Source: an uncultured SAR86 cluster bacterium
GTDB taxonomy: Bacteria; Pseudomonadota; Gammaproteobacteria; Magnimaribacterales; D2472
Direction of reading: 5' to 3'
DNA length: 64,000 nucleotides
Assembly (NCBI GenBank): GCA_905478015.1
Contig: CAJQGY010000010.1
Location: forward strand, 1-64,000
The position numbers and the translations under genes are program-made. A model generated the notes under the pieces. The model saw only the letters and a list, made by a program, of their open reading frames with translations, was not told the origin of the DNA and made no database searches. Below are positions 1 through 64,000 of the stretch, in pieces. Position 1 is the stretch's first letter, and each line of letters opens with the position of its first letter.

Positions 1-1601
1 CCAAATGCAATACCTCCATGAGGTGGGCATCCGGAAGATAGAGCATTTAAAAGAAAGCCAAATTTATTTTTTGCTTCTTTGTTGGATATTTTTAAAATAT
101 CAAAAACTGCTTTTTGCATCTCTTCTTGATAAATCCTTAGAGATCCTCCTCCAACCTCATAACCATTCAGAACAATATCATAGGCATAAGCTATTGCATT
201 TTCAGGCTGGTCAAGTAACTCATCTGCAGAACATTTAGGCAAGGTAAATGGATGGTGTAAAGATGTTAAATTATTCTGACTATTTTTTTCAAACATAGGG
301 AAGTTAACTACCCAGCATGGCGCCCATTCAGAAGAATATAAATCTAATTCTTCTCCTAATTTTTTTATTAAGCTACTCATAGATAAATTAACAGTATTTT
401 TAGGTCCAGCTCCGAAAAATACTAGGTCGCCCTTCTCAAGGTTAAGTTTTTCAATAATGCCTTCAACAGTCTGCTTATTTAAAAATTTTAAAATTGGAGA
501 TTGAAGGCCGTTATCAGTTCCATCTAGATCATTAATTTTTATATAAGCTAAACCTTTCGCTCCTAATTTTGAAACATACTTGGTATATTCATCAATCTTT
601 CCTCTGCTTAGAGAATTTCCGCCAGGAATTTTTAAAGCAACTACTCTAGATTTTGCATCCTTGGCTGGATTGGAGAAAACTTTAAACTCCTCATTTATCA
701 CCAAGTCAGAGATTTCAACTAAATGAAGAGGAATTCTTAAATCTGGTTTATCACATCCATATTTTTCTATTGAATCATGCCAATTGATAACTGGGAACTT
801 ATCGAGCTTATGGTCACAAAATTTTTCAATTAGTTCCTTAACCATACCTTCAGCTAGATCAAGAATGTAATCTTGGTCTATAAATGATGCTTCTATATCT
901 ATTTGTGTAAATTCTGGTTGTCTATCAGCTCTTAAGTCCTCATCTCTAAAACATCTAGCTACTTGATAATACTTATCAAGCCCTCCCATCATTAACATTT
1001 GCTTAAAGAGTTGAGGTGACTGAGGTAAAGCAAAGAAGTTACCAGGCTGAACTCTACTAGGCAATATGTAATCCCTTGCTCCTTCCGGAGTTGCTCTTGT
1101 TAATATAGGTGTTTCAATTTCATTAAAATCTCTATCATCTAGATAATTTCTTATAGTTGATGATATTTTAGACCTTGTAACAATCCTCTGATTCATATCA
1201 GGTCTTCTAAGGTCAAGTACTCTATTTTTTAATCTTACATCCTCATTAACCTCTTGGTAATCGTCAAGGGGAAAGACTGGAGTAGATGCTTTGCTAAGAA
1301 TTTTAATGGAATCAGCCTCAAGCTCAACTTCGCCAGTAATCATATTTGCATTAGATGTTCCCTCAAGTCTTTTGCTTACAGTTCCGCTAATTGATACTAC
1401 AAACTCATTCCTTAGGGTTTCAGCAATTGCAAATGATTCTTTGGACTCAGGGTTGAATACAACTTGGCAAATACCTTTAATATCTCTTAAATCTAAAAAA
1501 ATAACGCCCCCATGATCCCTTCTCTTGTGAACCCATCCACAAAGTGTTATTTGTTCTTTTAGATTTTTGGTAGTTATTTCACCACAATAATGTGATCTCA
1601 T
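1..1601 (-). CDS. aspS: Aspartyl-tRNA synthetase, partial (3' end outside window)
   Basis: Charges tRNA with aspartate in the cytoplasm. I translated the reverse strand from the ATG at 1601; it opens MRSHYCGE and continues with CGWVHKRRDHGG and a class II synthetase core, for example RNYLDDRDFNEIETP and the motif-2 region CFRDEDLRADRQPEF. About 533 codons are present and the stop lies beyond base 1. It is of the long bacterial AspRS type. His30 (1512-1514) and Gly81 (1359-1361) match the residues linked to a non-discriminating enzyme in Pseudomonas aeruginosa, where E. coli has Leu and Lys. Because gatCAB is present at 54-57 kb, this enzyme probably also makes Asp-tRNA-Asn. The gene lies 16 bases downstream of fmdB on the same strand, a common gammaproteobacterial pairing. 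Confidence 0.95.
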   Translation of the reverse strand, partial: MRSHYCGEITTKNLKEQITLCGWVHKRRDHGGVIFLDLRDIKGICQVVFNPESKESFAIAETLRNEFVVSISGTVSKRLEGTSNANMITGEVELEADSIKILSKASTPVFPLDDYQEVNEDVRLKNRVLDLRRPDMNQRIVTRSKISSTIRNYLDDRDFNEIETPILTRATPEGARDYILPSRVQPGNFFALPQSPQLFKQMLMMGGLDKYYQVARCFRDEDLRADRQPEFTQIDIEASFIDQDYILDLAEGMVKELIEKFCDHKLDKFPVINWHDSIEKYGCDKPDLRIPLHLVEISDLVINEEFKVFSNPAKDAKSRVVALKIPGGNSLSRGKIDEYTKYVSKLGAKGLAYIKINDLDGTDNGLQSPILKFLNKQTVEGIIEKLNLEKGDLVFFGAGPKNTVNLSMSSLIKKLGEELDLYSSEWAPCWVVNFPMFEKNSQNNLTSLHHPFTLPKCSADELLDQPENAIAYAYDIVLNGYEVGGGSLRIYQEEMQKAVFDILKISNKEAKNKFGFLLNALSSGCPPHGGIAF

Positions 1602-1617
1602 GTTTATTCCTCATTAA

Positions 1618-1896
1618 TTAAGTAATCTTATCTTGTTTATTGCCATTCTTGGAGTCAGTTGCCTTATTTACTAAAGATTTTTTTGAATTATCTTCTGAAA
1701 GATTCTTTTTTTTACCTGTTTTGAAATCTGTTTCATACCAACCAGACCCTTTTAATCTAAAGGAGGGAGCTGAAATTAACTTCTCAAGAGAATTTTTACC
1801 GCATTGAAGACATTTTTTAAGAGGTTCATCACTAAACTTCTGCAAAGTTTCTAGTTGATGTCCACAATTTGAACATTTATATTCATAAATCGGCAT
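1618..1896 (-). CDS. FmdB-family zinc-ribbon protein
   Basis: A small 92-residue protein starting MPIYEYKC. It carries a four-cysteine zinc ribbon (Cys8, Cys11, Cys29, Cys32) typical of the FmdB / CxxC_CxxC_SSSS regulatory-protein family. The middle part, around [15 protein letters not shown], is also family-typical. The C-terminal third is lysine- and serine-rich and low complexity. Its molecular role is not established. FmdB genes commonly sit just upstream of aspS in proteobacteria, as here, so co-transcription with aspS is likely. A perfect TATAAT lies upstream on this strand at 1919-1924. Confidence 0.85.
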
Positions 1897-1918
1897 ATGT
1901 CTTTAAAAAAAAGATAGA

Positions 1919-1924
1919 ATTATA
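1919..1924 (-). promoter_or_regulatory. Candidate -10 element for fmdB-aspS
   Basis: The reverse strand reads TATAAT here, 22 bases upstream of the fmdB start, in the 59-base gap between divergent fmdB and proS. No good -35 box is visible at 17-18 bases, so this is only a candidate. Confidence 0.35.
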
Positions 1925-1943
1925 AACCATAAGGATTTATTCA

Positions 1944-1949
1944 TATAAT
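1944..1949 (+). promoter_or_regulatory. Candidate -10 element for proS
   Basis: TATAAT ends only six bases before the proS ATG. If it is used, transcription would begin at or next to the start codon, giving a leaderless or nearly leaderless mRNA. This fits the absence of a Shine-Dalgarno sequence before proS. The -35 position (TATAAA at 1921-1926) is poor. Confidence 0.35.
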
Positions 1950-1955
1950 TAAAAG

Positions 1956-3230
1956 ATGTTATTTTCAAAATTACTAATACCTACATTAAAGGAAGCGCCT
2001 CAGGAAGCTGAAATTGTAAGTCACAAGCTTATGTTGAGAGCCGGAATGATAAGGAAAGTTGCTTCCGGGGTATATACATGGCTTCCATTGGGCCTAAAAG
2101 TGTTAAGAAAAGTTGAGGGTGAGGTAAGAACTGCAATGAATAATGCAGGTGCTCAAGAGGTATTGATGCCCATGGTTCAACCAAAAGAATTATGGAATGA
2201 AACCAATAGATGGGAAAAAATGGGAAAAGAACTTCTTCGTTTTCGAGATAGACATGATAGAGATTTTTGCTTGGGTCCAACTCATGAAGAAGTCATAACC
2301 GATCTAATAAGAAATAATGTAAGAAGCTACAAAGAATTACCAATCAATGCGTATCAGATACAAACTAAATTTAGGGATGAAATTAGACCTAGGTACGGTG
2401 TAATGAGAAGCAGAGAATTCATTATGAAAGATGCCTATAGCTTTAGTGTTAATGAAAAATGTTTAGATGAAAGCTACATTAATATGAGAAATGCATATAA
2501 ACAAATTCTCCAAAACATTGGATTGGATTTTAAAATAGTTAAAGCTGATTCTGGAGCAATAGGAGGAGATGCCTCTGAAGAATTTCATGTTTTAGCAGAG
2601 AATGGTGAAGATACTATTGCTATCAGCACCAATTCAGAGTTTGCAATCAATACAGAGCTTCTCCTTGAGGAAGGTGAGGATATTAAATCACTTGAAGGAA
2701 AGGATTCTCCAGATGGCAAAGGGATCATGCAAATAAAAAAAGGTATTGAAGTTGGCCATATTTTTAAACTTGGCCAGGTTTACTCTAATGATATGAATGC
2801 GAGCGTTCAATCTCAAGAGGGAAGATCTTCAACTCTTTACATGGGCTGTTATGGCATTGGTGTTTCAAGAATTGTTGCTGCTGCTATAGAGCAAAATAAC
2901 GACGAAAAAGGTATTGTATGGCCTGTTTCCATTGCTCCATTTGATGTCAATATTATTGCCATTGGTTTTGACAAAAATGAGAAGGTTGCAAATGCTGCTA
3001 CTGATCTATACGAAAAGCTTTCTAACCAAGGATATGATGTAATTTTAGATGATAGAAAGGCTGGCTTTGGAGCAAAAATTAAAGATTCTGAGTTAATTGG
3101 CATTCCTATGAATATAATAATTGGGAAATTGTATGTTGAGAAAAATGAAATAGAAATGAGAACAAGGGATGGTCAAATTTCCTTAGTTCAGATTGATGAC
3201 CTAGAGGTTATTTTTAATCATTTTAAATAA
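1956..3230 (+). CDS. proS: Prolyl-tRNA synthetase, short form without full editing domain
   Basis: Attaches proline to tRNA-Pro. The 424-residue protein has the class II core (TWLPLGLKVLRKVE; motif 2 around TKFRDEIRPRYGVMRSREF; motif 3 GCYGIGVSR) and a C-terminal anticodon-binding domain (DVILDDRKAGFGAKIKDSEL). E. coli ProRS has about 570 residues, because a roughly 180-residue editing insertion (INS) lies between motifs 2 and 3. Here that gap, from EFHVLAENGED to GIEVGHIFKLG, is only a few dozen residues, which matches the short form usual in Alphaproteobacteria. Editing of Ala-tRNA-Pro would then depend on a separate protein. The gene is monocistronic and converges on nfeD with only 7 bases between stops. 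Confidence 0.95.
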   Translation: MLFSKLLIPTLKEAPQEAEIVSHKLMLRAGMIRKVASGVYTWLPLGLKVLRKVEGEVRTAMNNAGAQEVLMPMVQPKELWNETNRWEKMGKELLRFRDRHDRDFCLGPTHEEVITDLIRNNVRSYKELPINAYQIQTKFRDEIRPRYGVMRSREFIMKDAYSFSVNEKCLDESYINMRNAYKQILQNIGLDFKIVKADSGAIGGDASEEFHVLAENGEDTIAISTNSEFAINTELLLEEGEDIKSLEGKDSPDGKGIMQIKKGIEVGHIFKLGQVYSNDMNASVQSQEGRSSTLYMGCYGIGVSRIVAAAIEQNNDEKGIVWPVSIAPFDVNIIAIGFDKNEKVANAATDLYEKLSNQGYDVILDDRKAGFGAKIKDSELIGIPMNIIIGKLYVEKNEIEMRTRDGQISLVQIDDLEVIFNHFK

Positions 3231-3237
3231 ACACTAA

Positions 3238-3519
3238 CTAATAATCATTAATATCTTTTGATGAATTATCTTTATAATACTTTTGAATTAAAAATGAAAT
3301 TGCTATTGAAAGCAACCCCCAGATAACAAGTGCATATGCCCAGCTAGCCAAAATTATGATTGAGGTTGATATCTGAATTTTATAAATAATTCCAATTAGA
3401 ATTGCAGCAAGACCTGCTGGTAGAAAAACAACAAAAGAGCCTATTAGAAATAGCTCAATAATTATTAAAATTGTTCCAAGTATTAACCAATTATTTGCAT
3501 TTTCAATTAAACCTATCAT
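3238..3519 (-). CDS. NfeD-like membrane protein
   Basis: A 93-residue, very hydrophobic protein with about three membrane helices (roughly residues 12-30, 34-46 and 52-78) and a short charged tail. It directly follows the SPFH protein gene with stop and start overlapping, the classic partnership of NfeD with a stomatin/QmcA-type protein. Most NfeD proteins carry a C-terminal soluble OB-fold domain. This one ends soon after the last helix and lacks it. NfeD is thought to partner SPFH proteins in membrane microdomains; the exact function is unknown. Confidence 0.75.
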   Translation of the reverse strand: MIGLIENANNWLILGTILIIIELFLIGSFVVFLPAGLAAILIGIIYKIQISTSIIILASWAYALVIWGLLSIAISFLIQKYYKDNSSKDINDY

Positions 3520-4436
3520 TACTTACTATCCTTATTTCCGGTTGCTCCCATTAGCAGTTCTATACTCCCTAATGCTTTAGTTATATCTGAAGGTACTACA
3601 AGTGTTTTTGTTTGATCAGATGATGCAAGTTTTGCCAATCCATCAACCTGTCTTTTCATTATTTCAAAGTCAACAGCTGGCTGACCATCATCTTTTATAG
3701 CCTTACCTAAAAGCATTGTTTGCTCTGCATCTGCTTCAGCTTTGACTTTAACTGCATATGCATCAGCATCAGCAGTGACTTTAACCGCCTCGGCTTCTTT
3801 CTGTGCCTCATATAATTGAGCGTCAGCATTTAGCTCAACACTTCTTCTGTCACCCTCAGCTTTTGCTATGGTTGCTCTTCTTTCTCTTTCGGCGTTTAAC
3901 TGTTGTCTTTGTGAATCTTTAGTTTGTTCATCTACTAAAACATCAAGTATCTCGGTTCTTGTAACTTCTACACCCCATATCTCAGCTGCTTTGCTAAGCC
4001 TTTCTTTAATTTCAAGATTCATTGATTCTCTAGAGGATTGGAGATCATCAAGCTCTAGTTTTCCAGCTGCAGATCTTATAACAGAAATTGCAGTGTTCTC
4101 TATAGCTGAATCAATATTTTTAATCCTATATACAGATTTAGATGCATCTAATACTCTAAAAAATACAGTTGAAACTAAACCGACCTCTACGTTGTCTTTT
4201 GTAATAACTGAAATTTGGAATTTAGGTAATTGTCTTTCTAGAATATCAACTTTATGAGCGACTCTATCCAAGAAAGGTATAATTATAGACAGGCCTGATT
4301 CTAGTGTCTTGGTGTATTTACCAAATCTTTCAATCACATAAACTTTTGATTGAGGAACTACCTTAACTGAAAGAAATAGAAATGATATTGATAAGAAAAA
4401 TAGGAAAGTTAAAAAAGCTTGAAATCCGGTAAACAT
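3519..4436 (-). CDS. qmcA: SPFH/band-7 protein (QmcA/stomatin-like)
   Basis: A 305-residue membrane-anchored scaffold protein. It has one N-terminal membrane segment (about residues 5-24), then the SPFH core starting VPQSKVYVIERFGKYTKTL, and an Ala/Glu-rich coiled coil (about residues 185-245) that drives oligomerisation. It ends with a region carrying IELLMGATG. Length and layout fit QmcA/HflK-like stomatins. The ATG is preceded by GGAG at good spacing. It is cotranscribed with nfeD. A 12-bp perfect palindrome lies between this gene and the upstream thiolase. The role is probably in membrane organisation or protein quality control (inference from family). Confidence 0.85.
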   Translation of the reverse strand: MFTGFQAFLTFLFFLSISFLFLSVKVVPQSKVYVIERFGKYTKTLESGLSIIIPFLDRVAHKVDILERQLPKFQISVITKDNVEVGLVSTVFFRVLDASKSVYRIKNIDSAIENTAISVIRSAAGKLELDDLQSSRESMNLEIKERLSKAAEIWGVEVTRTEILDVLVDEQTKDSQRQQLNAERERRATIAKAEGDRRSVELNADAQLYEAQKEAEAVKVTADADAYAVKVKAEADAEQTMLLGKAIKDDGQPAVDFEIMKRQVDGLAKLASSDQTKTLVVPSDITKALGSIELLMGATGNKDSK

Positions 4437-4459
4437 AAAAACTCCAAAATATGTATTAT

Positions 4460-4492
4460 TTTAAACAATATAACAGATTGATATTGTTTAAA
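4460..4492. repeat. Perfect 12-bp inverted repeat, 9-nt spacer
   Basis: TTTAAACAATAT at 4460-4471 and ATATTGTTTAAA at 4481-4492 are exact reverse complements around nine bases. The repeat lies between the thiolase stop and the qmcA start. It could form a hairpin in the mRNA or be a dimeric operator. No T-tract follows it, so it is not a standard terminator. Confidence 0.7.
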
Positions 4493-4523
4493 CATTTATC
4501 TAGAAAAAATTAATATATATAAA

Positions 4524-5702
4524 TTATATCTTTTTAATAATAGTTGCGTTTGCTGTGCCCCCTCCCTCACAAATAGCTTGAAGTGCATATTTACCATTTC
4601 TTCTTTCTAGCTCATGAAGAAGAGTTGTCATTAACTTAGTTCCAGTAGAACCAAGAGGGTGACCTAATGAAATTGCTCCACCATTTACATTTAATTTGGA
4701 CATATCCGCTTCTAATTCCGTAGCCCAAGCCAATGGCACAGGTGCAAATGCTTCATTTATTTCATATAAATCCATATCATGTATCGAAAGATCTAGATTT
4801 TTTAAAGCTGATATGGATGCTGGAATAGGACCTGTTAGCATGAATACAGGATCATCACCCACAACAGACAATGAAACTATTTCAGCTCTAGGGTCTATTT
4901 TGATCTTCTTAAGCCCAGCGTCATTGCAAACCATAATAGCAGATGCGCCATCAGTAATTTGACTAGCGTTTCCAGCAGTTATTAAACCATCTTCAATAAC
5001 TGTCTTAAGTCCCGATAAGGCCTCAATAGATGCATCATATCTAATACCTTCATCTTGATGAATAAGCAAGCCTGTATTTGCATCTGATTTTGATTGAATA
5101 GCTAGAATTTCTTTATTAAAAAATCCTTGTTCTGTGGCGTAAGCTGCTTTTTTGTGACTTGATAAAGCAAAATTATCTAGATCTTCTCTACTCAAATTCC
5201 ATTTTTTTGCAACAAGCTCTGCGCCTGTAAATTGTGAAAAAAATACACCTGGATATCTAGATTCAATACCCAAAGCATTGAATGGAAAGCCATGACCGGC
5301 ATCATAACCATCTTTTACACTTGCTCCAATTGGAACTAATGACATCACCTCGACACCTCCTGCAATGACAACATCCTGGGTCCCAGACATTACTGCTTGA
5401 GCTGCAAAATGAAGAGCTTGTTGTGAAGAACCACATTGGCGGTCGACTGAGGTTCCAGGAACTGATTCAGGCAATGAAGATGCTAGTATTGAATTTCGTG
5501 CAATATTTCCAGATTGAGCACCAACCTGATCGACGCATCCAAAAATAACATCATCTATATCTTTGGGATTAATACCTGAAGTACTAACTAGTTCGTCTAA
5601 AACAGCTGCTCCCATATCAGCAGGGTGCCAATTACTTAAGCTACCATTTTTTTTGCCGCCTGGTGTCCTAACTGCAGCTACGATATAAGCTTTCTCTGCC
5701 AT
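4524..5702 (-). CDS. Acetyl-CoA C-acyltransferase (thiolase)
   Basis: Catalyses thiolytic cleavage of 3-ketoacyl-CoA, or the reverse condensation of acetyl-CoA. Thiolase landmarks are present: the nucleophilic Cys in VDRQCGSSQQ, the GHPLG histidine near the C-terminus, and the final catalytic Cys in CEGGGTANA. It has about 392 residues, normal for the family. Two in-frame ATGs exist (5714 and 5702). I prefer 5702 because GAGGA lies six bases upstream and the protein then begins MAEKAYIVAAVRTP, as homologues do. It follows recA on the same strand. A 14-bp palindrome covers the ribosome-binding site and start. Substrate chain length cannot be told from sequence; no fadB-like partner is nearby. 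Confidence 0.9.
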   Translation of the reverse strand: MAEKAYIVAAVRTPGGKKNGSLSNWHPADMGAAVLDELVSTSGINPKDIDDVIFGCVDQVGAQSGNIARNSILASSLPESVPGTSVDRQCGSSQQALHFAAQAVMSGTQDVVIAGGVEVMSLVPIGASVKDGYDAGHGFPFNALGIESRYPGVFFSQFTGAELVAKKWNLSREDLDNFALSSHKKAAYATEQGFFNKEILAIQSKSDANTGLLIHQDEGIRYDASIEALSGLKTVIEDGLITAGNASQITDGASAIMVCNDAGLKKIKIDPRAEIVSLSVVGDDPVFMLTGPIPASISALKNLDLSIHDMDLYEINEAFAPVPLAWATELEADMSKLNVNGGAISLGHPLGSTGTKLMTTLLHELERRNGKYALQAICEGGGTANATIIKKI

Positions 5703-5737
5703 AATAATCCTCATAATAAACTAATGAGGATTATTAT
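5701..5737 (-). promoter_or_regulatory. 14-bp perfect palindrome over thiolase ribosome-binding site
   Basis: ATAATAATCCTCAT (5701-5714) and ATGAGGATTATTAT (5724-5737) are exact reverse complements around nine bases. On the transcribed strand the second arm contains the GAGGA Shine-Dalgarno and the first two bases of the chosen thiolase ATG. A folded mRNA would hide the start; alternatively a dimeric repressor could bind. No U-tract follows, so it is not an intrinsic terminator for recA. Confidence 0.65.
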
Positions 5738-5746
5738 AACAAATAT

Positions 5747-6766
5747 CTATTTTGTATCTTTAGATTTTGCTTTTGATGCAATGTAAGATGATCGTATTTC
5801 ATCAATCAAACCATCTCTAATTTTTACATTTTCTTTTAGGTAAAGGCTTGCTTTAACCTTTCCTTGACCAATTGTTTCGCCATTTATTTTGTAGAAAGCG
5901 CCTGACTTATCAACCAGCCCTAGTTTGTGGCCATAGTCTAAAATTTCACCTTCTTGGTTGATGCCTAGACCATACATTATTTGGAATTCTGCTTGTTTAA
6001 AGGGAGGTGATACCTTGTTTTTAACTACTTTAACTCTTGTCTCATTACCCATCACTTCATCACCTTCTTTAACTGAACCTATTCTTCTTATATCTAGACG
6101 AACTGATGAGTAAAACTTTAATGCATTACCACCAGTTGTTGTTTCCGGACTTCCAAACATAACACCAATTTTCATTCTAATTTGATTGATGAATACTACT
6201 GTTGCACCTGATCTTTGAATATTTCCAGTTATTTTTCTTAACGCCTGTGACATCAATCTAGCCTGAAGACCTACATGATGGTCACCCATCTCACCTTCTA
6301 TTTCCGCTCTTGGAACTAAGGCTGCTACCGAATCAATTATTACTAAATCAACACTTTTAGATTTTACTAACATATCAGCCACTTCTAGAGCTTGCTCACC
6401 TGTATCTGGTTGAGATAATAATAATTCGTCAACGTTCACCCCAAGTTTTTCAGCATACTGAGGGTCAAGTGCATGCTCTGCATCTATAAATGCGCAGGTA
6501 CCACCAGCTTTTTGGCATTGGGCTATTATTTGAAGAGTTAATGTAGTTTTTCCAGAAGACTCTGGTCCATATATTTCTGTTACCCTTCCTCTTGGAATTC
6601 CGCCAATTCCAAGCGCAATATCTAATCCTAATGATCCTGTTGAGATTGAAGGTATATCAATTAGTTCTTTATCACCCATTCTCATAACAGTTCCTTTCCC
6701 AAACTGACTATCTATATCAGCCAAAGTATCCTTTAATGATTTTTTCGTATCTTTTAATTTTGCCAT
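5747..6766 (-). CDS. recA: Recombinase RecA
   Basis: DNA strand-exchange protein and co-protease for LexA. It has 339 residues, starting [10 protein letters not shown]. The Walker A loop GPESSGKTT lies near residues 67-75. Other signatures are EHALDP, the conserved region [13 protein letters not shown], and [15 protein letters not shown] strong AAGGAGAT ribosome-binding site precedes the ATG. A near-consensus LexA operator overlaps its promoter, so it is almost certainly SOS-induced. No recX follows; instead a thiolase gene lies 45 bases downstream. fdxA is divergent upstream, which recalls the rpoS-fdxA-mutS-recA region of Pseudomonas with several genes removed. Confidence 0.98.
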
Positions 6767-6777
6767 TCTTATCTCCT

Positions 6778-6797
6778 TACTGTATGTATATACAGTA
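6778..6797 (-). promoter_or_regulatory. LexA operator (SOS box) of recA
   Basis: CTGTATGTATATACAG (6780-6795), flanked by TA on both sides, fits the gammaproteobacterial CTGT-N8-ACAG consensus. The extended 20-mer differs from the ideal at a single central base. It sits 11 bases upstream of recA and overlaps the -10 box. Confidence 0.93.
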
Positions 6798-6823
6798 TAG
6801 TCTTATATTTAAAATAAATACAA
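6794..6823 (-). promoter_or_regulatory. recA promoter
   Basis: On the reverse strand, -35 TTGTAT (6818-6823) and -10 TATACT (6794-6799) are separated by 18 bases. The -10 overlaps the LexA box, a normal arrangement for LexA repression. Confidence 0.75.
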
Positions 6824-6855
6824 CTTTAATTAAAATTTTATATATTTTTTATCCT

Positions 6856-6893
6856 TAATAACTTAAAGTCTTTTTTTTAAATTTAAGTTATTA
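6856..6893 (+). repeat. Perfect 12-bp inverted repeat upstream of fdxA
   Basis: TAATAACTTAAA (6856-6867) and TTTAAGTTATTA (6882-6893) are exact reverse complements with a 14-base T-rich spacer. The repeat ends 10 bases before the fdxA ATG. It is probably an operator or a 5' hairpin of fdxA; I could not match it to Fur or IscR site consensus. Confidence 0.65.
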
Positions 6894-6903
6894 TTTCTAT
6901 CTT

Positions 6904-7227
6904 ATGACATTTGTAGTTACTGAGTCTTGTATAAAGTGTAAATACACAGATTGTGTTGAAGTTTGTCCAGTTGATTGTTTCTATGAGGGACCTGATTTCT
7001 TAGTCATCCACCCGGATGAATGCATAGATTGCGCTTTATGTGAGCCTGAATGCCCTATTGATGCGATTCTTTCTGAGGATGAGCTGCCTGATGACCAGAT
7101 AGAATTTATTGAAATTAATGCAAGGCTATCAGAGGTATATGAGAATATTGTTGAATCTAAGGATCCACTTCCAGAAGCTAAAAAGTTTGAAACAGTTCTT
7201 AATAAAAGAGAGCTTTTAGACCTATAG
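6904..7227 (+). CDS. fdxA: 7Fe ferredoxin FdxA
   Basis: A soluble electron carrier with one [3Fe-4S] and one [4Fe-4S] cluster. In the 107-residue protein, the first cysteine group is in [17 protein letters not shown] and the second in [13 protein letters not shown] (Cys40, 43, 46, 50), matching the Azotobacter-type FdI/FdxA pattern. The rest is acidic, with a C-terminal extension typical of FdxA. The physiological partner is not clear from context. Divergent from recA and convergent with the DUF368 gene. In Pseudomonas, fdxA sits immediately after rpoS; here rpoS is absent from the position. Confidence 0.93.
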
Positions 7228-7230
7228 CTT

Positions 7231-7962
7231 TTAAAAAGGAAAAACTAGTATTCCGCTAATTAGAATTAATGCTGAAAAAAAAGTCATAATTTCTCTTTTC
7301 CTAATTTTTATTAATGAATTAATTAATTTTGGCATGGTAAGTAAAGAGATGGTACAACCTATTGCAAATGGAATAAGTATGGAAAAATTAAAAATTGCTA
7401 TGGCTCCAATAATAGTTTTATAAATTCCAAGAGATAATAATATTGCGCTCCCTGAGACACCAGGTAATAGAAAAAAAGTGAATGCAATAAAACCCATCAA
7501 AAAAATATATCCATTTGAGAAAGTTTCTGGAGAAATATTTATTTTTGTTAAAACTAAAGCTACTAAAATTCCACAAAAAAAGTAAATATCTAACTTTAAG
7601 TTGGTATTGAATTCAGCTTTTACTCTTATTCCAATAATTATTGACACGAGACACATTAGAATACCAATAAAGATTAAGAAGTAGTCCGTGTATGATGAAT
7701 ACAAAAAAAGGATTAATTTTGATAAAAGGATTACGCTTAAAATCATAGAAATTAAAAACGGAACTATCAAATCCAAGAAAAATACTTTATTCAATTTTTG
7801 AATATTAAAAGTTAAGTTAGACAGCCTTAAGTTTGAAAGGAATAAAATAAATTTCTCGTACACATTAAATGCAAGTGCAATAGTAGATCCTGAAACTCCG
7901 GGAAGCAACTCAGCAATGCCTACAAAAAAACCTGCAATAATAAACCTTAGCCTCTCACTCAT
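7231..7962 (-). CDS. DUF368 family integral membrane protein
   Basis: A 243-residue polytopic membrane protein. The N-terminal motif GFFVGIAELLPGVSGSTIAL and its echo LLPGVSGSAILL around residue 165 are the two half-repeats characteristic of DUF368, where the PGVSGS loops probably enter the membrane. Around seven or eight helices are visible. DUF368 proteins have been proposed to be polyprenyl-phosphate (undecaprenyl phosphate) translocases, which would suit a neighbourhood of cell-wall genes, but that role is inference here. It is last in the ispDF-surE-pcm run and its start overlaps the pcm stop by four bases (ATGA). Confidence 0.85.
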   Translation of the reverse strand: MSERLRFIIAGFFVGIAELLPGVSGSTIALAFNVYEKFILFLSNLRLSNLTFNIQKLNKVFFLDLIVPFLISMILSVILLSKLILFLYSSYTDYFLIFIGILMCLVSIIIGIRVKAEFNTNLKLDIYFFCGILVALVLTKINISPETFSNGYIFLMGFIAFTFFLLPGVSGSAILLSLGIYKTIIGAIAIFNFSILIPFAIGCTISLLTMPKLINSLIKIRKREIMTFFSALILISGILVFPF

Positions 7963-8642
7963 GAATCTAATCCATCGTCTGATTTCCCTGGAAGCATTGG
8001 TACAAATGAAACATCATCATACAAATCTTGCTCAATCTCTTCAGTGGAAATTTTATTAATGACATTTAGTTTTTGAGATTTAGAGCTACCAACTGGTATA
8101 ACTATTTTTGCTGAGACATTTAAATTATCAACAAGGTCATGAGGGTATTCTCTTGGAGCAGCAGCACATATGACGCCGTCATATTTTTTTTTATTATCCC
8201 AATCTACAAATCCATCTCCATGAATTAATTCTACATTTCTAATTTTAAGTTCATTTAAATTTTCTCTAGCTTTGCTTACTAAAGGTTTGATTCTTTCAAT
8301 AGAATATATATTTTCACTAAAGTAAGAAAGTACGGCTGTTTGATATCCACAACCAGTCCCAAGCTCTAAAACATTATTAAGAATCTTCCCTCTAGCTTTT
8401 GTATGTGAGATGAGCAGTTCGGTCATTTTTGCAACAATATATGGCTGTGATATTGTCTGTTTATAACCTATAGTTAAGGATCTATTTTCGTATGCTCTGG
8501 ACCACAAGGCTTCGTCAACAAAAATATGCCTTGGCACTTGGGAGATTGCATCCAAGACTCTGAAATCTTTGATGCCCATATTAAGAAGATTTTCTATCAT
8601 CTCCTCGCGCACCCTTCTAAAAGTAAATCCTGAATTGCTCAT
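7959..8642 (-). CDS. pcm: Protein-L-isoaspartate O-methyltransferase
   Basis: Repairs isoaspartyl damage in proteins using S-adenosylmethionine. The 227-residue protein contains the Pcm substrate region (PRHIFVDEALWSRAYENRSL; TISQPYIVAKMTELL) and the SAM-binding motif VLELGTGCGYQTAVL. Length is normal. It sits directly after surE with a four-base overlap, the conserved surE-pcm pair. In many Gammaproteobacteria nlpD and rpoS follow; here a DUF368 gene follows instead. Confidence 0.95.
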   Translation of the reverse strand: MSNSGFTFRRVREEMIENLLNMGIKDFRVLDAISQVPRHIFVDEALWSRAYENRSLTIGYKQTISQPYIVAKMTELLISHTKARGKILNNVLELGTGCGYQTAVLSYFSENIYSIERIKPLVSKARENLNELKIRNVELIHGDGFVDWDNKKKYDGVICAAAPREYPHDLVDNLNVSAKIVIPVGSSKSQKLNVINKISTEEIEQDLYDDVSFVPMLPGKSDDGLDS

Positions 8643-9379
8643 AAAAACTTTTTAAAATTCTCTATAAGATCATTATTATCAAGATCATAGTCCAAAATAG
8701 AAATTGAAACATACCCATCCTTTACTGCTTCAGAATCTGTAAGGCACTCTTCATGAACAGGTGTTCCTGAAAGATTATATCTGTACTTTTTAATATTTTT
8801 TGAAGATTCAACTACCAAAGGCTTGCTTGGAATACCCCTCTTTGCAAGAGTTGTAATTTTAATGCCTTTAAATTCGTTTTCATTAATATCTGGTAAGTTA
8901 ACGTTAAAGACTTTACCTTCATAGCCTTTAGAGGAATTTATTATTAATTTAATAATTTCCACTGATTTTTTAGCAATATAACTTACATCTTTACAATCAT
9001 AAGATGCTACCGATAATGCAATTGGAGGGTATTTAAGTTTTCTCCCTCCAACAGCAGCACCAACAGTTCCAGAATATAAAACATCATTACCAATATTTGC
9101 ACCATGGTTAATTCCCGAGATTACGATATCAAACTCGAAATCAACCATCCCTAATAATCCAAAATAAGAACAATCAGCTGGAGTGCCATCTACAGAATAA
9201 ATTCTTTCATCAATTTTCTCGATCTCAGTTTCTTTAAGGAAAGATATTGCAGCACTCATGCCACTACAATTATTTTTTGGCGCTATCATCCAAACATCAT
9301 GATCTTTTATAAGTTCTTTATAGAGATAATTAATATTCTCGGCTTGATATCCATCATCATTGGTGAGTAGTATCTTCAT
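8639..9379 (-). CDS. surE: 5'/3'-nucleotidase SurE
   Basis: A metal-dependent nucleoside monophosphate phosphatase. The 246-residue protein starts MKILLTNDDG, where the Asp-Asp pair (residues 8-9) binds the metal. Other conserved parts are NCSGMSAAIS, DGTPADC and SGINHGANIGNDVLYSGTVGAA. Stop and start overlap with pcm, and its start touches the ispDF stop. In E. coli truD lies between ispF and surE; it is missing here. Confidence 0.95.
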   Translation of the reverse strand: MKILLTNDDGYQAENINYLYKELIKDHDVWMIAPKNNCSGMSAAISFLKETEIEKIDERIYSVDGTPADCSYFGLLGMVDFEFDIVISGINHGANIGNDVLYSGTVGAAVGGRKLKYPPIALSVASYDCKDVSYIAKKSVEIIKLIINSSKGYEGKVFNVNLPDINENEFKGIKITTLAKRGIPSKPLVVESSKNIKKYRYNLSGTPVHEECLTDSEAVKDGYVSISILDYDLDNNDLIENFKKFL

Positions 9380-10527
9380 TATTTATTTTTAAGATTTACA
9401 AGGGATTGCACTGATATTGCCTGATTTTTTCCAATAATACCAAGCTTTTCGGCTGTTGTTGCTTTTAAGCCTATGTTTGATTTAGATATATTTAAAATCT
9501 CACTAAGGCTTTGCAGAATATTTGTTCGAAATGGGCTAATTTTCGGTTGTTCACAAATAATAGTCGTGTCAATGTTATAAATTTCTAAATTCATTAACTC
9601 TATCTTTTTTAAACAAAATTCGATTATTTTTTTACTTTCAAGCCCTTCATTTCTTTTATCTTGATCTGAAAAAAATATACCAATATCTCCTATTGCCGCA
9701 GCTCCTAAAATTGAATCTGCAATTGAGTGGAGAAGAACATCACCATCAGAGTGAGCAACAATGCTATATTCACATGGTATTTTAAATCCTCCAAGAGTTA
9801 TTCCATCACCCTCTTTATATCTATGAACATCATAACCAGTTCCTGTCCTTGTATTAAATTTTGATAATAACTTTAAGTCATCTTTGTAAGTAATTTTTAT
9901 ATTATCTCTTGAGCCAAGAAGTTTGCTCACACTAAAACCACAATACTCTAAAGCAAATGATTCATCTGGAATTTCTAAACCTTGTGAAATGCATGATTTT
10001 AATGATGTTTTTAGTTCGTTAAATTTACATACTTGAGGAGTTTGCGCTAAATAGTAATCATTTTTATTAACTGTTCCTAATTTTTCTGATCTTAATGAGT
10101 CTGAAATTGGGATATATGGAAAAGCACCATAAGAATCATTATCAATTAAATTTTTAAACAAATCATTAATCGTTCTGTGAGAAAAATTTGGCCTTGCAGC
10201 GTCATGAATTAAAACGTATTCGTATCCATCTGCATGCTCGTTAGTTAAGGCTTTGTAAACAGATTCTGCTCTTGACGAGCCTCCATATATAATCTTAATC
10301 ATAGAATCTTTATAAAAATCTTGATTTTTAATATATTTGTTGTCTTCCGAAACAGTTATTATTAACTTGTCAATTAAATTTGATCTAAGCAATTCTTTAA
10401 CGGTATTCTCTATAACAGAGAATGTATTCAATTTAGCATATTGTTTTGGTTTTTCTTCACCAAATCTGTGTCCCACTCCAGCTGCAGGAATAATGGCTAA
10501 TATGCTTTTATTCTTCATTTTCTTCAA
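9379..10527 (-). CDS. ispDF: Bifunctional IspD/IspF (MEP pathway)
   Basis: One 382-residue protein combines 2-C-methyl-D-erythritol 4-phosphate cytidylyltransferase (IspD, about residues 7-220) and MECDP synthase (IspF, about 228-382), two non-consecutive steps of the MEP isoprenoid pathway. IspD landmarks are IPAAGVGHRFG, KQYAKL, HDAARP and LAQTPQ. IspF landmarks are GTGYDVHRY, HSDGDVLLHSIADS and GAAAIGDIGIFF. There is no stop or frameshift at the junction. Gammaproteobacteria usually have two adjacent genes; the fusion is usual in Alpha- and Epsilonproteobacteria. It overlaps ftsB by 20 bases. MKNKSILA at codon 4 is an alternative start. IspE lies at 63 kb. Confidence 0.95.
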   Translation of the reverse strand: MKKMKNKSILAIIPAAGVGHRFGEEKPKQYAKLNTFSVIENTVKELLRSNLIDKLIITVSEDNKYIKNQDFYKDSMIKIIYGGSSRAESVYKALTNEHADGYEYVLIHDAARPNFSHRTINDLFKNLIDNDSYGAFPYIPISDSLRSEKLGTVNKNDYYLAQTPQVCKFNELKTSLKSCISQGLEIPDESFALEYCGFSVSKLLGSRDNIKITYKDDLKLLSKFNTRTGTGYDVHRYKEGDGITLGGFKIPCEYSIVAHSDGDVLLHSIADSILGAAAIGDIGIFFSDQDKRNEGLESKKIIEFCLKKIELMNLEIYNIDTTIICEQPKISPFRTNILQSLSEILNISKSNIGLKATTAEKLGIIGKNQAISVQSLVNLKNK

Positions 10528-10798
10528 ATTTTATAAATTCCTCATCTGGATAACTCAACCCCAATCTTTCTCTTGCAAAATTTTCAATATGCTCGTCAGA
10601 ATTTTGTGCATTTTCAATTTCAAAAATTAAAATATCATTTTTTAGCTTTAACTTATCGTTTTTAATATGTTGCAAATTATTCTCTTGAACAAGGTTGGTT
10701 TTGTATGAAAGGCTATTATTGCCAAAAAATATTGAGTAGCCTAAAGTTAAAGAAGATAATATTAAAAATATTAAAATTAAGTTAGATATCCTTATCAT
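10508..10798 (-). CDS. ftsB: Cell division protein FtsB (DivIC family)
   Basis: A small bitopic divisome protein, 96 residues, with one N-terminal membrane helix (about 5-24) and then a short periplasmic coiled coil ([16 protein letters not shown]). It ends in a conserved-type segment, [17 protein letters not shown]. It partners FtsL and FtsQ, both present in the dcw cluster at 19-31 kb. Identification rests on the topology, the ARERLG-type motif and its place between eno and ispD, a conserved position in Gammaproteobacteria. Overlaps eno by four bases and ispDF by 20. Confidence 0.85.
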
Positions 10799-12072
10799 TT
10801 AGGAAAACTAAAGTTGTTATTTTCCTCTTCAATCCATAATATGCGATTATATTTTGCCACTCTATCTGATCTGCAGGGTGCTCCTGTTTTGATTTGACCA
10901 GCACCAAGGCCAATTGCTAGATCCGCAATTGTTGTGTCTTCTGTTTCACCGGATCTATGAGATATTATTGATTTATAGTTATTTGAATTAGCTAGATGTA
11001 TTGTTTCTATTGTTTCTGTAATGGTTCCTATTTGGTTGAATTTTATTAAAATTGAGTTTCCAAGGCCTTTTTCAATTCCATCTTTAAAGATATTCTTATT
11101 TGTTACAAAAAGGTCATCTCCAACAAGTTGGCACTTTTGGCTAATTTTATCAGTTAACTCCTTCCAGCCATCATAGTCATTCTCATCCATACCATCTTCA
11201 ATAGATATAATAGGATATTTTTCAACTAGCTCTTCTAAGTACGAAACAAATTCTGATGGAGATAAACTTCTACCCTCTCCTTTAAGATTATAGTTTTTTC
11301 CATCAAAAAACTCGCTAGCTGCACAATCAAGTGCAAGAAAGACATCTTCTCCAGGAATAAGTCCTGTTTGTCTAATTGAGTCTAATATTAGGGTTAGTGC
11401 CTCTTCATTAGATTTAAGATTAGGAGCAAAACCACCCTCATCACCAACAGCAGTAGATAAAGATTTTTGCTTTAATATATTTTTAAGATTCCAATATATT
11501 TCACTTGACCATCTCATAGCCTCACGAAAGCTTTTAGCCTTAGATGGTATTATCATGAACTCTTGAATATCAATATTATTATCAGCATGTTCGCCGCCAT
11601 TAAGAATGTTTAACATAGGCATAGGAAGGTTAGGCTTGACATTTAAACCAGTTATATTTTTATATATTTCAGAGAAATGCTGATGCAATGGAATATTTTT
11701 TTTCTTTGCTGCAGCATGAGAAACAGCCAATGAGACAGCCAAGATAGCATTTGCTCCTATGTTTGATTTATCAGAGGTACCATCTAAATCAATTAATTTT
11801 TTATCAATGCTTTTTTGATCTTCAGGATCTAGTTTTTCTAGAAGTGGGTTAATATGAATGTTGATATTATTAACAGCTTTTTCAACACCTTTTCCCATAT
11901 ATGCATTCCCACCATCTCTTAATTCTAAGGCTTCTTTAGTTCCAGTTGATGCTCCACTTGGGACAATAGCAATTGCTTCTATTCCACAATCAAGAATAAC
12001 TTTGCAAGATACTGTAGGAAGACCTCTAGAATCTAAAACTTGGATAGCTTTTATTGACCTAATTGATGACAT
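10795..12072 (-). CDS. eno: Enolase
   Basis: Converts 2-phosphoglycerate to phosphoenolpyruvate in glycolysis. The 425-residue protein is of normal length. Conserved stretches include [32 protein letters not shown], the Mg-binding Asp and Glu residues ([34 protein letters not shown]), the catalytic Lys region [10 protein letters not shown], and [19 protein letters not shown] is also the co-substrate of KdsA, whose gene lies 5 bases upstream, and of MurA at 42-43 kb. Confidence 0.98.
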
Positions 12073-12077
12073 GCTTG

Positions 12078-14544
<2,467 letters not shown>

Positions 14545-14618
14545 TTAACGTAATCATGATGGGATAAAAGAATAACAGATAACAATGGATAGTTAAATAT
14601 AAATAAAAAAGAATAGAG

Positions 14619-15674
14619 TTAATTATGATATGTTTTTTTCACTCTAGATTTTATTCTGATCATCAAGTCGTAGGATATCAAGTCATTGGGTATTGAAATA
14701 TTGTTAATATTTGATTTTGGTGAAAAAATTTCACAGAAATCACCAACATTGCAGGCTTTATGATCAGAAATATCAACCGTTGTGAGGTCCATGCTTACCT
14801 TACCAAATATCTTGGCTTTCTTTCCATTTACTAAAACTATTGTTCCATCTTTTATGTTTTGTGCTAAGCCATCTGCATAACCTATGTAAACAGTTGCAAC
14901 AGTCATATCTTGATTAGCAGTTGCTCTCCCATCATAGCCTACAGATTCACCTTTTTTAATCTTTCGAATATTTACAATTGGTGATCTAAGAGTCATTGCT
15001 GTTTTTAGCTCATTCGTACCTATGTATCCTCCAAACATACCTATTCCACATCTAACCCAGTCATATGAATGATCTGGATAATTAAATACACACCCTGTAT
15101 TGGCTATGCTTCTAGAAACTTCTTCGCTTAGTTGACTATATACATTATTAAACCTAGCAAATTGCTCTTTATTGCTGTGTTTTTTTGGATCATTAGAAGC
15201 TGCTAAATGAGACATAAGCACTATTTTTTTATCTTTTAAATGCTCTTCATAAATTTTTAAAAATTCATTTTCTTCAAAACCAAGTCTATTCATTCCGGTA
15301 TTGATTTTAAACCAAAGATTTTTATAAAAATTATTTCTTTTTATGAGATCAAATTGTTCTGAATTATGAACAACTAAATCAAAATCATACTTTGATGCAA
15401 TTTTTAGATCTTCTTCAGAATACACCCCTGTCATCAAAAGAATTTTTTTATTTGATGCCTCTCTTATTCTTATGGCCTCGTCTATACGAACTGTTCCATA
15501 ACCATCTACAAAATCATCTATATGCTCCAGTAGATTTTCCATGATATGCCCATATGCATCAGATTTGATGACAGCCATAAATTTGCTTCCAACAGGTATT
15601 AGCTTTTTTAGATAATTAATGTTCTCTTGAACTATGGTTGGATCAATTATTAGCTCTGATCTAAGCGATGTCAT
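14619..15674 (-). CDS. alr: Alanine racemase
   Basis: A PLP enzyme supplying D-alanine for peptidoglycan; its product feeds Ddl at 20 kb. The 351-residue protein has the PLP lysine in FMAVIKSDAYGH near the N-terminus, KINTGMNRLGF and the C-terminal catalytic tyrosine region SVGYDGRA with YIGYADGLAQN. Length is normal for Alr. It overlaps the dnaB stop by four bases, and the dnaB-alr pair is conserved in Gammaproteobacteria. The 74-base gap after alr, before pyrG, shows no clear terminator. Confidence 0.95.
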   Translation of the reverse strand: MTSLRSELIIDPTIVQENINYLKKLIPVGSKFMAVIKSDAYGHIMENLLEHIDDFVDGYGTVRIDEAIRIREASNKKILLMTGVYSEEDLKIASKYDFDLVVHNSEQFDLIKRNNFYKNLWFKINTGMNRLGFEENEFLKIYEEHLKDKKIVLMSHLAASNDPKKHSNKEQFARFNNVYSQLSEEVSRSIANTGCVFNYPDHSYDWVRCGIGMFGGYIGTNELKTAMTLRSPIVNIRKIKKGESVGYDGRATANQDMTVATVYIGYADGLAQNIKDGTIVLVNGKKAKIFGKVSMDLTTVDISDHKACNVGDFCEIFSPKSNINNISIPNDLISYDLMIRIKSRVKKTYHN

Positions 15675-17038
15675 TCAAATGAATCATAAAAACCGTCATT
15701 AGAGAAATTTTCAAATCTTGTATATTCTTTAAGGAAAGTTAAGTGAATTGTTCCTATGGGGCCATTTCTTTGTTTGCCAATAATAATTTCTGCTTTATTG
15801 CCTTGCTCTGAGTCTTCGTTGTAAACCTCATCTCTGTAAATAAATAATATTACATCAGCATCTTGCTCAATTGCACCTGAATCTCTGAGGTCAGCCATGA
15901 TTGGCCTTTTGTTTGGACGCTGTTCGACTGCACGATTTAACTGAGAAAGCGCAACAACAGGAACATTAAGCTCTTTAGCAAGTGATTTTAATGATCTTGA
16001 TATCTCTGATATCTGATTGACACGATTTTCAGCAGATGTTGGAAGCTGCATTAGTTGAAGATAATCAACTACTATTAATGATAAGCCACCTTCAGATCTA
16101 GCTAGTCTTCTTGCCTTAGCTCTTAATTCCATTGGGCTCAATAGCGAACTATCGTCAATCCATAAAGGTAAATTCTTTAGTCTCTCTCCTTCTTGCATAA
16201 GAACTTTAAGCTGATCATCTCTTAACATGCCGGACCTAACATTCTGCTGGTCAAGCTTACACATTCCAGATAGCATTCTAGTTGTAAGAGATTCACCAGG
16301 CATCTCTAGACTGAATATTAAAACAGCTCCATCAGCATCATCATTAACTAAGACATTTTCTGCAATATTCATAGCAAAAGAAGTTTTACCCATGCTTGGT
16401 CTTCCAGCCACTATAATTAGATCTCCGTCTTGAATACCTTGTAGCTTTTTATCTAGATCTTTAAAACCAGTTGAGGAACCTATAAGCCCACCTTTCTTGT
16501 TCGAAAGTTCATGCAATCTATCCATGGTAGATGGTATAAGTTCTTTCATTGATTGCAGAGAAGAATCATTTTGGCTAGTTTCATCATTAAGAGCAAAAAT
16601 TAATCTTTCTGCATGGTCTAACAACTCTTCTCCATTCTGACCTTGTGGATTATTTATAATCTCAGTAATTTCTGAGTTTGCCTGCATTAATTTTCTAGAT
16701 ATTGATCGCTGTCTGATGATCTCAGCATATGCTTCTAGATTGGCAGCAGAAGGGGTGGATGTTGCTAATTCTATAAGATAGTTTTTACCACCAACTCTGT
16801 TTAAATTATTGCTGTTATCTAGCTTCTCAGAGACAGTTAAAGGATCTAAAGGCTTGTTTTCATTTACAAGCTCAGCCATTGATTCAAATATAATTTGATG
16901 GTCTTTACCTTGGAAGTCAACTTCAGTAATAACTTGAATGACGGTATCAAACCTATGGGTTTCAAGCATTAAGCCGCCTAAAACAGCTCTTTCAGCCTCT
17001 CTTGCTTGATTATTTTGATCTATTGGTATCTCAGTCAT
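15671..17038 (-). CDS. dnaB: Replicative DNA helicase DnaB
   Basis: A hexameric helicase of the replication fork. The 455-residue protein has an N-terminal primase-interacting domain (residues about 10-115, starting NQAREAERAVLGGLML) and a RecA-like motor with Walker A GRPSMGKTSFAMN, Walker B LIVVDYLQLM, and the helicase motifs ALSQLNRAVEQRPNKRP and DLRDSGAIEQDAD. No intein or insertion. The start codon has no clear Shine-Dalgarno and is preceded at three bases by a small AT hairpin (17042-17063). Confidence 0.97.
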   Translation of the reverse strand: MTEIPIDQNNQAREAERAVLGGLMLETHRFDTVIQVITEVDFQGKDHQIIFESMAELVNENKPLDPLTVSEKLDNSNNLNRVGGKNYLIELATSTPSAANLEAYAEIIRQRSISRKLMQANSEITEIINNPQGQNGEELLDHAERLIFALNDETSQNDSSLQSMKELIPSTMDRLHELSNKKGGLIGSSTGFKDLDKKLQGIQDGDLIIVAGRPSMGKTSFAMNIAENVLVNDDADGAVLIFSLEMPGESLTTRMLSGMCKLDQQNVRSGMLRDDQLKVLMQEGERLKNLPLWIDDSSLLSPMELRAKARRLARSEGGLSLIVVDYLQLMQLPTSAENRVNQISEISRSLKSLAKELNVPVVALSQLNRAVEQRPNKRPIMADLRDSGAIEQDADVILFIYRDEVYNEDSEQGNKAEIIIGKQRNGPIGTIHLTFLKEYTRFENFSNDGFYDSFE

Positions 17039-17041
17039 AAG

Positions 17042-17063
17042 AATATGATTTTTACATCATATT
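17042..17063 (-). repeat. 8-bp hairpin between rplI and dnaB
   Basis: AATATGAT (17042-17049) and ATCATATT (17056-17063) are exact reverse complements around six bases. It could be a weak terminator or mRNA-stability hairpin after rplI, or a structure that shapes dnaB initiation, since it ends three bases before the ATG. Confidence 0.45.
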
Positions 17064-17076
17064 TTAAAATAAACAA

Positions 17077-17523
17077 CTATTCAGCAGATACTTTAACAAC
17101 TACGTTTGCAGAAACCTCTGGATGTACACTTATAATTATATTGTGTTCGCCCTGCTCTTTGATAGGACCATCAGGAAGTTGTACTTCACTTTTATCTATT
17201 TCAACGCCAATATTAATAAATGCTTCGGATATTTCTCTTGTTCCAACTGAGCCATATAAGGCCCCTTCTTCGGTAACGGGAACTAATATTTCACATGAAG
17301 AGCCTTCTATAGAGTCTGATCTTGCAGTTGCTTGAGTAAGAAGATCGGCTGAAGCAGCTGCGAGCTCCTCTTTCCTAGATTCAACCTCTTCGATATTTCT
17401 ATCACTGGCGAATGCTGCTTTTTTTTGAGGAATTAGGAAGTTTCTAGCATAACCTGAATTAACTTCAACAATATCTCCTATTTCGCCAAGTCTTTGAATT
17501 TTATCTAATAGTATAATTTTCAT
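17077..17523 (-). CDS. rplI: Ribosomal protein bL9
   Basis: Large-subunit protein L9, 148 residues. The N-terminal RNA-binding domain MKIILLDKIQRLGEIGDIVEV followed by SGYARNFLIPQKKA is the L9 signature. A long connecting helix (about 41-75) and a C-terminal globular domain follow. Normal length. Third gene of the rpsF-rpsR-rplI operon, with dnaB following. Confidence 0.97.
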   Translation of the reverse strand: MKIILLDKIQRLGEIGDIVEVNSGYARNFLIPQKKAAFASDRNIEEVESRKEELAAASADLLTQATARSDSIEGSSCEILVPVTEEGALYGSVGTREISEAFINIGVEIDKSEVQLPDGPIKEQGEHNIIISVHPEVSANVVVKVSAE

Positions 17524-17532
17524 AATATTCTC

Positions 17533-17727
17533 TTACTGATGCATGTCAGTGTATGGCAAGAGAGCTAAAAATCTAGCTATCTTTACGGATTTAGTAACTT
17601 TTCTCTGGTTGGATGCTGTTATACCTGTAACCCTTGCTGGCATTATTTTCCCAGTTTCAGTAATGAACTGTTTAAGCAAATCGGTATTCTTGTAATCGAA
17701 TTTTTTTGGTAGATCAAATTTACTCAT
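17533..17727 (-). CDS. rpsR: Ribosomal protein bS18 with short N-terminus
   Basis: Small-subunit protein S18, partner of S6. The conserved core ([26 protein letters not shown]) and the C-terminal [13 protein letters not shown] are present. The protein is only 64 residues against 75 in E. coli: the usual basic N-terminal segment with RRRKFCRF is missing. An upstream extension is ruled out by an in-frame TAA two codons before the ATG, and GGAGAT provides a good Shine-Dalgarno. Overlaps the rpsF stop by one base. Confidence 0.95.
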
Positions 17728-18122
17728 TACTTATCTCCTCTATTTGTTTTTTTTGTTGCATCTTTTCTCTGAGATGTTTCATTTATGTCAGATCTTTTGT
17801 TCTTAGATTCTGCCATTAAAACTGATTCTTCTTCCGAATGATTGTTAACTGTCAAAATGATATGACGAATAATTGACTCGTTATATTTAATTTTTGTTTC
17901 AATTTCTAATAGCTTGCTTGGCTCTCCTTCCAAATTCATAAGCAAATAATGACCCTTGTTATGATTATTTATTGAGTAAGCTAACTGACGTCTTCCAATA
18001 TCTTCAAGTTTTACTGCTTTGAATGAGTTATCTGACAAAAGTTTATTGAATTCAGTTTTGAATTCTTCTACTTTAGATGAAAGATTTGGATTTAATATTA
18101 GGACTGCTTCGTATTTTTTCAT
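17727..18122 (-). CDS. rpsF: Ribosomal protein bS6
   Basis: Small-subunit protein S6, 131 residues. It starts [20 protein letters not shown] and has the S6 core with [29 protein letters not shown]. The C-terminal 30 or so residues are Lys/Ser/Asn-rich and low complexity, like the acidic or basic tails seen in other S6 proteins (in E. coli the tail is glutamylated by RimK). First gene of the S6-S18-L9 group and preceded by a good promoter (18180-18208). Confidence 0.96.
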
Positions 18123-18179
18123 ATTTTTCCCTATGGATTAAAGATCCCTTCATTTATTAGTAGGAACCAAGGAAATAGC

Positions 18180-18208
18180 ATTCTAATGGAATTGATTTTT
18201 AGAATCAA
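18180..18208 (-). promoter_or_regulatory. Promoter of the rpsF-rpsR-rplI operon
   Basis: On the reverse strand, -35 TTGATT (18203-18208) and -10 TAGAAT (18180-18185) are separated by exactly 17 bases. The -35 box overlaps the ftsA stop codon. It gives a 5' UTR of about 50 bases. The same bases form a small inverted repeat (ATTGATT/AATCAAT, 18191-18209). Confidence 0.7.
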
Positions 18209-19428
18209 TACTCGCTTTTAACTATTTTTAAAAGCTTAGACCATAATGTTTGATTGCTCTCTGCAACTAAATCAGAAGTTAATTGATTATGACCATGCTC
18301 AACAAGACCTATAGAAGTTGAGTAAATTGGGTTTTGTAAAACTCTTTCCATACCAACAAAGTTGCTAGGGACTCCCAATCTAACGCTGGTCTGAAAAATT
18401 GATTCAGCGAGCTCAACAACTCCCTCTATTTTAGAAGTTCCTCCAGTGAAGACAACTCCTGCTGGAATCTTGTCATCAAAACCATTTCTAGATATCTCAG
18501 CTTTAATTAATTCAAAAAGCTCTACGTAACGAGGTTCGATTATCTCTGCAAGAGATCTTCTGGAGAGTTCCCTTGGCGGTCTTCCTCCAACACCAGGGAC
18601 TTCTATACTCTCATCATCATTAGTAAATTCAGCAACAGAACATCCATGCTTCTGCTTTATATCTTCTGCCTGAGGTGTAGGTGTTCTTAAAGCTTGAGCA
18701 ATATCGCTTGTAACTTGATCGCCTGCAATAGGAATAACCCCAGTATGCACAATTGAACCAGCATTAAATATTGCTATATCTGTAGTTCCGCCTCCGATAT
18801 CAACTAAGCATACTCCAAGATCTTTTTCGTCGTCAGATAATATAGAATATGAGCTAGCAAGCTGTTCTAAAACAAAGCCATCTACAGATAAGCCACAATT
18901 TTTAACGCATTTTTCAATATTTCTTAATGCGCTATTTGAACAAGTTACAAGATGAACTCTTGCTTCTAATCTTACCCCTGACATCCCTAATGGTTCTTTT
19001 ATTCCGTCTTGATCATCAATAACATACTCTTGAGGCAAAACATGGAGAACTTCTTGGTCTGATGGAATTGATACAGATGATGCAGATTCAATAACCTTTT
19101 CAATATCAAAAGGTTTGACTTCTTTATCCTTAATTCCAACTATTCCTTGGGAGTTAATACTTTTTATATGACTTCCAGCCACTCCAACATATATTGATTT
19201 TATTTTATCTTCTAGTATTGATTGAGCTTGTTCTACAGCCTTCTTTATAGCATCAGTTGTAGCTTCTATATTTACAACTACACCTTTTTTTAGGCCGCTA
19301 GATGGATAAGAGCCAAGTGAAATAATTTCCAATTGATCATTTTCGTCTCTTGTGCCAACTATGCATACAACTTTTGAAGTTCCAATATCTAAGCCAACAA
19401 CAATATTTGAATTTTTTGAATTACCCAT
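18205..19428 (-). CDS. ftsA: Cell division protein FtsA
   Basis: An actin-like ATPase that tethers FtsZ to the membrane. The 407-residue protein contains the actin-fold phosphate loops VVGLDIGTSKVVCIVG and VDIGGGTTDIAIF and the C-terminal GVVFTGGTSKIEGV. The tail ends SKLLKIVKSEY, a likely short amphipathic membrane-targeting helix. In most proteobacteria ftsZ follows ftsA directly; here ftsZ is 13 kb upstream next to mraZ and the ftsA stop adjoins the rpsF promoter. Overlaps ftsQ by eight bases. Confidence 0.95.
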   Translation of the reverse strand: MGNSKNSNIVVGLDIGTSKVVCIVGTRDENDQLEIISLGSYPSSGLKKGVVVNIEATTDAIKKAVEQAQSILEDKIKSIYVGVAGSHIKSINSQGIVGIKDKEVKPFDIEKVIESASSVSIPSDQEVLHVLPQEYVIDDQDGIKEPLGMSGVRLEARVHLVTCSNSALRNIEKCVKNCGLSVDGFVLEQLASSYSILSDDEKDLGVCLVDIGGGTTDIAIFNAGSIVHTGVIPIAGDQVTSDIAQALRTPTPQAEDIKQKHGCSVAEFTNDDESIEVPGVGGRPPRELSRRSLAEIIEPRYVELFELIKAEISRNGFDDKIPAGVVFTGGTSKIEGVVELAESIFQTSVRLGVPSNFVGMERVLQNPIYSTSIGLVEHGHNQLTSDLVAESNQTLWSKLLKIVKSEY

Positions 19429-20038
19429 TCTTTAATGCCACTCCATCTTTATATCTTAAATCTATCATACTAGGTATTTTATTATTAATACTTAAATAGT
19501 TTAAGGTTTCTTTAAATAGTTTAAATTTATTATTATTTAAAGTTTTACCAAGTCTTATGTTGGTATTATCAAATTTTAATGACCAGCCTGATACATAATT
19601 ATATTGAATTAAATTTAATGTATTAAAGTTTTTAAAATTGTTATCCTGGATGAAGTTAATTATTTCCAATACATTGGAAAGGTCTTCAATTTGACCATTA
19701 ACCCTTAAGACATTCTTTTCACCTGTAGAATACTTAAATTGATCAAGATTCTCATCAACATAAAACTTATTGTTTAAAATAAAAAGGGGTTTTTTAGAAT
19801 AAATATAAATCTCAATAGTATTTAGAAAGGGAGATTTTTTTAATATGTAGTCTTCTATCCAATCTTGATTTTTCACAAGGGCAGATAGAGAGGATGTTGA
19901 TTCTAAAAATTTTGCCTCCTCTATAAATTCAAACTGTGATTTATACTTTGGTGTATTCTCAAAAGAAATTTTTATATCGAAGTCAGTTAAAGCGCTGATG
20001 CTAATAAATAATAAAAATAAGAATTTAATTTTTTGCAT
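19421..20038 (-). CDS. ftsQ: Cell division protein FtsQ (divergent, short)
   Basis: Assigned mainly from position (ddl-ftsQ-ftsA), topology and the ending. The 205-residue protein has one hydrophobic segment at residues 5-18 with almost no cytoplasmic tail, then a periplasmic part with a likely POTRA-type domain (KYKSQFEFIEEAKFL onward) and a C-terminal MIDLRYKDGVALKNG that matches the conserved DLRY-type end of FtsQ. E. coli FtsQ has 276 residues. It would bridge FtsB and FtsL. Overlaps ddl by 14 bases and ftsA by eight. Confidence 0.75.
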   Translation of the reverse strand: MQKIKFLFLLFISISALTDFDIKISFENTPKYKSQFEFIEEAKFLESTSSLSALVKNQDWIEDYILKKSPFLNTIEIYIYSKKPLFILNNKFYVDENLDQFKYSTGEKNVLRVNGQIEDLSNVLEIINFIQDNNFKNFNTLNLIQYNYVSGWSLKFDNTNIRLGKTLNNNKFKLFKETLNYLSINNKIPSMIDLRYKDGVALKNG

Positions 20039-20954
20039 TTATAATTTTTTTTACCAATTGAGAGAAAGATATATTCTTTAATTTTGCTGACATTGGAACA
20101 CAGCTATGAGATGTCATGCCCGGAGCTGTATTTATCTCTATTATAAAAAAGCGACCGTCCCCATCTTGCATAAAATCTATTCGTGCCCATCCAAAGCAAT
20201 CCAATGCGTTAAATGCTTCTAAGGCAATATTTTTAATATCTTGTAATTCAGAGTCATTAAGGCTTGATTCAGAGAGGGATGTGTTATTTGAGATATATTT
20301 TGCATCATAATCATAAAATTTATTAGTCGTATTAATCTCTATAGGTGGCAAGCACTGACCATCAAGAATTGAAACTGTAATTTCTTTTCCTGCTACTGAT
20401 TTTTCAAATACAAATTCTCTATTTGGGTTTGAGCATTTTTCTATAGCATTTTTAAAATCATTTATATTTGATATTTTAAAAATATCAATACTCGACCCAT
20501 CCTCTGAGGGTTTTATGAAAAACTCATTTCCAATTTTTGAAACCACATAATTATAAAGATTTTCTAAGCCATCTCTTAAAAATGTTTCATGTAAGTTTTT
20601 AACACTTAGCCATGTTGGAGTTGCTATATGATTAGAAGATAGTATTTCCTTGCAAAGTTTTTTATTCCAGGTATTGAAACAAGAAAATTGACCAGAGCCA
20701 GTATATTTTGTGTTATTTTTATCAAGAAATTTTTGAAGATCCCCACCTTCACCTTCATATCCATGAAGGGCTATAAAGGCAATGTCATATTCTTTTAAAC
20801 TTGGAAGTTTTTGTAAAGAAATAAAATCTAATAAATCTGATTGAATACCCTCTTCTTTAAGGCTATTTTGAACAGCAGCTCCGCTAATAAGAGAAATCTC
20901 TCTCTCAGCTGAACTTCCACCATAAATAACAACAACCTTTGTTAAATTTTCCAT
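20025..20954 (-). CDS. ddl: D-alanine--D-alanine ligase
   Basis: Joins two D-alanines for the peptidoglycan stem peptide. The ATP-grasp enzyme has 309 residues. The N-terminal VVIYGGSSAEREISLISG is the Ddl signature; other elements are ALHGYEGEGG, the ATP-binding FIKPSEDGSSIDI, and the metal/product site GWARIDFMQDGDGRFFIIEINTAPGMTSHS. It lies between murC and ftsQ as in the canonical dcw cluster, overlapping murC by 13 bases. Confidence 0.95.
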   Translation of the reverse strand: MENLTKVVVIYGGSSAEREISLISGAAVQNSLKEEGIQSDLLDFISLQKLPSLKEYDIAFIALHGYEGEGGDLQKFLDKNNTKYTGSGQFSCFNTWNKKLCKEILSSNHIATPTWLSVKNLHETFLRDGLENLYNYVVSKIGNEFFIKPSEDGSSIDIFKISNINDFKNAIEKCSNPNREFVFEKSVAGKEITVSILDGQCLPPIEINTTNKFYDYDAKYISNNTSLSESSLNDSELQDIKNIALEAFNALDCFGWARIDFMQDGDGRFFIIEINTAPGMTSHSCVPMSAKLKNISFSQLVKKIINAKN

Positions 20955-22336
20955 TCTTCTTTAATTGATTCGCATACCTTCGAGACACTTCCTGCGCCTT
21001 GTGTAACAAAAATATCAAATTTATTTGAATTTAATTCAATATATTCATTAATCTTGTCATGTGAGTTTATGTGATAACAGTTATGGTGCCCTGTTTGTTT
21101 TAATGAATAAACTAAAGATTTTGAATTAATTCCTTTTATAGGTTTTTCACTTGCAGCATATATGTCTAGCATTATTAATGTTTTTGTTTTACTTAATACA
21201 CTGACAAATTCATTGAAAAGTTGAGCTGTTCTTGAGAAGCGATGGGGTTGAAAAATAATACATACTCTTTTTGATGGAAATTCTTGTTTAATTGCATTGA
21301 TGTTTGATAGAACTTCCAATGGATGATGACCATAATCATCAATTAATAATTTATTTTCTCCATTTATAATAAGATTATGTTTTTCATAGCGCCTTCCGAC
21401 CCCAGAAAACTCTTTTAAGCCCTTTTTTACTTTTGATATTGGTAAGCCCTCTTCAATACTAACAACTGCTGCTGCAGATGCATTGTATATATTGTGCTTA
21501 CCTGGACATGGTATCTTAAATTTGTAGCTCTTATCTTTATGTTTATGAAATAAAATGAAAGATTGAAAACCATTTTTATATGCAGTCTCAAGAATTTGAA
21601 AGTCCGATGATTTAGAAAAGCCAAATGTTATTTGTTTTCTAGATATTGATTTAGATATTTTTTTTATATTTTTATCATCATTGTTTAAAACAATGTATCC
21701 AAAGAATGGTACATTTTCTAAGAAAGTTACAAATGCATTGAGGAGGTTTTCAAATTTATTGTCATAATGAACCAGATGATCATCATCAATATTTGTAACC
21801 ACTGCTGCATTGGGGTGGAGATGTGTAAATGATCCATCACTTTCATCGGCCTCAGCCATTAAATAGGTCCCACTCCCTAAATCAGAATTATTTTCAGTGC
21901 TTAAAACCTTTCCTCCAATCACATATGTTGGGCTAAGATTAGCTTCACTAAATATTTTAGCGAGCATGCTTGTGGTAGTTGTCTTCCCATGACTTCCAGC
22001 TATTGCAATACTGTCATAGCCCCTCATTATGCTGCCTAGCATTTCAGCTCTTGGAATTGTTGTAATTCCAAGCTCTTTTGCTTTCCTAACTTCAGGATTT
22101 AAGCCTTGAATTGCTGAAGAAAGTACCAATAAATCTACATCTTTTAAATTAGATTTACTATGCCCTAAATAAACTTTTGCCCCTTCATTTTTAAGTCTTT
22201 CTAGATCCGAAGAAATTGAAAGATCTGATCCTGAAATCTTATAACCTTTTTGCAGTAACACTCTTGCAATGCCTATCATTCCAGCGCCACCAATCCCGAC
22301 AAAATGAATTTTTTTTATTTTTTTAAATGCATTCAT
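20942..22336 (-). CDS. murC: UDP-N-acetylmuramate--L-alanine ligase
   Basis: Adds L-alanine to UDP-MurNAc. The 464-residue Mur ligase has the N-terminal Rossmann motif IHFVGIGGAGMIGIARVL, the ATP loop AGSHGKTTTTSML, EADESDGSF, NIDDDHLVHY and the C-terminal IFQPHRFSRT. Slightly shorter than E. coli MurC (491). Stop and start overlap with murG (four bases). First of the four ligase steps encoded in this cluster. Confidence 0.97.
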   Translation of the reverse strand: MNAFKKIKKIHFVGIGGAGMIGIARVLLQKGYKISGSDLSISSDLERLKNEGAKVYLGHSKSNLKDVDLLVLSSAIQGLNPEVRKAKELGITTIPRAEMLGSIMRGYDSIAIAGSHGKTTTTSMLAKIFSEANLSPTYVIGGKVLSTENNSDLGSGTYLMAEADESDGSFTHLHPNAAVVTNIDDDHLVHYDNKFENLLNAFVTFLENVPFFGYIVLNNDDKNIKKISKSISRKQITFGFSKSSDFQILETAYKNGFQSFILFHKHKDKSYKFKIPCPGKHNIYNASAAAVVSIEEGLPISKVKKGLKEFSGVGRRYEKHNLIINGENKLLIDDYGHHPLEVLSNINAIKQEFPSKRVCIIFQPHRFSRTAQLFNEFVSVLSKTKTLIMLDIYAASEKPIKGINSKSLVYSLKQTGHHNCYHINSHDKINEYIELNSNKFDIFVTQGAGSVSKVCESIKEEWKI

Positions 22337-23370
22337 ATATTTTCAATAATAGTATCTGCTATATGATCACTAGCTTGGAAGTGTTTATGATTATCTTGAT
22401 TTTGCCATTCTTTATAAAGCTTTTCTTCGTTAATTTTATCTAAAAGGTTTTTAAGCGCTTGGATACCATTTTTTTCTTGATGTATTAAGCCTAACTCAAT
22501 ATTCATTATATGTTTTGCATTATGAAATTGATGGTTATCTATTGCATGAGGAAGGGGTATCATTAAAGCTCCTTTAGACATCGAAGAGACTTCAGATATT
22601 GTAAGTGCGCCTGATCTGCATATTACATAATCAGACCAAGCTATCTGCTCACTTGGGTCATCAAAAAACTCTTCAACCTCATGATTTATGCCAGCTTCCT
22701 TATATAAGTTACTTACTCCATCTTTTTTTCCGATGCCACATTGATGTCGCACTTCAAATTCAAATTTATTATTTTTAAAACAAGTTGGTAAAATTGTATT
22801 TAAATAATGAGATCCTTGACTACCTCCGGTTATGTAAATCTTTATAGTATTGCTTTCAGTGGTAATGGATTTTTCTTTTGTAAAGCTATCTCTAATCGGA
22901 TTTCCATAAACTTTACTGTTTTTCAAAGGCTTGCTTAAAGGAAAGCCCAAAAAATTAATTACAGAAAATCTTGAAAGTAATTTATTTGCCGTACCCATAA
23001 TTGAATTTTGTTCTTGGGTAAATATTTTTACACCTGACATTAAAGATGCAATTCCAATTGGAATAGTTATAAATCCTCCAAATCCAATCATGGCTTTAAT
23101 TTCATTGGCTTTAATAAATCTTCTAATTTCAAAAACTTTAGAAAGTATCTTGATTATAGAAAAAAATTTATTAAGCAAGGATTGTCCCCTGACACCCTCT
23201 ATATCTATTTTTTTATATTCAAAATCTAACCCTTTAAGAGCATTTTTTTCAATTTTAGATCCATTTCCAATAAAAAAAACTTTACACCCTTTTAATTTAA
23301 GTTTTTTTCCAACCTCAATAGCTGGGTAGACATGCCCACCAGTTTTTGCTGCTGCAATAATAATATTCAT
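22333..23370 (-). CDS. murG: UDP-GlcNAc:lipid I N-acetylglucosaminyltransferase MurG
   Basis: Makes lipid II at the inner face of the membrane. The 345-residue GT-B fold enzyme has the N-terminal glycine-rich loop IIAAAKTGGHVYPAIEVGKKL, the membrane-contact region FGGFITIPIGIASLM, and the C-terminal UDP-GlcNAc site (ITGGSQGSHYLN; CRSGALTISEVSSMSKGALMIPLP; DNHQFHNA). Note GTGGH-type loop reads KTGGH. Follows ftsW with a 4-base gap. Confidence 0.95.
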   Translation of the reverse strand: MNIIIAAAKTGGHVYPAIEVGKKLKLKGCKVFFIGNGSKIEKNALKGLDFEYKKIDIEGVRGQSLLNKFFSIIKILSKVFEIRRFIKANEIKAMIGFGGFITIPIGIASLMSGVKIFTQEQNSIMGTANKLLSRFSVINFLGFPLSKPLKNSKVYGNPIRDSFTKEKSITTESNTIKIYITGGSQGSHYLNTILPTCFKNNKFEFEVRHQCGIGKKDGVSNLYKEAGINHEVEEFFDDPSEQIAWSDYVICRSGALTISEVSSMSKGALMIPLPHAIDNHQFHNAKHIMNIELGLIHQEKNGIQALKNLLDKINEEKLYKEWQNQDNHKHFQASDHIADTIIENI

Positions 23371-23374
23371 AAAG

Positions 23375-24487
23375 TTATATTAATTTATTTTCGTTATTTA
23401 TCCTAAGTACTATTGCTACTAAAGACATCATTATAATTATGCTTGTTCCTCCATAACTTATAAAAGGAAGTGTTAGTCCTTTTGTAGGAAGTAGTCCTAT
23501 ATTGACTGCAATATTAAATAAAGATTGGGAAGCAAATAGCATCATTGTTCCAAAACAGACTAAACCTTGAAATATTCTTCCTAAATTAATGCTATTTATA
23601 GCAACTTTTGTAATGCCAAAAAATAAAATTATGTATGTGGCTATTAAAATGATGCCACCTATAACACCCAACTCTTCTACCAAAATTGCAAATATAAAAT
23701 CTGTATGAGCTTCCGGTAAAAAGAAGTTTTTTTGAAAGCTATTTCCAAGCCCTAATCCAGTCCAACCCCCTTGACCAATGCTTATTAAAGAATTTGCCAG
23801 TTGATATCCACTTCCTAAAACAACCTCTGAGTCAAATGGATCCATGAAAGCCATCATTCTTGCAATACGCATTGGTGAAGTAGAGATAGCAGCAATACCC
23901 AAAAGAAGAATAAGAACTGAAAGAAGAAAAAACTGAAAAAATGATATGCCTGCATAGAATAAGATAGCAACAACTACTAAACATATGATTGCAGTAGAAC
24001 CAAGGTCTGGTTGAGACATGATCAATAAAGATATAATTGATAGAAGCGTTAAAGGCTTTAAAAAATTTCTTAGTGAATAGAGTTCAGATGATCTTCGATA
24101 ACAATATCCTGAAATATAAATTATGAGGCTGAATTTACAAATTTCTGATGGCTGGATGCCTATTGAACCAAACCTAATCCACCTTATACTTCCATTGACT
24201 GATGACCCAATATCAGGGATAAAAAGAGCAATAAGTAAAAATATACTAATTAAAATTAGCAGCCAGTCTATTTTTAAAAGAAAGCTAGATGGAATTATCA
24301 AAAATATAGACATTGATATTAAGCCTACTGAAACAAATAATAACTGGCGAGAAATATAATGAAAAGGGTCTGCAGTTTGGGCTTCTGCAATGAAGATGCT
24401 TGCAGATGAAATCATGACCAGGCCAAGTAAAACTAAAAAAATAAATGGAAAGATTATTAAGTAGTTATTTTTATCTATACTACTCAT
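23375..24487 (-). CDS. ftsW: Septal peptidoglycan polymerase FtsW (SEDS)
   Basis: A polytopic SEDS-family glycosyltransferase polymerising lipid II at the septum with FtsI. It has 370 residues and about ten membrane helices. Conserved SEDS pieces include RWIRFGSIGIQPSEICKFSL, MSQPDLGSTAII, RMMAFMDPFDSEVVLGSGYQLANSLISIGQGGWTGLGLGNS and LPEAHTDFIFAILVEELG, and the C-terminal LPTKGLTLPFISYGGTS. Overlaps the murD stop by four bases. Confidence 0.96.
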   Translation of the reverse strand: MSSIDKNNYLIIFPFIFLVLLGLVMISSASIFIAEAQTADPFHYISRQLLFVSVGLISMSIFLIIPSSFLLKIDWLLILISIFLLIALFIPDIGSSVNGSIRWIRFGSIGIQPSEICKFSLIIYISGYCYRRSSELYSLRNFLKPLTLLSIISLLIMSQPDLGSTAIICLVVVAILFYAGISFFQFFLLSVLILLLGIAAISTSPMRIARMMAFMDPFDSEVVLGSGYQLANSLISIGQGGWTGLGLGNSFQKNFFLPEAHTDFIFAILVEELGVIGGIILIATYIILFFGITKVAINSINLGRIFQGLVCFGTMMLFASQSLFNIAVNIGLLPTKGLTLPFISYGGTSIIIMMSLVAIVLRINNENKLI

Positions 24488-25515
24488 AACTTCTTTTCTT
24501 TGATTAATTGATTAAAGTGATTCCCTCTTTCCTCAAAATTTTTGTAATCTAAACCACTTGGAAAGCCGGGAGAGAAAAGGATACCTATGTCTTTGCTTAA
24601 ATCTTTAACGTAATCCAGTGTGCTCTCTAAGTCATTAAAAACTTTTGAGTTGCTGTGAATAATGCACTCCAACAAACTATCTGAATGCTTTCCAAAAATA
24701 AGAACTTGTGAGGGGCTTGAAATATGCAGCTCAGGATAATCTTCTTTCTTGGGATCACCACATATTAGTAAGATAAAGTCTTTATGATCAAAATAGGTGC
24801 TTGCTTTATTAAGAGCATATTTTAACGAATGATTATTAGTAGACTTTGAATCATTAATAATATTTTTAGAAATATGTTCATACCTATAGGGTAAATTTTT
24901 TAAATTAAACCTTTTACTTTGAACTCCTGTAATCCATGAGGAGAGAGCATATGGATTAACTTCATCGCTAAATTTCTTTGCATTTCTAATTTTTTGCTTT
25001 GCATTAAAATAATCATCAAAGCTTCCATGATAATCTAAATGATCTGGTTCAATGTTTAGGAGAACACCATAGTCAAGAGTATTGAGCTTCATTTTATCAA
25101 GCTGAAAGCTTGAAAGTTCTATGATTGTATATTCCGCTCCATTATTAATAAAATCGAGAACTGGATTTCCAATATTACCAGCTAAATTTACTTCAAAATC
25201 TTCTTCCATGATTTGAGACAAATGAAAGCATATTGTGCTTTTACCATTTGTACCTGTGATGCCAATTTTAATTGATCTATCTTCTTTAAAAAAAACATCC
25301 ATGTCTGTAAATACTTCTGAATGAGCATTAAGGTCATCAAATATTTTTCTTGGAATTCCAGGACTGCAATAAACTTGATCATAATCTTTGATGTTATATT
25401 TAAAATTATATTTTTTTAAATTTATATCGTATATATCAAAACTGATATCTTTTTTTCTTAAATATTTTTTAAAGGACTGGCCTGTCTTACCAAAACCATA
25501 AATCAAAGCTTTCAT
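24484..25515 (-). CDS. murD: UDP-MurNAc-L-Ala--D-glutamate ligase, reduced form
   Basis: Adds D-glutamate to UDP-MurNAc-L-Ala. Only 343 residues, against 438 in E. coli. The ATP loop GITGTNGKST (85-94), NIEPDHLDYHGSFDDYF, the lysine expected to be carbamylated (in NAKQKIRNAKK), INDSKSTN (220-227) and the C-terminal FSPGFPS and NFEERGNHF are all present. About 65 residues of the central domain are missing between Lys181 and Arg211 (24883-24975). The N-terminal UDP-binding domain is also compact. There is no stop or frameshift, and the start and stop fit tightly between mraY and ftsW, so I regard it as a functional minimal MurD. Confidence 0.9.
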   Translation of the reverse strand: MKALIYGFGKTGQSFKKYLRKKDISFDIYDINLKKYNFKYNIKDYDQVYCSPGIPRKIFDDLNAHSEVFTDMDVFFKEDRSIKIGITGTNGKSTICFHLSQIMEEDFEVNLAGNIGNPVLDFINNGAEYTIIELSSFQLDKMKLNTLDYGVLLNIEPDHLDYHGSFDDYFNAKQKIRNAKKFSDEVNPYALSSWITGVQSKRFNLKNLPYRYEHISKNIINDSKSTNNHSLKYALNKASTYFDHKDFILLICGDPKKEDYPELHISSPSQVLIFGKHSDSLLECIIHSNSKVFNDLESTLDYVKDLSKDIGILFSPGFPSGLDYKNFEERGNHFNQLIKEKKL

Positions 25516-25524
25516 AAGCTACGA

Positions 25525-26610
25525 CTACCTGAGCTTTAGTGTGGCCAAAGCTATAAGAATCAAGATTAAAGTTATAATCCAGAATCTCACTATAATTTTA
25601 GGTTCAGGCCAGCCCTTGAGCTCAAAATGATGGTGAATTGGTGCCATTAAAAATACTCTCTTACCTCTTGTTTTATAAGATATAACCTGAATTGCAACGC
25701 TAAGAGTTTCAAGAACAAATACTCCAGCCATAATTGCAAATACTAACTCATGTCTCAAAATAACAGCCATTATTCCCAATATTGCTCCAAGGGTTAAAGA
25801 ACCTACATCGCCCATGAAAATTTGAGCAGGATAGGTGTTGTACCATAGAAAACCAATGCCTGAGCCAATCAAAGCACCACAGAAGACTATCAATTCTCCT
25901 GATAATTCTAAGTGTGGCAAATATAAATAGTCAGCGATAATTTGGTTACCCATACCATAAGCTATTAACCCTAAAGCTCCAGCTATTAAAACCGAAGGCA
26001 ATATAGCTAGACCATCCAAACCATCTGTGAGGTTCACAGCATTAGATGACCCTATAAGAACAAAAATACCTATAAAAATAAAAACTCCACTGCTCATTGG
26101 GATTATATAGTCCTTAAAAAAAGGGACAATAAAAGATATTTCTGCAATATTCTGATGTGAGTTATATAAATATGTAACTATTGCAAAGGAGAAAACAAAT
26201 TGCATTAATATCTTTTGTTTTGAGGTTAGGCCATCTGAACTTTTATTTTTTATTTTTAAATAATCATCAAGAAAGCCAATTATTGCAAATAAAAGTGTTG
26301 TGAAGATGACCACCCATATATATCTATTACTTAGATCTGCCCATAGGAGAGTTGATATCAAAAGAGATGATATTATTAATACACCGCCCATAGTCGGAGT
26401 ACCTGTCTTTTTGTAATGTGACTTGGGGCCTTCTTTTCTTACAAACTGTTCAAATTGTATTTCCTTAATTTTATTTATAAATAACGGTCCAAGAAAAATT
26501 GTGATCAATAATGCTGTTACAGTTCCTCCCAAAGTTCTTACAGTTAAATATCTTAAAACATCAAAACCTGGATCAATGTCAGTAAGGATTGTTCCCAAAT
26601 ATTCAAACAT
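25525..26610 (-). CDS. mraY: Phospho-MurNAc-pentapeptide translocase MraY
   Basis: Transfers phospho-MurNAc-pentapeptide to undecaprenyl phosphate, forming lipid I. The 361-residue protein has about ten membrane helices. Signature motifs are KKTGTPTMGGVLI, GFLDDYLK, NAVNLTDGLDGLAI, the Mg/catalytic FMGDVGSLTLGA, and the C-terminal MAPIHHHFELKGWPEPKIIVRFWI. Overlaps murF by eight bases. Length and motifs are fully normal. Confidence 0.98.
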   Translation of the reverse strand: MFEYLGTILTDIDPGFDVLRYLTVRTLGGTVTALLITIFLGPLFINKIKEIQFEQFVRKEGPKSHYKKTGTPTMGGVLIISSLLISTLLWADLSNRYIWVVIFTTLLFAIIGFLDDYLKIKNKSSDGLTSKQKILMQFVFSFAIVTYLYNSHQNIAEISFIVPFFKDYIIPMSSGVFIFIGIFVLIGSSNAVNLTDGLDGLAILPSVLIAGALGLIAYGMGNQIIADYLYLPHLELSGELIVFCGALIGSGIGFLWYNTYPAQIFMGDVGSLTLGAILGIMAVILRHELVFAIMAGVFVLETLSVAIQVISYKTRGKRVFLMAPIHHHFELKGWPEPKIIVRFWIITLILILIALATLKLR

Positions 26611-27937
26611 CTATAAACCTTTCCATTTTCATGCCTCTTGATCCTTTTATTAAAATGACATCATTTGATTTTACATTGTTATTTATGAAATGTTTTAAAT
26701 CTGCCTCATTCTCAAAAAAATATCCTTGGTTAGAAAAGCTATCTAGAGAAAACTTAGTATATTTTCCATAACCAACAAATATATCAATGCCCTTTCTGCT
26801 TGCAAGAAAACCAACATCTTCATGAAATTTCCTAGACTTCAATCCTAGTTCTAACATATCCCCAAGGATAAGAATTTTTCTACCCTCAAAAGATGATAGA
26901 AGATCAATACTTTTTTTAACTGAATCTGGGTTGGCGTTATAACTATCATCAATAAGTATAGAATTATTAATCCACTTAATCTTATTTAATCTAGTTGTAT
27001 GTTGATCTATAAATTCAATCTTCTTCTTAAAATAGTTATTACTGTTTTTTACTAAAAAGCTTACTGCATAGCAGAATAAAATATTAGTAATATTATGTTT
27101 TCCTAAAAGATCAGTTTTTATATCAAGTTTAATATCAAACTTCTTAGATATGATTGTGAATGTGGTAGTGAGAGTGCTTGCTATTTCACTTGCATAAATA
27201 TCACAAGTGTCATCAAGGCCAACTGTAATTAGTTTAATGTCTTCTCTAATACTCTTCCAATAACTAAGATACTTTTTATTATTACCTGGCACAATGAGGT
27301 ATCCATTCTTCCGTATATTGCCTACCAACTCTGATTTAACCTTCAATACACCATCAAGGTTTTTAAGTTTTTCTAGATGCGAGTTACCTATATTGGTTAT
27401 AACACCTATATTTGGCTTCGCAATTGAACTTAAATAATCAATATCGCCCATTTTTGCAGCACCCATTTCTAAAATAATGTGCTTAGAGTATCTATCAGCA
27501 TTCATTATGCTTAATGGCATACCTATTTCATTATTAAAGTTATTTATTGTTCCAGATGCTGAGAGCAAGGTTTTTTTTAATATTTTTGTAGTAGTCGTCT
27601 TGCCATTACTCCCAGTTATTCCTATTATATTTCCATCAAATTCCTTTAATATTTTTTTTGAAATTTCCTTTAAAGCCAAAATACTATCAGGAACATAAAA
27701 AATATTTTTATGAATGTCTGTATCATCTTTACGGTCTGTAATAATAATGCTTGCTCCTCTTTCCAATGCATCATTTTTAAAATCATTACCATCAAAATTA
27801 TTTCCTCTAATGCAAATAAATAAAGATGAATCGATAATATTCCTAGAATCAATTGATATCTCTTTAATATCTCTTGATATAGGTATATTTATATTTAGAT
27901 AGTGTGCTAGCTCCTCTGAATTAGATATAAATTTCAT
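26603..27937 (-). CDS. murF: UDP-MurNAc-tripeptide--D-Ala-D-Ala ligase
   Basis: Adds the D-Ala-D-Ala dipeptide made by Ddl. The 444-residue Mur ligase has the N-terminal substrate domain DSRNIIDSSLFICIRGNNFDGNDF, the ATP loop GITGSNGKTTTTK, NIGNSHLEKL, and the C-terminal NSILIDDSYNANPDSVKKSI and LILGDMLELG. It overlaps the murE end by 17 bases and mraY by eight, as usual in dcw clusters. Confidence 0.96.
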   Translation of the reverse strand: MKFISNSEELAHYLNINIPISRDIKEISIDSRNIIDSSLFICIRGNNFDGNDFKNDALERGASIIITDRKDDTDIHKNIFYVPDSILALKEISKKILKEFDGNIIGITGSNGKTTTTKILKKTLLSASGTINNFNNEIGMPLSIMNADRYSKHIILEMGAAKMGDIDYLSSIAKPNIGVITNIGNSHLEKLKNLDGVLKVKSELVGNIRKNGYLIVPGNNKKYLSYWKSIREDIKLITVGLDDTCDIYASEIASTLTTTFTIISKKFDIKLDIKTDLLGKHNITNILFCYAVSFLVKNSNNYFKKKIEFIDQHTTRLNKIKWINNSILIDDSYNANPDSVKKSIDLLSSFEGRKILILGDMLELGLKSRKFHEDVGFLASRKGIDIFVGYGKYTKFSLDSFSNQGYFFENEADLKHFINNNVKSNDVILIKGSRGMKMERFIDV

Positions 27938-29348
27938 TCACCGCCTCATGATCGCTAAAGTGTTTCTTTTTTCCATTTTTTTCTTGAGTAACTTCATGAC
28001 CCTTGCCTAAGATAATCAAACAGTCACTCTCTTCAAGTTGCCTTAAGCCTTCTCGGATAGCAAGTTTTCTATCCTCTATAATAACAACATTATTAATATC
28101 ATTGCCTATAGATGCGTCTTTAAATATCAAATCAAAGGATTCTGTTCTACTATTATCAGATGTAAAAATTACTAAATCAGAATATCTTAAAGCTATCTCA
28201 AGCATTAAAGCTCTTTTTTTTCTATCTCTATCCCCGCCGCATCCAAAGACACACACGAGTTTGTTAAAATGACCTTGAACTGAGCTTAGAACATTCTTAA
28301 AGCCATCTGCATTATGAGCATAGTCAATGATTACATTCTTTGTTATGTTTTGAATAAAATCCATTCTCCCCTTTGGCATTCTTAATTTATTTGTTTGCAC
28401 ATTAGTAAAATCTATATTTTTATATGTATTCAGAATTGAAATAACTGCGAAAGAAAAATTTAAAATATTAAAATTTGGAAATATTTTTGTCGAAAATGAC
28501 AATAATTGATCATAATATTTCAAAGAGAAGATAGAGTTTTTGATATCACATTTATTTATAGAGAGAAAAAAATCACATGACTCATCTACCTGACTAAATG
28601 ACTTAAATTTAGATTTTCCTAAATTTTTATATTCATTTTTAATATTGATAGAATCTACATTAATAATTACATTATTATCTAAAGTGGTATTAGAAATCAT
28701 AAATTTCGAAGCAATGTAGTTTTCAATAGTTTGATGATAATCTAAATGATCGCTTTCAATATTTAATATTGAAGAAACATCAAAATTGAGACTATTTAAT
28801 CTATTTTGTTGCAAGGCATGAGAAGATACCTCAAGACAAATATTTTGGATGCCTTCTGATTTATTCTGAAATAGGAAATAAAGGACTGTAAAAATATCTG
28901 GTGTTGTATTTCTAGTTTCCTGGAATGCATCTAATGAATTGCATAAAAAACCAAGTGTTCCCATATATATAGAGTTCATATTTAGAGTCATTAGAATCTG
29001 GTGGCATAGATATGCGGAAGTTGTTTTTCCATTTGTTCCTGTAAATCCAAAGAATTTATATTTTGATAAGTTAATTTCGTAAAGCTCATTAAGAAATGGA
29101 AGGATTTGATCTTCAAGATCATTTACAAAATAAATATTTCTTTCTTCCGATGAATAATTTGGGTCATCATGGAAGACTATAAAAGCGCCATTGTCTATTG
29201 CATCATTAATAAATTCTGAGCCATGACAATTTCCGCCACTAAGCGCAAAGAATACTGAATTTTTTTTAACATCTTTGGAAAAACTAGTTGCATGAGGCAT
29301 TTCATCTTTTATTTTTATATTTTCTAAAAATTTGGTAATTTTTATCAC
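27921..29348 (-). CDS. murE: UDP-MurNAc-dipeptide--diamino acid ligase
   Basis: Adds the third stem-peptide residue, expected to be meso-diaminopimelate. The 475-residue protein has the ATP loop GFTGTNGKTTSAYL, EVSSHALQQNRL, NIESDHLDYH, GRMDFI, IDYAHNADG and VFGCGGDRDRKKRALM. The DAP-specificity motif, DNPR in E. coli, reads DNSR (398-401, bases 28146-28157): the Arg and Asn are kept but Pro is Ser. It lies directly after ftsI and overlaps murF. Confidence 0.95.
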   Translation of the reverse strand: MIKITKFLENIKIKDEMPHATSFSKDVKKNSVFFALSGGNCHGSEFINDAIDNGAFIVFHDDPNYSSEERNIYFVNDLEDQILPFLNELYEINLSKYKFFGFTGTNGKTTSAYLCHQILMTLNMNSIYMGTLGFLCNSLDAFQETRNTTPDIFTVLYFLFQNKSEGIQNICLEVSSHALQQNRLNSLNFDVSSILNIESDHLDYHQTIENYIASKFMISNTTLDNNVIINVDSINIKNEYKNLGKSKFKSFSQVDESCDFFLSINKCDIKNSIFSLKYYDQLLSFSTKIFPNFNILNFSFAVISILNTYKNIDFTNVQTNKLRMPKGRMDFIQNITKNVIIDYAHNADGFKNVLSSVQGHFNKLVCVFGCGGDRDRKKRALMLEIALRYSDLVIFTSDNSRTESFDLIFKDASIGNDINNVVIIEDRKLAIREGLRQLEESDCLIILGKGHEVTQEKNGKKKHFSDHEAVNEIYI

Positions 29349-29349
29349 T

Positions 29350-30957
29350 TCAATAACCCAGATAATTTAAAGAACTATCAGCAATTTTTGAAAAAATAGG
29401 TGCCGCTACAGCACCCCCTGAGTAAGAGTTTAGATTTGGATCATCTACAGAAACTAGTATTGTTAATGAATTTTTTTGTAATGGTGCAATACCAACAAAA
29501 GATGCTCTATAAGAATCTGACTGATAACCAAATGATGAGACTTTGTGAACTGTTGAAGTTTTACCACCGACATCAAAATTCTTTATATTTGCTAATTTTC
29601 CAGTTCCGTATTCAACTACCTCCGAAAGGGCTTCTAAAATAAAATCAGCTGAATCCTTTGATATAAGATTTCTTTGATTGATATGGGTACCTTTAAGTAA
29701 AATAAAATCTTTATATATACCTTCGTTTGCAAAGACGGAATAAGCCGAAGCTAATTGAAATGGGCTTACTTCAAAACCATAACCATAACCAAGAGCTGCA
29801 AGTTCTCTATCACTTATATTATCTTTAAAATTCATATATCCATATGAAGAAGATGGAAAATTGATTGATATGGGTTTAGTAAAGCCAAAATCTAAATAAT
29901 TTTTTTTTAGGCTATCATAGCCTAGCATTAATGCAATTTTTGATGCTCCTACTTGACTGGAGAAGGCAATTATCTCGCTTGGTTTAAGCTCTTTATAATT
30001 CTTTGGGTCACTTATAACTTTATTATTTAAGTTTAATCTTTGGGGTGTCTCTAGGATTTCATTTTTATCTATAATGCTATTATCAATAGCATAAGATATT
30101 GTTATTGGTTTTAAAGCTGATCCAAACTCATAGGCATCAACTAAGGCTCTATTTTTTTGAATAGCTCTCATTGGGTCATTTGGGTTGTATGAAGGATAGC
30201 TTGCGACTGCAAGTATCTCACCACTGGCATTGTCTAGAATTATTACACTGCCTGATTTAGCATCATTACTTTCAATAGCTTCTGCTAGATATTTGTATGC
30301 AAAAAATTGAATGGTCGAATCTATAGTTAAAACTATATCCTTTCCTTGAACTTTTTTTAACACCTCTATGGGTTTAGAAATTATTTCTTGTTTAGCATTT
30401 TTATATAATTTTTCTCTGCCATCTGAGCCAGATAGCAAATAATCATAGCTTTTTTCTAAACCCTCTTGAGGGCCATCTTTTCCATAGAATCCAATTAAGG
30501 GAGATATCTGATTTCCAAGTGGATAATGTCTGCTATGTCTTATCTCTACCTCTAGCCTATTAAAGTTTAAATTTTTAATGATTGAGTTCTCTGCAGCAGA
30601 AATATTCTTCTTTAACAAAGTTTTTTTTAAAAATTTTTTCTTATTGAGGTGATTGCTAGGTATATCAATTTTATGTCTTAAGGTTTGTAATTTTTCTGAG
30701 TTAAATCCACTAAGCGCATAAAGATCATAATTAACAATTGATATTGCCAATGGAAAATTATTTCTGTCGTAAATGCCTCCCCTTACTGCTTTGGTTTCCC
30801 TATATTTTATATATCTTTTTTTACCTTCTTTTTGAAGGAAAACTCCTTCTGAAACACTGAGAGATATTAATTTAGATGCAACTGCAATTGCACAAACTAT
30901 CAATGTTGCGCAAGCAATAATAAGCCTTAAATTTAATAATTTATTCTTCTGTTGCAT
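29350..30957 (-). CDS. ftsI: Septal transpeptidase FtsI (PBP3) with altered motifs
   Basis: Crosslinks septal peptidoglycan. The 535-residue protein has an N-terminal membrane anchor (about 11-32), the pedestal region (RGGIYDRNNFPLA; PQEGLEKSYD) and a transpeptidase domain from about 200. The catalytic Ser280 and Lys283 are in EFGSALKPIT. The second motif, SxN in nearly all PBPs, reads SSQ (333-335, bases 29953-29961). The third, KTG/KSG, reads KTS (466-468, bases 29554-29562). Each change needs at least two base substitutions, so sequencing error is unlikely. No PASTA domain. Overlaps ftsL by 17 bases. Confidence 0.93.
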   Translation of the reverse strand: MQQKNKLLNLRLIIACATLIVCAIAVASKLISLSVSEGVFLQKEGKKRYIKYRETKAVRGGIYDRNNFPLAISIVNYDLYALSGFNSEKLQTLRHKIDIPSNHLNKKKFLKKTLLKKNISAAENSIIKNLNFNRLEVEIRHSRHYPLGNQISPLIGFYGKDGPQEGLEKSYDYLLSGSDGREKLYKNAKQEIISKPIEVLKKVQGKDIVLTIDSTIQFFAYKYLAEAIESNDAKSGSVIILDNASGEILAVASYPSYNPNDPMRAIQKNRALVDAYEFGSALKPITISYAIDNSIIDKNEILETPQRLNLNNKVISDPKNYKELKPSEIIAFSSQVGASKIALMLGYDSLKKNYLDFGFTKPISINFPSSSYGYMNFKDNISDRELAALGYGYGFEVSPFQLASAYSVFANEGIYKDFILLKGTHINQRNLISKDSADFILEALSEVVEYGTGKLANIKNFDVGGKTSTVHKVSSFGYQSDSYRASFVGIAPLQKNSLTILVSVDDPNLNSYSGGAVAAPIFSKIADSSLNYLGY

Positions 30958-31222
30958 TAATTATAATTATTTTGGGTTTTTGTTTGGACATTCCAAGCAC
31001 CTCTTTTGACTGTTTTTCGATTATTCCTACTGCGTTTTCAGCATGGTATTGAGTTTGAAGTTTTAAATTAAGATCTTTAAATCTTTGGTACTCAATTTGT
31101 AAATTTTCATTATTTAGATGAAGCTTTGATATCTCCCATGAAAGCTTCACCTTTTCTAAAGATAGAAAAGTTATTACTAAGGAAAGCGATGCTATGAAGA
31201 AAAGATTTAAATTAAGTTTCAT
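30941..31222 (-). CDS. ftsL: Cell division protein FtsL
   Basis: A short bitopic protein of 93 residues. It has a hydrophobic anchor (about 5-22) followed by a leucine-rich coiled coil (WEISKLHLNNENLQIEYQRFKDLNLKLQTQY) and a conserved-type end, GIIEKQSKEVLGMSKQKPKII. Identification uses topology and its position between rsmH and ftsI, which is invariant in proteobacterial dcw clusters. It would form a trimeric complex with FtsB (10.6 kb) and FtsQ (19.7 kb). Overlaps rsmH by four bases. Confidence 0.88.
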   Translation of the reverse strand: MKLNLNLFFIASLSLVITFLSLEKVKLSWEISKLHLNNENLQIEYQRFKDLNLKLQTQYHAENAVGIIEKQSKEVLGMSKQKPKIIIINATEE

Positions 31223-32112
31223 AATTTTTTAAATACTCTCATTATTGCACTTCTTGATCTTGGGTTAATACTAACTTCATCTTTGCTAGCTCTTATTTTT
31301 TTTGCTATACATTTAAATTCTTGGTTTTCAATTGAATTTATTGGAATATCCTTTGGATATTCAACCTTATGAGATTTAAAATATGATTTAACTAAATTGT
31401 CTTCAAGCGAGTGAAAGGATATTACAACTATAATTCCATTTTTTTTTAAAAGTTTCTTAGCTTGATTTAGAGATTCTGTTATCTCATTCAATTCATTATT
31501 GATAAATATTCTAAATGCTTGAAATGATTTTGTAGCTGGATGAATTTTTTTTCTTTTGCCTGGGTAACAATCTTCAATTATATTTGCTAAATCGAATGTT
31601 GTTAAAATCTTTTGTTTTTCCCTATGATCAATAATCGCATTAGAGATAAGCTTGGCATGCTTCTCATCTCCATACTCATATAAAACATTAAGAATCTCTT
31701 CAAATGGAGCAGTATTAATCCAATCTGACAAAGGTTGCCCTTTCTTTGTATTAAATCGCATATCAAGAGGGCCATTCCGCATAAAACTAAATCCTCTTTC
31801 ACCATTATCAAGATGAGTAGAGCAAGTACCTAAGTCATAGAGAATGCCATCAATAGAACTTTCATCAAAGTGCTTACTTAAGCAATTAAATGATTCATGA
31901 TTAATAGAAAAATTACTCGCTTTAAATTGTTGTGCAAACTTATATGCCTCAGCATCTTTATCAAATGACGTTAGTTTTGCTTGTGACGAAATTTTTTTAA
32001 GTATTCTTTGAGAATGTCCGCCTCTACCAAATGTACAATCAATGTAATTTCCATCAGGGTTGGTTATTAGAAATTCAACTGATTCTTCCAGAAGGACTGG
32101 AAAGTGAAGCAT
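31219..32112 (-). CDS. rsmH: 16S rRNA (cytosine-1402-N4)-methyltransferase RsmH
   Basis: Methylates C1402 in the ribosomal P site. The 297-residue protein contains the RsmH motifs HFPVLLEESVEFL, DCTFGRGGHSQRIL, GILYDLGTCSTHLDNGERGFSF, GPLDMR, and the C-terminal HSLEDNLVKSYF and INPRSRSAIMRVFKK. The partner RsmI, which methylates the same nucleotide's ribose, is encoded at 34.1-35 kb. Normally mraZ is directly upstream; here ftsZ is inserted between them. Confidence 0.96.
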   Translation of the reverse strand: MLHFPVLLEESVEFLITNPDGNYIDCTFGRGGHSQRILKKISSQAKLTSFDKDAEAYKFAQQFKASNFSINHESFNCLSKHFDESSIDGILYDLGTCSTHLDNGERGFSFMRNGPLDMRFNTKKGQPLSDWINTAPFEEILNVLYEYGDEKHAKLISNAIIDHREKQKILTTFDLANIIEDCYPGKRKKIHPATKSFQAFRIFINNELNEITESLNQAKKLLKKNGIIVVISFHSLEDNLVKSYFKSHKVEYPKDIPINSIENQEFKCIAKKIRASKDEVSINPRSRSAIMRVFKKL

Positions 32113-32113
32113 T

Positions 32114-33229
32114 TTAATCTACTTGTTTTCTCATAAAAGTAGGCACATCGAGGAAATTTATTTCCTCTGCAGACGATGTGCCAACTTTTTGACTTGATTG
32201 CTTGTCTCTATTTAACCCAACTGGATTTAATTTAATAGAGGGTTGATGATTATCTATAGCAAGTGCTGGGCCTCTTTGATCAACTCCTGTTGCAACAATA
32301 GTTACAAGAAGATCTTCCTCTACTGAGTTATCGTAAACCAAACCATAGATAATATTAGCTTCCTCGCTACAAATTTCATCAACTATATCTGCTACATCTG
32401 TTTGATCATTTAAAGTAGGTTCTTTTGCAGTTATGTTAACTAATACTCCACGAGCATTCTTAAGATTGATGTCTTCCAGTAATTCACTTTTTACTGCTTG
32501 AGTGGCTGCTTCTATTGCTCTATCTTTTCCATTAGATCTACCTGTGCCCATCATTGCAATACCTTTTTCTGACATGACGGTTTTTACATCAGCAAAATCA
32601 ACATTAATGTGACCCTTCTTCATAATGATATCTGATATGCCCTGAACAGCACCTTTAAGCACATCATCTGCTTTAGCAAATGCTTCTTGCATAGGTGTAT
32701 TACCACCTAGAATTTCATAAAGTTTTTGATTTGGGATAGTGATTAAGCTGTCAACCTCCTCAACAAGTGATGCTAAGCCTTTCTCAGCTGCTGACATTCT
32801 TCTTTTTCCTTCAAATTTAAATGGCTTTGTTACCACTGCAACAGTCAAAGCACCCATTTCTTTTGCTATAGATGCAATAACTGGAGCAGCCCCTGTTCCA
32901 GTTCCGCCACCCATGCCTGCTGTAATAAAAATCATATCTGCTCCAGATAGCAATTCTTCGATTGCTCCTCTATCGCTCTCGGCTGCTTTTCTTCCTATAT
33001 CAGGATCTGCGCCTGCGCCTAAGCCCTTTGTTAAACCATTTCCAAGCTTTAACGAGATGGCTCCATTTGCCTCAGATAGGGCCTGTGTATCGGTATTGGC
33101 GCAAATAAAATCAACTCCGTCAATGTTATGATTGATCATATGGATCACAGCATTTCCACCTGCACCTCCAACACCAACAACTTTTATTTTTGCATTTTCA
33201 ATTTCTTGTCCAATAACTTCCCAATTCAT
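32114..33229 (-). CDS. ftsZ: Cell division GTPase FtsZ (relocated)
   Basis: The tubulin-like Z-ring protein, 371 residues. The N-terminal region KVVGVGGAGGNAVIHM, the tubulin signature GGGTGTGAAPVIA, and the T7 region FADVKTVMSEKGIAMMGTG are present. The C-terminal conserved peptide FLDVPTFMRKQVD, which binds FtsA and ZipA, is intact after a short linker. It lies second in the dcw cluster, between mraZ and rsmH. In E. coli, Pseudomonas and most proteobacteria it is last, after ftsA. Three MraZ-box-like repeats upstream of mraZ would then control ftsZ closely. Confidence 0.97.
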   Translation of the reverse strand: MNWEVIGQEIENAKIKVVGVGGAGGNAVIHMINHNIDGVDFICANTDTQALSEANGAISLKLGNGLTKGLGAGADPDIGRKAAESDRGAIEELLSGADMIFITAGMGGGTGTGAAPVIASIAKEMGALTVAVVTKPFKFEGKRRMSAAEKGLASLVEEVDSLITIPNQKLYEILGGNTPMQEAFAKADDVLKGAVQGISDIIMKKGHINVDFADVKTVMSEKGIAMMGTGRSNGKDRAIEAATQAVKSELLEDINLKNARGVLVNITAKEPTLNDQTDVADIVDEICSEEANIIYGLVYDNSVEEDLLVTIVATGVDQRGPALAIDNHQPSIKLNPVGLNRDKQSSQKVGTSSAEEINFLDVPTFMRKQVD

Positions 33230-33242
33230 AATAATCCCCTAT

Positions 33243-33710
33243 TTAAAATGACATTGATTTAATTGATTCTGGTAAAACAACATCTAAAATTTCTGTAGAT
33301 AATGATCCTCCAGTTTGTCTTAAAGACCAATTCTCTTGTTCCCAGATCTCAAATTTATTACCCATGCCAATAAGGCATAATTTTCTTTTATTATTTATTT
33401 CGGCATATTCTCTTAATTCAGATGGAATTAAAACAAGCATTCTTCCAGATGGATCAAAGTCATTAACGCTTGCATTTCCTAAGATAGTCCACTGAATTTT
33501 TCTTACTATAGGATCGAGGCTTTGAAGTGATTTAAGATGATCTGAAAGATCTGACCACTCAGATCCGAAGTATACTTTTAGTGATGGATATTGTGGATCT
33601 TTGGTAATTATAATGCTTGTTTCGTCATTGCTTAGTAAATTTGATCTATATCTAGCAGGCAAGGCCATCCTTCCCTTGCTGTCTATTGAAACTGAGTTAA
33701 ATCCATACAT
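33243..33710 (-). CDS. mraZ: Transcriptional regulator MraZ
   Basis: An AbrB-fold DNA-binding protein that regulates the dcw cluster. The 155-residue protein has two copies of the MraZ motif: DSKGRMALPARYR (near residue 11) and DPSGRMLVLIPSELREY (near 90). It is the first gene of the dcw cluster. The ATG has no Shine-Dalgarno, and the likely -10 box ends seven bases upstream, so the mRNA is probably leaderless. Candidate MraZ boxes lie at 33731-33771. Confidence 0.96.
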   Translation of the reverse strand: MYGFNSVSIDSKGRMALPARYRSNLLSNDETSIIITKDPQYPSLKVYFGSEWSDLSDHLKSLQSLDPIVRKIQWTILGNASVNDFDPSGRMLVLIPSELREYAEINNKRKLCLIGMGNKFEIWEQENWSLRQTGGSLSTEILDVVLPESIKSMSF

Positions 33711-33717
33711 GTTAAAA

Positions 33718-33746
33718 AGTATATAGTATTATTTACACACTTTAAA
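33718..33746 (-). promoter_or_regulatory. dcw promoter upstream of mraZ
   Basis: On the reverse strand, -35 TTTAAA (33741-33746), a 17-base spacer, and -10 TATACT (33718-33723). Transcription would start at about 33710-33711, at the mraZ start codon. One of the GTGTG repeats fills the spacer and two lie just upstream of the -35. Confidence 0.6.
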
Positions 33747-33771
33747 CATTTATTTTCACACATTTACACAC
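33731..33771 (-). promoter_or_regulatory. Three direct repeats, candidate MraZ boxes
   Basis: On the reverse strand, GTGTGTAAAT (33762-33771) is followed at once by GTGTGAAAAT (33752-33761) and, after an 11-base gap, by GTGTGTAAAT (33731-33740). Starts are 10 and 21 bases apart, close to one helical turn each. In E. coli MraZ binds direct TGGG-type repeats with a 10-base period in the same position. The match in spacing and place supports MraZ binding; the core GTGTG differs from E. coli. Confidence 0.65.
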
Positions 33772-33783
33772 TACAATATAAAA

Positions 33784-34110
33784 GAGTTGGTCTATAAGCC
33801 GGATTCTGTAATCAACGGTCATCTATCTCGATATTATGTTGCCACAATACTCTAGCAACCTACCCAAATCCCAGGCGAGCAACCTGATAAGATTTCTATT
33901 TGGTTTTGCTTCAGGTTGGGGTTTGCAATGCCTTAAATGTCTCCACTTAAGCGGTGGGCTCTTACCCCACCATTTCACCCTTACCAAAAAATTGGCGGTA
34001 TATTTTCTGCTGCACTTTCCGTAGGCTCGCGCCTCCCAGGAGTTACCTGGCACCTTGCTCTGTGAAGTCCGGACTTTCCTCTGAATAATCAGCGACCGTC
34101 CGACCAACTC
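33784..34110 (-). ncRNA. rnpB: RNase P RNA (bacterial type A)
   Basis: The catalytic RNA that matures tRNA 5' ends, about 327 nt. The ends pair as helix P1 (GAGTTGGTC with GACCAACTC). Conserved segments on the reverse strand include CGGACGGTCGCTG, AGAGGAAAGTCCGGACT, GTAAGGGTGAAATGGTG with AAGAGCCCACCGC, GGTAGGTTGC and, near the 3' end, ACAGAATCCGGCTTAT. The 33711-34138 interval is the only stretch over 300 bases without a protein gene; it holds this RNA plus the two flanking promoters. The rsmI-rnpB order is conserved in Gammaproteobacteria. No clear terminator separates it from mraZ. Confidence 0.97.
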
Positions 34111-34116
34111 AATAAT

Positions 34117-34145
34117 ATTATAAGCTGTTAAATTAATTTTATGAA
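34117..34145 (-). promoter_or_regulatory. rnpB promoter
   Basis: On the reverse strand, -10 TATAAT (34117-34122) and -35 TTCATA (34140-34145) are 17 bases apart. The start would fall at about 34110, the first base of helix P1. The -35 overlaps the last codons of rsmI. Confidence 0.8.
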
Positions 34146-34954
34146 TCTAGAAATGATTTATATATTTCTCTTTTAGATTTTCCTGAAACCAATGAAAGAA
34201 GTTTAGCTGCATCTTTTGGAGGAAGTTTATCAAGAAATGCAGATTTTATTTTATTGTCTATATTTATACCAATATTATTTATATGCGTTAAATCTAAAAC
34301 AAGAACAATCTCACCCTTTAGAGTAACCTTATCATTCTCTAGCAAATCCAATATATGATTTGCACTCCCCCTCACGACCTCTTCATGCAATTTTGTCATT
34401 TCTCTGCATATAGCAATATTAATATTTGATGAATACAGCTTGCTTAAAATATAAATAGTATCTGAAAGCCTTTTGACTGTTTCAAATAAAATAATAGTGT
34501 GTTTTTCTTGAGCAAGATTTCTTAAAAATTGAAGCTTTTGTTCTTTTTTTCTTGGAATAAAACCAAGAAATAAAAAACTTGATGGTGGCATGCCAGACAA
34601 TACTAGAGCATTAACTACACTTGAGGGCCCAGGCAGAACAGTGAATTCCTGATTGTGATGTATACATTTTGTAATTAAGTAATAACCAGGATCAGAAATT
34701 GCTGGCATTCCTGCATCTGAAAGAATGGCTACATCATTATTCTGCTCAAGAAGATCAAGTATTTTAGGTGCTACTTGAGTTTCATTATGCTCATGCAATG
34801 AGCTTACATTTTTCTTAATTTCAAAGAAATTAAGAAGTTTTTTTGTATTTCTTGTATCTTCGGCATAAATAAAATCTATTTTTTTTAGAACATCAATTGA
34901 CCTAAGTGATATATCATTTAGGTTGCCAATTGGACTAGCGATAAAATATAACAT
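34139..34954 (-). CDS. rsmI: 16S rRNA (cytidine-1402-2'-O)-methyltransferase RsmI
   Basis: Methylates the ribose of C1402, together with RsmH. The 271-residue SAM-dependent tetrapyrrole-methylase-fold protein has MLYFIASPIGNLNDIS, YAEDTRNTKKLL, ILSDAGMPAISDPGYYL, VLPGPSSVVNALVLSGMP, FLGFIPRK and EEVVRGS. These are all RsmI signatures. It is divergent from lpoA, with only 15 bases between start codons, as yraL and yraM are neighbours in E. coli. Confidence 0.96.
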   Translation of the reverse strand: MLYFIASPIGNLNDISLRSIDVLKKIDFIYAEDTRNTKKLLNFFEIKKNVSSLHEHNETQVAPKILDLLEQNNDVAILSDAGMPAISDPGYYLITKCIHHNQEFTVLPGPSSVVNALVLSGMPPSSFLFLGFIPRKKEQKLQFLRNLAQEKHTIILFETVKRLSDTIYILSKLYSSNINIAICREMTKLHEEVVRGSANHILDLLENDKVTLKGEIVLVLDLTHINNIGINIDNKIKSAFLDKLPPKDAAKLLSLVSGKSKREIYKSFLDS

Positions 34955-34969
34955 TTGAATATAAAATTT

Positions 34970-36094
34970 ATGAAACTTAGCTTAACATCTTTTGTATTAA
35001 TTGCATTTATTACAACTAGCTGTGTAAGCAATAATAATCTTAATATTCAACAAAGTGATAAAAACACCAATCTGATAAATGGTCTTAATAATGAAATAGC
35101 GACAGATGATAAATTAGAACTTGAGAGGCTAATAGATAAAGTACTCTCATACGAGGATATTGATGATGATGAGCTTGTAATTATTAATAAATATTTAATA
35201 TTTTTAAGAAAGGATATTCAAACAAATATTAAAACTGCATTAAGAGAAATAGAAATTTTTAAAGAAAGTAGATCTCATAAATCTATATTTAATACTAATG
35301 AGAAAAATAAAGATCTTCTTATCAAACTATCTTTAGGCTCTGATTATGCTTTTAATTTTGAGTTTAATAGCTCAGGTATTTTTATTGATCAAAATCTTCA
35401 AGATTCAGTCCATTATGGTTTTTGCAACTCATACTCTTATGATCAAAGGGCCTCAATAGAAAGAATTGTATTTGAAGACTTTGAGAGGGATGGTGTCTTG
35501 GTTATTTATAATAAAAATTATAAAAGCTATGTTTCTAACTTGAAACAAAAGTTTCCAACCGCATCTTTCTCTGAATTGAAATCTAATGATTATGATGAAT
35601 TTATATCTAAAATATTAAATATTAAAGAAAGCAAGGATCGAAAAAATACTCTTCAGGGATTGGATAAGAACACTAATTTGGTTTTTTTACCTCGTAAAAA
35701 TCAAAATTTAAAGAAAATCTTTATTATCTTGGATTATAAAGATGCTAAAGCTATTGTTCCTATTCTTAAGAGTTATGTTTTAGACTTTCCTATCTTTGCA
35801 ACAAATGACTTACTTTATGAGATAGCAGACCCAAAGAAAATTTTAGACTTTGAGGGTTTATTTTTTCCATTAAATTCAAAAACAATGTCTTTATTTATGG
35901 AACAAGATTTAAAAATGACTAATTTAAAAGATGAATTTGACAAAACTATTTTGAGAGAGCTATTACTTCAGGAAAAGTTAAGGGAAGCAGATATAAAAAA
36001 ATCATACATTAAAACTAATTTATCTGATGTTGAATATAACCTAAATAGTTGCAATAGAAGAACTATATCCATCTCCTCTGCTGGAGATGGTTAG
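34970..36094 (+). CDS. lpoA: LpoA-like outer-membrane lipoprotein (C-terminal domain only)
   Basis: LpoA activates the peptidoglycan synthase PBP1A from the outer membrane. I start at the ATG at 34970, giving signal peptide MKLSLTSFVLIAFITTSC with lipobox Cys18. An upstream TTG at 34955 is less likely. The C-terminal part from about residue 150 resembles the LpoA periplasmic-binding-protein-like domain (NTNLVFLPRKNQNLKKIFII; KSYVLDFPIFATNDL; DFEGLFFPL). With about 374 residues it lacks most of the N-terminal TPR-like domain of E. coli LpoA (678 residues). Position next to rsmI supports the call. A GC-rich hairpin covers its last codons. Confidence 0.75.
   Translation: MKLSLTSFVLIAFITTSCVSNNNLNIQQSDKNTNLINGLNNEIATDDKLELERLIDKVLSYEDIDDDELVIINKYLIFLRKDIQTNIKTALREIEIFKESRSHKSIFNTNEKNKDLLIKLSLGSDYAFNFEFNSSGIFIDQNLQDSVHYGFCNSYSYDQRASIERIVFEDFERDGVLVIYNKNYKSYVSNLKQKFPTASFSELKSNDYDEFISKILNIKESKDRKNTLQGLDKNTNLVFLPRKNQNLKKIFIILDYKDAKAIVPILKSYVLDFPIFATNDLLYEIADPKKILDFEGLFFPLNSKTMSLFMEQDLKMTNLKDEFDKTILRELLLQEKLREADIKKSYIKTNLSDVEYNLNSCNRRTISISSAGDG
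36069..36090. terminator. GC-rich hairpin in the last codons of lpoA
   Basis: CCATCTCC (36069-36076) and GGAGATGG (36083-36090) are exact reverse complements around a six-base loop. The hairpin lies inside the coding end of lpoA, next to the stop, with a T-rich stretch (CTTCTTTT) from about 36102. It probably terminates lpoA and perhaps convergent sspA transcription. Confidence 0.55.
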
Positions 36095-36097
36095 AGG

Positions 36098-36709
36098 CTA
36101 GTCTTCTTTTAAGTCTCTTTCAAGAGAAGATAGGCTGTCAAGAAAACCAGGACGTTCAAAAACCTTTTTCTGATAATCAAGAAGAGGTTTTAAATGTCTA
36201 TTAACTGGGAGCTTTATACCAATAGATGGAAGTCTCCAGAGAATTGGAGCAAAACAGCAATCTACAAGGGTAAATTCATCACTCATAAAAAATTGAAATT
36301 CTTTAAATGTAGGAGCAATGGATGAGATCTCATGAAGAAGCTCTTCTCTTAGTTTCATCATTTCTTTCTCTGATAGCTTTCCTTCAATTAAAGTATCAAC
36401 CATTGGACACCATTCCTTATCAATACGTAACATCAAGGTCCTGCTATTTGCTCTGGCAACTGGATAAACTGGGAGTAATGGAGGGTGAGGAAATCTTTCA
36501 TCAAGATACTCCATCATTACTGAAGGGTCATGAAGGGCAAGGTCTCTATCAACTAAAATTGGTAACTTGTGATATGGGTTGATAGATAAAATCTCTTCAG
36601 GTGTATCTTCAAGGGTAGACTCTCTAATCTCAGCAGTTATATCTTTTTCTGCCAAAACAATTCTTACTCTTTGACTGTAGTGGTCATCTCTATCTGAATA
36701 TAAAATCAT
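36098..36709 (-). CDS. sspA: Stringent starvation protein A (GST fold)
   Basis: An RNA-polymerase-associated regulator with a glutathione-S-transferase fold. The 203-residue protein has the thioredoxin-like N-terminal half (MILYSDRDDHYSQRVRIVLAEK; NPYHKLPILVDRDLALHDPSVMMEYLDERFPHPPLLP) and a helical C-terminal half with FTLVDCCFAPILWRLP. Highly similar in layout to E. coli SspA. It lies downstream of petC as in Pseudomonas. The usual partner gene sspB is not next to it; lpoA converges instead. Confidence 0.93.
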   Translation of the reverse strand: MILYSDRDDHYSQRVRIVLAEKDITAEIRESTLEDTPEEILSINPYHKLPILVDRDLALHDPSVMMEYLDERFPHPPLLPVYPVARANSRTLMLRIDKEWCPMVDTLIEGKLSEKEMMKLREELLHEISSIAPTFKEFQFFMSDEFTLVDCCFAPILWRLPSIGIKLPVNRHLKPLLDYQKKVFERPGFLDSLSSLERDLKED

Positions 36710-36729
36710 AATTTTTTCCTATCTAGTGA

Positions 36730-37557
36730 TTAGTGATAATCTTTTTGATACTCTCTATAAAGTAACGAAGCTAAAGTTGTAAAGATTATAAAGAAGAATA
36801 TAACATACCAACCTATTCTTTCTCTCTCTGCCTTTGCTGGCTCTCCAACATAAACAAGAAAATTAGTTAAATCATAAATCAAGCCATCGAATTCTGCTTT
36901 GGATAAACTACCTTCTCCTTCAGCAACCTTTAAATAACCACATTTTTCTTTTGTTATAGTATTCCCGCTATCATCTCTTTTTTCTCCGCCATTCTTACCT
37001 ATCACTGGTGTATTTTTACATACAAGCTTCTGGTTTCCTTGTAACTCTATTAAAACATTCGGCATTGCAGTGCCTGGATATACAAGATTATTTACACCGT
37101 ATTGCTTCGAAGAATCTTCATAATAAGCTCTTAAATAGGTATATACCCAGTCGTCGCCTTTAGAACGAGTAACTAAGGTCAAATCAGGTGGAGCTACTCC
37201 AAACCATTCTGCAGATGCATCTTTTGACATTGAGCCCTTCATCAAATCGCCCATCTTAATAGAGGAATCAAAAATTAAATTTTCAGCAAATAGTTCTTCT
37301 GGGATATTTAAATCCTTTGCCACTCTTCCCCATCTAGAATACTGCAATGAGTGACAGCCATAACAATAATTTAAAAAAACTGCCGCGCCTCTTTGGAGGG
37401 ATTCAGTATCATTTAATGAATATTTAAACTCATCGCAATCTCCATAATCCTTACAAGGGCCTCCCTCAGCAGCTGAAATGCTACCAACAAAAAAGACCAA
37501 CACTAATGGAGTAAGTGTTTTTAATAATTTTAAACTTAATGGATTAAATGTCTTCAT
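36730..37557 (-). CDS. petC: Cytochrome c1 (bc1 complex)
   Basis: The c-type cytochrome subunit of ubiquinol-cytochrome c reductase. The 275-residue protein has a signal peptide (residues 1-29), haem motif CYGCH in FLNYCYGCHSLQYSRWGR, the axial methionine region in GTAMPNVLIEL, and a C-terminal membrane anchor (about 248-265). A segment around NTPVIGKNGGEKRDDSGN looks like a lineage-specific insertion. Starts within the end of petB (ATGA overlap); last in petABC. Confidence 0.95.
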   Translation of the reverse strand: MKTFNPLSLKLLKTLTPLVLVFFVGSISAAEGGPCKDYGDCDEFKYSLNDTESLQRGAAVFLNYCYGCHSLQYSRWGRVAKDLNIPEELFAENLIFDSSIKMGDLMKGSMSKDASAEWFGVAPPDLTLVTRSKGDDWVYTYLRAYYEDSSKQYGVNNLVYPGTAMPNVLIELQGNQKLVCKNTPVIGKNGGEKRDDSGNTITKEKCGYLKVAEGEGSLSKAEFDGLIYDLTNFLVYVGEPAKAERERIGWYVIFFFIIFTTLASLLYREYQKDYH

Positions 37558-38771
37558 AAACGATCAGGTACTTTTTTTGTATTCTCAAATTTTGTATAGA
37601 ATGGCATTAGTAGGAAAAATGCAAAATATAAAAAAGTGCATATTAAGCTCATTGTTTTTCGTATTTCAGTAACGCCCACAGTCCCTAAATAACCAAGGGT
37701 TATAAAACTTATTGCAAAAAGAGCTAGTGCAATTTTACTGTAAATTCCTTTATATCTAATTGAAGCAACATCACTTCTATCTAGCCATGGTACAACAAAA
37801 AATATAGCAACTGCGGAACCCATAACTATTAGACCTCCTAAGGCATCTGGAATGGCTCTTAACATAGTGTAGTATGGTGCATAGTACCAAACTGGTGCTA
37901 TATGCTCAGGAGTAACAAGTGGATTTGCTTCTTCAAAATTTGCCATTTCAATAAAGTAGCCGCCGCCTTCTGGAAAGAAAAACATTATGATTGCAAAAAC
38001 AGTCATAAAAACTCCTATTCCTACAAGGGCATTCAATACTTTGTATGGAAAGAAGGGTACGCTATCAAGAGGTATACCGTCTTCATCTAAGTGCTCTTCT
38101 ATATCAACACCCTCTGGATTTCCAGCTCCTACCTCATGCAATGCAACAAGATGAAGAAATACAAGTGCGATTAAGACTAACGGCAGTGCTACAACATGCA
38201 GCGCAAAGAATCTAGAAACTGTAATACCGGAAATGTAATAATCGCCTCTAACCCATAATTCAAGGGACTCGCCCACATAAGGAATTGCTCCAAATAATGA
38301 AATAATTACTTGTGCTCCCCAATAAGACATTTGGCCGTAAGGCAAAACATATCCAAGAAAACCTTCAGCCATCATTGCTAAATATATAGTACATCCAAAA
38401 ATCCACACAAGCTCTCTAGGTTTTTGATAAGACCCATAAAGAAGACCTCTAAACATATGCAAATAAACAACTGCAAAAAATAGCGAAGCTCCTGTTGTGT
38501 GCATATACCTTATAACCCAGCCATAATCTACATCTCTCATGATGTACTCAACTGATGCAAAAGCGCCCTCTTCAGTGTTTTCGTAAGGCATGATTAGCCA
38601 TATACCAGAAACAATTTGTATTATTAATACAACTGAAGCTAAAGCACCAAATAAATACCAAAAATTAACTTTCTTTGGAACTGGGTGCTTGGATAAATGT
38701 CTTTCAAATGTATTAACAATTGGAAGTCTATTATTAACCCAATTAAATATATTAGAAAACATTTGATTCAT
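37554..38771 (-). CDS. petB: Cytochrome b (bc1 complex)
   Basis: The membrane core of the bc1 complex, carrying two b haems. The 405-residue protein has eight or more helices. Haem-ligating histidine pairs are in VIRYMHTTGASLFFAVVYLHMFRG and FFALHVVALPLVLIALVFLHLVALHEVG. The quinol-site motif PEW is replaced by PEH (LVTPEHIAPVWYYAPYYTMLRAIP), as is common around it in variants. Length is normal for a single-chain proteobacterial cytochrome b. Directly after petA. Confidence 0.96.
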   Translation of the reverse strand: MNQMFSNIFNWVNNRLPIVNTFERHLSKHPVPKKVNFWYLFGALASVVLIIQIVSGIWLIMPYENTEEGAFASVEYIMRDVDYGWVIRYMHTTGASLFFAVVYLHMFRGLLYGSYQKPRELVWIFGCTIYLAMMAEGFLGYVLPYGQMSYWGAQVIISLFGAIPYVGESLELWVRGDYYISGITVSRFFALHVVALPLVLIALVFLHLVALHEVGAGNPEGVDIEEHLDEDGIPLDSVPFFPYKVLNALVGIGVFMTVFAIIMFFFPEGGGYFIEMANFEEANPLVTPEHIAPVWYYAPYYTMLRAIPDALGGLIVMGSAVAIFFVVPWLDRSDVASIRYKGIYSKIALALFAISFITLGYLGTVGVTEIRKTMSLICTFLYFAFFLLMPFYTKFENTKKVPDRL

Positions 38772-38773
38772 TA

Positions 38774-39358
38774 TTATGCAACTCCCTTATCTTCACCAAT
38801 AGTTAAAATATCACCATCAAAAAAATGTGGTGGGACGATTAAATTTGTGGGAGCAGGAACTCCTTTGTATACTCTACCAACTATGTCAAACATAGATCCG
38901 TGACATGGACAGAAAAAACCTCCAGACCAAGAGGCATCCCAAGCCTTTGGCTCAACTTCAGGATAGTATTTAGGTGAACATCCTAGATGAGTGCAGACTC
39001 CTGTTAAAACAGAATACTCTTCACTTTGGCTTCGTGTTGGTGACAAATTTTTATATGGCTCATCAATTGAATCAGAATTTGGATCAGCCAATTTAGACAA
39101 TGCTGCGTCTAAACTATTAAGACTTTCTTGGGTGTGTCTTACAACAAAAACTGGTTGTTTTCTCCAAGCAACTTGAATTTGTTGACCATATCTAATTTTA
39201 GAAACATCTATTTTAACAGATGCTCCTGAAGCTTTTGCCTTTGCACTTGGATTCCAAGAAGCTATAAATGGAGTAGCGGCAAATGGTATGCCTGATAACC
39301 CAACAGCACTTGTTAAACCAATTAAAACTTTTCTTCTTGTCTTATCTTTTTCTTGCAT
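38774..39358 (-). CDS. petA: Rieske iron-sulfur protein (bc1 complex)
   Basis: Carries the [2Fe-2S] centre that accepts electrons from ubiquinol. The 194-residue protein has an N-terminal Tat-like anchor (DKTRRKVLIGLTSAVGLSGIPF). The cluster ligands are in CTHLGCSP and CPCHGSMFD. Normal length. First gene of petABC; with a terminal oxidase elsewhere it gives aerobic respiration. An AT hairpin separates it from the upstream rpsI. Confidence 0.97.
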   Translation of the reverse strand: MQEKDKTRRKVLIGLTSAVGLSGIPFAATPFIASWNPSAKAKASGASVKIDVSKIRYGQQIQVAWRKQPVFVVRHTQESLNSLDAALSKLADPNSDSIDEPYKNLSPTRSQSEEYSVLTGVCTHLGCSPKYYPEVEPKAWDASWSGGFFCPCHGSMFDIVGRVYKGVPAPTNLIVPPHFFDGDILTIGEDKGVA

Positions 39359-39397
39359 AAGCCTGTGGGTAGCTATGTGAATTTAATTTAAAATCGG

Positions 39398-39422
39398 CAA
39401 GATTATAACATTAATAATCTTG
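39398..39422 (-). terminator. 9-bp hairpin between rpsI and petA
   Basis: CAAGATTAT (39398-39406) and ATAATCTTG (39414-39422) are exact reverse complements around seven bases. On the transcribed strand the hairpin is followed by CCGATTTTAAATT, a weak T-tract. It may terminate or attenuate the rplM-rpsI transcript before petABC. Confidence 0.5.
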
Positions 39423-39440
39423 GTAAACTTAATAAAAATA

Positions 39441-39833
39441 TTAACGTTTAGAGAACTGTTTGCTCTTTCTAGCTTTCGCCAGTCCTGGCTTCTTCCTTTC
39501 AACTCTTCTAGAGTCTCTGGTAAGTAATCCAGCTTTTTTAAGCTGTGCTCTAAGCTCTTCATCAAACGAAAGTAATGCTCTTGATATGCCATGTCTAATC
39601 GCACCAGCTTGACCAAAATTACCACCGCCATTAACTTTGATATTTAAATTCACTTTGTCAGATAAATTAGTAAGTTCAAGAGGTTGTAATACAAGCATCT
39701 GAGCAACTTTTCTTCCAAAATAAACATCTAGAGCTTTATCGTTTACGCTTATAGCTCCGTCTCCCTTAGTTAGATAAACTCTAGCAGATGAGGTTTTTCT
39801 TCTTCCAGTTGCGTAATGTACTTCTGATGTCAT
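39441..39833 (-). CDS. rpsI: Ribosomal protein uS9
   Basis: Small-subunit protein S9, 130 residues. The family signatures are [47 protein letters not shown] and the basic C-terminus [20 protein letters not shown], which reaches the P-site tRNA. Overlaps the rplM stop by four bases (ATGA), the conserved rplM-rpsI pair. Confidence 0.97.
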
Positions 39834-40264
39834 ATTTTAGGATTCCATTCTATAGGTTGTTGTGATTCATGATCATGATTTGAACCAGGAAAAACTTTTA
39901 GCTTTTTCACCATAGATTTTCCAAGTTTATTCTTTGGCAGCATACCTTTAACTGCATCCTCGATTACTCTCTCTGGATTTTTTTCTATAACTTCTCTAAA
40001 AGTCTTAGTTTTTAAACCGCCTGGGTACAAAGAATGCTTGTAATACTTTTTATCGTAGAACTTATTTCCTGTAACTTTAATCTTGTCAGCATTTATAACC
40101 ACAACATAGTCACCACCATCTGTATGTGGAGTGAAAGTTGGTTTATCTTTGCCTCTGATTCTATCAGCTACTTTGGTTGCTAGTCTGCCCAAAACTTTAT
40201 CTGATGCATCTATGATGAACCATTGTCTTTGAACTTCTTCTTTTTTTAATGCGAATGTTTTCAT
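39830..40264 (-). CDS. rplM: Ribosomal protein uL13
   Basis: Large-subunit protein L13, 144 residues from the ATG at 40264 ([15 protein letters not shown]). A TTG two codons upstream is less likely. Core motifs are [35 protein letters not shown] and [22 protein letters not shown]. There is no Shine-Dalgarno; the promoter (40288-40316) predicts a leader of only about 17 bases. Confidence 0.96.
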
Positions 40265-40287
40265 ATACAAATAATAATAAGATGCGA

Positions 40288-40316
40288 ATATTAATGTTTA
40301 GAGGGAAAATTAGCAA
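40288..40316 (-). promoter_or_regulatory. rplM-rpsI promoter
   Basis: On the reverse strand, -35 TTGCTA (40311-40316) and -10 TAATAT (40288-40293) with a 17-base spacer, in the 70-base gap between zapE and rplM. Confidence 0.6.
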
Positions 40317-40334
40317 TAATTTAATGCATTTAAA

Positions 40335-41396
40335 TTAATTTTTTTTACTATTTATATATGTGTCAGTCTGCATCTCTTGCAACCTACTTGCACATCTTCC
40401 CCAGAGGAGATCTAACTTTTCGCCGTTATATATGTTTTGTGGTGTAATTTTTTCAAAAAAGAACTTAATTTTTATATTGTTTACATACGCAATATCTATA
40501 AAGGAAATAAATCTTCTTACAATATCTAATCGTGAATCATCAACTAAATTAAAGTCATTTATAAAAACCCACTTAAACTCAGTACAAATTTTTATAAAAT
40601 CATTTGCGGCAGTTGGTTGGGAAAAAAATTCAATAAAAGACAACCAAATAAAATCCTCTCCATGATCTGAGCAAATAAACTTCCTACTATTAATAAATAG
40701 GTTTTTATTTGGCTTTCTATCTTTATTAAAGTTTTGTCTAATTAGCTGAGAAATTATTATGCTTGAGTCGGGAATTGAATCGATATGATTGTTCTTAAAA
40801 ATATTTTTTAACCTGTAATCATTCTGACCTTCTAGTTTATATATTAGAAGTTTGGTTTGCATGAATCGCATAACTTCAATAAACTTTTTTCTTTGCAGCC
40901 CATTTTTATATAAATCATCAGGTTGCGCATTAGATGACAAATATAAGTAAATATTTTTTTTAATTATTAGTTTAAGTATATTTGACAATATCATTGCATC
41001 AGCAACATCTTCAACCTGAAATTCATCTATAAAAATTACCTCATAATTAAGTTTTAAGAATGTAGCTATGCTATCAAGTGGATTCATTCTGCCTTTGTAT
41101 TCATCTAACTTGCTATGAATGAGATTCATAAAATCAATATAATGAAACTCTTTTTTTTTCATTTTTATGCTTTTAAATAATGTTCTTAAAATTAAGGTTT
41201 TACCCCTTCCAACCTCTCCCCATAGGTAGATTCCATTATTTAAATTGTTTTTTTTAAATAATGGAAAAATCTTATAAAAAAAAGATTCCTTTTTAGGTTG
41301 TTTGCTTACAGCAATGTTGATAAATTCTTTCTGGGCAATATCAGGATCTATGCCTTGGTTTTTAAGCGCATCAATGATATTTTTGTTACTTAACAT
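40335..41396 (-). CDS. zapE: ZapE/AFG1-family ATPase
   Basis: A P-loop ATPase linked to division-site function and, in mitochondria (AFG1), to quality control of respiratory complexes. The 353-residue protein has Walker A YLWGEVGRGKTLI (about residue 58), Walker B VIFIDEFQVED and the sensor region YLYLSSNAQPDDLYKNGLQR. Normal length. It lies upstream of rplM in the same direction, as in Pseudomonas. Its start codon is nine bases from that of divergent degS. Confidence 0.92.
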   Translation of the reverse strand: MLSNKNIIDALKNQGIDPDIAQKEFINIAVSKQPKKESFFYKIFPLFKKNNLNNGIYLWGEVGRGKTLILRTLFKSIKMKKKEFHYIDFMNLIHSKLDEYKGRMNPLDSIATFLKLNYEVIFIDEFQVEDVADAMILSNILKLIIKKNIYLYLSSNAQPDDLYKNGLQRKKFIEVMRFMQTKLLIYKLEGQNDYRLKNIFKNNHIDSIPDSSIIISQLIRQNFNKDRKPNKNLFINSRKFICSDHGEDFIWLSFIEFFSQPTAANDFIKICTEFKWVFINDFNLVDDSRLDIVRRFISFIDIAYVNNIKIKFFFEKITPQNIYNGEKLDLLWGRCASRLQEMQTDTYINSKKN

Positions 41397-41405
41397 TTAA
41401 GGATT

Positions 41406-42356
41406 ATGAAGTACTTTCTCACTATTTTCACTATAACCATATTTTTTATAATAGGTTTGTTTACATTTTCAATCAATGAAAATGGTAAGTTTGTAAATGC
41501 ATCAAGTAAAGCCATTCCATCAGTTGTAACAATTTGGTCATTCCAGAATTCTCAATATAGAAATAAGTTAAGCAGCATTGGCTCTGGTGTTGTTTTTTCT
41601 TCGGATGGATACATTGTGACTAATCACCATGTGATTAGTGGTGCTAAGAATATTGTTGTCCGAGTTGATAATAATGAGCTTGATGCAAAAGTGATTGGCT
41701 TTGATACCAATTCTGATATTGCTGTTCTAAAAATTAATCTAAATAAGGATTTAGTTCCTATATCTATTGGAAGTAGTGAAAGTCTTAGAGTGGGAGATGA
41801 GGTCTTGGCAATAGGAAATCCTTATGGAATTGGGATCTCTGTTTCAAGCGGTATTATAAGTGCTACAGGAAGAGAGTACGGAAATCCTTATCTCAATCTT
41901 ATTCAAACTGATGCTGCTATCAATCCTGGCAATTCCGGAGGAGCTCTTATAAACAATGAAGGCAATTTAATAGGGATTAACACAAAAATATATTCAAAAA
42001 CTGGTGCCTACCAAGGTTTAGGTTTTGCAATCCCATCTGAAAAGGTTACGCAAATAGCTGCTGAAATTATTAAATTTGGTGAGGTTAGAAAGGCTTGGAT
42101 TGGGAATTTTCGTGTTACATCCTCTAGGGTGGTGATGGGCGATCAAAGACTGCCCTCTCTAAAAATAGTTGAAATTGAACCTAATAAAGGCATTTATCTT
42201 GAGGGTCTTCGAACAAACGATCAGATTATCAAGGTAAATTCATTACCAGCTTCATGGAATAATCTTACAGACGCAATAAATTATGCCCTTCCAGGAGATA
42301 CAATTAGTATAGATTTTGTTAATAGTGAAGGTTTGCAAAAAATTACTATTGAAGTG

Positions 42357-42374
<18 letters not shown>
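41406..42374 (+). CDS. degS: DegS-like periplasmic serine protease
   Basis: A site-1 protease that senses misfolded outer-membrane proteins and cleaves RseA in the sigma-E response. The 322-residue protein has an N-terminal membrane anchor (about 3-24), a trypsin-like domain with His in VTNHHVISG, Asp in NSDIAVLKI and Ser in INPGNSGGAL, and a single PDZ domain (from about 215). One PDZ plus an anchor points to DegS rather than DegP/DegQ. AAGGA precedes the ATG. No rseA or rpoE is in the window. Convergent with murA, two bases apart. Confidence 0.92.
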
Positions 42375-43844
<1,470 letters not shown>

Positions 43845-43852
<8 letters not shown>

Positions 43853-44474
43853 CTATACCTGCATTTCCAGCATCTGAAACCCAGTTATCAATCGTTAAAG
43901 ATACATCTCCTTTGTGTTCATCTGCCAAAGCTCTAAATTGATTTCTAAAGGTAAGGCCAAGATTGACTCCATTGATAATGATATTAGTGATTGCCCAACT
44001 GTCATTAGTTTTTCTCAACTTGTAAAGAATTGGGTAAATACTATCTCCTGTGTTCAGTTCTTGCTTTACCTCAATCTTTTTTAGTTCTGGTGAGGCTATG
44101 TAATCTAAAAAAACTGTTTCTATGGCTTGATCTTCCCATTGTGCAAGAGTTTCTGCATAGGTATCTAACAATGAATCTTTGAAAATGGTTACAAACTGAA
44201 TTCTTTCTGCCTTGCTTGCTTGCATGTAATATTTTTTACCCATTACAGAAGCGGATATTCTTCTAAAATCTATCATTGGTTCAAAGATCTCTTTAATTTT
44301 ATCCTCAAAAAGATCTCTATCCTCTGAAAAGAGTTGTTTGTTATTTTTTAGCGTTTCAACCATTAATTGAGCATTATTATCAATAAATATATAGGGATCT
44401 TCTTCTGTAAAAGCTGTTTCGCTTAAAACAACAAACAAGATTAAAAGAAAATAATTTTTATGATTGGTCAACAT
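43845..44474 (-). CDS. mlaC: MlaC-type periplasmic phospholipid-binding protein
   Basis: Carries phospholipids between the outer-membrane and inner-membrane Mla complexes. The 209-residue protein has an N-terminal signal sequence (about 1-23) and the MlaC/Ttg2D core (FEPMIDFRRISASVMGKKYYMQAS; FVTIFKDSLLDTYAETLAQW; WAITNIIINGVNLGLTFRNQF). Elsewhere mlaC follows mlaF, mlaE and mlaD in an operon; here none of these precedes it, and kdsD is divergent just upstream. The permease genes must lie elsewhere if the pathway is complete. Confidence 0.92.
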
Positions 44475-44476
44475 TG

Positions 44477-44502
44477 ATTTATTATAACAGTTGGTAATAA
44501 AT
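44477..44502. repeat. 8-bp inverted repeat between mlaC and kdsD
   Basis: ATTTATTA (44477-44484) and TAATAAAT (44495-44502) are exact reverse complements around ten bases, in the 44-base divergent spacer. It is pure A/T, so chance is a real alternative to an operator. Confidence 0.3.
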
Positions 44503-44518
44503 AAAAATTCACATATTA

Positions 44519-45484
44519 ATGAAAAAATTTAACTTTTTGCAGTCTGCTAGAAAAACATTTGAAATAGAAGCAAAATCTGTCTCAGATCTTTCAAATCAAA
44601 TTGATATAACATTTGAAAAGCTCTGTGAAGCTGCTATTAATCTTGATGGTAAAGTTGTGATTATGGGCGTAGGCAAATCAGGTCATATTGCTCAAAAAAT
44701 TGCAGCTACTCTTTCAAGCACAGGTACTAAATCAATATTTATCCATCCAACTGAAGCAGCTCATGGAGATATGGGGCTTATTAGTCAGAAAGATTTAATA
44801 ATTCTAATTTCTAATTCAGGTGAAACAGATGAGATTATAAATATTCTTCCATCGATAAAAAGACTTTCAAGAAGTATTGCTTCAATAACCAGTAATGGTA
44901 ACTCTTCAATGGCTTTAGCATCAGATATCTCAATAGTTATAACCTCTAATGAGGCTTGTCCTCTTGATTTAGCCCCAACTTCATCAACCACTGCAGCGTT
45001 GGCTCTAGGGGACGCATTTGCAATAGCATTGCTAGAAGCTAAGGGATTTTCTAAAAATGATTTTGCGAGCTCTCATCCTGCTGGGAAACTAGGCAAAAAA
45101 TTAATTACAAAAGTTCAAAACCTTATGCATAAAGGCGATGCCCTTCCAGAAGTTAATAAGGGGGTTCTTTTAACAAGTGCATTGTTAGAGATGTCTGAAA
45201 AGAAACTTGGTGTAACATTAATTAGGGATGGTTCTGATGTTGTCGGCTTGTTTTCTGATGGAGATTTAAGAAGATGCATTAATGGAAATGTTGACGTAAA
45301 TCAAACAAAAATTGAAGAGGTTATGACAAGTAAATATATAACTATTTCTGAAGATATGTTGGCTATAGATGCCGCGCAGGTTATGGAAAAAAATAAAATC
45401 TTTATTCTTGCGGTAACTGATTCAACAGAAAGTGTAATTGGTATTCTGTCAATGCATGATCTGATTCAAGCTAGAATTATATAA
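44519..45484 (+). CDS. kdsD: Arabinose-5-phosphate isomerase KdsD
   Basis: Converts ribulose 5-phosphate to arabinose 5-phosphate, the KdsA substrate. The 321-residue protein has a SIS domain (VVIMGVGKSGHIAQKIAATLSSTGT; HPTEAAHGDMGLI; ISNSGETDEI) and two C-terminal CBS domains (from about 205). Normal for KdsD/KpsF/GutQ. It opens the kdsD-lptA-lptB-rpoN run. kdsC and lptC, which follow kdsD in E. coli, are missing here. Confidence 0.95.
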   Translation: MKKFNFLQSARKTFEIEAKSVSDLSNQIDITFEKLCEAAINLDGKVVIMGVGKSGHIAQKIAATLSSTGTKSIFIHPTEAAHGDMGLISQKDLIILISNSGETDEIINILPSIKRLSRSIASITSNGNSSMALASDISIVITSNEACPLDLAPTSSTTAALALGDAFAIALLEAKGFSKNDFASSHPAGKLGKKLITKVQNLMHKGDALPEVNKGVLLTSALLEMSEKKLGVTLIRDGSDVVGLFSDGDLRRCINGNVDVNQTKIEEVMTSKYITISEDMLAIDAAQVMEKNKIFILAVTDSTESVIGILSMHDLIQARII

Positions 45485-45488
45485 ATAT

Positions 45489-45890
45489 ATGATCAAAATA
45501 TTCATTATAATTTTATTCACACTACCCTCATGGGCAGATGTTGAAGAAGAAATTAAAATTAGCTCTGATAATGTAAACATCACAGAACTAACTAATAAAG
45601 TTATTTTTTCTAAGAATCTTGTAATTGATTCTGGTTTATTGGTAATTTCTGCAGAAGAAGCAATATATGATAATTCTTCAAAAGTTATTGAAATAAGTGG
45701 GAGGCCATCTTCATTAAAATCTCTTAGCGAAACAAATAAATTTGAAGGAAGTGCATCTAGAATTATTTTTTATAGTAATGATATGGTTCATCTTCTAGGA
45801 AGTGCAAAAATGAAGTATGAAAATATGACAATTTCCTCAAATAAAATAATCTTTAGCCCTAGGTCTGGTTTGATAAGTTCTAATCAATAA
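45489..45890 (+). CDS. lptA: LptA-like LPS transport protein (OstA domain)
   Basis: Forms the periplasmic bridge for LPS export. The 133-residue protein has a short signal peptide (cleavage near Ala16, SWA before DVEEE) and a single OstA/LptA domain with repeated beta strands (ISSDNVNITELTNKVIFSKNL; GSAKMKYENMTISSNKIIF). E. coli LptA has 185 residues. It lies directly upstream of lptB, overlapping it by one base. LptC shares the fold, but position and the signal peptide instead of a membrane anchor favour LptA. Confidence 0.85.
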   Translation: MIKIFIIILFTLPSWADVEEEIKISSDNVNITELTNKVIFSKNLVIDSGLLVISAEEAIYDNSSKVIEISGRPSSLKSLSETNKFEGSASRIIFYSNDMVHLLGSAKMKYENMTISSNKIIFSPRSGLISSNQ

Positions 45891-46603
45891 TGTTAAAAGT
45901 ATCTAATATTAAAAAAAATATAAATGGTAAAAGTATTATCAATAATATTAGCTTTGATATTAATTTAGGGCACATATATGGACTGCTTGGTCCAAATGGG
46001 GCCGGTAAAACAACGACTTTTTACTCAATAGCTGGACTAATTAGATGTGATGAGGGTGAAATTTATTTGGGTAGCTCTAATATAACGAAAATGCCAATGC
46101 ATAAGAGATCAAAACTTGGAATAAAGTATCTCCCTCAAGAGCCATCTATTTTTCAAAACTTGACCGTGTTTGAGAATCTTAAAGGTCTTGCTGAGCTTAC
46201 ATATAATTCTAAAAAAGATATTAATCAGTTTATTGAAAAATCAATTGAAGATTTTAAACTTTCAAAAATTCTTTACTCAAAAGGGAGGGAACTTTCTGGA
46301 GGTCAAAGAAGGAAAGTTGAAATTGCAAGAACTCTTGCTGCAGAGCCAAAAATTATATTGTTAGATGAGCCTTTTGCTGGAATCGACCCAATAGCAATTG
46401 AGGAAATTCAAGAAATACTAAAAATCGTTGCTAAAAACAATATAGGGATATTAATTACAGATCATAATGTAAGAGAGGCATTGGATATTTGCTATAAATC
46501 TATTGTTATTAGTCAGGGCAAAGTAATAGCTTCGGGCTCAAAAAATGATTTAATATCAAATGAGTTGGTGAAGAAAGTTTATATCGGAAAAATGTATAGC
46601 TAA
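45890..46603 (+). CDS. lptB: LPS export ABC transporter ATPase LptB
   Basis: Powers LPS extraction by LptFG. The 237-residue ABC ATPase has Walker A GPNGAGKTTTF, the Q-loop at LPQEPSIFQNLTVFENL, signature LSGGQRRKVEIAR, Walker B IILLDEPFAGIDP and the switch His in ITDHNVRE. These variants, especially the DEPFAGIDP and DHNVRE stretches, are typical of LptB. The membrane partners LptF and LptG are not in the window. Confidence 0.96.
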   Translation: MLKVSNIKKNINGKSIINNISFDINLGHIYGLLGPNGAGKTTTFYSIAGLIRCDEGEIYLGSSNITKMPMHKRSKLGIKYLPQEPSIFQNLTVFENLKGLAELTYNSKKDINQFIEKSIEDFKLSKILYSKGRELSGGQRRKVEIARTLAAEPKIILLDEPFAGIDPIAIEEIQEILKIVAKNNIGILITDHNVREALDICYKSIVISQGKVIASGSKNDLISNELVKKVYIGKMYS

Positions 46604-46612
46604 TTAATTAAA

Positions 46613-47887
46613 ATGGCTATTTCTCTATCAAAAGAACAAAAACAGACTCAAAAAATATCAATAACTCCTCAGCTAAGAAAATCTATTGAATTGTTGCATC
46701 TTTCTAGATATGAGTTAATTCAAAAAATTGAAAAAGAGATACAATTAAATCCATTTCTAGAAAAAAATGAGGATGAATTCTTCAAAGATGGATCTCTGTC
46801 ATTGGATGAGTTTGATTTTGATTTCTCAGCATCAGAAAATCTTAAAGATAGCCTTTTTAAACAAATTGAAGATTTAAATCTTTCAAGAAAAGATAAAGAG
46901 ATTTCAAAAATGCTTGTAGGCTCAATAGATGAGACAGGGAAGCTTGCTGACAGCATTGATGAAATAGAAGAGTTGCTTTTATTTAAGTATAGGTATGAGG
47001 AAATTGAAGAGAATCTTCAAAATGTTATTCATAACCTTACGCCAAATGGAGTTGGTTTTAGGGATTATAAAGAATGTATTTTTCTTCAGCTCAGAAAAGC
47101 TAACCTTAGTCGTGAAGTATTTAAGATTTCAGAGAAAATATTATTCGAAATTGCCTCTGATGATATAGATGAATGTTTTAATAAGCTTTCCTATCAGGGT
47201 TATGAAAATAAAGATATTAAAAAATCTATTGAATCAATAAAGTCATGTGATCTAAGCCCTGGCTTGGCTTATGAGACTACAAATTATATATATCCTGATT
47301 TAAAAATATCTTTTCAAAAAAATAAAATGCTTAGCGCTCAATTTGTAACTGATAATTTTCCATCAGTTAAATTAGATGAAGATTTTATTAATGATACTCA
47401 AAATATATTAAAAAGAACTCCTAATAAAGAACTTTCAAAAAGCATTGAAGATGCAAAGTGGCTTTTATCGTCAGTAAAAAGAAGGAATGACACTGTTTTG
47501 AAAGTTGGAGAGTTAATTTGCAATAAGCAAATTGATTTTCTTGGTGATAACCCATTAAAGGTCTCTCCTTTATCAAATAAAGATATCTCTGATGAGCTGG
47601 GTATTCATCCATCAACTGTATCAAGAATTATTAAATCTAAATATATAGACACCCCAAAAGGCATTATGCCACTTAAATCTTTTTTAATTTCATCTGTCTC
47701 TAAAACAAGAATGGTGACTCCATTACAGTTGATGGATCAAATTAAAAAAATTATCAGTGATGAAAAAAAACCTCTAAGCGATCAAAAAATAGTTCATAAG
47801 CTTAATATTAGAGGGTTTGGATTAGCTAGAAGAACTATTACAAAATATAGAAAAAAACTTAATATACCTTCTTCAAGAAATAGATAA
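46613..47887 (+). CDS. rpoN: RNA polymerase sigma-54 factor
   Basis: Directs RNA polymerase to -24/-12 promoters and needs an activator ATPase. In the 424-residue protein, the Gln/Leu-rich region I is at 5-50 (KQTQKISITPQLRKSIELLHL), an acidic stretch follows (about 55-75), the core-binding domain is central, the helix-turn-helix is near 325-350 (ISDELGIHPSTVSRIIKSKYI), and the RpoN box ARRTITKYR is near the C-terminus. Somewhat shorter than E. coli RpoN (477). Retention of sigma-54 in such a compact genome is notable. The usual downstream hpf-ptsN-rapZ genes are replaced by mgtE. Confidence 0.96.
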   Translation: MAISLSKEQKQTQKISITPQLRKSIELLHLSRYELIQKIEKEIQLNPFLEKNEDEFFKDGSLSLDEFDFDFSASENLKDSLFKQIEDLNLSRKDKEISKMLVGSIDETGKLADSIDEIEELLLFKYRYEEIEENLQNVIHNLTPNGVGFRDYKECIFLQLRKANLSREVFKISEKILFEIASDDIDECFNKLSYQGYENKDIKKSIESIKSCDLSPGLAYETTNYIYPDLKISFQKNKMLSAQFVTDNFPSVKLDEDFINDTQNILKRTPNKELSKSIEDAKWLLSSVKRRNDTVLKVGELICNKQIDFLGDNPLKVSPLSNKDISDELGIHPSTVSRIIKSKYIDTPKGIMPLKSFLISSVSKTRMVTPLQLMDQIKKIISDEKKPLSDQKIVHKLNIRGFGLARRTITKYRKKLNIPSSRNR

Positions 47888-47916
47888 ATTAATTTTTATT
47901 AGGTTAGAATTGGTTT

Positions 47917-49257
47917 ATGAGCTTAATTGATCAAGATAACCTCCAGGCTATATTAGATGCTAATAGCAAAGAACTATCTCTCAATCAAATAAAGAATATT
48001 CTAAAATCGATGCATTCATCTGAAATCGCACATGCACTCGAATCCTCTCCCCCGGAACAAAGAAAACTTATATTTTCTCTTTTAGAAACTAGTATTGAAG
48101 GAGATGTGCTGACCGAGTTGGGCGAAGAAATTCAACAAGATTTAGTATCAAAAATATCTAATGAGGAGCTTTCAGAGGCTGTAAAGGAGCTTGAATTAGA
48201 TGAGGTGGTAGATATCCTCCAGAATTTACCAGAAGAACGAATGAAAAAAATACTTTCAAAAATGTCACTGAGGGACAGAACTAGGATTGAAGGGGGTCTC
48301 ATTTATCCAGATGACACTGCAGGCGGCTTATTGAATACAGATGTTCTTAGTGTTAGACCAAACCATACTGTTGAGGTTGTAACAAGATATTTAAGAGAGC
48401 AAAAAGACCTCCCAGAAAATACAGATAAAATTTTTGTTGTGTCTAAAAAAGATAAATATCTAGGTGAAGTACCCATTAGTAAAATTATAACTTCTGAAAT
48501 ATCTGAGAAGATTGATAATCTTATTACGCCAAATATTGATCCAATATTGGTCACAGAAAATGATAAAGATGTTGCAACAAACTTTGAAAGAAATAACCTT
48601 ATATCTTCTGCAGTTATCAATTCTAATGGTGAGCTTTTAGGAAGAATAACTATTGATGATGTTGTTGATGTTATTTTAGAAGATGCAGATCAAAATTTTC
48701 TTGGGATGGCTGGAGTTGCTGAAGATACTTTTGCACCACCTGGAAGGGCAGCAAAAAGTAGAGTTTTTTGGCTTAGCATGAATCTTTTTACTGCTTTTAT
48801 TGCATCGTTATCAATAAATATATTTCAAGAGACGCTAGATAAAATTGTTTACTTAGCTGTCCTTATGCCAATAGTTGCCAGTATGGGTGGGGTTGCTGCA
48901 ACTCAAACCTTAACAATAGTTCTAAGAGGTTTAACTCTAGGCCAAATAAATAGATCAAATATAAGATGGTTATTTAAAAGGGAGCTAGCTGTTTCTATTG
49001 TGAATGGGATTGTTTTATCTTTATTAGTTGGATTCATAACATATTTTTGGTTTCAAAATATAATGTTATCCATACTGATATCATGCGCTTTAATTATTAA
49101 CTTAATTAGCTCAGTATTTGCAGGAGTGTTTGTTCCTTTGATATTGAGAAAATTGAATCAAGATCCAGCTATTTCAGGCTCTGTTGTAGTTACTACAGTT
49201 ACCGATGTTGTTGGATTTTTATCCTTTCTTGGGCTTGCAACATTATTTTTAATTTAA
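47917..49257 (+). CDS. mgtE: Magnesium transporter MgtE
   Basis: A Mg2+ channel gated by cytoplasmic Mg2+. In the 446-residue protein the N-terminal superhelical domain is at about 10-125, two CBS domains at about 130-250 (YPDDTAGGLLNTDVLSVRPNHTV; RITIDDVVDVI), a connecting helix, and five membrane helices from about 285. The pore region LMPIVASMGGVAATQTLTI is conserved. It follows rpoN by 29 bases and its stop overlaps the end of the convergent YhdP-like gene by nine bases. Confidence 0.95.
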   Translation: MSLIDQDNLQAILDANSKELSLNQIKNILKSMHSSEIAHALESSPPEQRKLIFSLLETSIEGDVLTELGEEIQQDLVSKISNEELSEAVKELELDEVVDILQNLPEERMKKILSKMSLRDRTRIEGGLIYPDDTAGGLLNTDVLSVRPNHTVEVVTRYLREQKDLPENTDKIFVVSKKDKYLGEVPISKIITSEISEKIDNLITPNIDPILVTENDKDVATNFERNNLISSAVINSNGELLGRITIDDVVDVILEDADQNFLGMAGVAEDTFAPPGRAAKSRVFWLSMNLFTAFIASLSINIFQETLDKIVYLAVLMPIVASMGGVAATQTLTIVLRGLTLGQINRSNIRWLFKRELAVSIVNGIVLSLLVGFITYFWFQNIMLSILISCALIINLISSVFAGVFVPLILRKLNQDPAISGSVVVTTVTDVVGFLSFLGLATLFLI

Positions 49258-51648
49258 TCTAATCAATTCTGGATTTTCAATTGTTCCATTAACTTTAAAT
49301 GATATGGATGAGGCGGCATCAATATTTTCTTCAAAAAGATCCTGAAATACCAGAGTGCCAGCAACCGCTGGAATGCCCCCAAATATTGCTGCATACCATG
49401 GAAGATTTTCAGAAATTTTTATTCGCAAAGACATATCTAAATTTAACATTTCTAAAGATCCACTTTCGTTCTTTAAGATTTCTCCAACCCATAACATCTT
49501 AGCCTCATCAGTTTCTATAGATATTGGATTAGATATTAAGCCCCTCTTCTTGCCAAATAATATATCCCCAGAAGCTCTTGTAAGATTTAATAACCCAGAG
49601 CTTTGCCGCCTATTGTCAGAATCTAAATTTTTTACAATGGCATCAAGATTTAGAATTTTTAGAGTACTAAGAAATGCAGAATTTGGTAGATCGTTATTTA
49701 TAGAAAAATTCTTAGTGAGAAAATTAACCTTTCCTTCAAGATTGCTCAGGTCACTAATGCTATTCCATTGAATGCTCATCCCTGTTTTAAGATAATCAAA
49801 ATTATAATTTACAATATTATCAAACATGTTAGATCGACCATCTACTTCAAAAAGGCCTCTAATTTTATATTGGTCATTTGGATATGAGTAGCTAAAAAAG
49901 GATCTTTCCCCAGTTTCAAGTGGTGATATATTTAAAAACTGGCTTGTGATCTCTAGATTATCAATAGTAATTAAACTACTATTTCTAAGAAGGTAGAAGT
50001 TCACCTTTTCAAAAAACTCCCCTTTTAAATTAATATTATTTCCGATAATCCTCATATTTATTATTGAAGAGTCATTAACGTAAGATGATGTTTCAACATC
50101 TTTTGACATAAAGTCTAAGGTTTTGAAATTGGTATTATTAAGATTTACTTTTGCAAAGCCAGTCTTGTCTATAACTATTTCTCCATTTAAGTCAGGGCCA
50201 AGGAATGAGCCATGCATCTGCTTATCAAAGGAAATATTTATTTCTTGATCTTTAAAAGAGTTATTAAGCATTTTAAATTTATTGGCTTTTAAATAAATGC
50301 TCTTAATAAAAGACTCACTGCTTTCATTAGAATTAAAGGAGATTGAAGAAAAATCAAACTCTTGCAGATTTAAAAAAATATGAAATCCTTTTTTATTTTT
50401 TATATTTATTTTTTCTTTCATACCAAAAGCAAAATATCCACTCTTGTTATCACTATCAATAAAGACTCTGAACAAATTATTTGATATTTTGTAGGCTGGT
50501 TCTGTAAGATCTGGGATATTAATTGATGTCAGCAATGGCTCACCAGTTGATTTTGAAATTTCATCAATGCTTGAAAAAACGTTTGTATTCTTTAGGTCAG
50601 TATTTAAAGAAAGAGATACTTTTTGATCAGGAGCAATCTTTAACTTAGTCTTAAAAGATTCTTTTCCTGAAAGACTAAAATAACTATTTTCTTCAAGAAT
50701 TTCATTCATGTTGAAAGTAAAATTTGAAAATAGCTCAAGTCCTATATCCTTCTGGAATAATACATTCCCATTGATATCTTGAATTACCTCCTGAAGAGGA
50801 AGAGATGCAGAGAAATTACCATACAAATTGTTTTTATAGTCTGCATAAAGTAATGATCCAATATTGCTAACTGAGTAGCCAGAATTAAACGTAAGATTAG
50901 ATTTGTATAACTTTACCTTATATATTGATTTGTTTTTTGAAGAGTCCTTAGCATTCACATAACCCCTACTCTCAATAAATGCTTTGATATCTGCGACCTT
51001 GAACGATGAAGCCTTTATTATCCCAAGCTCATCCAGATTATTTTCATAAAAATCATGCTTTCCAGAATAAAAAATATCACCACTATCATCAATTAATAAA
51101 TCAAGATTTTTAAAAGGTATGTTATTAATTTTGCCATTTATAAGCCTAATAGAGCTTTGATTAGCATATGACCTAAAATAATAATTTGAAGCCAATAAAT
51201 TAAATGCATTTGTTTTTATTGACAAATTATTTCCATTAAAAATATTTGTTTTTTTGGTTTGATTTTTTATTTCTTCAGAGCTGACATTCTTTTTTTGGGT
51301 TTTATACCCCTCTATATAAATTTTATTAAAAACTAATTGATCTTCTAAAAAAAAATCTAACAGCTTAAAAGACAACTCAAAATCTTCGATTTCTATAGTC
51401 TCTTTATGGTTACTTATCTCAATCCCAGATGCTTTTATGCGTGGATTAGAAAATATATTTTTAAACTGAATATCTTGAAAGCTTAACTCATATGAGTGAA
51501 TGAATATTTTATCAATTAAAGCTACGCCATATTTGGGGTAGCTGGTGATTAAAATAAGAATAGTAATAAATAAGATTAGAAATAAGGAAAGTGCTGAAGC
51601 TAGTACCAATAATGTTTTTTTAAAGAAAGCTTTCAATAGAATAGCCAT
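49249..51648 (-). CDS. YhdP-like AsmA-family protein
   Basis: A large envelope protein, probably involved in phospholipid transport between membranes. The 799-residue protein has an N-terminal membrane helix (about 10-34) and then a long beta-rich periplasmic region. The C-terminal region, with LLNLTRASGDILFGKKRG and LPWYAAIFGGIPAVAGTLVF, is characteristic of the YhdP/TIGR02099 family. E. coli YhdP is about 1266 residues, so this is a shortened version. It follows mreD directly; in E. coli maf and rng lie between them and yhdP. Overlaps mgtE at the 3' end. Confidence 0.8.
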   Translation of the reverse strand: MAILLKAFFKKTLLVLASALSLFLILFITILILITSYPKYGVALIDKIFIHSYELSFQDIQFKNIFSNPRIKASGIEISNHKETIEIEDFELSFKLLDFFLEDQLVFNKIYIEGYKTQKKNVSSEEIKNQTKKTNIFNGNNLSIKTNAFNLLASNYYFRSYANQSSIRLINGKINNIPFKNLDLLIDDSGDIFYSGKHDFYENNLDELGIIKASSFKVADIKAFIESRGYVNAKDSSKNKSIYKVKLYKSNLTFNSGYSVSNIGSLLYADYKNNLYGNFSASLPLQEVIQDINGNVLFQKDIGLELFSNFTFNMNEILEENSYFSLSGKESFKTKLKIAPDQKVSLSLNTDLKNTNVFSSIDEISKSTGEPLLTSINIPDLTEPAYKISNNLFRVFIDSDNKSGYFAFGMKEKINIKNKKGFHIFLNLQEFDFSSISFNSNESSESFIKSIYLKANKFKMLNNSFKDQEINISFDKQMHGSFLGPDLNGEIVIDKTGFAKVNLNNTNFKTLDFMSKDVETSSYVNDSSIINMRIIGNNINLKGEFFEKVNFYLLRNSSLITIDNLEITSQFLNISPLETGERSFFSYSYPNDQYKIRGLFEVDGRSNMFDNIVNYNFDYLKTGMSIQWNSISDLSNLEGKVNFLTKNFSINNDLPNSAFLSTLKILNLDAIVKNLDSDNRRQSSGLLNLTRASGDILFGKKRGLISNPISIETDEAKMLWVGEILKNESGSLEMLNLDMSLRIKISENLPWYAAIFGGIPAVAGTLVFQDLFEENIDAASSISFKVNGTIENPELIRLN

Positions 51649-52131
51649 CTATAAACCTGTTCTTTTAAACAAGATTGGTTTATAGACTCTTGCTATAGAA
51701 ATTAAAAAGCTAAATACAGTGTTTCCAATTAGAGATATAAACAATGTTACGTATGAAAAATTATTTATATTTATAAAAAGATGAGTTAGAGCAACATATA
51801 CTGAGGCTATTATTCCAAAAAAAATAGATATCTGAAGATAGGAGAATAGCCTAAAAACATATTTATAACTGTTGATAATATATGTTGACATGCAATATAT
51901 AAGTCCATTAAGGCCAATAAATGAACCTGATATTAAGTCCATGAATAAGCCTATAAAAAATGCAGATATGGCTGTAAATCCATTTTTATTTTTATATGCA
52001 AAATAGGAATAAGTCAAAAATGATAAAGGTACAATGATATTTATACTCTGAAGTATGGGGTTGATAAAAATTTCAATGTTGTAAGCCAAAACAATTAAAA
52101 AAATTGTTTTTAGCATGCTCTCATCTCTCAT
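51649..52131 (-). CDS. mreD: Rod-shape protein MreD
   Basis: An inner-membrane component of the elongasome. The 160-residue protein has about five hydrophobic helices and few conserved residues. Assigned from size, topology, the segment FIGLFMDLISGSFIGLNGLIYCMSTYI typical of MreD, and its position after mreC (four-base overlap). With MreB and MreC it organises lateral wall growth. Confidence 0.88.
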   Translation of the reverse strand: MRDESMLKTIFLIVLAYNIEIFINPILQSINIIVPLSFLTYSYFAYKNKNGFTAISAFFIGLFMDLISGSFIGLNGLIYCMSTYIINSYKYVFRLFSYLQISIFFGIIASVYVALTHLFININNFSYVTLFISLIGNTVFSFLISIARVYKPILFKRTGL

Positions 52132-52961
52132 ATGCTAACCACCACCCCAAAAATATTTTCTGAAATCGGGTCAACTTTAAGCCTTATAACCACCTCTTTT
52201 TCTGAGTCTGAAATATCTTTAATATCTAACACGCTTCCTATTAAAATACCTTTGGGGAAAACACCACCCAAGCCTGAAGAATAGAACTTTTGGCCAATCT
52301 TAAATGAATCTTCCCAAATCAATTGGCTGTATGTACAAGAAATAAAGCTTGGTTTTCCGCTACCTTTTGCATTGCAATAAAAGTTATCTGAAAAAATAGG
52401 AATAGAATGCTTAGAATCTGAAAGTAACATTACCTCATATATACCGCTCATATCATTTATAGTCTGTCCGATAATGCCCTCAGAATTTATAATAGGGCGT
52501 TGAAGTGGATCATTAATCAAGGATGATAAAGGTTTGATAAATAATCTATGGTTGCCGCAGCAAAAATAATTATTTGTATCAAATTTTAAAAGTTTTGAAA
52601 TAACTATTTGATTAAGATTATTCTTTGAATCAATTAAAGTATTTAATTTTGATTCATCAAGAAAAAAATTATTATTATTAGATAAAATAAAATTTGAAAT
52701 ATATTCTTTTTCAACCTTTAGTCTTAAATCTTTATTTTGCTTAGCAAGGTCTTTTTTGGAATGCAAAAGTTGAGGAAATGTAACTAACGGTTCTAAAACA
52801 TAATCATTAAAAAAGTAATTTATTGATAAAACAGAAGTTTTATATGCATTTTTTGGCTTTGAAAAAGTTTCATTAGTAAAATCTAGATAGAGCAGTAAAG
52901 ATGCTAATAGAACGAAGAATATATACGAAAAAACTGACGTATTGGGCGCATAGTTCGCCAT
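52128..52961 (-). CDS. mreC: Rod-shape protein MreC
   Basis: A bitopic scaffold of the elongasome. The 277-residue protein has one N-terminal membrane helix (about 11-26), then a coiled coil (about 65-90) and a beta-rich periplasmic domain (RPIINSEGIIGQTINDMSGIYEVMLLSDSKHSIPIF; SGLGGVFPKGILIGSVLDI), all typical of MreC. Four bases separate it from mreB upstream. Confidence 0.93.
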   Translation of the reverse strand: MANYAPNTSVFSYIFFVLLASLLLYLDFTNETFSKPKNAYKTSVLSINYFFNDYVLEPLVTFPQLLHSKKDLAKQNKDLRLKVEKEYISNFILSNNNNFFLDESKLNTLIDSKNNLNQIVISKLLKFDTNNYFCCGNHRLFIKPLSSLINDPLQRPIINSEGIIGQTINDMSGIYEVMLLSDSKHSIPIFSDNFYCNAKGSGKPSFISCTYSQLIWEDSFKIGQKFYSSGLGGVFPKGILIGSVLDIKDISDSEKEVVIRLKVDPISENIFGVVVSI

Positions 52962-52965
52962 AAAC

Positions 52966-54015
52966 TTACTCTGAAGACAGAAGGTCTATATTATATTTAT
53001 CCATTATTTCAAGGGCTTGGCCGCCGCCACGTGCCACGCACGTTAAAGGATCTTCTGCAACAATTACGGGTATACCTGTAGAGTTAGCAATAAGCTTATC
53101 TAAGTCTCTCATTAGCGCTCCTCCCCCAGTGAGAACAATACCTCTCTCAGCAATATCAGCTGCAAGCTCAGGAGGTGAAAGTTCTAGAGCATTTCTAATT
53201 GCCCTTACTATTCCATACAAAGGATCTTTCATGGCATCGAAAGCTTGTTCACTATTTACCGTAAAGGTTTCTGGTATTCCTTCGGCTAGATTTCTACCAG
53301 TTATAGACATTTCTTTCTTTTCAGATTCAGGAGTAGCGCAGCCAATAGTATGTTTTATTTTTTCTGATGTAGACTCACCAATCACACAACCATAATTTCT
53401 TCTTATCCATGAAGTAATGGACTCATCCATTTTATCCCCACCAATTTTTACAGATTCAGCATAAACAACCCCATTAAGCGAAAGAATAGCAATCTCGGAG
53501 GTTCCTCCTCCTATATCGACAACCATATTTCCACTTGCCTCCTCTACTGGCAAGCCTGCTCCTATTGCAGCTGCCATTGGCTCTTCAATAAGCTTCACAT
53601 CTCTTGCTCCTGCTCCTAAAACAGATTCTCGGATAGCTCTTCTTTCAACTTGGGTTGATCTACAGGGAACACAAACAAGAACCCTTGGACTTGGTTTAAT
53701 AAAGCGTTGTTCGTGAACTTTTGCTATAAAGTGTTGAAGCATTTTTTCTGTAACTTGAAAGTCAGCAATAACTCCTTCTGATAAGGGTCTTATAGCTTTT
53801 ATATTTCCCGGTGTTCTTCCAAGCATTTTCTTGGCTTCAGTACCTACAGCTACAACTGTTTTTTGGCCACGTGATTCTCTAATTGCAACTACGGATGGCT
53901 CATCAAGAACAATTCCTACATCCTTTGTGTAAATCAATGTATTAGCCGTGCCTAAATCGATAGAAAGGTCATTAGAGAAGTAACCTCTGATAGTTTTAAA
54001 TATATTGAAATCCAC
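52966..54015 (-). CDS. mreB: Actin-like rod-shape protein MreB
   Basis: Forms membrane-bound filaments guiding lateral wall synthesis; its presence predicts rod shape. The 349-residue protein starts at a GTG (54013-54015) with AAGGA five bases upstream. Actin-fold motifs are [55 protein letters not shown] and [15 protein letters not shown]. Divergent from gatC, a pairing also seen in Pseudomonas. Confidence 0.97.
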
Positions 54016-54051
54016 GCTTTTCCTTAAAAAATAATGTTAATAATACTCTAG

Positions 54052-54084
54052 TTGAGTTAATATTCGGCATCTAAATAATATAAT
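54052..54084 (+). promoter_or_regulatory. gatCAB promoter candidate
   Basis: TTGAGT (54052-54057), 18 bases, TAATAT (54076-54081); a perfect TATAAT overlaps at 54079-54084. Either -10 predicts a leader of six bases or fewer before the gatC ATG, which lacks a Shine-Dalgarno. Confidence 0.5.
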
Positions 54085-54093
54085 ATCCTATAT

Positions 54094-54375
54094 ATGGACA
54101 AGAAAACAGTTGCAAATATAGCTCACTTATCAAGACTTAAGCTAAATAATGAAAATGAAGATAGGATTACATCAGATCTTGAGAATATCATTAAATTTGT
54201 AGATCAATTAAATGATGTCAATGTTGAAGATATAGCTCCTCTTACGAGCCCTCTAGAGAAAACTGCTAAAACAAGATCAGATGAAGTGACTGCTAGAAAT
54301 AGAAAAGATGTTTTTTTAGATAGAGCTCCAAAGTCCAATGAGGACTATTTTTTAGTTCCGCGAGTTGTTGAATGA
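54094..54375 (+). CDS. gatC: Glu/Asp-tRNA amidotransferase subunit C
   Basis: Small scaffold subunit of GatCAB, which amidates misacylated Asp-tRNA-Asn and/or Glu-tRNA-Gln. The 93-residue protein opens with the family motif VANIAHLSRLKLNNE, then FVDQLNDVNVEDIAPLTSPLEKTAKTRSDEV, and ends with the conserved FLVPRVVE. It overlaps gatA by four bases, and the three genes form a tight operon. Confidence 0.96.
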   Translation: MDKKTVANIAHLSRLKLNNENEDRITSDLENIIKFVDQLNDVNVEDIAPLTSPLEKTAKTRSDEVTARNRKDVFLDRAPKSNEDYFLVPRVVE

Positions 54376-55826
54376 GTATTCAATACAAAACCATATCAGA
54401 ACTTCGTTCTATGCTTGATGCTAAGAAGATCTCAAGCAAAGAAATAGTAGAAGAAACATTTAATTTAATAGAAAGAAATTCTGACTTAAATGCATTCATC
54501 ACGCTTAATAAAGATGCTGCCATTGCTAAATCTATTGAAATAGAAAACTCTTCAGTAAAGTCTTCCCTTCATGGAATTCCAATTGCGCAAAAAGATCTTT
54601 TTTGCACAAAAGATTTAAGAACCACATGTGGATCAAATATATTATCAAATTTTATTCCTCCCTATTCTGCAACTGTTATTGAAAATCTTGAAAATGCTGG
54701 CTGTATATCTGTTGGAAAAACTAATATGGATGAGTTTGCAATGGGCTCATCTAATGAAACTAGTTTCTTTGGTGGTGTGGTTAATCCTTGGGGTGATAAG
54801 TTAGTTCCTGGAGGAAGCTCGGGTGGATCTGCTTCTGCTGTAGCAGCAGGAATAGTTCCAGCAGCAACAGGAACAGACACTGGAGGTTCAATTAGACAAC
54901 CTGCCTCTTTGTGCGGTATTACAGGGTTAAAACCAACTTATGGGAGAATATCAAGGTGGGGTATGATTGCTTTTGCATCCAGTCTTGATCAAGCAGGCCC
55001 TATGGCAAGAACTGCAGAAGATTGCGCAATAATGCTTAATGAGATGTGTTCACATGATACAAAAGATACTACTTCCTTAAGTGAAGATATTCCTGATTTT
55101 ACTAAAGAGCTAAATGCATCTATCAAAGGTTTAAAAATTGGAATAGTTAAAGAATTTGATATGTCAAAGCTTGATGATAATGTTGTTTCTATTTTTGAAG
55201 AATCAAAAAAACATTATGAATCTTTAGGAGCTGAATTTGTAGAAGTTTCATTGCCTAATATTTCATTGTCTGTGCCAGCATATTATGTAGTCGCTCCTGC
55301 AGAATGTTCTTCAAATTTATCTAGATTTGATGGCGTTAAATTTGGGCAAAGATCTGAAAATCCAATTAATTTAGAAGAGCTTTATATCAAAACAAGATCT
55401 GAGGGTTTTGGAGATGAAGTTAAGAGAAGAATCTTGATAGGTTCATACGTATTATCAGCAGGGTTTTATGATGCATACTACAAAAAAGCTCAGCAGGTGA
55501 GAAGACTTATTAAAAATGATTTTGATAGTGCTTTTAAGGAAGTTGATGTGATTATGTCACCAACAACAAGAGGTGCTGCTTTTAAAGCTGGTTCAAAGGG
55601 AAGTGATCCAATTCAAATGTATTTAGAGGATCTTTTTACCATCCCAGCTAATCTTGCTGGACTACCAGCAATGTCGATACCTAATGGAATGGTAGATAAC
55701 AAGCCAATAGGGCTTCAGCTAATAGGTAACTTTTTGGATGAGAAAAGAATATTACAGGTTGCTCATAGTTTTCAAAAATCAACAGACTGGCATCTCAAAA
55801 CTCCTGAAGGAAATAAATTATCATGA
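54372..55826 (+). CDS. gatA: Glu/Asp-tRNA amidotransferase subunit A
   Basis: The amidase subunit that releases ammonia from glutamine or asparagine. In the 484-residue amidase-signature protein, the Ser-cis-Ser-Lys triad is Lys74 (IAQKDLFC), cis-Ser at 149/150 (PGGSSGGSASA) and nucleophile Ser173 (TDTGGSIRQPA). The C-terminal region FTIPANLAGLPAMSIPNG is also typical. ATGA overlaps with both gatC and gatB. Confidence 0.97.
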   Translation: MSIQYKTISELRSMLDAKKISSKEIVEETFNLIERNSDLNAFITLNKDAAIAKSIEIENSSVKSSLHGIPIAQKDLFCTKDLRTTCGSNILSNFIPPYSATVIENLENAGCISVGKTNMDEFAMGSSNETSFFGGVVNPWGDKLVPGGSSGGSASAVAAGIVPAATGTDTGGSIRQPASLCGITGLKPTYGRISRWGMIAFASSLDQAGPMARTAEDCAIMLNEMCSHDTKDTTSLSEDIPDFTKELNASIKGLKIGIVKEFDMSKLDDNVVSIFEESKKHYESLGAEFVEVSLPNISLSVPAYYVVAPAECSSNLSRFDGVKFGQRSENPINLEELYIKTRSEGFGDEVKRRILIGSYVLSAGFYDAYYKKAQQVRRLIKNDFDSAFKEVDVIMSPTTRGAAFKAGSKGSDPIQMYLEDLFTIPANLAGLPAMSIPNGMVDNKPIGLQLIGNFLDEKRILQVAHSFQKSTDWHLKTPEGNKLS

Positions 55827-57250
55827 GTTGGCAAACAGTAATAGGTCTTGAAATTCATGTACAACTGTCTACTAAATCTAAGCTTTTCTCAGGTGGATCA
55901 ACTGGCTTTGGAGCAGAACCCAATACTCATGTTGATTTAATTGATATGGGATTGCCGGGTGTTCTTCCTGTTGCTAACAAGGAAGCATTTTTAAAAGCGA
56001 TTAGATTTGGATTGGCTACTAATGCTGTTATTAACCAAACCTCTACATTTGATAGAAAAAACTATTTTTATCCTGATTTACCAAAAGGTTATCAGATAAC
56101 ACAGATGGCATTACCAATTGTAGGAGAAGGATCAATAAAAATAGAAGTTGATGGCGTTGAAAAAATTATCAATATTACGAGAGCACATTTAGAAGAGGAT
56201 GCAGGAAAATCAATTCATGATTTATTTGAAGGTGAAACTGGAGTAGATCTTAATCGCGCAGGAACTCCTCTTTTAGAAATAGTCTCTGAGCCAGAAATAT
56301 CAAATGCAAAGGAAGCTGTAGCTTATTTTAAGGCAATAAGGCAATTAGTAACTTTTTTAGATATTTGTGATGGAAATATGGCGCAGGGATCTATGAGATG
56401 TGATGTAAATGTCTCTATTAAGAAACGAGATGATGAAAAGTTAGGAACAAGAGCTGAAATTAAAAATATTAACTCATTTAAATTTATTGAGAGAGCCATT
56501 AATCATGAAGTCGAAAGACAAACAAGAATTATTGAGTCTGGTGGTTCAGTGGTTCAAGAAACACGCTTGTATGACAGTGTTAAAAATGAAACAAGATCTA
56601 TGAGATCAAAAGAAGAAGCAAATGATTACAGATATTTTCCTTGTCCAGATTTATTACCTGTTGTTATAACTGACGAAGAGTTAAGCCTTGTGAAAGATAA
56701 CTTACCCGAACTCCCAGATCAAAAAGAAAAAAGATATATTGCTGATAACTCTTTAGATGCTGCTGAAGCTAAAATAATTGCTTCGTCCAAGACTATGGCT
56801 AGCATGTTTGAAGAAGCATGCTTAAAGACAGATGACTCAAAGCTTGTAGCTAACTGGCTTGTAGGAGATGTAAGCGCGCTATTAAATAAAGATGGTATTG
56901 ATATTGATGAATCAAGATTAACACCTAGCAATTTTGCTAAAATGGTTGAAAGAATATCTGACAATACTATCTCTGGAAAGATTGCTAAGTCTGTATTAGA
57001 GGATATTTGGGATTCAGGAAGTGATGTGGATGAAATTATTCAAGATAAAGGTTTGGTTCAAATTCAAGATGAATCTTTACTCGAAGAAATTGGACAAAAG
57101 ATTATAGATACCAATCCAAATCAAGTTGAAGCCTTTAAAAATGGAAAAGATAAGTTATTTGGTTTCTTTGTTGGTCAAGTCATGAAAGAAACACAAGGCA
57201 AAGCTAACCCAAAAAGTGTAAATGAAATTTTAAGAAAGCTTTTGTCCTAG
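55823..57250 (+). CDS. gatB: Glu/Asp-tRNA amidotransferase subunit B
   Basis: The kinase/transamidase subunit that activates the aminoacyl-tRNA. The 475-residue protein has GLEIHVQLSTKSKLFS, FDRKNYFYPDLPKGYQITQ, HLEEDAGKS, DLNRAGTPLLEIVSEPEI, GSMRCDVNVS, and the C-terminal YqeY-like tail domain (from about 330). Together with the non-discriminating-type AspRS at 1.6 kb, GatCAB here probably serves Asn-tRNA formation; Gln-tRNA formation depends on whether GlnRS is encoded elsewhere. Confidence 0.97.
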   Translation: MSWQTVIGLEIHVQLSTKSKLFSGGSTGFGAEPNTHVDLIDMGLPGVLPVANKEAFLKAIRFGLATNAVINQTSTFDRKNYFYPDLPKGYQITQMALPIVGEGSIKIEVDGVEKIINITRAHLEEDAGKSIHDLFEGETGVDLNRAGTPLLEIVSEPEISNAKEAVAYFKAIRQLVTFLDICDGNMAQGSMRCDVNVSIKKRDDEKLGTRAEIKNINSFKFIERAINHEVERQTRIIESGGSVVQETRLYDSVKNETRSMRSKEEANDYRYFPCPDLLPVVITDEELSLVKDNLPELPDQKEKRYIADNSLDAAEAKIIASSKTMASMFEEACLKTDDSKLVANWLVGDVSALLNKDGIDIDESRLTPSNFAKMVERISDNTISGKIAKSVLEDIWDSGSDVDEIIQDKGLVQIQDESLLEEIGQKIIDTNPNQVEAFKNGKDKLFGFFVGQVMKETQGKANPKSVNEILRKLLS

Positions 57251-57254
57251 AAGC

Positions 57255-57716
57255 CTAAAGCACATACATACTTAAGGTTTCAGCAACAAATGCAGGTTTA
57301 TCAACGCCTTTTATTTCCATTGTTACTTCAGTTTTTGCTAAAAACTGTCCTGGATTTTTTTCATTAATTTCTATACATTTCATTCTTATTTTTACTTCAG
57401 AGTTAACTGGAACAGGGCTTAGAAACCTTACTTTGTCTAAACCATAATTAAGTGCCATTTTTGTTCCTTCAAGCACTAAACCAATGTTTTGTGAAAATGG
57501 TATACCGGCAACCAATGATAATGATAAAAAGCCATGAGCAATTGTTGAGCCAAATACTGGTGTGGCTTTTTCAGGATCTGTATGAATGAATTGATCATCT
57601 AATGTTGCTTCAGCAAATTTATTAATTCTGTCTTGGTCGATAGTAATCCAATCAGAAACTCCAACCTCTTGTCCAATGACTGAATCTATTTCTGTTGGTT
57701 TTATGATGTGTAACAT
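57255..57716 (-). CDS. MaoC-like (R)-specific enoyl-CoA hydratase
   Basis: A 153-residue single hot-dog domain protein of the MaoC dehydratase family. The active-site region DDQFIHTDPEKA with the following AHGFLSLSLVAG matches the Asp/His pattern of R-hydratases. It starts just after the acyl-CoA ligase on the same strand (one-base gap), so the two are probably co-expressed. The combination suggests acyl-CoA metabolism; the true substrate cannot be read from sequence. Confidence 0.9.
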   Translation of the reverse strand: MLHIIKPTEIDSVIGQEVGVSDWITIDQDRINKFAEATLDDQFIHTDPEKATPVFGSTIAHGFLSLSLVAGIPFSQNIGLVLEGTKMALNYGLDKVRFLSPVPVNSEVKIRMKCIEINEKNPGQFLAKTEVTMEIKGVDKPAFVAETLSMYVL

Positions 57717-57717
57717 T

Positions 57718-59340
57718 TTATTTCTCCATATAATGATTATTGTATTCTTTTCTTAATTCAAATTTCTGTAATTTCCCAGTAGCGCCATGTGGAAGTTCTT
57801 TTAAAAAGATTATTTCATCTGGAAGCCACCATTTAGCAACTTTGTCATTTAAGAAGTCAAGAATACTCTGTTTTTCAATATCATTTCCTGTGTTAGTAAC
57901 TACAAATAACATTGGTCTTTCGTCCCACTTAGGATGAGGTAAACCAACAACACAAGCTTCGGCAATCTCAGGATGTCCAACAGTTGCATTTTCTAGATCA
58001 ATAGAGCTTATCCACTCTCCTCCAGATTTAATAACATCTTTAGCTCTATCAACAATAGCCATATATCCATCTTTATCAATTGATGAAATATCTCCAGTAT
58101 CAAACCAGCCATTCTCATCAACAGCATCATGATCAGCTTTAAAATACCTTTGTAATATCCATGGTCCTCTTACAACCAAGTTGCCATATGCCTCTCCATC
58201 ATGAGGTAAAGAATTGCCCTCTTCATCTCTGATATCAATTTCTACACCATATATTGGTCTTCCGGCTTTTGCTTGCAATAAATACCTCTCTTCTTTCGGC
58301 ATTGATAACATCTCATCAGTTATAATATTTGTAGTTCCAAGCGGGCTCATTTCTGTCATACCCCAACCTTGAACTAATGTGACGTCATGCTCCTCATCAA
58401 ACTCTCTAATCATTGAAACAGGTACTGCCGCACCTCCAACAAGAGTTTTATTAAGCGAATTTAATTTAAGATTATTTTCTCTGCAATGTCCAAGTAACTG
58501 CATCCAAATTGTTGGAACTCCAAATGCCATAGTTATATTCTCGTTTTCAATTTGATTATATAAAGATGGTCCATCCATTTGCATTCCAGGCATTACAATT
58601 TTAATACCATTCATAGGAGCAAAATATGGCAATCCCCATGCCATTACATGAAACATAGGAACAACCATCAATATTGAATCCTTTCTATTTATATCAAGTG
58701 CTACAGGCATAGCTGCAGTCATTGAATGCAAAACAGTTGATTTATGAGAATATAAGACGCCCTTTGGATCGCCTGTTGTACCAGATGTATAGCAAAGTCC
58801 ACAAGCTGCATCATCTTGCAATTGAGGCCAGGAATAGTCTTCATCTCCATCTTCTATAAATTCTTCATATGAAATGGTATTTTTTAATGAGCTTTCTGGA
58901 AGCTCATCTTTCTCACATAAAATAATAAATTTTTCGACTGAATGAAGTTGGTCTTGTAAAGATTCTAAAAGCGGCACAAAAGGAAGTTCGCAAAAAATAA
59001 TTTTATCTTCAGCATGGTTGATTATATAAACCGCTTGATCAGGGTGAAGTCTAAAATTTAAAGTATGATTAACTGCGCCCATACCTGAAACACCATAATA
59101 TATCTCTAAATGTCTATACGAGTTCAATGCTAACGTAGCAAGAATATCTCCTTCCTTATAACCATTTTTTTCTAGTGCAGATGCTAATTTTCTTGATCGA
59201 ATACATACCTCTCCATAGTTTGTTCTGTGGGTTTCGCCTGAAACTAGTTTGCTTACAACCTCTACATCAGGAAAAACCTTATTTGCATGCTCTATTATTC
59301 CAGCAATATTTGGTGTCCAACTTTGCATATCTCCTTTCAT
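57718..59340 (-). CDS. Acyl-CoA ligase (AlkK/DmdB-like, AMP-forming)
   Basis: Activates a carboxylic acid to its CoA thioester. The 540-residue ANL-superfamily enzyme has the P-loop [20 protein letters not shown] (about 186-205), [43 protein letters not shown] and the C-terminal catalytic lysine in [10 protein letters not shown]. The N-terminal part ([30 protein letters not shown]) resembles medium-chain ligases of the AlkK group and DmdB, the methylmercaptopropionate-CoA ligase of DMSP demethylation. AAAGGGGG precedes the ATG. A palindrome overlaps its predicted start of transcription. Substrate is unknown. Confidence 0.88.
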
Positions 59341-59351
59341 GTTTCCCCCTT

Positions 59352-59380
59352 TAAGAAATATAAAATATTTGCATTTCTTA
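59352..59380 (-). promoter_or_regulatory. Inverted repeat upstream of the acyl-CoA ligase
   Basis: TAAGAAAT (59352-59359) and ATTTCTTA (59373-59380) are exact reverse complements, 13 bases apart. On the reverse strand it lies between a TATAAT (59382-59387) and the ligase start, covering the predicted transcription start. It could be an operator for an acyl-CoA-responsive repressor (inference). Confidence 0.45.
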
Positions 59381-59381
59381 T

Positions 59382-59387
59382 ATTATA
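59382..59387 (-). promoter_or_regulatory. Candidate -10 box of the acyl-CoA ligase gene
   Basis: Reverse strand TATAAT in the 73-base gap downstream of prmC. The -35 position is weak (TCTTTA at 17 bases). It would let the ligase and MaoC genes be transcribed separately from hemA-prfA-prmC. Confidence 0.45.
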
Positions 59388-59413
59388 GTTACTTCAAAAA
59401 AAGATAAAGAAAA

Positions 59414-60241
59414 TTATTTTAAAGCTATCGTAATTCTATTGTGTCCTTGTTGATCTTTAAGCACTTCTTTAAATTCTAGGCCTGCGCTTTGAATAATTTT
59501 TAAAATTTGCTGGTGTTGATTATACCCGTGCTCAATAATTAACATTCCTTCATTTTTTAAAACGCTATAAGCTTTATTACATATTTCTTTGATGTCACTA
59601 AAACCATTATCTTTTGAAACTAAAGCTTCAATTGGTTCGTGAGATAATTCTTTTAAATGGCTATCATTTTCTTCAATATAGGGAGGATTTGATACAACAA
59701 CATCAAAAATTTCTTCTTGAATTGCTGAAAGCCAATGCATTTGCGTTAAAAACATATTGGTTATTTTATTTCGATTAATATTAATAGCTGCTACTGCAAG
59801 AGCATCACTGCTTTTGTCTGTTGCATAAACTGTAAGTCTTTTATCTAAATGAGCAATGGATATGCCTATGCACCCCGAACCTGTTCCAGCATCTAGAATG
59901 TTTTTATTTCCTTGAAGTTTAATATCTTTTAAGTATTGAATAATTGATTCTGTCTCACATCTTGGGATTAGTACTCTCTCATCAACAAAAAAGTCTCTGC
60001 CAAAAAAAGATGATTCATTTAAAATATAATCAAGAGGTTTTTTTAAAAGCTTTTGATTGAAAAAATAATCAAGTTTAGTAGATTGATCTTTGTTTATTTT
60101 TAAATCCTTACTTGAATACAAATCAGCAAGGCTAATATTTAGAGCTTTTTTTAAAAAAAATATCAATTCGTTATATATTTCTTCATCGCCGTTGAACTTT
60201 TCAGATATGGCGGCTCTGAGAATTTTTGTATTTAAAATCAA
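59414..60241 (-). CDS. prmC: Release factor glutamine methyltransferase PrmC
   Basis: Methylates the GGQ glutamine of release factors. The 275-residue protein has SAM motif NILDAGTGSGCIGISIAH and the catalytic NPPY motif in VVSNPPYIEEND, with a helical N-terminal substrate domain. Follows prfA with no gap, the conserved prfA-prmC pair. In E. coli hemA-prfA-prmC form one operon, as here. Confidence 0.95.
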   Translation of the reverse strand: MILNTKILRAAISEKFNGDEEIYNELIFFLKKALNISLADLYSSKDLKINKDQSTKLDYFFNQKLLKKPLDYILNESSFFGRDFFVDERVLIPRCETESIIQYLKDIKLQGNKNILDAGTGSGCIGISIAHLDKRLTVYATDKSSDALAVAAININRNKITNMFLTQMHWLSAIQEEIFDVVVSNPPYIEENDSHLKELSHEPIEALVSKDNGFSDIKEICNKAYSVLKNEGMLIIEHGYNQHQQILKIIQSAGLEFKEVLKDQQGHNRITIALK

Positions 60242-61327
60242 TTACTCTTCTTCAAGCTTTGAGAGCATGGCAAGTTGATTTTCTGCAAGTAAGGCATCAC
60301 AAATTGCTTTGATGTCACCATCCATTATTTGATCTAGATTATGTTGTGTTAATTTAATTCTATGATCTGTCATTCTGCCTTGAGGAAAATTATAAGTTCT
60401 AATTTTTTCACTTCTATCTCCAGTTCCAACGAGTATTTTTCGTTCACTTGCAATGCTCTGCTGCTGAGAATCTATTTCTTGTTGTTTTAACTTTGCGGCT
60501 AAAAGAGACATAGCTTTTTCCTTATTCTTGTGCTGAGATCTTCCATCCTGGCATTCCACAACCAATCCAGTTGGAATATGGGTAAGTCTTACTGCTGAAT
60601 CAGTTTTATTCACATGCTGTCCTCCAGCGCCAGATGCTCTAAATGTATCGACTCTAAGATCATTTTTATCTATATGAATATCTTGAACCTCTTCTACTTC
60701 TGGGAGTATGGCAACGGTACAGGTTGATGTATGAACCCTTCCCTGAGATTCAGTTTCAGGCACCCTTTGCACCCTATGAACTCCAGATTCAAATTTAAGA
60801 ACTTTAAAGACCCCCTTTCCTTCCAACTTACCGATTACCTCTTTCAAGCCTCCTTGCTCTGCAGGACGAATATTAATTTCCTCTAGGCCCCAGCCTTCTC
60901 TTTCAGCAAGACGAGAATACATCCTATAAAGATCTCCAGCAAAAATTGCAGCCTCGTCACCACCTGCTCCAGCCCTTATCTCAATATAGGCAGACCCATC
61001 ATCAGCTGTATCCTTTGGTAGCAACATTAATTTAAGTTCTTGTTCAATAATTTCAGGCTTGTTTGCAGCCTCAGCAATTTCTTCTTCTGCAAGAAGAACC
61101 ATATCCTGATCATCTGATTCTAATAACTCTTTTGCATCATTTATAGCCCTATCTAAGTCGATATATTCATTGTATTTACTAACGATAGGGTTAATTTCAG
61201 AAAACTCTTTATTTAATGCTGTGTAGTTTTCCATATCATTTACAACGTCTGGTTGGGATAGCATCTTCTGAATTTCGTCCAGCCTTTCTTTGAGCTTGCT
61301 AAGCTTTATATTCATTGAACTATGCAT
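60242..61327 (-). CDS. prfA: Peptide chain release factor 1
   Basis: Terminates translation at UAA and UAG. From the ATG at 61327 it has 361 residues; GGGG seven bases upstream supports this start, and a TTG one codon earlier is less likely. The GGQ catalytic loop is in FRASGAGGQHVNKTDSAVRLTH. The stop-codon recognition region (RVPETESQGRVHTSTC) and GTGDRSEKIRTYNFPQGRMTDHRI are conserved. It starts inside the end of hemA. Confidence 0.96.
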   Translation of the reverse strand: MHSSMNIKLSKLKERLDEIQKMLSQPDVVNDMENYTALNKEFSEINPIVSKYNEYIDLDRAINDAKELLESDDQDMVLLAEEEIAEAANKPEIIEQELKLMLLPKDTADDGSAYIEIRAGAGGDEAAIFAGDLYRMYSRLAEREGWGLEEINIRPAEQGGLKEVIGKLEGKGVFKVLKFESGVHRVQRVPETESQGRVHTSTCTVAILPEVEEVQDIHIDKNDLRVDTFRASGAGGQHVNKTDSAVRLTHIPTGLVVECQDGRSQHKNKEKAMSLLAAKLKQQEIDSQQQSIASERKILVGTGDRSEKIRTYNFPQGRMTDHRIKLTQHNLDQIMDGDIKAICDALLAENQLAMLSKLEEE

Positions 61328-62552
61328 CAAAATACCCCTTTACCATTGAGCTAACAATATGTTTATCAACTTTTTTAATATCCTTAAGTGCTTCAAATGA
61401 GTCGTCGTAAAATGAGTTGTTGGAAAGCAAATTTATAATGAGATCTTTGTGATTTATTTCTTCTTTGAAAGAATCTAATTCATTGGCTTTCAGGCTATCT
61501 AGAAGGTTGTATATTTCGGAGTTTAGGGAAGATTTAAAGTGAGTATTTCGTAATTCTAGTAAAACATTTTGAGATTCTCTAACAATCATATTTAAGGCTT
61601 TTTCAGCTTCGATCCTTCTTTGCCCAAGGTTGTCTTGAGTTATTTTTTCAATATCATCTATTGTGTAAAGGTAAATCGTTTCAATATCTTTTACCCCTTC
61701 TTCAATATTTCTTGGAACCGCTAGGTCAATCAGAAGCAGTGGCTTATTTCCTCTCTTCATTAATGCTTTTTCAATCGCTCCTTTACCGATAATTGGTAAT
61801 TCTGCCAAAGCAGAGGCTATTACCACATCAGCTTTCTCTAGCTCAAAGTGCAATGATGATAATGGTGAAGATACAATTCCAAAAGAATCAGAAATGGTAA
61901 TTTCTTTAATGCTTCTATTAACTGATCTGATGTCTGTGATACCTTTGTTGTAAAGATTTTTAATAACATCTTGTGCAAGAGAGCCAGCTCCTATTACTAA
62001 GACTTTTTGATTAATTGGATTTTCAAAAATATTTTTTATTAATTTAAGTGAAAGGCCGCTTATTGACAGAGGATTTACACCAATATTTGTATTAGTTCGG
62101 ACTTTTCTTACAACCTCTATTGCTTTATTGGCATATCTCTGGAGATTTGAATCCATAACTCCAATATTTTTCGAGACTGCAATTGCATTTTTATATTGAC
62201 CAAAAATTTCCTGTTCGCCTAACACCTGAGAATCGATGCCTGCAGCAACTTTACACATGTGTATAAATGCATCCTCATCTTGAAGAAAATAAAACTGTGA
62301 GGTGTTAATTTTATTTAGATTGAATAATTTAGAAACTTCATCAAAAAAGCTATTAATTACTCCTTTTTCGCCCAGTAAATATATTTCGCTTCTATTGCAA
62401 GTTGATAATCCAAAAAAGGAGATAATAGAATTATTAAATTTATCTTTTATCAAGCTATTGAGTAAAAATTGGTTAGACTCACTTATAATGAATCTTTCTC
62501 TTTCAGAAACATTAGAGGTTTTGTGATTTATGCCAAAGAGTTGTAATTCCAT
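61320..62552 (-). CDS. hemA: Glutamyl-tRNA reductase
   Basis: First step of the C5 pathway to 5-aminolevulinate and tetrapyrroles. The 410-residue protein has the N-terminal catalytic domain (LFGINHKTSNVSERERF; catalytic Cys in GLSTCNRSEIYLL; CKVAAGIDSQVLGEQEIFGQYKNA), the NADPH domain (VLVIGAGSLAQDVIKNL; SVNRS), LIDLAVPRNIEE and a C-terminal dimerisation helix. Its start overlaps that of divergent lolB by 23 bases, so its promoter must lie within lolB. Confidence 0.97.
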   Translation of the reverse strand: MELQLFGINHKTSNVSERERFIISESNQFLLNSLIKDKFNNSIISFFGLSTCNRSEIYLLGEKGVINSFFDEVSKLFNLNKINTSQFYFLQDEDAFIHMCKVAAGIDSQVLGEQEIFGQYKNAIAVSKNIGVMDSNLQRYANKAIEVVRKVRTNTNIGVNPLSISGLSLKLIKNIFENPINQKVLVIGAGSLAQDVIKNLYNKGITDIRSVNRSIKEITISDSFGIVSSPLSSLHFELEKADVVIASALAELPIIGKGAIEKALMKRGNKPLLLIDLAVPRNIEEGVKDIETIYLYTIDDIEKITQDNLGQRRIEAEKALNMIVRESQNVLLELRNTHFKSSLNSEIYNLLDSLKANELDSFKEEINHKDLIINLLSNNSFYDDSFEALKDIKKVDKHIVSSMVKGYFDA

Positions 62553-63039
62553 TAGTAAAAATTTATTTTTATTTTTATTGCTACCTTTTCTGTTTTCATG
62601 TGTTGTAAATCCATCTTCATCTAAGCAAAAAATTTATACTGGTAAGTTTTATGTTGAAAACGCAAAAGTTGGCTCAACATTTAATACAAGCATTATTAAG
62701 CAAGGTAATGGGTTAATTATACAGGTAAGCAAGCCTTTTTTTGGTAATGTTTTAAATTTAACTATAAAGAGCAATGGATATATAGAATCAACTTCATCAG
62801 AAGATAATGTCTTTATTAATTCAAGCTATACGCCCAAGGATTACAAAAAAATTTATAACTGGTTGAATAACTGTCTTGACTCAACCAAGCTTTCTAATAA
62901 TGAAACAGCTATAGAGCCTCAAGAGTATCTATTTATACATAGTGAAAGTATTAGATTGGTATGCTCAAAGGGTAAAGATAAAATTTCTTTTGATATAACA
63001 GATAGCAAATTTAAAATTAATGGGCATGTTCTAACTTAG
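62530..63039 (+). CDS. lolB: Outer-membrane lipoprotein assembly factor LolB (divergent)
   Basis: Receives lipoproteins from LolA and inserts them in the outer membrane. The 169-residue protein has a lipoprotein signal ending LPFLFSC (Cys24). The mature part is a single beta-rich domain (YTGKFYVENAKVGSTFNTSIIKQGNGLIIQVSKPFFGNVLNLTI). Similarity is weak, so the call rests on the lipobox, size and conserved place between hemA and ispE. Its ATG lies inside the hemA coding start (23-base head-to-head overlap); no other usable in-frame start precedes the signal peptide. Confidence 0.8.
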   Translation: MPKSCNSISKNLFLFLLLPFLFSCVVNPSSSKQKIYTGKFYVENAKVGSTFNTSIIKQGNGLIIQVSKPFFGNVLNLTIKSNGYIESTSSEDNVFINSSYTPKDYKKIYNWLNNCLDSTKLSNNETAIEPQEYLFIHSESIRLVCSKGKDKISFDITDSKFKINGHVLT

Positions 63040-63043
63040 TAAA

Positions 63044-63838
63044 ATGATAAAAGTAAAATCACCCGCTAAGATAAATCTGTATCTTAATATAATATCAAAA
63101 CTTGAAAGTGGCTATCATGAGATTGATTCTGCATTTCAATTAATTGATATATACGATGACTTAATATTTGAAAAATCATCTGGGGGAATTCAGTTAGATT
63201 GCGATCTCGATATTGAAACGCATGAAAACATTGTATATAAAGCTGCTTTGCTACTTAATGAGCAGTCAAATAAAGATAATTCAATTAGAATTAAGTTGCA
63301 CAAAAATATACCTACTGGCTCTGGCCTAGGAGGTGGCAGTTCAAATGCAGCTTCAACCCTAGTTACTCTAAATAAACTTTGGGATATAAATTTAAACAAA
63401 AGTGAGCTAATGGTTTTAGGGACAAAATTAGGAGCGGACGTTCCATTTTTTATAAATGGGAATAATGCTTATGTAAGTGGTATCGGAGAAAAGCTCATAA
63501 ATAAAAAAATGGAGACTGCAAACTATTTAATCATATATCCAAATATCCACTGCTCTTCAGCTGAGATGTATAGAAAATTTGATCTAGAAAATACTCCGTC
63601 AAAGGATGAACAAAATTCATTTTGGAATATTTATAAATCATTAAATAAAGAAATCTATGAATTTGTTAATGAATTTAAAGATGATTTAAATATATGTCTT
63701 TCTGGAAGTGGTTCAAGTATGTTTATAAGATATAAGTCACAAGAAGAATTGGATAAAATTTTAAAAATAATTCCATTCAATTGGAGATTCTTTTTAACTA
63801 AACCATTACAATATGCACCCTTAACTATGAAATTATAG
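63044..63838 (+). CDS. ispE: 4-diphosphocytidyl-2-C-methyl-D-erythritol kinase
   Basis: The MEP-pathway step between the IspD and IspF activities of the fused protein at 10 kb. The 264-residue GHMP kinase starts MIKVKSPAKINLYLNI and has the ATP loop PTGSGLGGGSSNAASTL, the catalytic region LGADVPFFINGNNAYVSGIGE, and the C-terminal ICLSGSGSSMFI. Slightly shorter than E. coli IspE (283). It follows lolB by four bases and is followed by tRNA-Gln five bases after the stop. Confidence 0.96.
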   Translation: MIKVKSPAKINLYLNIISKLESGYHEIDSAFQLIDIYDDLIFEKSSGGIQLDCDLDIETHENIVYKAALLLNEQSNKDNSIRIKLHKNIPTGSGLGGGSSNAASTLVTLNKLWDINLNKSELMVLGTKLGADVPFFINGNNAYVSGIGEKLINKKMETANYLIIYPNIHCSSAEMYRKFDLENTPSKDEQNSFWNIYKSLNKEIYEFVNEFKDDLNICLSGSGSSMFIRYKSQEELDKILKIIPFNWRFFLTKPLQYAPLTMKL

Positions 63839-63843
63839 AGTTA

Positions 63844-63918
63844 TGGGGTGTAGCCAAGCGGTAAGGCAACGGGTTTTGATCCCGTCATGCGTAGGTTCGA
63901 ATCCTACCACCCCAGCCA
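63844..63918 (+). tRNA. tRNA-Gln (anticodon UUG), CCA encoded
   Basis: The 75-base sequence folds as a cloverleaf. Acceptor arms TGGGGTG and CACCCCA pair, the anticodon loop is TTTTGAT with anticodon TTG at 63876-63878, the T arm reads GTAGGTTCGAATCCTAC, and CCA is encoded at the 3' end. It closely resembles gammaproteobacterial tRNA-Gln(UUG). It sits between ispE and prs with tiny spacers, so it is cut from their transcript by RNase P (rnpB is in this window). The U1-A72-type weak first pair is typical of tRNA-Gln. Confidence 0.97.
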
Positions 63919-63933
63919 TTTTTGGATTAACTT

Positions 63934-64000
63934 ATGAATGTTAAAAAAATTGATCTTTTTACCGGAACTGCTAATGCAGCACTTGCTAACGAAGTTGCGT
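63934..64000 (+). CDS. prs: Ribose-phosphate pyrophosphokinase, N-terminal fragment
   Basis: Makes PRPP. Only the first 22 codons are inside the window; they read MNVKKIDLFTGTANAALANE, which resembles the N-terminal LFAGNATPELA pattern of Prs. The place after ispE and tRNA-Gln is conserved in Gammaproteobacteria and strengthens the call. The gene continues past base 64000. Confidence 0.8.
   Translation, partial: MNVKKIDLFTGTANAALANEVA

Follow-up and report, generated by a model that had tools for sequence, protein, structure and literature searches.

A SAR86 FtsI with glutamine and serine in place of the conserved asparagine and glycine of its active-site motifs

The Asn of the SxN motif and the Gly of the K[S/T]G motif are near-invariant in penicillin-binding enzymes. 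Both are replaced in the cell division protein FtsI encoded in a 64,000-nucleotide stretch of DNA (hereafter the window) from a SAR86 gammaproteobacterium, whose genome of 1.07 Mb is a MAG in 95 contigs and is 84.5% complete. This raises the question of whether the protein is an enzyme with a changed active site, a protein that has lost its activity, or a product of faulty assembly. We conclude that it is most likely a working, essential enzyme, neither inactive nor misassembled. The more specific reading, that it is a septal D,D-transpeptidase (FtsI/PBP3) in which the substrate-binding edge changed in two successive steps, is the one that we consider probable.

The assignment of the open reading frame to FtsI, originally made from the sequence, was borne out by its domains, its fold and its position in the dcw cluster (Table 1). 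A profile search found a transpeptidase domain (PF00905, E=1.8e-50) and a dimerisation domain (PF03717 PBP_dimer, E=2.1e-10), the two domains expected of the FtsI orthologue group. The gene lies directly upstream of murE, as it does in the SAR86 dcw loci that we compared. The AlphaFold model, a check that the original prediction had called for, is confident (mean pLDDT 91.1) and PBP3-like, with P. aeruginosa PBP3 as its best PDB match (TM ~0.8); it has a predicted N-terminal membrane helix (residues 2-49), the SSQ motif begins helix 335-345, and the KTS motif falls within strand 464-472. By sequence, the strongest PDB matches were gonococcal-type PBP2 proteins, in which SSN and KTG stand opposite the SSQ and KTS of the window protein. 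The FtsI-specific NCBIfam model PRK15105.1 scored 246.8 bits, below its cut-off of 737; since this cut-off appears to be tuned for near kin of E. coli FtsI, orthology rests on the domains, the position, the fold and the distinctness from MrdA, which is encoded by a separate gene on a different contig, adjoining a RodA-like gene. Between rsmH and ftsI we found a probable ftsL, the start of which overlaps the rsmH stop and the end of which overlaps the ftsI start; no sequence match between its product and E. coli FtsL was obtained.

Table 1. Genes of the dcw locus in the window and active-site motifs of FtsI
Feature	Position	Strand	Description
ftsI	29350..30957	-	PBP3-type class B penicillin-binding protein, septal D,D-transpeptidase; 535 aa; assigned by domain, fold and position
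FtsI motif 1, S280-A-L-K283 (GSALKP)	30109..30120	-	Nucleophile Ser and general-base Lys; intact; corresponds to E. coli S307-K310
FtsI motif 2, SSQ for SSN	29953..29961	-	Residues 333-335 (TCC AGT CAA); corresponds to E. coli S359-N361
FtsI motif 3, KTS for KTG	29554..29562	-	Residues 466-468 (AAA ACT TCA); corresponds to E. coli K494-G496
Probable ftsL	30941..31222	-	93 aa; assigned by its size and place and by a single hydrophobic stretch near the N-terminus
murE	27921..29348	-	TIGR01085 above cut-off; DNSR replaces DNPR
ftsZ	32114..33229	-	TIGR00065 above cut-off; between mraZ and rsmH
mraZ-ftsZ-rsmH	32114-33710		Gene order of the window family
murD	24484-25515		Small MurD

The motifs were placed by alignment with E. 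coli FtsI (b0084) and ~190 other FtsI sequences. This confirmed the motif readings and coordinates of the original prediction and ruled out the concern, raised together with it, that the true motifs are misplaced or lie elsewhere in the protein. The SxxK part of the canonical active-site signature is present, and it is kept in every relative readable across this stretch; SxN and K[S/T]G are replaced, with Q335 aligning with E. coli N361 and S468 with G496. At motif 2 the codons are CAA or CAG (Gln) as compared to AAT or AAC (Asn), and at motif 3 the codon is TCA as compared to GGN. Each replacement takes two base substitutions (AAY to CAR and GGA to TCA), as was initially proposed.

To see how far the two changes extend among relatives, we examined FtsI from 10 genera of the window family (f1), from SAR86 families f2, f3 and f4 of the same order, from 80 other Gammaproteobacteria and Alphaproteobacteria, and from E. 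coli. SSQ was found in 96/96 readable copies of the sister families f1 and f4 (~88 distinct sequences; some genomes were entered twice), which come from many independent single-cell genomes and MAGs, and SSN in 104/104 copies from f2, f3 and the other Pseudomonadota. KTS was present in both readable members of the window genus (g1), that is, in two MAGs, and nowhere else in the sample: all 197 FtsI outside the genus carry KTG or (twice) KSG, with Gly throughout at the G496 column. In the second KTS species (G001, JAQWXQ010000056.1) FtsI is 82% identical to that of the window, and the Ser codon is TCA in both; a third member of the genus (G002) has SSQ, and its contig ends ahead of motif 3. Both positions are otherwise invariant among the sampled sequences, in agreement with the near-invariance originally claimed for them, while the question, raised along with that claim, of whether the motifs are fixed in relatives was answered in the affirmative for SSQ in two families and for KTS in the window genus only. 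SxQ may exist beyond the Pseudomonadota that make up this sample.

Across the whole-protein alignment, N361Q is the sole column in which the residue fixed in f1 and f4 differs from the one fixed elsewhere; at columns more than 93% conserved in all others, the window genus departs only by G496S. The pattern is therefore one of two discrete active-site substitutions and not of general decay. No co-varying, compensating residue was found to be fixed in the SSQ clade in the whole FtsI alignment. In one relative (G035:C1:600912-601232) the 5' part of ftsI is broken by several stop codons and adjoins an intact 3' part, an interruption that reflects a frameshift, an assembly error or a genuine lesion.

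Families f1 and f4 are monophyletic in the FtsI tree (FastTree support 0.978), and the same clade was recovered by IQ-TREE on FtsI (topology only) and in an independent tree of the CTP synthase PyrG (UFBoot 100). A single vertical Asn-to-Gln event before the family split is therefore sufficient, and horizontal transfer of an SSQ ftsI between the families is unnecessary. Judging by their distribution, SSQ and KTS differ in age, with SSQ, shared by two families, the older one and KTS limited to a single genus. The originally proposed reshaping of a division transpeptidase thus stands as regards the two substitutions, the intact gene under selection and the fixation of SSQ in a deep clade, but not as one package, since the two changes differ in age and KTG is retained in all the other genera examined. 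Gene order also differs between the families: f1 has mraZ-ftsZ-rsmH and f4 has ftsZ-rsmH, while in f2 and f3 ftsA-ftsZ lies immediately ahead of ftsI. The rearranged dcw cluster (ftsZ ahead of rsmH, not after ftsA) and SSQ map onto the same f1 and f4 branch, a coincidence that we report without a causal claim.

Between the two KTS species, ftsI shows dN 0.104 and dS 1.58, with a dN/dS of 0.066 that is approximate because dS is near saturation. This value is below those of murE, murF and murG and above those of ftsZ, mraY and ftsW, and the transpeptidase domain has a dN/dS of ~0.06. A pseudogene or a decaying gene is ruled out by the intact frame, the low dN/dS and the unchanged state of the other near-invariant sites; together with the kept synteny, the frame and the purifying selection uphold the initial description of the gene as intact inside the dcw cluster.

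A PF00905 search of the window genome returned FtsI, MrdA and PBP1A only, and no second FtsI was found by this search in the 84.5% complete genome. In the elongation paralogue MrdA, both SSN and K[S/T]G are retained in 21/21 genomes (the window genome and 20 relatives of the same family), and PBP1A of the window genome is canonical as well, with SSFK (SxxK), SIN and KTG. The motif change is therefore specific to FtsI, and a genome-wide change across all penicillin-binding proteins is ruled out. The single L,D-transpeptidase-type candidate found in the window genome is a YkuD-domain protein of 178 aa (C56:1110-1574).

It had also been suggested that FtsI, MurD and MurE together hint at a divergent wall chemistry, a package that we reject on comparing MurE, MurD and Ddl among relatives. 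In MurE, which reads DNSR, the Asn and Arg that are used for DAP are unchanged from DNPR, and the GKGHE motif is present as well; moreover, DNSR occurs in all SAR86 copies examined, KTG-bearing genera included, independently of the FtsI motif 3 state. In most f1 genera MurD has 342-356 aa, with ~80-90 residues missing, mainly from the central domain, and with the NDSK and C-terminal motifs retained; in two f4 genomes it has ~357-359 residues. Since MurD is small also in KTG genera and longer (414-449 aa) in the SSQ genera g7 and g10, its size tracks neither of the FtsI motif changes. The YDY[E/D]AKY loop of E. coli DdlB is conserved in Ddl, which, from its sequence, looks like a D-Ala-D-Ala ligase.

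How the two substitutions might act can be considered in the light of studied PBP3 enzymes. N361 of E. coli PBP3, like N351 of the P. aeruginosa enzyme, forms a hydrogen bond with the side-chain amide oxygen of the ligand; the carboxylate or sulfate of the beta-lactam ring is contacted by the motif 3 strand, and the T495-G496 peptide of the E. coli enzyme turns to make room when the ligand binds (PMC8301747). We infer that the window FtsI is active, with Ser280 and Lys283 still acylating and with the donor-gripping edge of the active site changed in two steps. The first step would be the Asn-to-Gln change at the E. coli Asn361 position, in the common ancestor of f1 and f4 and kept since. If, as in E. 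coli PBP3, the equivalent of Asn361 binds the carbonyl of the amide before the scissile D-Ala (naturally the DAP-D-Ala amide), the longer amide of Gln would reach this carbonyl from another place. The second step, in the window genus only, would be the Gly-to-Ser change at the KTG position, on the beta3 strand that is predicted to line the pocket and adjoin the oxyanion hole. Together the two steps would re-tune how the donor peptide and beta-lactams fit, possibly with a changed rate, and would leave the reaction itself as it was.

Counting against this explanation, mutational scanning of the related CTX-M beta-lactamase placed the equivalent positions, Asn132 and Gly236, among the few that tolerate essentially no substitution; the requirement for both is strict with cefotaxime as well as with ampicillin, and any side chain at 236 would be expected to face the Ser70 helix (PMC9837174). 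By this measure an enzyme with both Gln and Ser might be badly impaired. A search of the available literature on SSQ motifs or SAR86 cell walls retrieved nothing relevant, and we found no activity data on an FtsI from SAR86.

The window protein shares with E. coli FtsI and P. aeruginosa PBP3 the membrane helix, the dimerisation (pedestal) domain, the PF00905 fold and the place before murE, as well as SxxK, the first two Ser of motif 2 and the Lys-Thr of motif 3, and differs from them in the third residue of motif 2 (Gln, not Asn) and of motif 3 (Ser, not Gly). The f2 and f3 proteins have the same role within the same taxonomic order at ~30% identity; they keep SSN and KTG, and their dcw clusters have ftsA-ftsZ just before ftsI. 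Natural substitutions at these motifs are also known in Streptomyces clavuligerus (PMC9146315). Its PBP-2 is likewise a penicillin-binding transpeptidase with a substituted motif 3 (FTG), but in that protein it is the Lys that differs, and its gene is part of an antibiotic cluster, whereas in the window it is the third residue that is changed, in the only FtsI found. Its class A beta-lactamase Bla1, of the same superfamily, likewise lacks the motif 2 Asn (Asn132; SDG for SDN), but is a hydrolase with Gly, whereas the window FtsI is a transpeptidase with Gln.

Several other explanations have to be weighed against a re-tuned transpeptidase. Gln and Ser may be equivalent to the ancestral residues in their own background, having drifted to fixation in streamlined genomes without a functional shift. 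The lack of any co-varying fixed position is consistent with such near-neutral replacement, as are the amide that Gln retains and the small size of Ser; nevertheless, Gln occurs in 0/104 of the Asn-bearing relatives, many of them equally diverged, no SSQ lineage reverts, and each change requires two base changes via less likely intermediates (Lys or His; Ala). We consider this explanation rather unlikely.

We also consider it unlikely that the changes lowered beta-lactam acylation as such, with an ancestral SAR86 adapting to beta-lactams in seawater through two drug-contacting positions, one at the amide side chain and one in the carboxylate pocket. The PBP3 contacts described above, with the acyl side chain of a bound beta-lactam and with the ring carboxylate or sulfate, and the CTX-M requirement for the equivalent positions fit this proposal, and beta-lactam producers do have penicillin-binding proteins with altered motifs, such as the S. 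clavuligerus PBP-2. However, with MrdA and PBP1A canonical, protection could be no more than partial, the change is old, with a fixation that extends across genera instead of being patchy, and we found no data on the beta-lactam susceptibility of SAR86. The altered beta-lactam binding originally suggested for the window FtsI is in itself plausible.

That FtsI of the window genus has little or no catalytic activity and serves the divisome as a scaffold, with cross-linking left to PBP1A or to the YkuD protein, seems to us improbable. Such a role would agree with the change of both positions that CTX-M strictly requires and with the presence of one YkuD-domain protein in the genome, but SxxK and every other near-invariant position are intact, as are both Ser of motif 2 and the Lys-Thr of motif 3, the transpeptidase domain is under the purifying selection described above, and a dead enzyme should in time lose its nucleophile or other catalytic residues. 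Finally, although the genome is a fragmented MAG, an assembly or binning artefact is hardly credible and for SSQ largely refuted, given its many independent genome sources, the occurrence of KTS in two species with differing synonymous backgrounds, and the intact synteny.

The re-tuned septal transpeptidase thus remains the reading that we favor. A deep and abundant clade of SAR86 has fixed Gln, and one genus then Ser, in its only known division transpeptidase, and functional FtsI proteins of this kind would be overlooked or misread by annotation that relies on motifs. The natural series SSN/KTG, SSQ/KTG and SSQ/KTS offers a test of the role of each residue in an enzyme that is a target of penicillin. 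It is possible, though we put this forward tentatively, that SAR86 FtsI represents a naturally evolved transpeptidase that can dispense with the Asn of motif 2, and in one genus with the Gly of motif 3 as well, by binding its donor in a changed mode. If so, septal cross-linking in some of the most abundant bacteria of the ocean would have a low intrinsic sensitivity to some beta-lactams, or would work with a donor of a different shape.
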